From Desulfurococcales archaeon (lineage in GTDB: Archaea > Thermoproteota > Thermoprotei_A > Sulfolobales > Acidilobaceae), in contig WAOQ01000036.1 in NCBI GenBank assembly GCA_015521205.1, forward strand, positions 1-34,509: a DNA stretch of 34,509 bases, in the 5' to 3' direction. Position 1 is the first letter of the stretch. Every line of letters starts with the position of its first letter. The notes below the pieces were generated by a model that had not been told where the DNA came from, did not search any database, and saw only the letters and a list, made by a program, of their open reading frames with translations. The position numbers and the translations under genes are program-made. Positions 1 through 34,509 of this stretch are shown here, one piece after another.

Positions 1-227
1 GGTATAACCCTTAATATAGGCGTATCAACGTCTTCTAGTGTTCTCTTTAAAGCCTCTACGGCCGCGTCGGGATCTTTCACCCTTAGGAACATAATGTTGG
101 GCTGCACATCAACTATCACAGGCTTCTCCAGAATATTGAGGAGTTGCCTTCTAGCCACTATATAGTTCCTATACGTTGGTAAATGGGTAACTATCAGGTT
201 AAACGGTTCAGCCACAGCAATACACAC
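1..227 (-). CDS. THUMP-domain RNA-binding protein, N-terminal part (runs off window)
   Basis: This reading frame is open on the minus strand from an in-frame stop near 260 down to the window edge, so only about 75 residues are visible. It reads FNLIVTHLPTYRNYIVARR near the start and ends in ILRVIP. The FNLIVT start, a middle region of the type VIVDVQPNIMFLRV, and the terminal RVIP are typical of THUMP domains, which bind RNA in tRNA- and rRNA-modifying proteins. Free-standing archaeal THUMP proteins of this kind (COG1818) are known. I chose GTG at 227-225; GTG at 215-213 is an alternative. It is transcribed divergently from the reductase gene at 342. The family call rests on motif resemblance in a partial protein and is moderate. 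Confidence 0.5.
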   Translation of the reverse strand, partial: MCIAVAEPFNLIVTHLPTYRNYIVARRQLLNILEKPVIVDVQPNIMFLRVKDPDAAVEALKRTLEDVDTPILRVI

Positions 228-284
228 CTCTACAAACCCGCCACTGCCATCCAGGGCCGCCTATCCCTGGTATACGGGAGACTC

Positions 285-300
285 CGGCTTTTATATTATG
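285..300. promoter_or_regulatory. Shared divergent TATA element
   Basis: The plus strand reads CTTTTATATTATG here, a good archaeal TATA box for the gene starting at 342, with a start site expected near 320. The minus strand reads ATATAAAAG over the same bases, a good box for the THUMP gene, with a start site expected near 265. One AT-rich element probably serves both directions. Confidence 0.5.
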
Positions 301-341
301 AGCCCCAATACAGGAGAATCCACCGAGGGAGGGTGACATAC

Positions 342-1016
342 ATGATACCGAGAGTCACCATATTCTCCACCATGACTGTCGACGGACGGATAGCAAGTAA
401 AACAGGATACTCCAAGCTAAGCTGCCCACACGACCTGGAGAGACTCCACAAGCTACGCGCAACCCATGACGCAGTAATGGTAGGGGCAAACACTGTGGTC
501 ATAGACGACCCAAGGCTAACCGTGAGACTGGTCCCGGGCAAAAACCCCACGCGAATCGTGATAGATTCAGCCCTAAGGACAAGCCCTTCATCCAATGTTT
601 ATAGGACGCCTCCACCAACTATACTGGTTACCTTACGAGAAAACCTTGACAGAGCAGCTACAGAATATCCTAAGGGAGTTAATGTCATCGGCGTCCCCGC
701 AGGCCCAGGAGGCGTCGATCTTAGAGCCGCATTAGAACAATTATGGAGACAGGGGATACGTTCCATTCTCGTAGAAGGCGGTGGACGGTTAAACTGGAGC
801 CTAATATCACAAGGACTTGTTGACACCGTAAAGGTGACGGTTTCTCCGACAATATTCGGCGCTGGGACAAGCTTCTTCCACGGAGAAGGCTTTGACGGAG
901 AATCCCAGCGTGTGAAACTCAGATTAGAGGAGGTGGTGCTCTGCCGTTGTGGACAGGAGGTCCACCTGTCCTACAAGGTAGTAGAGCCTAGGATTCTACC
1001 CATACAAGCCGAATAA
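342..1016 (+). CDS. 2,5-diamino-6-ribosylamino-4(3H)-pyrimidinone 5'-phosphate reductase (RibD C-terminal family)
   Basis: The predicted enzyme reduces the ribosyl side chain of the diaminopyrimidine intermediate to the ribityl form with NAD(P)H, an early riboflavin/F420 pathway step in the cytoplasm. The 224 residues match a single RibD_C/dihydrofolate-reductase-like domain. Visible features are IFSTMTVDGRIA at the N-terminus, GANTVVIDDPRLTVR near residue 50, PTRIVIDS, the nucleotide-binding RSILVEGGGRLN near residue 150, and the VSPTIFGAGTSF segment. There is no deaminase domain, as expected for the archaeal stand-alone enzyme. The frame extends upstream to 183, but ATG 342 has a GAGGGAGGGTGA ribosome site just ahead and begins at the family's usual N-terminus. 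No other riboflavin gene is in the window. Confidence 0.85.
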   Translation: MIPRVTIFSTMTVDGRIASKTGYSKLSCPHDLERLHKLRATHDAVMVGANTVVIDDPRLTVRLVPGKNPTRIVIDSALRTSPSSNVYRTPPPTILVTLRENLDRAATEYPKGVNVIGVPAGPGGVDLRAALEQLWRQGIRSILVEGGGRLNWSLISQGLVDTVKVTVSPTIFGAGTSFFHGEGFDGESQRVKLRLEEVVLCRCGQEVHLSYKVVEPRILPIQAE

Positions 1017-1049
1017 AGGTTACACACCCTTTTATACAAACAATTTATC

Positions 1050-1057
1050 CTATAAAT
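1050..1057 (+). promoter_or_regulatory. TATA box for thiolase operon
   Basis: CCTATAAATA is a strong archaeal TATA match. It predicts a start site near 1080 and therefore an unusually long leader of about 130 nt before the thiolase start codon. Confidence 0.45.
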
Positions 1058-1073
1058 ACACATGCAAATAAAC

Positions 1074-1212
1074 GGTTCGGGTAAATCCGACCCCTAGATA
1101 CCCGGAAACCCCTCGGCCTCAATACGAGTTATGGACGGAGAAAATCTGGGAATGTTATCGGAAACCCATCCAATGTAGATGGGGTCGAGGGGTGTCGTGG
1201 GGTGCATAAAGT
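1074..1212 (+). promoter_or_regulatory. Structured 5' leader of thiolase operon
   Basis: The leader holds nested inverted repeats. ACCCCTCG (1108-1115) is fully complementary to CGAGGGGT (1186-1193), and within that CCCATC (1165-1170) pairs with GATGGG (1178-1183) across a 7-nt loop. A GGTTCGG/CCGACC pair with one bulge lies at the 5' end. The ribosome site GGGGTG (1199-1204) follows the outer stem. A regulatory role is inference. Confidence 0.3.
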
Positions 1213-2406
1213 ATGGGAAGAAACGTAGCTATAGTGGGAACCGGGCACTCAAAGTTCGGCAACCGATACGACGTTAACATCCCCGAGCTAGCATGGGAGG
1301 CCATCAAACAAGCCCTAGACGAGGCGGGCGTCGACCAAAAAGACATAGACTTCGCGTCGTTCTCCAACGTGGGAGGATGGAGCAGTGAGCCCCTACCAGC
1401 ACTTGTAGTACTGGAATATGCGGGGCTAACACCCAAGGCTACCTATAGAGTAGAAGCAGCATGTGCCTCCGGCAGCGCGGCGATCAAAGCTGCCCATGAC
1501 GCCGTAGCCAGCGGGCAAGCCGACATAGCCATTGCCATAGGAGTTGAGAAGATGAATGAGAGTCCGACGCCGACGGTAATAGAGTTCATAGGCAGGGCTG
1601 GCAACTATTTCTGGGAGTTCCAAAACTTCGGTCTCACTTTCCCCGGATATTACGCGTTATACGCGACAGCCTACATGGACAAGTACGGTGCAACCGAAGA
1701 AGATCTATGCCGTGTAGCCGTGAAGAACCACTACTATGCAAGCCTCAACCCCAAGGCACAATTCACCAAGCCGATAACGATGGAGATGTGTATGAACAGC
1801 CGGTACATAGCATGGCCACTAAAACTCTTCGACTGCAGCCCTATAACCGATGGTGCAGCCGCCGTCATACTAGCCAGCGAGGAGGTAGCCAAGAAACTCA
1901 CCGACAGCCCCGTATGGATCGAAAGCATAGGAGTAGCCTCGGGAACCAGCAACCTATCCAAGAGACAAGGCTTCCTAAGCCTAGAGGCCGCGGTAGAAGC
2001 TGCTAACATGGCCTACAAGAAGGCAGGCCTAAACAGAGAAGAAATCGTGAAACACATCGACGTAGCAGAAGTACATGACTGCTTCACCATAGCAGAGATA
2101 CTTGCATACGAGGATCTCGGCTTCGCCAAGCGCGGCGAAGGATACAAGCTACTCAGGGAGGAACAAACCCACAAAGACGGTCTAATACCGGTCAACCTCA
2201 GCGGAGGACTAAAAGCCAAGGGACACCCGCTAGGAGCTACCGGCATCAGCATGGCAGTAGACCTTACCAGGCAACTCCAAGGCAGAGTAGAGAAGGGACG
2301 CCAGGCAACCATCGTCAACGGGCGCGCACTAGCACACAACATAGGTGGAACAGGGCACTACGCCTACGTTACACTATACAATTTGTCTAAACCCCGCACA
2401 AGGTAG
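1213..2406 (+). CDS. Thiolase family protein (SCP-x/acetyl-CoA C-acyltransferase type)
   Basis: The 397-residue protein has the thiolase fold of the archaeal SCP-x-like group, which condenses or cleaves acyl-CoA thioesters (for example two acetyl-CoA to acetoacetyl-CoA). The nucleophilic cysteine is C84 in EAACASGSAA. The second active-site segment is VHDCF (H288), and GHPLGATG supplies H338. NIGGTGH near residue 378 replaces the second cysteine motif of classical thiolases, as is usual in this subgroup. The gene is followed 13 nt later by a DUF35 protein, its usual complex partner in archaea. In many archaea HMG-CoA synthase is clustered too, but it is not seen here. With acyl-CoA dehydrogenase downstream, a role in fatty-acid oxidation or in mevalonate synthesis is equally possible. 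ATG 1213 follows a GGGGTG ribosome site. Confidence 0.85.
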   Translation: MGRNVAIVGTGHSKFGNRYDVNIPELAWEAIKQALDEAGVDQKDIDFASFSNVGGWSSEPLPALVVLEYAGLTPKATYRVEAACASGSAAIKAAHDAVASGQADIAIAIGVEKMNESPTPTVIEFIGRAGNYFWEFQNFGLTFPGYYALYATAYMDKYGATEEDLCRVAVKNHYYASLNPKAQFTKPITMEMCMNSRYIAWPLKLFDCSPITDGAAAVILASEEVAKKLTDSPVWIESIGVASGTSNLSKRQGFLSLEAAVEAANMAYKKAGLNREEIVKHIDVAEVHDCFTIAEILAYEDLGFAKRGEGYKLLREEQTHKDGLIPVNLSGGLKAKGHPLGATGISMAVDLTRQLQGRVEKGRQATIVNGRALAHNIGGTGHYAYVTLYNLSKPRTR

Positions 2407-2419
2407 GAGGTGAGACGAG

Positions 2420-2974
2420 ATGTCAAACCAAAGGGAACAGGCGGACATGTTCCTCCGCCAGATGGAAGGCTTTGCCAACGAGATGAAGAAAGCCGTCGGG
2501 ACTCCGATAATACCGGAGCCAAAGAGTGGATCCCAGCTATGGTACGACCAGCGTGAAATCAAGCTCAAATTCCTGATCAGCGTCGAGAAGATCAAAAAGT
2601 TCTTCCACGAAGGACTAGCAGAAGGCAAACTCCTAGCCACACGATGCAAGAAGTGCGGTCGGAAATACTTCCCACCACAAGTAGACTGTCCCTACTGTAA
2701 AACAAGCGAGATGGAATGGGTCGAACTACCACGCCGTGGGCACTTAATGACCTACACTATAATCTATGTCAAACCCTACAGCTTCGGCCACTACCCCGAC
2801 TACACCGTCGGTATAGCAAAACTCGAGGATGGCACACAGGTCACCGCTTGGGTCCGAGAGACCGACCCTAAGAAGCTCAAGGTAGGCATGCCAGTACGCG
2901 TTGAAATAGTGAAACGCGAGCCGGAAGGCTACTTTACCTACGAGCTAGTCCCCGAGACCGAGGAATCACAGTGA
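2420..2974 (+). CDS. DUF35 zinc-ribbon/OB-fold acyl-CoA-binding protein
   Basis: This 184-residue protein has an N-terminal helical region, a zinc ribbon with cysteines C76, C79, C90 and C93 (RCKKCG ... DCPYC), and a C-terminal OB-fold (roughly residues 98-180). Proteins of this family bridge thiolase and HMG-CoA synthase in archaea, binding CoA and helping transfer of acetoacetyl-CoA. The start ATG follows GGAGGTGAG in the 13-nt gap after the thiolase stop, so the two genes are co-translated from one operon. With no HMG-CoA synthase nearby, it may act here only as a thiolase partner. The family assignment is firm; the exact pathway is inferred. Confidence 0.85.
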   Translation: MSNQREQADMFLRQMEGFANEMKKAVGTPIIPEPKSGSQLWYDQREIKLKFLISVEKIKKFFHEGLAEGKLLATRCKKCGRKYFPPQVDCPYCKTSEMEWVELPRRGHLMTYTIIYVKPYSFGHYPDYTVGIAKLEDGTQVTAWVRETDPKKLKVGMPVRVEIVKREPEGYFTYELVPETEESQ

Positions 2975-2980
2975 TAAAAC

Positions 2981-3014
2981 AGTTTTACAAAACTCGAATC
3001 CAACATGCTTTTTT
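2981..3014 (+). terminator. Probable terminator of thiolase-DUF35 operon
   Basis: A short inverted repeat AGTTTT-AC-AAAACT (2981-2994) is followed by a run of six T (3009-3014) after the DUF35 stop. Archaeal termination mainly needs the T run. Confidence 0.45.
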
Positions 3015-3026
3015 CCCCACTTAAAC

Positions 3027-3036
3027 CAATAAAAGG
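3027..3036 (+). promoter_or_regulatory. TATA box for acyl-CoA dehydrogenase gene
   Basis: CAATAAAAGG just after the T-run terminator is a plausible TATA box, giving a leader of about 50 nt before the ATG at 3111. Confidence 0.4.
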
Positions 3037-3049
3037 TAGACACGAACCC

Positions 3050-3100
3050 ACCCCCGGAAGAAAAGCCTATCCAGGCCACACGCCTCGGGGGTTGGAGGTG
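3050..3100 (+). promoter_or_regulatory. Leader hairpin abutting the ribosome site
   Basis: ACCCCCG (3050-3056) is perfectly complementary to CGGGGGT (3086-3092), and a smaller GCCT/AGGC stem lies inside. The ribosome site GGAGGTG (3094-3100) starts directly after the 3' arm, and two of its bases could extend the stem across one mismatch. The hairpin could modulate ribosome access; this is inference. Confidence 0.3.
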
Positions 3101-3110
3101 TAGATACCCC

Positions 3111-4307
3111 ATGGTGTTTCCATTCCAGAGCATAGAGGATTTCAAGGTCGAGATTACAGAAGAGCACGAGCTATTCCGAAAGATGGTCAGAGAGTTTGTC
3201 GAGGAGAAAGTGATTCCCCGATGGCAGGAAGTAGAGCGGGAGAACAAGTTCCCCGACGAGATACTCGAAGGTATGAAGGAGATGGGGCTCTTCGGCGTAG
3301 GAGTACCCGAAGAATACGGTGGACAGGGAGGAGGACAAGTCCTCACCGCGATCCTCATGGAGGAACTAGCCAGAGGAATCCCAAGCCTAGCCGTTAACCT
3401 AGGCGTCAACCACCTCTACATGATACCCATACTCCTCTTCGGCAACGAAGAACAAAAGAAGAAGTACGTAACGCCCGTAGCGATGGGGGAGAAAAGGGGA
3501 GCCCATGCCAACACAGAGCCCGGCGCTGGTAGCGACGTAGCCGGCATACAGACCAAGGCGAAGAAGGTCAACGACCACTACGTGATAAGTGGAAGAAAGA
3601 TATTCATTAGCGGAGCCGAGGAAGCCGACTACCTCATAGTCTCCGCCAGGACAAGCCCGCCCGGCGAGAAGCGTTGGCAGGGAATAAGTGTCTTCATCGT
3701 GGAGAAGGACTGGCCCGGAGTAGAGATAGGCCAGAAGTTCAACGTCATAGGCATGAGGGGCGAACAGCCCAACGAGGTCATACTAGACGAAGTCAAGGTT
3801 CCAGCTGAGAACCTAGTCGGGCAAGAAGGCATGGGCTTCAAAGTAATCGTCACCACCTACGACCACACTAGGATCGGCATAGCCGCACAGGCAGTCGGCA
3901 TAGGGCAAGCAGCCTTCGAGAAAGCCCTCAACTACGCACTCCAAAGATACACCTTCGGACAACCACTAATCTCCTATCAAGCCATCCAGTTCAAGCTAGC
4001 CGACATGTACATGAAACTAGAAGCATCCAGACTCCTAACACTCTGGGCGGCAAGCCTAGCAGACCAGGGTAGAAGCGAGTTCATCATCGCCAGCAGCCTA
4101 GCCAAAGCCTTCTCGACCGAGGCGGCAGAGTGGATAGCAAGGCAAGCAGTCCAAATACACGGAGGCTACGGCGCAGACTGGGAGATGGGTGTAGAACGCT
4201 ACCTAAGAGACGCGGTCATAACAACGATATACGAAGGGACAAACGAGATCCAAAGGCTAACCATCATCAGGAGCCTCCTCAGACAAGCCTTCGGGCTCCG
4301 CGTCTAA
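3111..4307 (+). CDS. Acyl-CoA dehydrogenase
   Basis: This FAD enzyme introduces a 2,3-double bond into an acyl-CoA, the first step of beta-oxidation or of branched-chain acyl-CoA breakdown. The 398 residues have the normal three-part build: N-terminal helical domain (about 10-125), middle beta domain with [12 protein letters not shown], and C-terminal helical domain ending IYEGTNEIQ. The catalytic base of the medium-chain type is E375 in YEGTNE. QIHGGYG near residue 350 is the FAD-contacting motif. It has its own promoter and a GGAGGTG ribosome site. Its 3' end overlaps the converging gene 4257-4994 by 51 bases. Chain-length preference cannot be read from the sequence. The electron acceptor (ETF) is not in the window. 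Confidence 0.9.
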
Positions 4308-4994
4308 ACCCCAAACACCCGTCCGTGCATACCTATAAAGTATCTGGAAAGCCCTCTCCCCCTCAATCTTTCTCACCCATTCCAACACGCCACTCCTCAA
4401 ACCATAAACTTCCCAACCGCCAACAACGCCCGCCAAGACACCCCTACACGCATCCCAGCTACGCAACACGCTACACTGGTTCAACACTGCAGACCAGACG
4501 ACACCCCGGAAATCACATACACCCATACGCCCATCACGAAAACCACTACCAACGCCGACCTTGACACTCCGATCAACAAGATCAGTCAAAGGCAGAAAAC
4601 CACCCCTAAGACCGGAGTCAACCGGCAAATACACAACCCTCAAATCATTCTCGACGAGCAAACCAAACTCCCAGCTAGCAATAACGTCCAACCCAACCAA
4701 AACTGCTCCCCGTAAACCCCTGGATACCAGATACTCTACGGGGAATACACCATGCTTTTTCCGGAAGCGATAAGGGTTGAATGACTCATAGAAGACTACG
4801 ACGGGTAATCCATCGCTTCCACTTGCCTTCTCGACCAGGTTATCCATGCTATGCTCGTCTCTAACATCAAGAATAGTGCCTACCACCTTATCCTCTAATA
4901 CACATCTATTAGAACCGCAACAAACACTATCCACATAACTCACTCCACAGCCAACCAGGGAAAAGGCGTCCAGAGGAGTCAACTCATATGGCAT
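4257..4994 (-). CDS. Hypothetical protein, unrecognised
   Basis: I do not recognise this 245-residue protein. It has no signal peptide, no clear membrane segment and no nucleotide-binding motif. Hydrophobic stretches alternate with polar ones as in an alpha/beta protein (LPVVVFYESF, GAVLVGLDVIAS, LRVVYLPVDSG). Several cysteines lie near the N-terminus (VGCGVSYVDSVCCG and RCVLED), and others near residue 160 onward. A TATA-like box at 5033-5041 sits at a sensible distance from ATG 4994. The last 17 codons overlap the end of the acyl-CoA dehydrogenase on the other strand. The overlap could mean the C-terminus is not conserved. That this is a real gene is likely because the protein is well mixed in composition and the promoter fits. 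Confidence 0.6.
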   Translation of the reverse strand: MPYELTPLDAFSLVGCGVSYVDSVCCGSNRCVLEDKVVGTILDVRDEHSMDNLVEKASGSDGLPVVVFYESFNPYRFRKKHGVFPVEYLVSRGLRGAVLVGLDVIASWEFGLLVENDLRVVYLPVDSGLRGGFLPLTDLVDRSVKVGVGSGFRDGRMGVCDFRGVVWSAVLNQCSVLRSWDACRGVLAGVVGGWEVYGLRSGVLEWVRKIEGERAFQILYRYARTGVWGLDAEPEGLSEEAPDDG

Positions 4995-5032
4995 ACTCTA
5001 ACACCTAGGATAAACAGTGGGATCTAGACAGG

Positions 5033-5041
5033 CATTTATCT
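5033..5041 (-). promoter_or_regulatory. TATA box for hypothetical gene
   Basis: On the minus strand the bases read AGATAAATG, predicting a start site near 5010, about 15 nt before the ATG at 4994. Confidence 0.35.
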
Positions 5042-5053
5042 AGTTGACACAAC

Positions 5054-5500
5054 TCAGCTCTTCGACAAGCAATCACTCCAATAAACAAACCCATTAGCAG
5101 TATACACCTTGTAATGAACCATACTACCAGCTGGTATGACCGGAGACGTGGTTACACGCAACCACACATCGCTACCGACCCTAACATGTATCCCGTCAGA
5201 GGCAACGTAGGCATCACCATCTACAATAGAGTAAACATCAATACCAGTAACATTCGTTCCTGTAACCTCTACCTTCGTTATAGTAGCCTCAGGCCTCAAA
5301 TGGGTAAAAATATGCAAATACAAGGCACCCTCAGTAGAGTTATAGTAAGTGTCATAATAGAAATAAATACCTTCACTCTTCTCGGTACTTGTCACATTCC
5401 AAAAACCGAGCAACCAGCCTGCAACAGCGATCGAAATAGCAATAGCAACAGCAACAATAATGACCGTGGCTATCACGGGTGATATACCAGAACGTGACAT
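5054..5500 (-). CDS. Type IV pilin-like protein 1
   Basis: This 148-residue secreted protein begins MSRSGISPVIATV, a class III signal peptide. The prepilin peptidase should cut after the glycine of RSG, leaving ISPVIA and a hydrophobic helix of about 20 residues (VIIVAVAIAISIAVAGW) that forms the pilus core. The rest is a beta-rich, NxS/T-containing head domain with several glycosylation sequons. It is the first in order from the left of three tandem pilins and the most divergent in its head domain. The start is ATG 5500 rather than the TTG immediately before it. A TATA box at 5563-5572 gives it its own promoter. Its head ends in a lone cysteine (WSDCLSKS). Confidence 0.85.
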   Translation of the reverse strand: MSRSGISPVIATVIIVAVAIAISIAVAGWLLGFWNVTSTEKSEGIYFYYDTYYNSTEGALYLHIFTHLRPEATITKVEVTGTNVTGIDVYSIVDGDAYVASDGIHVRVGSDVWLRVTTSPVIPAGSMVHYKVYTANGFVYWSDCLSKS

Positions 5501-5548
5501 CAAATTCCCACACCCTTAACCAGTCATTCTACTTACCCGTTTCTCCTA

Positions 5549-5560
5549 TTTTCTAGAAAA
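5549..5560. promoter_or_regulatory. Perfect palindrome at pilin 1 start site
   Basis: TTTTCTAGAAAA is a 12-bp perfect palindrome lying between the pilin 1 TATA box and its expected start site. Its position suits a repressor operator; no equivalent was seen at the other two pilin promoters. Confidence 0.3.
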
Positions 5561-5562
5561 CA

Positions 5563-5572
5563 CCTATATAGA
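5563..5572 (-). promoter_or_regulatory. TATA box for pilin 1
   Basis: On the minus strand TCTATATAGG is a good TATA element, predicting a start site near 5542 and a leader of about 40 nt. Confidence 0.45.
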
Positions 5573-5659
5573 GATAACACCGCCCTAGAGGAAAGAATAT
5601 AATTGAATCTACCTTCAACATTCTAACAACCGGTTTAACTTAATAGCGAAACTGCAATG

Positions 5660-6109
5660 TTAGCTCTGGGCTACAACATATCCCTGATACACACCACCAG
5701 AATCAGTATACACCTTCACAACATACTGAGCACCAGGAGTAACTGCATTCGCGAAATTGGACGCCGCAAAGGTGACTTGAATAGATTCCGTCTGTCCTTG
5801 TGGTACTGTGAACGGCAACGTTTCGTTAGTGGTGACGCCTGTTTGCCCCGTAGCTCCCACTCCCACTAGTTCAATTTTTGTTATTACTGCGTCTTTACTA
5901 CCAGTGTTCTTCACATTAACAGTAAGAATCCATCCAGTAGTACTGTTCTCCAGATTCGTTGTTGGGAGTACTTGTAGTTGCTCGGTACCACCAAAAGTAC
6001 CCCAGAGACCCATAAGCCAGCCTGCAACAGCGATCGAAATAGCAATAGCAACAGCAACAATAATGACAAGAGCTATAACAGGTTCAATACCAGCATTTAC
6101 CCTCTTCAT
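5660..6109 (-). CDS. Type IV pilin-like protein 2
   Basis: This 149-residue pilin begins MKRVNAGIEPVIALV. Cleavage after AG would leave IEPVIA, with glutamate near the mature N-terminus as in the archaeal consensus. The hydrophobic helix that follows is identical to that of the other two. The head domain is closely related to pilin 3: both carry GTEQLQVLPTT, NTGSKDAVITKIELVGVG and the C-terminal YVVKVYTDSGGVYQGYVVAQS-type segment. Start ATG 6109 is set by the GGAGGG ribosome site 7 nt upstream; the in-frame GTG further out overlaps that site. Long blocks of DNA are identical with pilin 3, pointing to recent duplication or gene conversion. Confidence 0.88.
   Translation of the reverse strand: MKRVNAGIEPVIALVIIVAVAIAISIAVAGWLMGLWGTFGGTEQLQVLPTTNLENSTTGWILTVNVKNTGSKDAVITKIELVGVGATGQTGVTTNETLPFTVPQGQTESIQVTFAASNFANAVTPGAQYVVKVYTDSGGVYQGYVVAQS
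5662..5730. repeat. 69-bp block identical to 6264-6332
   Basis: The 3' end of the pilin 2 gene is identical, base for base, to the 3' end of pilin 3 over 69 bp, including all synonymous positions. Confidence 0.85.
5994..6067. repeat. 74-bp block identical to 6590-6663
   Basis: The block encoding the conserved pilin core helix in pilin 2 is identical to that in pilin 3 over 74 bp. A 60-bp part (5414-5473 versus 6613-6672) is likewise identical between pilin 1 and pilin 3. Confidence 0.85.
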
Positions 6110-6164
6110 CGAATAACCCTCCACTCAAAAGAAGGAATACTAATAATATAATTCTGGAGCCAAA

Positions 6165-6175
6165 GTTAATATAAG
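6165..6175 (-). promoter_or_regulatory. TATA box for pilin 2
   Basis: On the minus strand CTTATATTAAC predicts a start site near 6144, leaving room for the GGAGGG ribosome site ahead of ATG 6109. Confidence 0.4.
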
Positions 6176-6232
6176 ATGCCTTATATCGTCCACAAAAAAG
6201 AATCAAAAAGAGATACTAGTAACAGAAAACGA

Positions 6233-6246
6233 GGAAAAAGAAAAAG
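6233..6246 (-). terminator. T-run terminator of pilin 3
   Basis: Just after the pilin 3 stop the minus strand reads CTTTTTCTTTTTCC, a typical archaeal T-rich terminator that would insulate pilin 3 from pilin 2. Confidence 0.5.
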
Positions 6247-6261
6247 ATTTTACGGTAGGCG

Positions 6262-6696
6262 TCAGCTCTGGGCTACAACATATCCCTGATACACACCACC
6301 AGAATCAGTATACACCTTCACAACATACTGAGTACCAGGGGTAACTGTACCACTTGATACCTTTAGCTGGATGCTTTGTGTTTGCCCTTGTGGCACTGTA
6401 ACACTGCTAAAACTTGTACCATTCGCGAATGTTAATCCGCTAGTAGTATCTCCTACACCCACTAGTTCTATTTTGGTTATTACTGCGTCTTTACTACCAG
6501 TATTCTTAATATCAACCGTAAATAACCAGTCGGTACCGCTCTTCTCAAGTTTTGTAGTTGGGAGTACTTGTAGTTGCTCTGTACCACCCAAAGTACCCCA
6601 GAGACCCATAAGCCAGCCTGCAACAGCGATCGAAATAGCAATAGCAACAGCAACAATAATGACCGTGGCTATTACGGGTGAGATTCCTTTCTTCAT
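6262..6696 (-). CDS. Type IV pilin-like protein 3
   Basis: The 144-residue protein begins MKKGISPVIATV, the textbook archaeal class III signal peptide (K-K-G cut site followed by ISPVIA) and a hydrophobic helix. The head domain has the same architecture as pilin 2. The start is ATG 6696 because GGAGGTG lies 8 nt upstream; the in-frame upstream codon lies before this ribosome site. A strong TATA box at 6770-6778 gives a leader of about 50 nt, and a T run ends the transcript, so it is probably a monocistronic, highly expressed gene. It is a paralogue and a likely conversion partner of pilin 2. Confidence 0.88.
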   Translation of the reverse strand: MKKGISPVIATVIIVAVAIAISIAVAGWLMGLWGTLGGTEQLQVLPTTKLEKSGTDWLFTVDIKNTGSKDAVITKIELVGVGDTTSGLTFANGTSFSSVTVPQGQTQSIQLKVSSGTVTPGTQYVVKVYTDSGGVYQGYVVAQS

Positions 6697-6769
6697 TTTG
6701 TCTGCACCTCCCACCATTGTATTGGCGGGGTTTGAGAGTTGTGTTCGGTGTTTAGTGTTATTGTGGATG

Positions 6770-6778
6770 GTTTATAAG
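6770..6778 (-). promoter_or_regulatory. TATA box for pilin 3
   Basis: On the minus strand CCTTATAAACC is a strong TATA element about 75 nt upstream of the ATG at 6696. Confidence 0.5.
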
Positions 6779-6853
6779 GATATATGTTACCGTGTTTTCA
6801 GAGTATTGTATGTTCGTAGTAACGTGTTGTTGCAGTGTATGTATTGGGAGAGT

Positions 6854-8713
6854 TTAGGTTCCTATTGTTATTTTTCCTAGCACTAGTATTGTGGCTATGA
6901 GTGTTATTATTACGAGTATTGTTGCATGGCGGAATCCTCCTGCTATTGAGCTGTCCTGTATTTTTCCTGCTACGAATCCCATTAGCCAGGAGTTGAATAT
7001 TCCTCCGACGCTTAGCATTGTTGCTACTCTTGCTATGTCTTGGGGTGTGAGATGGGTTCCTCCGCCGACTGCTACTTGTTCTCCGGTTATTCCTAGTGTT
7101 TGGATGGAGAATGATAGTACTAGGAGGCTTGCTACTGAGACCATTATTGCTCCGAAGTAGGGCATCATTATGAATGTGCGTAGTCTTCTTCGGAGTTCTT
7201 CTTCGAGGTCTACTATGCTGTTCGCGTATCTTGCGAGGCTGTCTAGTGTTTGGCTTGTGCCTCCGCCTACTTCTATGCCGTCGGCGAGGAATCTCATGTT
7301 GGCTAGGAGGATCCAGTTTCTCATTCCTCTTAGTGCTCTTCGCATTGCTTTTTCGAGGTCGAGTCCTATGTTTATTGCTACGGCGATGCGTCGTATGATC
7401 TTTGTTAGGGGTCCGTAGTCTCTTTCTGCTAGCATTACTATGCTTTTCTCGGGGCTTAGCCCGGTTTTCCTTACTTCTGCTAGGTCTCTTAGGAAGTTGG
7501 CGGTGGCCCGGTCTACTCCTTTGTTCTTGCGTTTCTCTTTTTCGTATACGATTAGTCCGGGGGCTGATATGGTTACTAGTGTGGCTCCGACTGTTAGGGA
7601 CATTCCTTGTATGGCTTGTACGCTGTAGTTTCCGTGGAAGACGCTGATGGCGTTGGTGGCGTAGAGGAATACTACGAATACTGTGAGGGATAGTGGTAGC
7701 CCGTAGAAGATGGAGAACCTGTAGGGTAGGTTGTATACTATGGGGGTCTTGGGCTGGGCGGAGTGTATCATGTAGAGTATGAGTATGGTGAGTGTGGGGA
7801 GTAGGACGAATGTGAAGAGGGCTAGTTGTGCGGTGCCTCCTAGTCCTCCTGCGGGGAAGACCGCTGATATTGTGAAGAATATGTAGAATACTAGTGTGAG
7901 TATGACTGCTATTGTTATGTATAGTTCTGTGAACATGCTCATTCTCTCGGCTATAGTTTTCAGTTCCTCTGTGCGGCGTGCGAATATGTCTTGTGTCCTT
8001 ATTTCTAGGTAGTGTAGAACGTCGCCGCCCGTCCTCACGGTGGTTACGTATCCGAGTATGAAGTCCCTGTAAAGTGTGCTTGGGTGATCGAGCGCGTTGT
8101 GTTCGAGGGCTTCTAGAGGGTCTTTACCGAATACTATGACGTCTCTTACAACGCGGCGCGCCTCCTCGCGCATTGCCTTGAATACTTTGAGGTTGGCTAC
8201 TCGTTCCAAGACCTTGGATACGTCTACGCCTCCTCTCGCCATGGTGGTTAGGTATGCCGTGAAGAATGGTAGCTCGGTCTCAACTCCTGATCGTCGTGCG
8301 CCTGTGGCCATTGAAGGGTATCCTATCATTAGCCCGAATGCTATTGCGGGTGAGAGGAGTATGAGTATGATTAGTATGAGTTTGGCGGCGAGGCTTATGG
8401 GGAGGAAGGCTGTGAGTAGTGAAATGTATATCGCCAGTGCGGCTATGGAGGTCGTTATTGCTAGGACTCTGGCCGCGTAGAGTTCGGGGTAGTAGTTTAG
8501 ACCGCTCTGTTTTATGGCTCGTTCTAGTTCGAATGTTTTTACGAGGCCTTTGGCGTATTTTCCGAAGTATGCTACGGAGAGGTAGTCTATTACGTCGCCG
8601 AAGGTTACGCGTCTCCTCTTTGGGCGGGCTAGGCGTTCTCGGGGACGTCTTAGCCGTCTTATTCTGTCTTTGAACCTTGCTATTTTTCTTCTGAGTCCTG
8701 TTGTGAGGGGCAT
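6854..8713 (-). CDS. Type IV pilus assembly membrane protein, TadC/FlaJ family
   Basis: This is the inner-membrane platform on which the ATPase acts to polymerise pilins. The 619 residues carry a basic N-terminus (about residues 8-35, rich in R/K), a first membrane block (about 80-130), a T2SSF domain containing FLPFFTAYLTTMARGG-like and GYVTTVRTGGD motifs, a second membrane block (about 260-330), and a second T2SSF domain (about 465-570) with the DGIEVGGGTSQTL loop. The C-terminus has further membrane helices. Two T2SSF domains are standard for archaeal FlaJ/TadC proteins. Start ATG 8713 follows GGGGGTGT; the open frame extends upstream into the ATPase gene but reads as low-quality basic sequence there. 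It lies 32 nt after the ATPase stop in the same operon. Confidence 0.88.
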   Translation of the reverse strand: MPLTTGLRRKIARFKDRIRRLRRPRERLARPKRRRVTFGDVIDYLSVAYFGKYAKGLVKTFELERAIKQSGLNYYPELYAARVLAITTSIAALAIYISLLTAFLPISLAAKLILIILILLSPAIAFGLMIGYPSMATGARRSGVETELPFFTAYLTTMARGGVDVSKVLERVANLKVFKAMREEARRVVRDVIVFGKDPLEALEHNALDHPSTLYRDFILGYVTTVRTGGDVLHYLEIRTQDIFARRTEELKTIAERMSMFTELYITIAVILTLVFYIFFTISAVFPAGGLGGTAQLALFTFVLLPTLTILILYMIHSAQPKTPIVYNLPYRFSIFYGLPLSLTVFVVFLYATNAISVFHGNYSVQAIQGMSLTVGATLVTISAPGLIVYEKEKRKNKGVDRATANFLRDLAEVRKTGLSPEKSIVMLAERDYGPLTKIIRRIAVAINIGLDLEKAMRRALRGMRNWILLANMRFLADGIEVGGGTSQTLDSLARYANSIVDLEEELRRRLRTFIMMPYFGAIMVSVASLLVLSFSIQTLGITGEQVAVGGGTHLTPQDIARVATMLSVGGIFNSWLMGFVAGKIQDSSIAGGFRHATILVIITLIATILVLGKITIGT

Positions 8714-8745
8714 CTGTTGTTTACACCCCCTTTTCGGTGGGGGGA

Positions 8746-9789
8746 TTAGAATAGTGGGCGGGGCGCTGTTAGGCTGTGTATTTTGCCTGTGGCTTGTCTG
8801 TAGACCTGTTCTGGGTTTGCGTAGTATTGGTGGATTACTCTTGCGAAGCGTCTGTAGTCGTATATCTTTTCGACTGCTGCCCATTGGAGCACTGCGGCTC
8901 TCCTGTTGATTTCCTCGAATATCCAGTCCATGGATTTGCCTGCCTCTTCGGCTATGCTTTTTAGTATTATACTGTTGTCTAGGTAGAGTTCGTGTTCTCT
9001 TGTAGCGGGGTTCCACCTGGCTACTCGGGGATAGTCGCCGAAGTCCCTTATTTCCCAGACGTCTGTGACTCTTCGGACTATCTTGTATGTGCCGTCGGGC
9101 TGGTAGAGTCTGACGCGTTTTATTACTAGTGCGAAGTTCATGAGTGGTATGTAGCTTTGGGGTATGTTCATGGGGGGGCTGATGAGCCTTTTCACCGCGG
9201 CGTCTATGTTTTCTGCGTGTAGGGTTGTCAGTCCTCCGTGCCCGGTTGCTATGGCTTGGAAGAGGACGTATGCTTCCTCACCGCGGACCTCTCCGACGAT
9301 TATTATGTCCGGCCTGTATCTGAGGCTTACTCTGATTAGGTCGTAAAGGCTTATCTCGCCTATCTTCTCTGGCCCTAGCCCGTAGCTCGGCCTTGATACG
9401 AGTTGTACCCAGTTTTCGAGGGGGATCCTGAGCTCTGGGGTGTCCTCTATAGTGACTACTTTGATTGTGGGGCGGAACATTGTTGCTAGCCCGTTGAGAG
9501 TTGTGGTTTTACCGCTTCCGGTGACACCCATTATGAGGCCGGTCATCTTGAACTCCATTGCCAGCCAGAAGTAGGCTGCTAGTTCAGCGCTTATAGTGCC
9601 GCCACGTATCATTTCGGGGACTGTTAGCGGGTTTTCCCTGAATTTTCTTATGGTGAAGCTGGATCCGCCGACGCTTACTTCTCTCTTGTAGGTGGCGGCT
9701 AATCTATGGCCTCCTGGGAGTATAGCGTCGACTATTGGGAATGCCACGCTTACATGTTTTCCGGCTTTGTGCGCTAGTCTGAGTATCAT
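8746..9789 (-). CDS. Type IV pilus assembly ATPase, C-terminal fragment (TadA/VirB11/GspE family)
   Basis: This part holds the whole ATPase core: Walker A GVTGSGKT (residues 88-95 from ATG 9789), Asp box TIEDTPEL, Walker B DIIIVGEVRG (161-170), and His box ATGHGGLTTLHA (181-192). It would power pilin assembly with the TadC-like protein next door. The fragment begins exactly where intact homologues continue in one chain. The frame upstream is the same, and only a TAA at 9804-9802 and four further codons (T-L-D-S) separate it from the N-terminal part. There is no ribosome site ahead of ATG 9789. Either the gene is a pseudogene, or the halves are made separately, or the TAA is read through or is a sequence error. 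Confidence 0.85.
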   Translation of the reverse strand: MILRLAHKAGKHVSVAFPIVDAILPGGHRLAATYKREVSVGGSSFTIRKFRENPLTVPEMIRGGTISAELAAYFWLAMEFKMTGLIMGVTGSGKTTTLNGLATMFRPTIKVVTIEDTPELRIPLENWVQLVSRPSYGLGPEKIGEISLYDLIRVSLRYRPDIIIVGEVRGEEAYVLFQAIATGHGGLTTLHAENIDAAVKRLISPPMNIPQSYIPLMNFALVIKRVRLYQPDGTYKIVRRVTDVWEIRDFGDYPRVARWNPATREHELYLDNSIILKSIAEEAGKSMDWIFEEINRRAAVLQWAAVEKIYDYRRFARVIHQYYANPEQVYRQATGKIHSLTAPRPLF

Positions 9790-9801
9790 GCTGTCGAGTG
9801 T

Positions 9802-10407
9802 TTATTCGTCGGTGAAGACTATGTTTGAGGGTATGCTTTCGAATTCTCTGTGCCAGACGAATATTGGCCTGTTCAGTCCGTCACAGCTTATATCCTCGAC
9901 GTAGGGGTCCTTGAATAATGGGTCTATGACGCCGAATCCTATGGTGTCCCTTATTATGTAGTAGAGGATCTTAGCCCAGCTGACGCCTGGGAGTAGCCCA
10001 AGGCGTAGTTGGTACCTGCTTATGACCCGTTTTGCTTCCCGTTGGAAGTGCTCTTGGTAATCAACGCCGGGGGGTGGGGGTTCGAGTTCCCAGTAGAGTA
10101 TATCCATGAGTTTGTCATAGAGTTCTTTCTCGTCTCGGCTGAGCGGGATCTCGTCAACTATATAGCGGCGATCTTTGGTTTCAGGGTTTTCTACTATTAC
10201 GGCGTGGGACCAGGGGTCCTCGAGGGGGTATCGCTTTATGATTTTGTAGCCTCTGGGTATACCCGTGGCTATGTACCCGCTCAATCTTTCGCGGGCCATC
10301 TCCTCAATCTGTCTTCGGAGTATAGACTCCGCTTCTTCGGGGGTCGGAGCTTTTTCTTCCTTCTTCTTTTTACTTAGTAGTCCTTTGATTTTTGGTAGTC
10401 GTGGCAA
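9802..10407 (-). CDS. Type IV pilus assembly ATPase, N-terminal fragment ending at in-frame TAA
   Basis: The 201 residues form the N-terminal domain of the same ATPase: a lysine-rich start (LSKKKKEEK), then the conserved GFGVIDPLFKDPYVEDI and the HREFESIPSNIVF segment that in the family leads straight into the second half of the N-terminal domain. Translation stops at TAA 9804-9802 right after FTDE, in a place with no domain boundary. N- and C-fragments plus five codons would give about 553 residues, normal for an archaeal TadA-type ATPase. The start is TTG 10407 because an in-frame stop precedes it closely and GGGAGGAGG lies 11 nt upstream. It is the first gene of the operon with the platform protein. 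Confidence 0.82.
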   Translation of the reverse strand: MPRLPKIKGLLSKKKKEEKAPTPEEAESILRRQIEEMARERLSGYIATGIPRGYKIIKRYPLEDPWSHAVIVENPETKDRRYIVDEIPLSRDEKELYDKLMDILYWELEPPPPGVDYQEHFQREAKRVISRYQLRLGLLPGVSWAKILYYIIRDTIGFGVIDPLFKDPYVEDISCDGLNRPIFVWHREFESIPSNIVFTDE

Positions 10408-10533
10408 AACTTATTGCCTCCTCCCGCTGTTAAGCATCCCAAGAACCTCATTGACCTCATAGGAGTAATAACTTTTCCATTGAACTCAACGACAATGTCA
10501 TCCAGCATCCTATGAATGGATGTGTAGGATAAT

Positions 10534-10543
10534 GATATTTATC
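10534..10543 (-). promoter_or_regulatory. Probable promoter of pilus assembly operon
   Basis: On the minus strand GATAAATATC is a TATA-like box, predicting a start site near 10512 and a leader of about 100 nt before the ATPase. The rest of the 250-nt gap up to 10657 holds no gene I can support; it must also contain the promoter of the divergent surface-protein gene, which I could not place. Confidence 0.35.
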
Positions 10544-10657
10544 TGTAAGAGATAGTAATGTATTACAGCATGTCCGAGAAGGGCTATAGCTGGGCCTAGC
10601 GGGACGGGTGATTCGCGTTCCCCCGGGGGTCTAGTGGATAGTTTATGGTGATAGGAA

Positions 10658-13600
10658 TTGAGTAGCAAAGATTCGACAAGCCTTGGGAGAATCCTCCCAG
10701 CTATTCTACTTATAATAACACTCCTAGCAATGCCGGCAACCACTGTCAGCGCACAAAACAACCAGTTGCCCTTCGAGGTTACCGTATCGCTATCCCATAT
10801 CTACAATGCCATGAAATACGAGTTCCTCAACAACTACTCGTTAAGAACAGCCATCCAAGACGAGAACCGTTCAATAATCTATATGGCTGGAACGGGTTTT
10901 GCCGCTGCACTAAACCCCTATGAGGGCAGCGTATCTTGGACTTATAGCTTGACGGGAACCGCTACGGCAATGTCTATATCCGGGAGCCCTGGGCGATGGA
11001 TGGGTATAGGGACTGACGCAGGAGAGTTAGTGGCTATTGACACGTTTAACGTCTCTAATTCCAAGTACTTCCAAGGTGTTAGAGGGTCTGTCACCGGTCT
11101 CGAAGTTGCCGGGGATGCTAATGGGTATGTCCTAGGTGGTGTTGACGATCAAGGTTTCCTATACCTTTACCGGATAGGAAGTCCTTACTGGTTCGAGATG
11201 GGCCCGACCCCTGATCCTTCGGTATACCGTTCCCTGGCAAACTATACCGTTATGTCCGTAAACGTCCTTGAAAACCGTACCTCAACCTTGTCCTACGTTA
11301 AAAACTCGTCTCTCATGCTTGTATATGCCGCCCCTCAAGTAGGCGGCACGCTCATGCTTCCCACAATCGTTGGCGAACTCTACTATCTCAATGGGACAGA
11401 TATTATACCAGCGTCCCTCGACCCCAAAGGCATAGGAGGATCCGAAAATACCAACTATACCGTTAATGCCTCCTACATAATTCTTATACACAACAATGAT
11501 ACTGGCGGTGAAAGCTATTACAGTAGCATCATAGAGCTTAACGGTACCGCTTACCCTGTTAGTTATAGGTTCCATTTGCTCCCGGGAAAGTATTCGGTTT
11601 CTGTATATCTCAGCTATGCATATTTCAACCAGACGAGTAATACGACCATGTACTATAACTATTCTATAGATTCTATTCCATTAGAAGTGAAGCCGAACAA
11701 CCTGCACGTCCTGACAAGTTGGAGTACGCCTCTTAACCAAACCACAATGCCCCCTCCCTCCCTTGAGAATGCCAACAGTGATCCCTATCTTAGCATCCCC
11801 AAAGGCTCATATTATACCCAGTTTATACTTCTAAACGCTTCTAATGCGCCGAATATCGATCCAAACAGAGACCTTCGCTTCCTATGGCTCCCTCTACCCC
11901 TCTATGGTGGAACCACGGGGACTATCGATTTTCCAGGGGATCTTCGGGTACTAGCCTTCGTCTCACCCCCGCAAGCACCGCCTGCCTGGTCTAACCTCAG
12001 CATTATGCCATGGGGACCCGCTACCTCGCTGCTCGTTATAGGGGGAGACGATTTCGTGGCATTCTATTATCTGAACGAGACGGGTGGGAATGCCACCTTC
12101 TTCTATCAGTGGAGCTTTATGGACGGTACACCGTATACTGCAGATGTATCCCCCGACGGCAGGATGATTGCTGTAGGCACTAGTGGGGGTTTGACATACC
12201 TATTCGTCTGGAACGATACAGAGGCAAGATATACTGCCGCGTGGACCTACGCTCTAGGAGAACCTGTTGACAAGGTTAGGTTCCTCCATAACGGTACATA
12301 TCTCTTGTTGGGCGGGGACAACGGCGTGCTCCAGCTCATGAATTTGTCAATCAACCCCCCGGTTTGGCAACCCCTCTGGAGAGGCGGGCCCGGGTTTAAC
12401 GGTATTATAAGTGGGGTATCCCCCCTGGCCGGAGTCTTAGCAAGGGATACTATGGATTACATAGTAATAGTTCCCGCTGAGGGCTCGTATGTAACGGCTA
12501 TGAAAGAATTAAACCCAGATAATCCTAGGCTTTACCCATTGTTAGTCTACTCCACCAACTACTATCATTACCTCAACGGTACAACAACCAACGAGCTGGC
12601 ATTAGGCAGGAACTTTACCCTATACGAAGACGGATCGCCCGTCGCGTTCTCTACCGTCACGAACATAACTTCCAACCTAACAGCCGCCCTCTTCTACGTA
12701 CCAGTGGGAATATACAACGTAAAGACCGTATACTCGGGATATGGCGAAGCCTATACAAGCGTAACGGTGAGTGGCGGAGGAGTTACAACCGTTGACCTAG
12801 ACCTCCATCTTACAGAACATCTAATACAAACCATTGTGCCTGAGCCGAGTGACTCCACCGACGGTACAAGGCTGGTCGCCGGTCCCTTGCCGGAGGTACA
12901 GCTCTCGCTTAACGCTAGCGCCTCACCGCAAGGTTTGATACCGTACGACCTAAACGCGGAGACCGATGCCCAAGGCCAGGCGCTTGTATGGGTTTGGAGC
13001 AACATTACCTACATCATAACAGCCTCAAAGGAATATTACCTACAACCATCGCCAGTCACCTTGCCTGCATCTCCAAGTAGTAGCAACGTGACTGTGGAAA
13101 TGCTGCCAGTACTAACGGATGTCTATTTGAACATTGTCGACTCCGACCTTTATTCTATAGGTCAAAACTACCCGGTAACAGGAGCCACTGTAGTCATCTC
13201 GACTAACGGGAGGAATATGACGTTAACTACGGATCAGTACGGAACTGTCCACGTTAGGTTGCCCGGCGGCTCGTTTACCTTGTCTATAAATGCGCAGTAC
13301 TACTATGTCGACGTTGAAAGGCTTGATATACCATTCTCCAACACGCCGTCCCCCGTATACGAGACCATCCTCTTGAACCCTATCTATTATACGGTATCCT
13401 TACAGGCACTATACAATCCAGACACTACAGAGGGCTTTGTATCGGGCGGCGTGCCCAGCGTTACTGTAACTGCCGTCCACCAAGGACTAACTATTCCCCC
13501 CATCACAGTGGTCACCGGCCCCGACGGCAATGCGTACCTATCGTTGCGTGCTGGCAACTATACGCTTACACTTTCAAGCCCCTACACAGAGACTACAACA

Positions 13601-15922
13601 TTACCGTTACAGGTGACTGGAGATGCTAATATACAGGTACAGTTGGATGCTAAACAGTCTAGCTTTACCCTCAGGATCATAGACATAAACTATAATGTAC
13701 CGATTCCGGGGGTAGAGGTAAAACTCACATATGTAGGCGGTAATAGCAAAGTATTCACATTGGAGAACGGTTCTCTACAGGTCTCCATACCTTACGGTGA
13801 CTATACGCTGGAAATAACGCATCCAAGATACATCGGCATCCAAACCACCCTAACGGTAGATCGGCCTTCAATCTCCACCTCAACACAATTACAACCCAGA
13901 TACGCCTACCTCACTATAGAACCACAAAGTGCAGAAAACGTGGTAAATATCACATCGGCATACACGGTAACGTTCCCAAGGACGCCCATACAACAATTCC
14001 AAGTCATTATAACACCCTGGGACGATTTCCTCTCCTACCTAGGCATAGGTAATTACACACTCTACACTCCAGATACTCAGCTCGGCATAAGCCTTTACGT
14101 TGGAATCTACAATGTAACAATAATCCGTGACGGCTTCCAACCGTTAACCATCACATTAAACCTAACTGGTGACCTTGATCTTCAACCATTGCTACAGTCC
14201 ATCCTCTACAATGTAAACCTAACCTTCATCGATCCGACACTAAATCTCCCTGGAGGGGTGATACCCATATCAAACCAGTTGCCTTTATCGCTCACGATAA
14301 TCTCTTGGAACGGGATACAATTAGGCGTATCGGCTAGACTGACAGATCAAGCAGTGCTAACCCTACCGCCTGGATACTACGTTTTAAACGCATCCCTTGA
14401 AGGATATCAACCAATCTTGATCGATCTAGAAGTGGAGGAGGACACACAGTATACGGCGCTCGTTGATCCTATCACAGTAGCAGTAACAATAGATCTCACA
14501 GCAGTAGACTCGTCCACCGGCGAGGAGTTAGGACCCATCAACCAAGGCAACCTAACACTAGTCTACACACCACTCCCCCTAACCACGAACACTACAGTAG
14601 AAGTCAACTTCGGAACAGTCTCTACCGACCTAAGACCCGGGGTCTACACTGCTATTTACAGCTATATGGACCTAGTCCTCCAAGCACAGTTCCAAGTCCC
14701 CGAACAGGTAGATACAGCAGAAGTTAGGGTAGAGTTCACCGTGCCTAGAATGGAGTTCCTATTCACTGTTTCCGACGCTGAATCGTCGTTATATGATGTT
14801 AATGCTACCGTTGAACTACATTATCTGGGTCCATTTGGAAATGTGGAGGATGCCGTGTTCTCCGTATCAACTAGGCAGGGCGCGGTATCCCTTAGGTTAC
14901 TGCCGGGCGTATACGAGCTAACCGCGATGGCAAAATACTACGTTAATACAACACTAAGCCCGGTATACCTGCTGTCTCCGAACACTACAGTTAACATACA
15001 AATGGAACCCATAAAGTACTATGTAACGTTTGACGTGAGAACCCCCGAGGGCGATCCCGTAGCACGTGCTAGACTAACACTAGTCAACCTAGATACAGGC
15101 GAGACCGTCACCACGTCCGTAATAGACGGGACAGCATCTATAACAGACGGTCTCAGAGCAGGCAGGTACTCGGCGTCCATTATGCCAGAAGCATACTATC
15201 TACGCGAGTCCACTATAACCGTGACTATCCCGGATAATCTTACTGGCGCATCAATCATACCTGTTACCCTAAACTATACCATGTTCAATATAACAATAGA
15301 GCTACGGGACTCTCAGACCGGGAACCTCATAGGCTTGTCATATCTGGTAAAATATGTCAGAGAGGGTAATCTCGAATGCGCAAATTGCAGTGGATCATTC
15401 AATGTATCCGGGAAAGGAAGCATAATATTACCGTATGGCACATACAAGCTTACCTTCTCACCATTAACAATGGACGTATACACGTTCCCCGACGAGGTAA
15501 CGATAGAGGCGGACGCTAACAAAACAGTCCCCGTAACAGCTGATCCCAAGATATACACTGTAGTAGTTACTGTAACCAATGACCTAGGAGAGCCATTGAA
15601 AGGCGCTCTAGTCACAATCGTTGATTCGAATGGTATAATACGGTTTGGCGGATTGACAACCGACGACGGTACTATTGAGGCACAGTTGACTTATGGTGCA
15701 TACCAGGTTGTAGTCGATGCAAACGGGTACCACCAGTTGCAGAAAACAATAACGGTGCCCGACCAAACGAATGTACCCCTAAGCCTCCAACCAACTCTTA
15801 CGACCAAACTGAAACGGATGACGCCGATATTCGTGGGCATGGCGGGTCTCATAATATTTGGAATAGCGTTCTATAGGATAAGTAGGAGGATAATGGGGCG
15901 AATGGAAGAAGAGTACTTCTAA
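10658..15922 (+). CDS. Giant secreted surface protein, beta-propeller plus repeated Ig-like/carboxypeptidase-regulatory domains, C-terminal membrane anchor
   Basis: The 1754-residue protein starts with a signal peptide (ILPAILLIITLLAMPATTVSAQ, shown by the hydrophobic run and AQ cut site). Residues about 50-650 read like beta-propeller blades (for example ADVSPDGRMIAVGTSGG and LLLGGDNGVLQLMNL). From about 670 to 1700 come many repeats of roughly 80-100 residues of the carboxypeptidase-regulatory/Ig type, each with a PGxY or LRAGxYTL-like turn. The C-terminus has one membrane helix (IFVGMAGLIIFGIAFY) and a basic tail. N-glycosylation sequons are very frequent and lysine is scarce, as in S-layer-associated archaeal proteins. 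It starts at TTG 10658 with GGTGAT upstream, and is divergent from the pilus operon. A cell-surface adhesin, stalk or S-layer anchor is likely; the exact role is unknown. Confidence 0.75.
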   Translation: MSSKDSTSLGRILPAILLIITLLAMPATTVSAQNNQLPFEVTVSLSHIYNAMKYEFLNNYSLRTAIQDENRSIIYMAGTGFAAALNPYEGSVSWTYSLTGTATAMSISGSPGRWMGIGTDAGELVAIDTFNVSNSKYFQGVRGSVTGLEVAGDANGYVLGGVDDQGFLYLYRIGSPYWFEMGPTPDPSVYRSLANYTVMSVNVLENRTSTLSYVKNSSLMLVYAAPQVGGTLMLPTIVGELYYLNGTDIIPASLDPKGIGGSENTNYTVNASYIILIHNNDTGGESYYSSIIELNGTAYPVSYRFHLLPGKYSVSVYLSYAYFNQTSNTTMYYNYSIDSIPLEVKPNNLHVLTSWSTPLNQTTMPPPSLENANSDPYLSIPKGSYYTQFILLNASNAPNIDPNRDLRFLWLPLPLYGGTTGTIDFPGDLRVLAFVSPPQAPPAWSNLSIMPWGPATSLLVIGGDDFVAFYYLNETGGNATFFYQWSFMDGTPYTADVSPDGRMIAVGTSGGLTYLFVWNDTEARYTAAWTYALGEPVDKVRFLHNGTYLLLGGDNGVLQLMNLSINPPVWQPLWRGGPGFNGIISGVSPLAGVLARDTMDYIVIVPAEGSYVTAMKELNPDNPRLYPLLVYSTNYYHYLNGTTTNELALGRNFTLYEDGSPVAFSTVTNITSNLTAALFYVPVGIYNVKTVYSGYGEAYTSVTVSGGGVTTVDLDLHLTEHLIQTIVPEPSDSTDGTRLVAGPLPEVQLSLNASASPQGLIPYDLNAETDAQGQALVWVWSNITYIITASKEYYLQPSPVTLPASPSSSNVTVEMLPVLTDVYLNIVDSDLYSIGQNYPVTGATVVISTNGRNMTLTTDQYGTVHVRLPGGSFTLSINAQYYYVDVERLDIPFSNTPSPVYETILLNPIYYTVSLQALYNPDTTEGFVSGGVPSVTVTAVHQGLTIPPITVVTGPDGNAYLSLRAGNYTLTLSSPYTETTTLPLQVTGDANIQVQLDAKQSSFTLRIIDINYNVPIPGVEVKLTYVGGNSKVFTLENGSLQVSIPYGDYTLEITHPRYIGIQTTLTVDRPSISTSTQLQPRYAYLTIEPQSAENVVNITSAYTVTFPRTPIQQFQVIITPWDDFLSYLGIGNYTLYTPDTQLGISLYVGIYNVTIIRDGFQPLTITLNLTGDLDLQPLLQSILYNVNLTFIDPTLNLPGGVIPISNQLPLSLTIISWNGIQLGVSARLTDQAVLTLPPGYYVLNASLEGYQPILIDLEVEEDTQYTALVDPITVAVTIDLTAVDSSTGEELGPINQGNLTLVYTPLPLTTNTTVEVNFGTVSTDLRPGVYTAIYSYMDLVLQAQFQVPEQVDTAEVRVEFTVPRMEFLFTVSDAESSLYDVNATVELHYLGPFGNVEDAVFSVSTRQGAVSLRLLPGVYELTAMAKYYVNTTLSPVYLLSPNTTVNIQMEPIKYYVTFDVRTPEGDPVARARLTLVNLDTGETVTTSVIDGTASITDGLRAGRYSASIMPEAYYLRESTITVTIPDNLTGASIIPVTLNYTMFNITIELRDSQTGNLIGLSYLVKYVREGNLECANCSGSFNVSGKGSIILPYGTYKLTFSPLTMDVYTFPDEVTIEADANKTVPVTADPKIYTVVVTVTNDLGEPLKGALVTIVDSNGIIRFGGLTTDDGTIEAQLTYGAYQVVVDANGYHQLQKTITVPDQTNVPLSLQPTLTTKLKRMTPIFVGMAGLIIFGIAFYRISRRIMGRMEEEYF

Positions 15923-15980
15923 CCTTCCTATTTCTTTATCACACCTTCAACAAGTTATCTTGTTGGTGTTGCTGGAGAAG

Positions 15981-15988
15981 AGTTTTAT
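15981..15988 (+). promoter_or_regulatory. TATA-like box for small coiled-coil gene
   Basis: AGTTTTATCC lies about 45 nt upstream of ATG 16027. The T-rich stretch just before it (TATTTCTTTATC, from 15948) may end the surface-protein transcript. Confidence 0.3.
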
Positions 15989-16026
15989 CCCGGATGTACC
16001 GCCTCACTCTGAAACGGTGTGGAGCA

Positions 16027-16194
16027 ATGCCGTTACCGACTAAGGATGAGGTAGTCGTCGAGGCTAAGGCGAAGATCGAGGACGCATACAAGAGCGCCGC
16101 TGAAAAACTAGAATCTAGAAAGAAACAGCGGTTAGAAGAACTACATAAAGAGTTAGACGAAGCTGTTAGGGAATTCGCCTCCCGTGTAGGCTAG
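16027..16194 (+). CDS. Small charged coiled-coil protein
   Basis: This 55-residue protein begins MPLPTKDEVV and is then an almost unbroken charged helix (AKAKIEDAYKSAAEKLESR and onward), with heptad-like spacing suitable for a coiled coil. GGTGTGGAG lies just upstream of ATG 16027, which is better than the earlier in-frame ATG at 15994. A T run at 16218-16222 could end the transcript. It resembles the helical stalk subunits (E/H type) of archaeal ATP synthases in composition only. No ATP synthase genes are nearby, so I do not assign it. It sits between the giant surface protein and the DUF131/cdv genes. Confidence 0.55.
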   Translation: MPLPTKDEVVVEAKAKIEDAYKSAAEKLESRKKQRLEELHKELDEAVREFASRVG

Positions 16195-16220
16195 GAGGTC
16201 AGAAACTAAAGCTATACTTT

Positions 16221-16481
16221 TTACTGGAAAATCCTCTGTGCATACAGGTACATTATTATCATAAAAGCGAATATTGCAGCTGCGATTAGTAGTAGTCCTG
16301 TGGCTATGGTTTTGTTGGAACCAAAAACTATCGGTATGGGGCCGATGATCACTACTGCCCCGCCTTCCACCTCTCCTTTACCTCCGGTCGAGGCGAGGAC
16401 TATAACTAGTATTCCCACGAGAATTATAATTACTCCCACAAAAACAAGCATCAAGCCCAGCCCAGGCTCTAAGCTCCCCAT
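16221..16481 (-). CDS. DUF131 (TIGR00304-type) small membrane protein
   Basis: This 86-residue protein has two membrane helices: LMLVFVGVIIILVGILVIVLA (about 10-30) and ATGLLLIAAAIFAFMIIMYLY (about 60-80). They are joined by a short extracytoplasmic or cytoplasmic loop carrying GGAVVIIGPIPIVFGS. That GPIPIVFGS motif between two helices is the signature of the archaeal DUF131 family, whose function is unknown. ATG 16481 has AGGGGGC upstream. It lies downstream of cdvC on the same strand, separated by a 12-bp inverted repeat in which a possible TATA box for this gene is found. Co-transcription with cdvC is therefore uncertain. Confidence 0.75.
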   Translation of the reverse strand: MGSLEPGLGLMLVFVGVIIILVGILVIVLASTGGKGEVEGGAVVIIGPIPIVFGSNKTIATGLLLIAAAIFAFMIIMYLYAQRIFQ

Positions 16482-16505
16482 ATTTGCCCCCTACACACCC
16501 TATTG

Positions 16506-16549
16506 GGCGCGGGGCCCTATTAAGGATGATTGGGCTCGGGCCCCGCGCC
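16506..16549. repeat. Perfect 12-bp inverted repeat between cdvC and DUF131 gene
   Basis: GGCGCGGGGCCC (16506-16517) is fully complementary to GGGCCCCGCGCC (16538-16549), with a 20-nt loop. It begins 2 nt after the cdvC stop codon on the minus strand. No T run follows. The loop contains CTTAATAGGG on the minus strand, a weak TATA-like element about 40 nt before the DUF131 start. It may be a transcript-end or processing hairpin, or a protein-binding site. Confidence 0.6.
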
Positions 16550-16550
16550 T

Positions 16551-17717
16551 TTAGAGGGCCTTGAATTCGTCGAACCATTTGTCGTATAGTTTTAGCATTG
16601 ACTTGTTAACGCTTGGTTTTCTCTTCTTCATTACTTCGATGAAGTCGTCCATTGAGAGGGGGCGGGGCATTCCTTTCTCGCCGTTCTCGAAGTATTCTTT
16701 TATCGTTCTCATATAGGCTGCGTTGACTATGTCTCTGATATCGCTTCCGGTGTATCCTTCCATCATTTCAGCCAGCTTGTCTAGGTTGACGTTGTCGAGT
16801 CTTAGCTTGCGGGTGTAGAGTCTGAGTATTTCGCGTCTAGTTTCCATGTCTGGCAGTGGGACGTAGATCCTCTTTTGGAAACGACGGATGAATGGTTCGT
16901 CAAGTTTCCACGGCTTGTTCGTGGCGCCTATAACGTATACGTGTAGGTTTTTGTCTTTGTCCTGGATGCCATCCATTTCTTTAAGGAACTGGTTGCGTAC
17001 CCTGACCTCGCCTCCTACTTCATTGTTGTGCATGCCTAGGAGCGCGTCTATCTCGTCGATGAAGATTATTACAGGGGTTCCCTTCTCGGCCTTCGACCTT
17101 GCATAGTCGAAGAGACGGCGTACGTTCTTTTCTCCTTCACCCAACCATTTGCTCATTATGCTAGACGCGTCTACGTAGAGGAACTCAGCGTCTATCTCGT
17201 TTGATACTGCTGCGGCGAGCATGGTTTTACCTGTCCCGGGCGGCCCGAAGAGTAGGATCCCGCGTGGCCATCCCAGGGGGAACAGGTCTGGTCTTCGTAT
17301 AGGGTAGATTATCGCTTCCTTGATAGCTTCTTTGGCTTGCTGGAGTCCGGCTATGTCTGAGAATGATACATTGAATCGTTCTCTACGCACGAAGGGCGGG
17401 GGTTCATCTGGAGAAGACGATCCTTCCGAGTCTGGTTCAGAGTACCCTGTGTCCTCGGTTATCTCGAAATCGGGTTTAAAACCGGCTGCCTGAGGTACTC
17501 TCATCCTCTTTATCTGCTCGACCCTGATTTTGTATTTTCTTATATAGTCTTCGTAGATGGGTCTGAGAGGATGATCCGGGTAGAGTGTTATAAGTTTCTG
17601 AAGGAGCTGTATAGCTGCTTCATAGTTTCGCATAGCGTTCTCATAGTCTTTATTCCTGTCTTGCTCGACGGCTGCTAATGCGTATTTCCTCGCATGCTCA
17701 GCTAGAGCTGTGCTCAT
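16551..17717 (-). CDS. cdvC: Vps4-like AAA ATPase of archaeal cell division (CdvC)
   Basis: CdvC disassembles or remodels ESCRT-III (CdvB) filaments during division. The 388 residues comprise an N-terminal MIT domain (about 1-75, three helices with YENAMRNYEAAIQLL), a linker rich in S/P/E, a AAA domain and a C-terminal helical part. Walker A is GPPGTGKT (158-165), Walker B IIFIDEID (217-224), sensor 1 GATNKP, and the arginine finger region RRFQKRIYV. The start ATG has GGGGTGATG upstream. It follows cdvB by 61 nt in the same direction, the usual order. The MIT domain should bind the proline-rich motif seen in the neighbouring CdvB. Confidence 0.93.
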   Translation of the reverse strand: MSTALAEHARKYALAAVEQDRNKDYENAMRNYEAAIQLLQKLITLYPDHPLRPIYEDYIRKYKIRVEQIKRMRVPQAAGFKPDFEITEDTGYSEPDSEGSSSPDEPPPFVRRERFNVSFSDIAGLQQAKEAIKEAIIYPIRRPDLFPLGWPRGILLFGPPGTGKTMLAAAVSNEIDAEFLYVDASSIMSKWLGEGEKNVRRLFDYARSKAEKGTPVIIFIDEIDALLGMHNNEVGGEVRVRNQFLKEMDGIQDKDKNLHVYVIGATNKPWKLDEPFIRRFQKRIYVPLPDMETRREILRLYTRKLRLDNVNLDKLAEMMEGYTGSDIRDIVNAAYMRTIKEYFENGEKGMPRPLSMDDFIEVMKKRKPSVNKSMLKLYDKWFDEFKAL

Positions 17718-17778
17718 AAAACATCACCCCGCCCTGGTCCAATCTTAGGGTTATACGGTGCTGGTAGAAATAGAGGGG

Positions 17779-18555
17779 TTAAGCGGTGGTAGGGGCGCTT
17801 ATCTTTATCTTACCCTTCCTGTATAGCGCATACACTGCCTGTCTCACGTTTTCCACTGGCTCGCCTAGGGCGGAGGCTATCGATGATACACTGAGCTTTC
17901 TTCCACGGTTCTGGATTATGTAGAGATAAACCCTTTCCTCTAGCGTCTGGGCTGGTGGCTCGGGGAATACGGCTGAAGGCACGAAACGATCAACCTCGTG
18001 TTCGGCCTTCCCCAGCATTTCGCGTACTACCTTTTCGGCTTCAGCGGGAACCGGTCTGGCGTGGGCGGCGGCTGTCTCGGCGGTAGTCAGGGTTGCAGAT
18101 ATAGAGTCGGTAACATTTCTAGCTACGCTACCGGTGTATGTTAAACCGGATGCTAGATCGCCACCCTGATCATGGGCTTGCTTCTGAAGCTCCATTATGT
18201 ATGGTACGAAGGCGTTAACGGTCTCACGGAATTGTGTTATGTCACTTGCGGTTCTTGCACGGTCGATCAGCCAGTCATATATTAGTTCTAACGCTTTCGC
18301 AGCTCTCGCGAGCTTCTTCTTCTCCCATATATTGTACATCGCTGCAAAAGCAGTTTCTTTATCATTGTTTCTGAGAGCTATCTCCAGCTTTTCCTTTGAG
18401 GACTTTATTTCTTCCATGATCCTTAGATACCACTCACCAAACCTGTCACGAGCGTCGGCCAGCCCCATTATCAGCCTCTGATACTCCATATTGGCCTGTT
18501 CTCGGGGGTCGTGTGAAGCCTTGCCAACTATTCTTCCTAGAATAGAGGATATCAT
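17779..18555 (-). CDS. cdvB: ESCRT-III-like cell division protein (CdvB)
   Basis: CdvB polymerises on the membrane at midcell and constricts it. The 258 residues have an N-terminal ESCRT-III helical core (about 15-165), a linker with a proline-rich MIT-interacting motif (RFVPSAVFPEPP, residues 190-201), and a C-terminal winged-helix-like domain (about 205-253) that in other crenarchaea binds CdvA. Start ATG 18555 has TATAGGAG directly upstream. In most cdv operons cdvA is immediately upstream of cdvB; here that place is taken by a gene-free, structure-rich stretch and then an ammonia-lyase gene. The presence of the CdvA-binding domain suggests cdvA exists elsewhere in the genome. Confidence 0.92.
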   Translation of the reverse strand: MISSILGRIVGKASHDPREQANMEYQRLIMGLADARDRFGEWYLRIMEEIKSSKEKLEIALRNNDKETAFAAMYNIWEKKKLARAAKALELIYDWLIDRARTASDITQFRETVNAFVPYIMELQKQAHDQGGDLASGLTYTGSVARNVTDSISATLTTAETAAAHARPVPAEAEKVVREMLGKAEHEVDRFVPSAVFPEPPAQTLEERVYLYIIQNRGRKLSVSSIASALGEPVENVRQAVYALYRKGKIKISAPTTA

Positions 18556-18656
18556 CTCCTATACACCCTTTCCTCGTCCTTTCCATATGGTTACGTTACA
18601 AGCACGTCCAGGCGAAATAGGGTAGACCTTGGTGACACTGGGATAATACCTTACAA

Positions 18657-18794
18657 GGAGGATGGCCGGCCCCTGGAGAGGGGTTTGGGGCATCGGCTAC
18701 CCCAGGGGTGCCTACACTATCCTCCCGCCATGAGTGGGAGGGTTCAGATTGGCATGACTAACGTCATATGCCCCTCCTTTCGCGGGGCCGGACC
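18657..18794. other. Gene-free region with interlocking inverted repeats upstream of cdvB (possible structured RNA)
   Basis: No convincing gene lies between 18556 and 18834. Complementary pairs are dense: GGCCGGCCCC (18664-18673) with GGGGCCGG-A-CC (18784-18794); CCCCTGG (18670-18676) with CCAGGGG (18702-18708); GGAGGAT (18657-18663) with ATCCTCC (18719-18725); CCTCCC (18721-18726) with GGGAGG (18736-18741); and GGCATGAC with GTCATATGCC around 18751-18771. Some pairs exclude each other, so alternative folds are possible. It does not match RNase P, SRP, 5S or tRNA hallmarks that I could find. On the minus strand it would lie in the cdvB leader; on the plus strand it would be a separate RNA. 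Confidence 0.35.
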
Positions 18795-18834
18795 GTATGA
18801 GTATTTTGGGGAGGAGAGAGTTAATGTTTTCCCA

Positions 18835-20250
18835 TTAAGCGAAAAGGCCGGGTTCCCCACCTATTAATGCATCTCCACGTAGAGCGGCTGCATGCGTCTG
18901 CCAGGTCATCCGGGCCTCCTTGGCGTCTTGCCCGTTAAGCGCGGCAAGAACAATGGCTCTTTCAGCGGCGAGTATCTCGGATAGTAACCATAGTTGGCGG
19001 GCTAGGCGTATCCCCGCGTTGGGGGCCATGGATACTATGTCTTCTTGGAGAAGGCTTGTTGGAATGTTGTTCGGGCTGCGAGGCATCGACTCGGCCCTTG
19101 TCTCAGAGGCCAGGGCAGCCATGGTATAATGTGTTATCATTAGTCCTACGCTGCTTTCGGGTCCCGCTAGGAATGGTGGAAGCCCCGTTATATTGGTATC
19201 CATTATCTGGGAGGCTCTGCGTTCCGCCAGGTTAGCTAGTAGAGCTACTGCTGGGGATAAAGCGTCCATTGCTAGTGCCGGGTAGATCGCGTGGAATAGA
19301 CATGCATGTCTAACTGTCCCGTTGGCGATGACTGGATTTGTTGATGTACTGCAATATTCACGTAGAGCGGTCTGGTAGGCGTGTTCTACCTGGTCATATA
19401 CTGCCCCTAATAGTATTGGGCTACACCGTATACTGTATGGGTCTTGTAGTCTTCGGGGCTCCCAGTCGCATTTGCATGTTAGCTCTTTTAGGGCTCGGGA
19501 GATTCCGGGATGTTTCTTTAATTCTGCTAGGGACTCATCTATATGTTCACAGTTACCCTTTACGCTTCTGTAGATTAGGTTGGCGGTTTCTAGGGAGTAT
19601 CTGTTCATCGCTTCAAGTGCGTGTGTCGAGAGGAGTAAAAGCGTGGTGCTGTAGGCTGTAGTGTTTATTATCGTTAATGCTTCACCACGTTTTAGCTCAT
19701 GAACCGTCAATCCACATTCTTCAAACATTTGGCTACCATGGACGAGTTCGCCTTCGGGAGACCATATTTTTCCTTTTCCATATAAGAGTTGTAAAACAAC
19801 ATGCGAGGCGGGGGCTAGGTCACCGCTTGCACCTACGCTTCCATAGGCCGGAATGGCTGGCGAGTAACCACATTTTATGGGTTCAACGAGTCGTTGGAGC
19901 GTCGCTCCTGAGACCGGGGCATATCCCCGGGTTAGCTGGGTGAGCCAAACCACCATAAACACACGTCCTGTTATTGGCCCATGAAGACCGCCAGCACCCA
20001 TGGCATGTTCTTCTAGTACTGTGATCTCATGATGCGGCGTCCAACGGGTTTCAGCGTCGTAGAGACGTCCTAGGCGCGTATGGTATCCATATATTTTTCT
20101 GTGCCTCGCCTCTTTCTCTAGTATTTGCCTGGCCTCCTGGGCTTTGTCGATTATTCTATGGTCTAGCTTGATCTCTCCTCCACTACGGGCCCAGGATATA
20201 ATGTTTCGAGGCTCTGTACAATCTTCCGCGATGAAAAAAGTTTGGGGCAT
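18835..20250 (-). CDS. MIO-dependent aromatic amino acid ammonia-lyase (histidine ammonia-lyase family)
   Basis: Family members eliminate ammonia from histidine, phenylalanine or tyrosine using the self-made MIO cofactor. The MIO tripeptide A141-S142-G143 is in GSVGASGDLAPASH. Other family signatures are LQDPYSIRCSP near residue 275, STNPVI, and LLQEDIVSMAPNA near residue 418. The catalytic-tyrosine segment is IYGYHTRLGRL (Y54), unlike the YGxxTGFG of ordinary histidine ammonia-lyase. The length (471) is a little short of bacterial HutH. ATG 20250 follows GGAGGT. No other histidine-degradation gene is present, so the substrate is uncertain; an aminomutase is also possible. It is divergent from the ATP-cone/radical-SAM pair. 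Weak TTAATG/CATTAA repeats surround its stop codon. Confidence 0.8.
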   Translation of the reverse strand: MPQTFFIAEDCTEPRNIISWARSGGEIKLDHRIIDKAQEARQILEKEARHRKIYGYHTRLGRLYDAETRWTPHHEITVLEEHAMGAGGLHGPITGRVFMVVWLTQLTRGYAPVSGATLQRLVEPIKCGYSPAIPAYGSVGASGDLAPASHVVLQLLYGKGKIWSPEGELVHGSQMFEECGLTVHELKRGEALTIINTTAYSTTLLLLSTHALEAMNRYSLETANLIYRSVKGNCEHIDESLAELKKHPGISRALKELTCKCDWEPRRLQDPYSIRCSPILLGAVYDQVEHAYQTALREYCSTSTNPVIANGTVRHACLFHAIYPALAMDALSPAVALLANLAERRASQIMDTNITGLPPFLAGPESSVGLMITHYTMAALASETRAESMPRSPNNIPTSLLQEDIVSMAPNAGIRLARQLWLLSEILAAERAIVLAALNGQDAKEARMTWQTHAAALRGDALIGGEPGLFA

Positions 20251-20361
20251 CCCGTCTTCTACCTCCGCTTCTAGGGGGTAGTGGAGGGTTAGGGTATTTA
20301 GTGGCTAGCTATTCGAATCTGCTTCATTTGGTGTTGGTAGGTAGTGTGGAGTTGGTATGAC

Positions 20362-20658
20362 ATGGTTGTGGTAGTGAAAAGGAATGGGAGGACCGAGGAG
20401 TATATTCCGGAAAAGCTTATCGTTTCCCTACTCAAAAACGGGGCCAGCGTTGAGGATGCTAGGAGGATTGAACGAGAAATTCGTTCTGTTATAGAAGGGC
20501 GTGAACGGGTTTCTAGCCTTGAATTAGCTGCGTTGGCATTGAAGAAGCTCGGAGAGCTTGGGGAAGAGTATAGGTTGTCGTGGATATATTATGATATCAA
20601 TCATAAGAGAAGACGTACAGATCTGGAGATAGAGAAATACTTGAGGGGAGGCGGGTAG
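20362..20658 (+). CDS. Free-standing ATP-cone domain protein
   Basis: The 98 residues are essentially one ATP-cone: VVVVKRNGRTEEYIPEKLIVSLLKNGA at the start, helices with ARRIEREIRSV, and the closing YRLSWIYYDINHKRRR. In ribonucleotide reductases and NrdR this domain binds ATP or dATP as a sensor. Here there is no zinc ribbon (so it is not NrdR) and no reductase attached. ATG 20362 has GGAG about 10 nt upstream; an earlier in-frame GTG at 20344 is less likely. The gene ends 8 nt before the radical-SAM gene, whose ribosome site overlaps its end, so the two are almost certainly co-translated. A nucleotide-sensing partner for the radical-SAM enzyme is a reasonable inference. Confidence 0.75.
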   Translation: MVVVVKRNGRTEEYIPEKLIVSLLKNGASVEDARRIEREIRSVIEGRERVSSLELAALALKKLGELGEEYRLSWIYYDINHKRRRTDLEIEKYLRGGG

Positions 20659-20666
20659 AGGAGGAT

Positions 20667-21728
20667 ATGCTCTGGATAGTACACACTACTGGCAGATGCA
20701 ACCTACGGTGTAAGTATTGCGGAGGAAGTTTCCCTGAACGGCTTGTCCCATATAAAGAGAAATATAATGTGGAGCGGCTTGCCAGGCTGATTTCAAAGGA
20801 TCCTGATCCAACGGTGATCTTTTACGGGGGCGAGCCTCTACTTAATGCACGGTTCATAATGGAAGTAATGGATTCTATTAAAGCGCATTATGGTATTCAG
20901 ACAAACGGCACGCTACCGCATCTTCTGCCGAAGAACTATTGGGAGAGGATGGAAACCGTTCTAATAAGTGTTGATGGCGTTGAATGGCTTACGGACAAGT
21001 ACAGGGGTAAAGGAATCTATAAGAGAGCAATCAATACAGCCCGGTGGCTAGCGGGTTTTTGTAATTGTAGGCGCATAGCTAGGATGACCGTGACGAAGGA
21101 TACCTGTATTTATCGTGATGTAACACATTTGCTGGATCTCGGCGTTTTTACACATGTTCACTGGCAGCTGGATGTCGTATGGGATGAACCCTGGCCTTTC
21201 TTGGAATGGGCAAAAAATAGGTACTTACCAGGAATCCGTCGACTCGTGATGTATATGGGTGAGAAGCTTGCACAGGGGGAGATTCCCGGGATTGTCCCTT
21301 TCCTAGGCGTGTTGACTGCAGACAAGAAAGGGGGATGGCATGGTGTACCTTGTGGAGCCGGACGGGACTCTGTTTCAGTCTCCACTGACGGACGGTTGCT
21401 GGCTTGCCCGATAGCTGTAGGTGAGAAGTGGGCTGAGGTAGGCTCTGTAGATGAAGGTGTTAAACGCTGGATCGATGTTCGTAGAGAATTCCCAGACTGT
21501 GCTAGCTGTCCTTATTTCAAATGGTGTGGTGGACGTTGTCTTTATGCGCTTTATGAGAGGCACTGGGGCGAGGAGGGGCATAGGGCTGTTTGCTGGGTGA
21601 CGCAACGAACGATAGATCATATACTAAAACTTAGAGAGATAGTGGAGAAACTTGTGGAAATGGGGGTTATTTCTTGGGATGACGTATTGTATGATCCCCT
21701 TAGGGATTCGACAGAGGTAATACCTTGA
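20667..21728 (+). CDS. Radical SAM/SPASM-type enzyme, resembles AF1577-family putative peptide-modifying enzymes
   Basis: The radical-SAM cluster motif is C11-NLR-C15-KY-C18 at the extreme N-terminus. It is followed by FYGGEPLLN, QTNGTL and ISVDG, which bind SAM. A C-terminal cysteine-rich part (GVPCGAG, LLACPIAVG, DCASCPYFKWCGGRC) would hold auxiliary iron-sulfur clusters, as in SPASM proteins. The N-terminal TTGRCNLRCKYCGGSF and the later VHWQLDVVW recall the archaeal AF1577 family, annotated as putative peptide modifiers without a proven reaction. ATG 20667 follows GAGGAGGAT. No small cysteine-rich precursor peptide gene is visible next to it. It is the second gene of the ATP-cone operon and converges on leuS with a 2-nt gap. 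Confidence 0.82.
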   Translation: MLWIVHTTGRCNLRCKYCGGSFPERLVPYKEKYNVERLARLISKDPDPTVIFYGGEPLLNARFIMEVMDSIKAHYGIQTNGTLPHLLPKNYWERMETVLISVDGVEWLTDKYRGKGIYKRAINTARWLAGFCNCRRIARMTVTKDTCIYRDVTHLLDLGVFTHVHWQLDVVWDEPWPFLEWAKNRYLPGIRRLVMYMGEKLAQGEIPGIVPFLGVLTADKKGGWHGVPCGAGRDSVSVSTDGRLLACPIAVGEKWAEVGSVDEGVKRWIDVRREFPDCASCPYFKWCGGRCLYALYERHWGEEGHRAVCWVTQRTIDHILKLREIVEKLVEMGVISWDDVLYDPLRDSTEVIP

Positions 21729-21730
21729 GT

Positions 21731-24727
21731 CTAAATTACGTATATTGCTGGTTTCGTTGGTAGAGGCATCTTCTCTTTCATGCCCTCTGGCGGCTGTGTC
21801 GATATTTCGATCTTAAGCCCGGTCTTGTCCTCAATATAATGTTTTAGTTCTTCTACAGTTCCAGCCTCGTCCAACTCTGCCTCTAATACAAAGTCTCTTA
21901 TCATTGGAGGGAGATCAGACGCCACCTGGTAGAGCCGCTTAGCTAGCTTGGGTGCCTCCCTTCCCATCGAATATGTTGTTGCCAATTTTCTAATCAGGTC
22001 CCTCACGGGTCGTCCCTCCCGTATGATATGAATTGCTTCCCTAAGCAGAGGCAACATGTCGGATCTTGCGAATACGAGTACCGCCTTGCCGGTTCCTTTG
22101 CCCGCTACTTTTATTATACTCCTGATATCTTCTGCTACCAGCGTTGCATAAGCCATCTTTATCTCTGCTTCGATGTCGCGTGGAGGTGTTTCTGGCCACT
22201 CGGCGTGAGATACTAGGTCCTCGCCGCCTAGTTTCTCCCATAACTCCTCGGCTAAATAGGGTGTGAAGGGTTGTAGCATTCTTATCCAGGAATCCGCGAC
22301 TTTGTAGAGGACATATTTCCGTGCTTCGTCATCACGGTTTGCCGTTAACCTTGTGTAAAGCGAGAAATCACTGTCAAGCATGTAGAAAACCCTGTTGGCA
22401 GCATCGCGGAGCCTGAAGTTATCTATGGCTTTCGCAGTCTCCTCAATGTGTGTGGATAGCCTAGATAACATCCACCGGTCAAGAAGGTGTAGTGTATTGG
22501 GCTTCCCTGGTTTTACACCGTCCAGTGATGAGATGATGTTATTGAGTTTATTATAGATCTGGGAGAGCTGGGATAGTGTACTTTTGAACAGCTCTACTGT
22601 GAAATTAGCATCTTGCCCCATCTCACTCGCAAGGATGGTGGCTGCACGTGCCCCGTCAGGCCCGTAGACGCGGGCTACCCTTATCAGGGCTAGCACGTTT
22701 CCGAGGCTCTTGCTCATCTTGCTACCTTCAACCATTACAAATCCGTTTACTGCTATTGAACGAGGCCACTTTTCCTCAGGGAACAGTGCAACGTGGTTGA
22801 AGATGAAGAATGTCAGGTGGTTCTGAACTAGATCCTTACCACTATGCCTAGCGTCTAGTGGGTACCAGTAATCGAACTCGGAGCGCATAGCTTCTAGCTC
22901 ATCTCGCGGTATCCCAGTCTTCTCCGATATCTTCTCTGGGTCGCCATTCCCTAGGAAAATGTACTCCCAAAAGTCGACATCTAGCCTGGAGGGGTCTACT
23001 CCGAGTCTCTTGATCCTATAATTGACTGTATAGAATGCCATGTAGATCGTTGAGTCGCTCAGGCTTTCTATTATCCATCCCGGCGCCCAGGGTAGTTCTG
23101 TTCCCAATCCCCGGGTTCTAGCACAGGCTTTCTTAGTGAGCCAGTCAATTGTATAACGGAATTGTGACCTATACTCCTCTGGAAGTATTTTCATGAGTTC
23201 TAGGGCTTTATGGGCTAGTTTCTTCCATTCTTTGTTCCCATAGTCGATAAACCATTGGTCTTCGAGTACCTTTACTACTATCTCGTTTCCACACCTGCAA
23301 TATACGGGTTTGTTGAGTATCTCGTACATCTTGTCGCCGTTGCCGCTAGCTTGTAATAGTTTTTTGATGTTTTCTCTTGCCTGGGCTACGGGTTTACCTG
23401 CTATCCACTCCTTTAGGAACCCAGCGTATAATGTACCCTGGTGTCCGCTGAGGAGTTCGGGATTTACCAGTCTGTCAATGTCTTCCCTCATTACACCATG
23501 ACTGTGTTCGGCAGCATAGATCTCCTTTGTGGCTTCATCGAGTTTTTCTCTCTCCTCTTGACTCTTTATCTGGCGAGACTCAACGGCGTCCTTTGCTGGG
23601 ATTTCACTATAGCCTTCTACTCTTATAAGTGGTATAGGCTCGATTTCTCGTATACCCAGCTTTTGGAGGAGTCCAGAGCGTTTAACGTCTTTTAGGGCCG
23701 CATAGTCGAAAGGTGCGTGTGCTGGCACACTCATAACTATGCCCGTTGCCGTGTTTTCATCGACGAATGATGCAGGGATCACGGGAACCTTATACCCGGT
23801 TATGGGGTTCTCGAGCTCCTTGCCAGCTAGCTCTGCACCTTTGAATTTTTTGAGTACGACGACATGTCGGTTCTGGAATCCGAGTTTGAATGCGGACTTG
23901 GCGCTTATGATCCATTTTTGCCCGTCTACTTCTGCAAGCACGTATTCTGCGTCGGGATTAACCCAAACGTTTGTTACCCCGAAGACCGTTTCCGGTCTCA
24001 GAGTTGCTGCAGGGTAGAGATTGCCCTCATCGTCGCGGAAATGGATGAGTGTAAATTCCCCTATCTCGGGCTCAACATCGCCTTTGGTGTCATGCATCCC
24101 GACAGGTATATGGTGAACAGGGCACCAGCCGACTGGGTGGCTACCCTTTACTAAGTACCCCTTCTTTTTGAGCTTGGTGAACTGCCAAACTATGAACTTG
24201 CTGAACTCTGGGTCGATCGTTGTGAATTCGCGGCGCCAATCTATGCTGTAGCCGGCTATGTCCATGGAATACTTTGCGAGGCTGTGGAAATACCTTGCCA
24301 TTCCTATGGGTGTTGACAGTTGTGGTATAACATCTTCCGGCACGCCATAGCTCCTCATCCTGGAGATTTCTACCTTATCCCCGGATGCTATCTTCTCAGA
24401 CATTACTAGAACAGGTGTGCCCGTGTAGTGGAACCCCATGGGGAATAGGACGTTGTAACCCTTCATCCTCTTGTAGCGGGCGATCACATCTGTTATGGTG
24501 TAGACCCTAAGGTGGCCTAGGTGGAGTGGACCGTTGGGATAGGGGAATGCTGCTGTAGTGAAGAATTTGGGTTTTTCTGGGTCTGGTTTTGGCTCAAATG
24601 CTTTTGCCTCTTTCCATTTCCGACTCCACTTTCTAGAAATATCCCAGAGGAACTCGGCAAACTTGTTTATGGGTTCCACGCGGAGCTCTATCTTGGGTTC
24701 GTCAACAATAGGCGACACCTCTCCCAT
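21731..24727 (-). CDS. leuS: Leucyl-tRNA synthetase (archaeal type)
   Basis: This class Ia synthetase charges tRNA-Leu with leucine in the cytoplasm. Its 998 residues contain the HIGH-type motif in PYPNGPLHLGHLR (HLGH at about 69-72), a long inserted editing domain, the tryptophan-rich HWGIID-like region, the KMSKSLGN loop near residue 667, and the anticodon-binding helical domain. The size and the N-terminal FFTTAAFPYPNG fit the archaeal/eukaryotic form rather than the bacterial one. I start at ATG 24727, not the upstream in-frame TTG at 24745, because the TATA box at 24762-24773 puts the start site near 24741. It stands alone, convergent with the radical-SAM gene and divergent from an acyl-CoA dehydrogenase. 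Confidence 0.95.
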   Translation of the reverse strand: MGEVSPIVDEPKIELRVEPINKFAEFLWDISRKWSRKWKEAKAFEPKPDPEKPKFFTTAAFPYPNGPLHLGHLRVYTITDVIARYKRMKGYNVLFPMGFHYTGTPVLVMSEKIASGDKVEISRMRSYGVPEDVIPQLSTPIGMARYFHSLAKYSMDIAGYSIDWRREFTTIDPEFSKFIVWQFTKLKKKGYLVKGSHPVGWCPVHHIPVGMHDTKGDVEPEIGEFTLIHFRDDEGNLYPAATLRPETVFGVTNVWVNPDAEYVLAEVDGQKWIISAKSAFKLGFQNRHVVVLKKFKGAELAGKELENPITGYKVPVIPASFVDENTATGIVMSVPAHAPFDYAALKDVKRSGLLQKLGIREIEPIPLIRVEGYSEIPAKDAVESRQIKSQEEREKLDEATKEIYAAEHSHGVMREDIDRLVNPELLSGHQGTLYAGFLKEWIAGKPVAQARENIKKLLQASGNGDKMYEILNKPVYCRCGNEIVVKVLEDQWFIDYGNKEWKKLAHKALELMKILPEEYRSQFRYTIDWLTKKACARTRGLGTELPWAPGWIIESLSDSTIYMAFYTVNYRIKRLGVDPSRLDVDFWEYIFLGNGDPEKISEKTGIPRDELEAMRSEFDYWYPLDARHSGKDLVQNHLTFFIFNHVALFPEEKWPRSIAVNGFVMVEGSKMSKSLGNVLALIRVARVYGPDGARAATILASEMGQDANFTVELFKSTLSQLSQIYNKLNNIISSLDGVKPGKPNTLHLLDRWMLSRLSTHIEETAKAIDNFRLRDAANRVFYMLDSDFSLYTRLTANRDDEARKYVLYKVADSWIRMLQPFTPYLAEELWEKLGGEDLVSHAEWPETPPRDIEAEIKMAYATLVAEDIRSIIKVAGKGTGKAVLVFARSDMLPLLREAIHIIREGRPVRDLIRKLATTYSMGREAPKLAKRLYQVASDLPPMIRDFVLEAELDEAGTVEELKHYIEDKTGLKIEISTQPPEGMKEKMPLPTKPAIYVI

Positions 24728-24761
24728 ACCGATCCCGGATTCCAAGCTTCCAAGCGAGAAG

Positions 24762-24773
24762 CACTATATATTG
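24762..24773 (-). promoter_or_regulatory. TATA box for leuS
   Basis: The minus strand reads CCAATATATAGTG, predicting a start site near 24741 and a leader of about 14 nt. Confidence 0.5.
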
Positions 24774-24832
24774 GTTTCCCGTGTCTTGTTATAAGTTTTG
24801 GGGGTCGATGACGTAAACCAGCTATGCCTTAG

Positions 24833-24855
24833 GGCCCCCTTTAATCCAGGGGGCC
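24833..24855. repeat. Perfect 8-bp inverted repeat in the leuS/acyl-CoA dehydrogenase gap
   Basis: GGCCCCCT and AGGGGGCC flank a 7-nt loop (TTAATCC), with a possible extra G-T pair. It lies about 60 nt upstream of the leuS TATA box and 160 nt before the dehydrogenase start, in a 287-nt gap with no gene that I can support. Confidence 0.5.
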
Positions 24856-24975
24856 TGTTGTGGTGATTGGCCTATGCAGAGACCCCCCAACGCTAAACAT
24901 ATTTTTCATCTCTAACAATCATAATTCAGAACAGAAACCTAGGATGCTGGGAGCAACCTGGCTTCTAAATCCAGT

Positions 24976-24998
24976 TTATCCCGAGTGTAATGGGATAA
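24976..24998 (+). promoter_or_regulatory. Leader hairpin ahead of second acyl-CoA dehydrogenase
   Basis: TTATCCC (24976-24982) pairs perfectly with GGGATAA (24992-24998) across a 9-nt loop. The ribosome site GGGTG (25004-25008) begins 5 nt later. Confidence 0.35.
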
Positions 24999-25014
24999 TT
25001 GAAGGGTGTTAGAA

Positions 25015-26190
25015 ATGTCCCTAATAGATGTCTATGAAAACCTGGATCCTGAGTTGCAAGTTATAAGAAGCACCGTACGTGAGTTCGCGCGTTCTAAAGT
25101 GGCTCCCTTAGCGCGTAAGATTGACGAGGAAAACAAGATTCCAGATGAATTATTGCAGGAGATCGGGGAATTGGGGTTCACAGCGCTCAGGGTACCCGAG
25201 GAGTATGGCGGGCCGGGCTTCACCTTACTTCAATCGGTGGTTGCAGTGGAAGAGCTTAGCTGGGCCAGTAGCGCCGTAGGTATACTTGCCACGGTGTCCG
25301 GTGATATGGTTGCCTATCCTATAATGGAGTATGGTAACGAAGAATTAAAAGAGGAATATCTGCCAAGGCTTGCCAAAGGAGAGATAGGGGCATTCGCGCT
25401 CACAGAACCATGCTGTGGAAGCGACGCGGCATCGCTAACCACAAAAGCCGTCCGAGAAGGCGATGAATACATTATAACTGGAAGGAAAACATTTATCACA
25501 AATTCGCCCTATGCAAGCTTCTTCCTTGTCGCTGCAAGAACCGGTAAACCTGAAGACCGGCACCGCGGGATCTCGCTCTTCGTGGTCGATAAGAGTGACT
25601 GTATAGAATTATCAAAACTCGATATGATGGGGTACAGGGGATCCGGTACCTCGGAGATTCTTTTCAACGAATGCCGTGTACCAGCCTACAAGCGCCTCGG
25701 AGAGGAAGGTGAAGGCTTCAAGATAACTATGATGGCACTTAACGAGGGACGAATAGTTACCGCGACCACCGGGCTCGGCATAGCACAAGCCGCCTTCGAC
25801 GACGCGTTATCTTATGCCAAGTCCAGAACCAGCATGGGAGTGCCGATCATCGAACACCAGATGGTAGCCTCATTAATAGCCGAGATGAGCACTCTCCTCG
25901 AAGCCATTAGAGGACTCATATATGGGGCGGCATGGCTAGCGGATCACGGGCACCCAGACTATATCCGTGCAGCTAGCATGGCCAAGTTTGCCGCCGCGAA
26001 ATGGGGGACGGACATAGTGAGAATGGCCCTACAGGTACACGGTGGATTCGGTTTCAGCAAAGAGGCAAGAATCGAGAGGCTCTACCGAGACATAAAGATG
26101 ATAGAGATCGGGGACGGCACCAATGAAATACAGAAACTAGTGATAACAAGGACCTTCCTAGGACGGATAAAACCCTTTAAGAAACATTGA
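25015..26190 (+). CDS. Acyl-CoA dehydrogenase family protein with Asp at the usual catalytic Glu
   Basis: The 391-residue flavoprotein has the standard fold: N-terminal helices (RSTVREFARSKVAPLARKID), the middle domain with LTEPCCGSDAASL, and a C-terminal domain with VHGGFGFSKEARIERLYRD. It should oxidise an acyl-CoA using FAD. At the end, where the first copy (3111-4307) has IYEGTNEIQ, this one has IGDGTNEIQ, so the medium-chain-type catalytic glutamate is replaced by D367. Enzymes using a base elsewhere in the chain exist, so it need not be dead. The start is ATG 25015, preceded by GGGTG; the GTG at 25006 is part of that ribosome site. It is divergent from leuS and followed by the Lhr helicase with a 72-nt gap. 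Confidence 0.88.
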   Translation: MSLIDVYENLDPELQVIRSTVREFARSKVAPLARKIDEENKIPDELLQEIGELGFTALRVPEEYGGPGFTLLQSVVAVEELSWASSAVGILATVSGDMVAYPIMEYGNEELKEEYLPRLAKGEIGAFALTEPCCGSDAASLTTKAVREGDEYIITGRKTFITNSPYASFFLVAARTGKPEDRHRGISLFVVDKSDCIELSKLDMMGYRGSGTSEILFNECRVPAYKRLGEEGEGFKITMMALNEGRIVTATTGLGIAQAAFDDALSYAKSRTSMGVPIIEHQMVASLIAEMSTLLEAIRGLIYGAAWLADHGHPDYIRAASMAKFAAAKWGTDIVRMALQVHGGFGFSKEARIERLYRDIKMIEIGDGTNEIQKLVITRTFLGRIKPFKKH

Positions 26191-26213
26191 CGCCTCAGTT
26201 AAAAGTCTCCGAT

Positions 26214-26249
26214 CCTCCAAACCCCATATTTTGGAGCGGGGTTTGGAGG
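26214..26249 (+). promoter_or_regulatory. Perfect 12-bp inverted repeat containing the helicase ribosome site
   Basis: CCTCCAAACCCC (26214-26225) and GGGGTTTGGAGG (26238-26249) are perfectly complementary with a 12-nt loop. The GGAGG at 26245-26249 is the best ribosome site for the helicase start at 26263, so the folded form would hide it. No T run follows, so it is not a typical terminator for the dehydrogenase. Confidence 0.6.
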
Positions 26250-26262
26250 GCGGATAATAGAG

Positions 26263-28935
26263 TTGCCGGTAAGATGGATTAAACAACTACCAGATGACGA
26301 GGAAGTATACGGGTTACTAAGGCCTTACGTCGCTTCATGGTTTAGGAAGAAATACGGCAATTTCACGTTACCACAACGAGGAACTATCCCTCTCGTAAAA
26401 GAGGGTAAGAACGTCCTGGTTTCCAGCCCCACGGGTAGCGGGAAGACTCTAGCGGTTTTTCTAGGGATTATAGATACGCTCTATGAGATGGCGGAGAGGG
26501 GTGAGCTTGAGGAACAGATCTACGTTGTCTATATTTCCCCGCTCAGAGCTCTCAACAATGACATGCGGAGGAACCTTTTGGAGCCTCTCAAAGAAATAGA
26601 AGATATGGCGGGCGGGGACCTGCCAAGGATCAAGGTGGCGGTTAGGACTAGTGACACGCCCCCCTCCGAGAAACAGAAGATGGCCCGTAAACCACCTCAT
26701 ATCCTTTTGACTACCCCTGAAAGTTTAGCAATAGCTCTTGCAGCACCTAAGTTTAGGGAAAGGCTGAAAACGGTACGCTGGGTGGTTATAGACGAGATAC
26801 ATGAGATTGCCTCGTCTAAACGTGGTAGTGACTTAATGGTTAGTGTTGAGAGACTGGATCGTATGGCCGGGTATAGGTTAACGAGGATCGGTATGAGCGC
26901 GACTATTTCTCCTCTCGAGGAGGTTGCGGCTTTTCTGTCTGGGTACAGGGATGATGGGGCGGTTAGAGATGTTTATGTGGTTGACGCTAGATTCGCGAAG
27001 CCTATAGATATCCGTGTTCTTAGCCCTGTTCGCGATCTCGTACATACGCCGACAGATACTGTTAATGAAAGCATTTACCGGGCGTTGGCCCAGCTAGTTA
27101 GGAGTCATAGGACTACGCTTGTCTTTACAAACACGCGTAGCGCTACTGAGCGTGTTGTATACAAGCTTAGGCGTATCCTGAAAGAGGAGGGAATAGCTGA
27201 CATAGACGAGATTGAAACTCATCATTCCAGCCTGTCTAGGCATATTCGCCTTGATGTGGAGGAGAAGCTTAAACAAGGGAAGCTTAGGGTTGTGGTTAGT
27301 AGTACGAGCCTTGAGCTGGGAATCGATATAGGGTATATTGATATCGTTGTCCTCCTCTCGAGCCCTAAGAGTGTTTCCAGGCTACTCCAAAGAATAGGGA
27401 GAGCAGGGCACCATATACGCCAGGTGAGTAAAGGAAGGATCATCGTGGTCGACAGAGATGATCTCCTCGAATGCACCGTGCTTGCCCAGGCAGCGCGTGA
27501 AAAGAAGATTGACCGTGTAAGAATACCTAAGAATCCCCTTGACGTTCTAGCCCAGCAACTTATAGGTATGAGTATCGAGGATAGATGGCGTGTAGACGAG
27601 GCTTACAGGCTTATAAGAAGGACATATCCTTTCCACAGTCTGCCCTATGAGAGTTTTCTACGTGTGCTGGAATATCTAAGTGGAGCCTATGCCGACGAGG
27701 TTGAACGTTTCAATGTTTACAGGAAGCTATGGTATGACCCCGAGGAAGGGGTCTTTGGGCGTAAACGGGGCTCTAGGATGATCTACTACCAGAATAGTGG
27801 TACCATACCGGATGAAAGCCATGTCAAGGTATTCACCACTGATGGCAGGTATGTGGGTAATCTAGAGGAGGCCTTCGTCCAGATACTTGTTCCCGGGGAT
27901 ATCTTCGTTCTCGGCGGTAGAACATTCGAGTTCATACGGAGCGAAGGCATGAAAGCCTATGTAAAGCCTGCTGAAGGCAGAAGGCCAACCGTTCCCAGCT
28001 GGTTCTCGGAGATGCTGCCATTATCGTATGACTCTGCTTTAGAGGTAGGCAAGTTCCGTCGTTGGGTGTCAAAGCTGGTAGAGAAGGTTGATAGGGAGAA
28101 GGCGATCCAGCTTATCATGAAGAAATATGCTGTCGACCGCAATGCTGCTGAGAGTATTTACGGTTACGTCTGGGAACAGTACATGTACACTGACGGGAAG
28201 GTGCCAGGGAATGATTTAGTGCTTGTAGAGGTTTTCCGCGACGAAGAGATTGGATACAACATAGTTTTCCACACCCTTTATGGTAGAAGAGCAAATAACG
28301 CCTTATCCAGGGCCTACGCGTTTGCATTGGCCGAGGAGCTAGGGGTGCCTGTAAGGGTCACGGTATCCGATAATGGGTTCATGCTAAGTCTTCCAAACGG
28401 CATGGAGTTCCCTCCTGAGAAAATCGTGGCTATGGTTGGTCCGGGGAACATGATCCCACTGCTACGACGGGCTCTCGCACGCACGGAGTTCATGAAGAGA
28501 ATATTCAGACATGTTGCCCAACGCAGCTTCATGATCCTAAAACGATATAAGGGAAGAGAGAAGAGCCCGCATCGGATGCAGGTAAATGCTGAGACTATAC
28601 TAAAGAATATATCTCATCTAGAAGGATTCCCAGTCCTCGAGGAGACTTATAGGGAGATAATGGAAGACAAGATGGATGTACATGCGGCAATAGAAGTTCT
28701 AGAAGGTATCCGAGCTGGACGCATAAACGTCGTATACCATGACAGTGGAGACACGCCAAGCCCCTTCGCCCATCATCTAGCAGTACAGGGTTATAGCGAC
28801 GTCGTCCTAATGGAGGATAGGAGAAGGCTCTTACAGGCACTCCACAGAATGGTGCTTGAAAAGATTTCTTCACGGGCAACAACGCCTGCTAGCGGCGACG
28901 CCGGACACGCCTCCAGCCGCGTAAGCCCAATATAA
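26263..28935 (+). CDS. Lhr-type superfamily 2 DNA/RNA helicase
   Basis: Lhr helicases act in nucleic-acid repair and RNA processing in archaea. The 890 residues show Walker A SPTGSGKT (55-62), YISPLRALNNDMRRNL, LTTPESL, DEIHEIA (177-183), GMSATISPLEEVA, FTNTRSATERV, SSTSLELGIDIGYID, and motif VI QRIGRAGHH. A Lhr-core extension of roughly 400 residues follows. No extra N- or C-terminal nuclease or zinc domain is visible. The start codon is TTG 26263; the ribosome site is 13 nt upstream and lies within an inverted repeat, so translation could be controlled. A TATA-like GGATAAAACC near 26165 would give its own transcript. The 3' end overlaps the convergent radical-SAM gene by 47 bases. Whether it is the aLhr1 or aLhr2 type I cannot say. 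Confidence 0.87.
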   Translation: MPVRWIKQLPDDEEVYGLLRPYVASWFRKKYGNFTLPQRGTIPLVKEGKNVLVSSPTGSGKTLAVFLGIIDTLYEMAERGELEEQIYVVYISPLRALNNDMRRNLLEPLKEIEDMAGGDLPRIKVAVRTSDTPPSEKQKMARKPPHILLTTPESLAIALAAPKFRERLKTVRWVVIDEIHEIASSKRGSDLMVSVERLDRMAGYRLTRIGMSATISPLEEVAAFLSGYRDDGAVRDVYVVDARFAKPIDIRVLSPVRDLVHTPTDTVNESIYRALAQLVRSHRTTLVFTNTRSATERVVYKLRRILKEEGIADIDEIETHHSSLSRHIRLDVEEKLKQGKLRVVVSSTSLELGIDIGYIDIVVLLSSPKSVSRLLQRIGRAGHHIRQVSKGRIIVVDRDDLLECTVLAQAAREKKIDRVRIPKNPLDVLAQQLIGMSIEDRWRVDEAYRLIRRTYPFHSLPYESFLRVLEYLSGAYADEVERFNVYRKLWYDPEEGVFGRKRGSRMIYYQNSGTIPDESHVKVFTTDGRYVGNLEEAFVQILVPGDIFVLGGRTFEFIRSEGMKAYVKPAEGRRPTVPSWFSEMLPLSYDSALEVGKFRRWVSKLVEKVDREKAIQLIMKKYAVDRNAAESIYGYVWEQYMYTDGKVPGNDLVLVEVFRDEEIGYNIVFHTLYGRRANNALSRAYAFALAEELGVPVRVTVSDNGFMLSLPNGMEFPPEKIVAMVGPGNMIPLLRRALARTEFMKRIFRHVAQRSFMILKRYKGREKSPHRMQVNAETILKNISHLEGFPVLEETYREIMEDKMDVHAAIEVLEGIRAGRINVVYHDSGDTPSPFAHHLAVQGYSDVVLMEDRRRLLQALHRMVLEKISSRATTPASGDAGHASSRVSPI

Positions 28936-30220
28936 TACCCTTCCTCACCATATCAACTATTCTCCAGCTCAGAGTCCGCTGTTTAAGCCAATCCCCATAG
29001 AGTTTGCCCTGGCCAAGCAGTTTGTTAAGACCTCTTATAAACCACCGTGGGGGCTCACGGGGCTCCATATTCTCCATCGGTGTTCCGGGAAGTGGGAGGA
29101 AGTAATGGGCATGAATTCTAGCTTTGTACTTCTCTGCTAGTCGTCGACTATGCTCCAGCGTAGCCTTCAGATCATCATCGGTTTCCATTGGAAGCGCGTA
29201 GATGAAATCTATGTCAACACTAAAGCCGTATCTGTTAAGGACTTCTACGGCTTCATAGACGGTTTCTATCGTGTGCCCACGATTTATGGCCTGGAGGATC
29301 CTGTTTGATCCGCTCTGAGCTCCTATGATGATATTTCTATTGGCGACCCATCGTGCTAGACACTTGACTGCATCATGATCAGCCGCGTGTTCTGGGCGAA
29401 TTTCGCTGGGGAATGTCCCATAGAATATTCTGCCTCCATAACTGTCTCTATGGCGCGACAGTCTCTCGAAGAGAGTACATACAGCGTCTAGATTGACCCG
29501 CCGTCCATCGCCCTGGTATGATAATGCGCTGGGACTTATGAATCGGAGATCTCTTCTACCGCTGCTCCAGAAGAGTTTCGCGTAGTAGGAAACGTTTTCT
29601 ATACTCCTATGCTTTAGTATCGCGCCGTGCATGTATGGAACTTCACAATACCGACAACCCCATATGCATCCTCGCGTTATTTCTAGGGGTGAATACACGT
29701 TGTTCCAATATGGGAACGGGGGATAGAGGTCTATCTCAACGCGTGGTTGCCGTCCGGTATAGTGGATGGATTCATCTTGTCTGTAAAGTATTCCTGGCGT
29801 GTTCAAAGGATCTCCTTTATCTAATATTTCACCGATAAACGTGTAAAGCGTCTCCTCGGCCTCACCATGAAATACAAAGTCAAAGCCCAGGCCTAGTGTG
29901 CCTACAGGATCGCCTGTAGCGTGCGCGCCCCCAGCTATGAGTGTAACGTTTCCGTGTTTTCGTAGTAAACCCACCGCTTCCCTTATTTCATTATACCGCT
30001 CTACCAGAACGGTTGTAAGCAAGCTAAACCCAACTATCACATGATAACCCTTGTCAACTAGTCTGATAGCCGAGTTCACTAGATTATCACTACCTTCAAC
30101 CATCCTGACTGGTACGTGAACCCCATTCGTAGCCAACTGATGCTCCAACGCGGCTGCAAGCTGTGTAACACTATATCTATTCTCACGTATCTTCCAGAGT
30201 AATAGCGCTATATTCTTCAC
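28889..30220 (-). CDS. B12-binding-domain radical SAM protein (MJ_1487-like)
   Basis: An N-terminal Rossmann-like domain (about 1-135) has the pattern of cobalamin-binding radical-SAM proteins (VIVGFSLLTT, LIAGGAHATGDP, FVFHGEAEETL). The radical-SAM core follows, with C-IWG-C-RY-C at residues 185-192 in EITRGCIWGCRYC and a later GAQSGSNRILQAINRG. The C-terminal end is very basic (RGWRRVRRRR). The MJ_1487 family is the closest I recognise; the substrate is unknown. The frame opens at GTG 30232, but GTG 30220 is better placed: AGGTG lies 9 nt upstream and a TATA-like box predicts a start site near 30233. Its end overlaps the helicase gene, convergent. It follows the winged-helix gene by 56 nt on the same strand. 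Confidence 0.82.
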   Translation of the reverse strand: MKNIALLLWKIRENRYSVTQLAAALEHQLATNGVHVPVRMVEGSDNLVNSAIRLVDKGYHVIVGFSLLTTVLVERYNEIREAVGLLRKHGNVTLIAGGAHATGDPVGTLGLGFDFVFHGEAEETLYTFIGEILDKGDPLNTPGILYRQDESIHYTGRQPRVEIDLYPPFPYWNNVYSPLEITRGCIWGCRYCEVPYMHGAILKHRSIENVSYYAKLFWSSGRRDLRFISPSALSYQGDGRRVNLDAVCTLFERLSRHRDSYGGRIFYGTFPSEIRPEHAADHDAVKCLARWVANRNIIIGAQSGSNRILQAINRGHTIETVYEAVEVLNRYGFSVDIDFIYALPMETDDDLKATLEHSRRLAEKYKARIHAHYFLPLPGTPMENMEPREPPRWFIRGLNKLLGQGKLYGDWLKQRTLSWRIVDMVRKGIILGLRGWRRVRRRR

Positions 30221-30276
30221 CTGAATAGACACCTACTGCCGCTTATGCATATCCTTTTACTACTTGTACCTTGTTG

Positions 30277-31323
30277 TTAGAGGATGCTGGTTAGAGGTAT
30301 AAGGTATTCTATAGATCTATGTCTATCGGCGAAAAATACCTGCCAGTCCGCGATGAAGCCGCTCCTTTGCAGTTGATCAAAGACTTCCATTGCTCCATGT
30401 ACGTGTTCGTGTGGTACCACCATTCGGATCAAAGCATCTCCCTCGTCCGACACTAGTGTAAACCGCGTGTATGGATGAGTTGACAGTGTCCTGGCTAGCC
30501 CGTGGGCAACGTACGGGTCTGTTGTAACCTCGAAAACCAGGTCCATGCCCTCCTCTGGAGGTATTAGATCTAAGCGGAGTTTAACCCCCCGGATCATGGA
30601 TCTACCTATCACGTGGTTTATGTAATGCCTACGTACACGGCTGTAGGTTATCTGGAAACCCATCTGGTTTAGTGTGGATGTAACATCTCGTAGCGAATAG
30701 AAGGGATCCCTGGACAACACGTCTATTATAGCCAGATCAACCAAGTCTGTCCTCACACGTCTGTACGTAGGCGGGGTGACGCGGCTAGCTACTTTTACGG
30801 CTTCGACGACCCTTTCCCATCTCGGGTTCATGGCTCTTGACGTTAGATCATAGTACTCTCTTAGACTGACCCCTCCACGGTAGGCGGTAGTATATATTCG
30901 TAGCGAGTAATCGGTTCCTAGGTTCTCGAGAGTACGAGTTATAGAGTCAAGTGTCTCTTCAAGCCTCAAGTCGCGTGTTAGGAGTATGTAGAGTGCACCT
31001 TTGGGTAGAAGGCTGATATAATGTTCAACTGGCCAGTCGTCCTGTGGGTGGGGGCCTAGGTCAATGTCGGTTAATATAGATAGGTGACGGGCACCTATGC
31101 CGGCATAGTTTACGTCAATTGTGAAGATGTCATAGTTGCTTCTAAGAACCTTCAATCGACGCCATATCGTTGAGATATGTGTATTGAGCTCCTCAGCTAT
31201 ACTGGTTATTGAGGGGATCCCATCTATGCTCTGTATCGTCTCCAACAACTCTATTAGATGATATGACATCTTTGCAAGCAACACTCTGTCTCTCCCAGTA
31301 TAGATCACTTTTCTCCTGTTCAA
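30277..31323 (-). CDS. Two-winged-helix transcriptional regulator (Lrp/AsnC-like N-terminus)
   Basis: The 348 residues hold an N-terminal helix-turn-helix (about 20-60; ITSIAEELNTHISTIWRRLK) and a second one near residues 195-235 (YSLRDVTSTLNQMGFQITYSRV). Each is followed by an alpha/beta region, suggesting a tandem duplication of a regulator-like unit. I see no ligand motif that I can name. Start TTG 31323 has GGTGGGAGG close ahead; GTG 31308 with CAGGAG upstream is a fair alternative. It lies 111 nt downstream of a radical-SAM gene and 56 nt upstream of another on the same strand, so it may control these. It has no close family name that I can give. Confidence 0.7.
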   Translation of the reverse strand: MNRRKVIYTGRDRVLLAKMSYHLIELLETIQSIDGIPSITSIAEELNTHISTIWRRLKVLRSNYDIFTIDVNYAGIGARHLSILTDIDLGPHPQDDWPVEHYISLLPKGALYILLTRDLRLEETLDSITRTLENLGTDYSLRIYTTAYRGGVSLREYYDLTSRAMNPRWERVVEAVKVASRVTPPTYRRVRTDLVDLAIIDVLSRDPFYSLRDVTSTLNQMGFQITYSRVRRHYINHVIGRSMIRGVKLRLDLIPPEEGMDLVFEVTTDPYVAHGLARTLSTHPYTRFTLVSDEGDALIRMVVPHEHVHGAMEVFDQLQRSGFIADWQVFFADRHRSIEYLIPLTSIL

Positions 31324-31434
31324 GGCCTCCCACCTTCCTCTTTCGTGGTCTCTTGATCCCCGAGATCTTACTGTGTATCGGGGAAAGTTAAAATGATAAT
31401 CTTTTACGGTTAACCAGCGAACAATGTGGAATAT

Positions 31435-32988
31435 TTAACGCTCTAAAAGACGTGCTTGAAGACTTCTACCCGACGCCACACCCTCTACTACAACGTCGAC
31501 AAGAGACAACCTAGGAAGTACTCTGGGCATACGAATTGTCGGAGGATAACTGCCCGGCGGCCTGCCATACGAGTAGTCATCCCTAGAAGATTCGATGTAG
31601 ACGTTCCTTATAATCGTCCCCGCTGGGAACACACGAGAAAACATTATAGGATCAAAATGCTCGCGCACCCACCTAATAAAAGAACGATGCTTCACCATTA
31701 TTCGGGCTCTAGACTTATATTTCATCCTCGAAACCCTGGTCCCCGGTAATACGAGTAAACGCCTCACATTGACTCGTCTAACCAACAGGTTCTCCCTTAA
31801 GATCTGCTCGAGGAACACCTTGTTTAACTCTAGGGTCTCCGAGGTCTCGCCCGGCAAACCTAAGACAAAGTTTACTCCAGGCAAAAGATGGGGTACACCA
31901 TTCCCGTCTCTGAACCCGCCTATCCTGTTTATCACCTTAATAGCCTCTAGGCTTTCCTCTGGATGAGTGTTTAGATTGTTAAGCTTGATGACACGTGGGT
32001 CAGCCGTCTCCAGACCCAAAGCAAGCACGTCGCCAGGCGTATGAAAACGTACCAGAGACTTGGTTATCCTCACACTCTCCTGGGGATACCGCACCAATGT
32101 ACCAGGATTAGCGTTATCGACGTGCAGGGTTCTGAGGCCTGGAGCCACGTTCCTAATTCCCCTGAGTAGCCTCTCTACGTAATCAGGGTTAGGCCGAGGC
32201 CATTCGTCGACTCCAAGCTTTTCAGAGCCTATCGTATAGAAATCCGACTGACGTCCAATTCTAAAATCTATAACCCCATTAGAGTATAATGCCTCAACCT
32301 CGGCTATAATGTCGTTGAGGCTCCTCGAACGTGGTTTCCCATAGAGGGGTTCAATGCAAAAACTACATCCCCCGCTAACCCAGCGGGCACATCCTTTATA
32401 CGTCTCTAATTCTGCCACTAAACCATGCCCAAAACGCCTATGCATCCTAACAATCCTTGCACCTTTCACGGGGGCAGTACCGAGTTCCGCGTATGATTTC
32501 CGCATCCTCCAGTGCTCTGCCCTCTCCTGGCCATCCTTGATTAACTGGCGTAGGTACACGTCTATATCGCCCGAGACTACCACGTCAAACCCGGCCCTTT
32601 GGAAATCCCTAGGACTATATGCAAGCGTTCCTCCTCGTTCGCCGAGCCCAAACCTTGCCGCAGGCCCTGCCAGGATCTTAAAGGGTCCATCAATTATGCG
32701 TGCCCAGCGAATAAGCTCTTCAGGAGTAGCCGGGTTTCCGTCCAGGTACTTACCAGGTACTGTGACCCCTGCTATGAAGATTACCACGTCATACGTTGGT
32801 AGTCTAGACATCCATTTGTAAAGCCGCAACTCGTCCACAGTAACATAGTGGACTGTAGCATGTGGTCCTAGCTCCTCCCACACTACTCCAGCCGCATACC
32901 TGGGGTACACATCGATGTATGGCGGGACGCCAAGTCCTGACGGCTCATCGGTGTATCCATCAACTATTAGGAAACGGTTGGGAGGCAC
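31435..32988 (-). CDS. Radical SAM protein, COG1031/MJ1155-like, with CX7CX2C motif
   Basis: The 517 residues start with a B12-like alpha/beta region (FLIVDGYTDEPSGLGVPPYIDVYPRYAAG). The presumed iron-sulfur motif is YKGCARWVSGGCSFC: C200, C208 and C211, a CX7CX2C spacing instead of CX3CX2C. SAM-binding motifs follow (FRIGRQSDF, LHVDNANPGT, LALGLETAD, VNFVLGLPGET). The C-terminal part (FPAGTIIRNVYIE, then LPRLSLVDVVVEG) fits the helix-hairpin-helix tail reported for COG1031. GTG 32988 has GGGGGG upstream, 17 nt after the FAU-1 stop, so the two share an operon. The substrate is unknown. Confidence 0.78.
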   Translation of the reverse strand: MPPNRFLIVDGYTDEPSGLGVPPYIDVYPRYAAGVVWEELGPHATVHYVTVDELRLYKWMSRLPTYDVVIFIAGVTVPGKYLDGNPATPEELIRWARIIDGPFKILAGPAARFGLGERGGTLAYSPRDFQRAGFDVVVSGDIDVYLRQLIKDGQERAEHWRMRKSYAELGTAPVKGARIVRMHRRFGHGLVAELETYKGCARWVSGGCSFCIEPLYGKPRSRSLNDIIAEVEALYSNGVIDFRIGRQSDFYTIGSEKLGVDEWPRPNPDYVERLLRGIRNVAPGLRTLHVDNANPGTLVRYPQESVRITKSLVRFHTPGDVLALGLETADPRVIKLNNLNTHPEESLEAIKVINRIGGFRDGNGVPHLLPGVNFVLGLPGETSETLELNKVFLEQILRENLLVRRVNVRRLLVLPGTRVSRMKYKSRARIMVKHRSFIRWVREHFDPIMFSRVFPAGTIIRNVYIESSRDDYSYGRPPGSYPPTIRMPRVLPRLSLVDVVVEGVASGRSLQARLLER

Positions 32989-33005
32989 TGATTTCCCCCC
33001 GGTCC

Positions 33006-34463
33006 CTAGTAGGGGTTAGAGCGGAGTCTTCTGTAGGCGCGCTCTGCTACCTCACGAGCCTTCTCGTATAGCGGCTTGTTGATCACGCCTTCGGCGTAAG
33101 CTCTGTCTAGCTCCTCCTCATCAATCACCATGGGTTCTTGTCCCGGCTTCTGTACCACGTCGATGTAAAGGTCTAGATATCGTATCTTATCAGGAGCCAG
33201 TTCGGGTGGAGTAGCTATATTAACGTAGACCCCGTAGAAGTGTCCCTTCCTACTATAGTACTCGTTAATTATCTGCCACGAACCCGTGTCAAACCTGGTT
33301 ATACTATAGTCGCCCGGCTGCTTCTCGACGTTCAGCCCATCCAGTATTCCACGTCCTCGGAATATTCTTTTCATAGTTATGACCGGCGGCTTCCTCGCAC
33401 GCGTCTCCACGCTGATAACCTTACCGGGTGTTAGGTTGAACTCAGTGCCATCCGGTTTCCGGTGCAATATGTCCATGAACCTGCCATTCAAATGTTCTGC
33501 AACAAAGGATAGCGTGTGCATGCCTAGACGAGAGGGATCCAAGTCACTGTTGACGGCCAAGTACTCTGCATAGTCAACGAGAAGACTGGCATCCTGGCCA
33601 GCCGCCTTGAGTGTGTGGTGAAACTTGATTGTCGGCGTAAGACGCGAGCGATGTTCATCCATCTTCTCCTTCGCTGGCAATGGAAGCAGAACTAGGGATA
33701 TATATTCTCCCCGCCTAACAACCCTGGGTTCGCCCGGCTCTTCCCCAGCCAAGACTTCGGTTTCGTCTGCGAGTTTTTCAACCTCCCTCATTATTTCTTC
33801 TATATCACCCTGCTTTGCTGAACTCCTAAACCTTACATGGAACCTTTCCAGGTCAACCCTATCGGACGCAGCTGTAGACAACTCTAGTCTCCGCTCCTCA
33901 GACCTTATATGCTCGCTAAACGAGAAGCCCAGCCCGGGATATGATACCATGACATACTCGCCTATCATCTTCACAGAAGGCTCCACTAAGATTGTATCCC
34001 CAGGTTTCAGTGCCTCCTTAACCACTGTTACACGTATCCTAACCCCTTTTCCGGGACACCCGCCGGCCCGAGTACGCATCTTTGCCTCCACACCACCCGG
34101 TAGGAGAACCTTACAGTCGCCCAACGATAGAGCATCCGCGACGGTGTTAACGCCGTATCTACCCCTATACTCTACGACGAGAGCAAGTTCTTTCACCAAA
34201 GTCTCCGATACCGAAGCACCGGCATCCCATGGATATCCTACGACTAGAAGATAGTCCCGGTCATCCGTGTTTTTGACAGTAACATGCGGCGGGGCCTCTA
34301 CTGATGGACGATTTATCCGGGACTGCAAGATCGGGCTCAAGTCCGCAAGTACGTAACCGTTTTCCATCAGTATAGACGCGAGGGCGGTTGCATATATCCC
34401 ACGCACTCTCACTCTGTAAATCTCCTGAGACACTTGCCCACTACACCCCAGTATCTCAGACAC
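33006..34463 (-). CDS. FAU-1-like RNA-binding protein/probable ribonuclease (DUF402 C-terminus)
   Basis: FAU-1 of Pyrococcus binds AU-rich RNA and is annotated as a probable RNase E/G-like nuclease. The 485 residues have an N-terminal RVRVRGIYATALASILMENGY block followed by an S1-like beta region (about 60-210), a middle domain, and a C-terminal DUF402 segment (YSITRFDTGSWQIINEYYSR, then YGVYVNIATPPELAPDKIRYLDLYIDVV). The open frame starts at GTG 34463, where GGAGG abuts the codon. The family N-terminus and a GGGTG 10 nt ahead favour GTG 34433, so the first ten residues are doubtful. It is the first gene of an operon with the radical-SAM gene 17 nt downstream; the promoter would be in the last 46 bases of the window. 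Confidence 0.82.
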   Translation of the reverse strand: MSEILGCSGQVSQEIYRVRVRGIYATALASILMENGYVLADLSPILQSRINRPSVEAPPHVTVKNTDDRDYLLVVGYPWDAGASVSETLVKELALVVEYRGRYGVNTVADALSLGDCKVLLPGGVEAKMRTRAGGCPGKGVRIRVTVVKEALKPGDTILVEPSVKMIGEYVMVSYPGLGFSFSEHIRSEERRLELSTAASDRVDLERFHVRFRSSAKQGDIEEIMREVEKLADETEVLAGEEPGEPRVVRRGEYISLVLLPLPAKEKMDEHRSRLTPTIKFHHTLKAAGQDASLLVDYAEYLAVNSDLDPSRLGMHTLSFVAEHLNGRFMDILHRKPDGTEFNLTPGKVISVETRARKPPVITMKRIFRGRGILDGLNVEKQPGDYSITRFDTGSWQIINEYYSRKGHFYGVYVNIATPPELAPDKIRYLDLYIDVVQKPGQEPMVIDEEELDRAYAEGVINKPLYEKAREVAERAYRRLRSNPY

Positions 34464-34509
34464 CCTCCAATAAGTAAAAGTGGGGAAAACAGAGTATATG
34501 TGGTATCTC

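Follow-up and report, generated by a model that had tools for sequence, protein, structure and literature searches.

In Archaea, simple type IV pilus loci comprising genes for a secretion ATPase, a TadC-like protein and pilins have been described, and many of the genes found at pilus loci in this group have been judged to be regulatory or dispensable (PMC4858521). Recoding is established in Archaea for UGA (selenocysteine), UAG (pyrrolysine) and -1 frameshifting (PMC8211752), while conservation of the interrupted form has served as a criterion to separate readthrough genes from pseudogenes and errors (PMC1914089). The window considered here, a stretch of 34,509 nucleotides, is the entire contig C36 of an archaeal MAG (G000; 768,821 b, 49 contigs, 55% complete) from an Aeropyrum-like family that also includes the complete genome G012. 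It contains a locus matching the simple archaeal arrangement, with the order ATPase, TadC-like protein and three PilA-type pilins being common to the window and to genomes G018 and G008. In the window, the ATPase gene is interrupted by one in-frame TAA codon, whereas the remainder of the pilus operon is intact (Table 1).

Table 1. Features of the pilus locus in the window.
Feature	Coordinates	Strand	Basis
Type IV pilus assembly (secretion) ATPase gene, one in-frame interruption, 553 codons if read through	8746..10407	-	Reading frames; Pfam T2SSE (PF00437) and PilB3_C (PF23989); PDB 2OAP, 4II7
Ribosome-binding site region of the ATPase gene, GGGAGGAGG, about 8 nt before TTG	10410..10425	-	Sequence
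5' fragment, 201 codons, TTG start; N-terminal region ending just before the stretch TLDSMILRLAHKAGKH	9805..10407	-	Sequence and structure-family alignment
In-frame TAA, codon 202; sense (mostly Glu/Asp/Lys) in all relatives	9802..9804	-	Sequence and alignments
3' fragment, 347 codons, opening with the first ATG after the stop; entire catalytic domain inside; no ribosome site ahead	8746..9789	-	Sequence, Pfam
TadC-like platform protein (T2SSF), 619 aa, intact; 59% identical to the same-place gene in G018 and G008	6854..8713	-	Domain and comparison
PilA-type pilin, intact	6262..6717	-	Sequence
PilA-type pilin, intact	5660..6124	-	Sequence
PilA-type pilin, intact	5054..5503	-	Sequence

The initial annotation had described two same-frame ORFs parted by a TAA and four sense codons, with reading through restoring a continuous, family-normal ATPase, and both points were confirmed. 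The stop codon is the sole interruption of the frame and is followed by ACA CTC GAC AGC, while the read-through product shows 67% identity over residues 20-545 to its best relative, from G018, with no indel at the stop. The TTG start of the upstream frame is preceded by a strong ribosome site. The ATG that opens the downstream frame lies in frame some 13 nt past the TAA and, as had also been claimed, no ribosome site was found in the 30 nt preceding it (GTCTTCACCGACGAATAAACACTCGACAGC). The Walker A (GVTGSGKTT), GEVRGEEA and ATGHGG motifs are all found within the 3' fragment.

The read-through product matches the T2SSE domain with a score of 114.2 bits (curated cut-off 24.9) as well as the PilB3_C domain, and the closest solved structures are PDB 2OAP (E 4.7e-104) and 4II7 (FlaI; E 1.7e-74). 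Assignment as the archaellum motor FlaI was considered and rejected, since a score of 352 bits against the NCBIfam equivalog NF058587, with its cut-off of 550, indicates a related protein that is a pilus ATPase instead. The T2SSE score, the presence of the motifs and invariant residues, and a neighborhood including a TadC-like protein and pilins with a class III signal place the gene among archaeal type IV pilus secretion ATPases of the T2SSE/PilB3 type. A second, distant ATPase is encoded on contig C34 of the same genome. In alignments to 2OAP and 4II7, residue 202 is flanked on either side by a conserved stretch of the N-terminal domain; a split at this position would therefore be predicted to cut that domain, in agreement, at the level of sequence, with the earlier statement that the interruption coincides with no domain boundary.

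Adjoining the pilus operon (positions 10658-15922) is a gene for a divergent 1754-aa surface protein containing carboxypeptidase-regulatory-like and PEGA-type repeats. Large, fast-evolving relatives (25-26% identity) occupy the corresponding position in G018 and G008, and the protein is possibly an adhesin linked to the pilus. Separately, the TadC-like gene, which is one 619-codon frame in the window, is divided in G012 (C1:1401044-1399315) between two different frames with 153 bases between them, reflecting either a natural two-gene form or a frameshift.

Alignment with homologues, which the initial annotation had put forward as a check, was extended to 214 genomes of the order. A strong match was found in 142 of these, G000 included; as the match in G129 falls short of the site, 140 other genomes cover it. 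In none of the 140 does a stop codon lie inside the ATPase gene, such that G000 is unique among the 141. Genomes G125 and G131 were initially flagged, yet their stops lie past the C end of the gene or before its start, where the alignment had overrun the gene, and recurrent loss within the order was accordingly rejected. In each of the 140 genomes, both flanks of the stop match one uninterrupted gene, and the arrangement in the window is therefore more than the chance adjacency of two frames. The aligned relatives span the site with no indel, an adjacent one-residue gap or longer insertion being seen only in a few distant homologues, and all carry a sense codon there. Apart from the residues most often encoded, Arg, Val, Met, Gly and Gln also occur, marking codon 202 as a variable position. 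Taken together, the lack of an indel and the sense codon in relatives identify the lesion as a single-codon nonsense change, absent from orthologues as is the disabling lesion of a young pseudogene. A second genome of the same species or genus was sought but not found.

In the course of these comparisons, inteins were observed at two sites in the ATPase orthologues L031 (G008:C28) and L019 (G013:C7), as well as in about a dozen further genomes. At the first site, inside Walker A, the intein comprises 261 aa (SVAGTT...LVHN before T); at the second, just before TGHGG, it comprises 448 aa and includes a LAGLIDADG domain. Both match Pfam Intein_splicing, and the ATPase gene of the window has neither. 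Many other orthologues consist of open frames of 800-1534 aa in which matches are broken at the same two places.

The rest of the ATPase gene was found to be intact, as had been reported. None of the 82 invariant residues of the close family has been replaced, a result that limits replacement changes since any loss of constraint to about 16 at the 5% level, given that some 16 or more random replacements would hit an invariant residue with 95% probability. Third codon positions are far more diverged than second positions, while relative-rate counts against several outgroups revealed that changes unique to G000 are in mild and uneven excess, most markedly before the stop. These observations imply that the stop is either recent or not real. 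It thus seems probable that an ordinary type IV pilus assembly ATPase gene of Archaea has become a loss-of-function allele through a single nonsense substitution, very recent and specific to this lineage, in a variable codon.

It is unlikely that the protein is still made, whether because the TAA is read through, because translation restarts at ATG 9789 or because the two fragments cooperate as a split ATPase. Such continued synthesis would be in line with the intact state of the whole 3' fragment and the proximity of the in-frame ATG, with the variability of codon 202 in relatives (E, D, K, R, V and others), suggesting that an inserted residue would be tolerable, and with the known cases in which archaea recode (PMC8211752). 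On the other hand, proven stop redefinition in Archaea involves UGA and UAG, with no UAA case being mentioned in that review; TAA is the commonest terminator in G000; and the RNA following the stop folds no better than do shuffled sequences (z 0.58). No tRNA with a UUA anticodon was detected among the 29 tRNAs found in this genome, 55% complete and with an incomplete recovered set, even when introns were included in the search; taken singly, this absence carries little weight. Because the stop is absent from all relatives, the gene falls outside the class of readthrough genes recognized by conservation of the interrupted form (PMC1914089). Likewise, in none of the 140 other genomes is the gene split at this site, contrary to the true two-gene form that had been raised as an alternative, and the predicted position of the cut inside the N-terminal domain also argues against a split enzyme. 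That an active pilus ATPase results, either from UAA readthrough at a tolerant codon or from reinitiation downstream to give a two-part enzyme, is slightly more doubtful still. A product from beyond the stop, were one to be found, would make the gene an unusual archaeal instance of UAA recoding.

A partial or complete reassignment of TAA in this organism was addressed by considering stop codon use across the genome. It was rejected as most improbable, given that nothing beyond the single in-frame TAA speaks for it, whereas TAA ends 157 of the 337 intact conserved genes of G000 for which both ends are in hand, and no other conserved gene contains an in-frame TAA between conserved flanks. When 467 genes (409 kb) were scanned against G012, the ATPase gene provided the only clean in-frame stop between conserved flanks, other apparent internal stops proving to be antisense shadow frames or alignment ends. 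The reverse comparison revealed no clear in-frame stop in G012, where hits resembled antisense frames, with the exception of one weak case in a poorly conserved segment. In the search for tRNAs, ARAGORN reported a tRNA-Pyl (cta) on contig C18 (L058, 1414-1523, - strand). This is, however, tRNA-Gln (CUG) with a misplaced intron, its exons being 98-100% identical to G012 tRNA-Gln, and such a miscall is a trap in searches for suppressor tRNAs.

One other broken conserved gene was noted in G000. This gene (L081, contig C42, approximately 1858-3204) encodes a subtilase with 70-82% identity over the mature part to an Aeropyrum-type protease and contains both an in-frame TAG (2231-2233) and a frameshift near position 2911. 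It is probably a true pseudogene, and its state indicates that real gene decay occurs in this genome.

As the main alternative, the TAA could reflect a consensus or assembly error, or a base from a minor strain, with the living population having an intact gene. This explanation is tentative, although it is compatible with the fragmentary nature of the MAG, with the lack of other decay in the ATPase gene and with the finding of one isolated lesion in 467 genes, the yield that would follow from a few erroneous consensus substitutions per 100,000 bases. Moreover, a contig of a related MAG (L035) is labelled with a coverage of only 2.3, a value that does not refer to C36 but shows that genomes of this kind may be thinly covered. 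An error rate of 1e-5 per base would, however, be expected to produce just 0.23 nonsense errors across the 534 kb of conserved genes, and one of 1e-4 about 2.3. Furthermore, frameshifts and stops are not in excess elsewhere in the genome, the only other broken gene having two lesions and resembling true decay, and no homopolymer or repeat was found at the stop site. We infer that the cell truly carries this base. Given one clearly decayed gene and a lack of further isolated lesions in the genome, we lean toward a real mutation, which we would put at about twice as probable as an error, a judgement rather than a calculation. Counting against decay are the lack of a second lesion in the ATPase gene and the intact state of the rest of the operon. 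Of the causes offered in the initial annotation, a recent event and a sequence error thus both accord with a single-codon nonsense change, absent from relatives, in an undamaged gene, while readthrough, reinitiation and a two-part ATPase found no support.

If the gene indeed carries a recent nonsense substitution, translation from the ribosome site and TTG at position 10407 would stop at codon 202, releasing a 201-residue fragment without the nucleotide-binding domain. A functional ATPase would then not be expected from this allele nor, by extension, assembly of the pilus that depends on it. The loss may be too young, or confined to one strain of the population, for more damage to have accumulated. 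A solitary nonsense change in a single incomplete genome has little significance at present and is ordinary whether real or an error. If the base is real, the locus would neatly illustrate how one mutation can disable a pilus apparatus whose other parts all remain intact.

Among known systems, the gene shares an interrupted but otherwise conserved frame with archaeal recoded genes, such as the alpha-fucosidase of Saccharolobus, expressed by -1 frameshifting, and genes in which UGA or UAG specifies selenocysteine or pyrrolysine. It differs from these in the use of UAA and in having no slippery tract, structure or conserved interruption, nor was a matching tRNA found. Young prokaryotic pseudogenes with a single lesion also present one nonsense change, an otherwise undamaged gene and a lesion absent from relatives, although the base in the window is known here from the consensus sequence alone. 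Further counterparts are the type IV pilus secretion ATPases of Desulfurococcales and Sulfolobales, members of the GspE/PilB3-FlaI superfamily represented by 2OAP and 4II7. With these, the window gene shares all domains in the same order, including the PilB3-like domain at the C terminus, together with Walker A and the His box, as well as a downstream TadC-like gene followed by genes for PilA-type pilins, and it is set apart from them by the in-frame TAA at codon 202.
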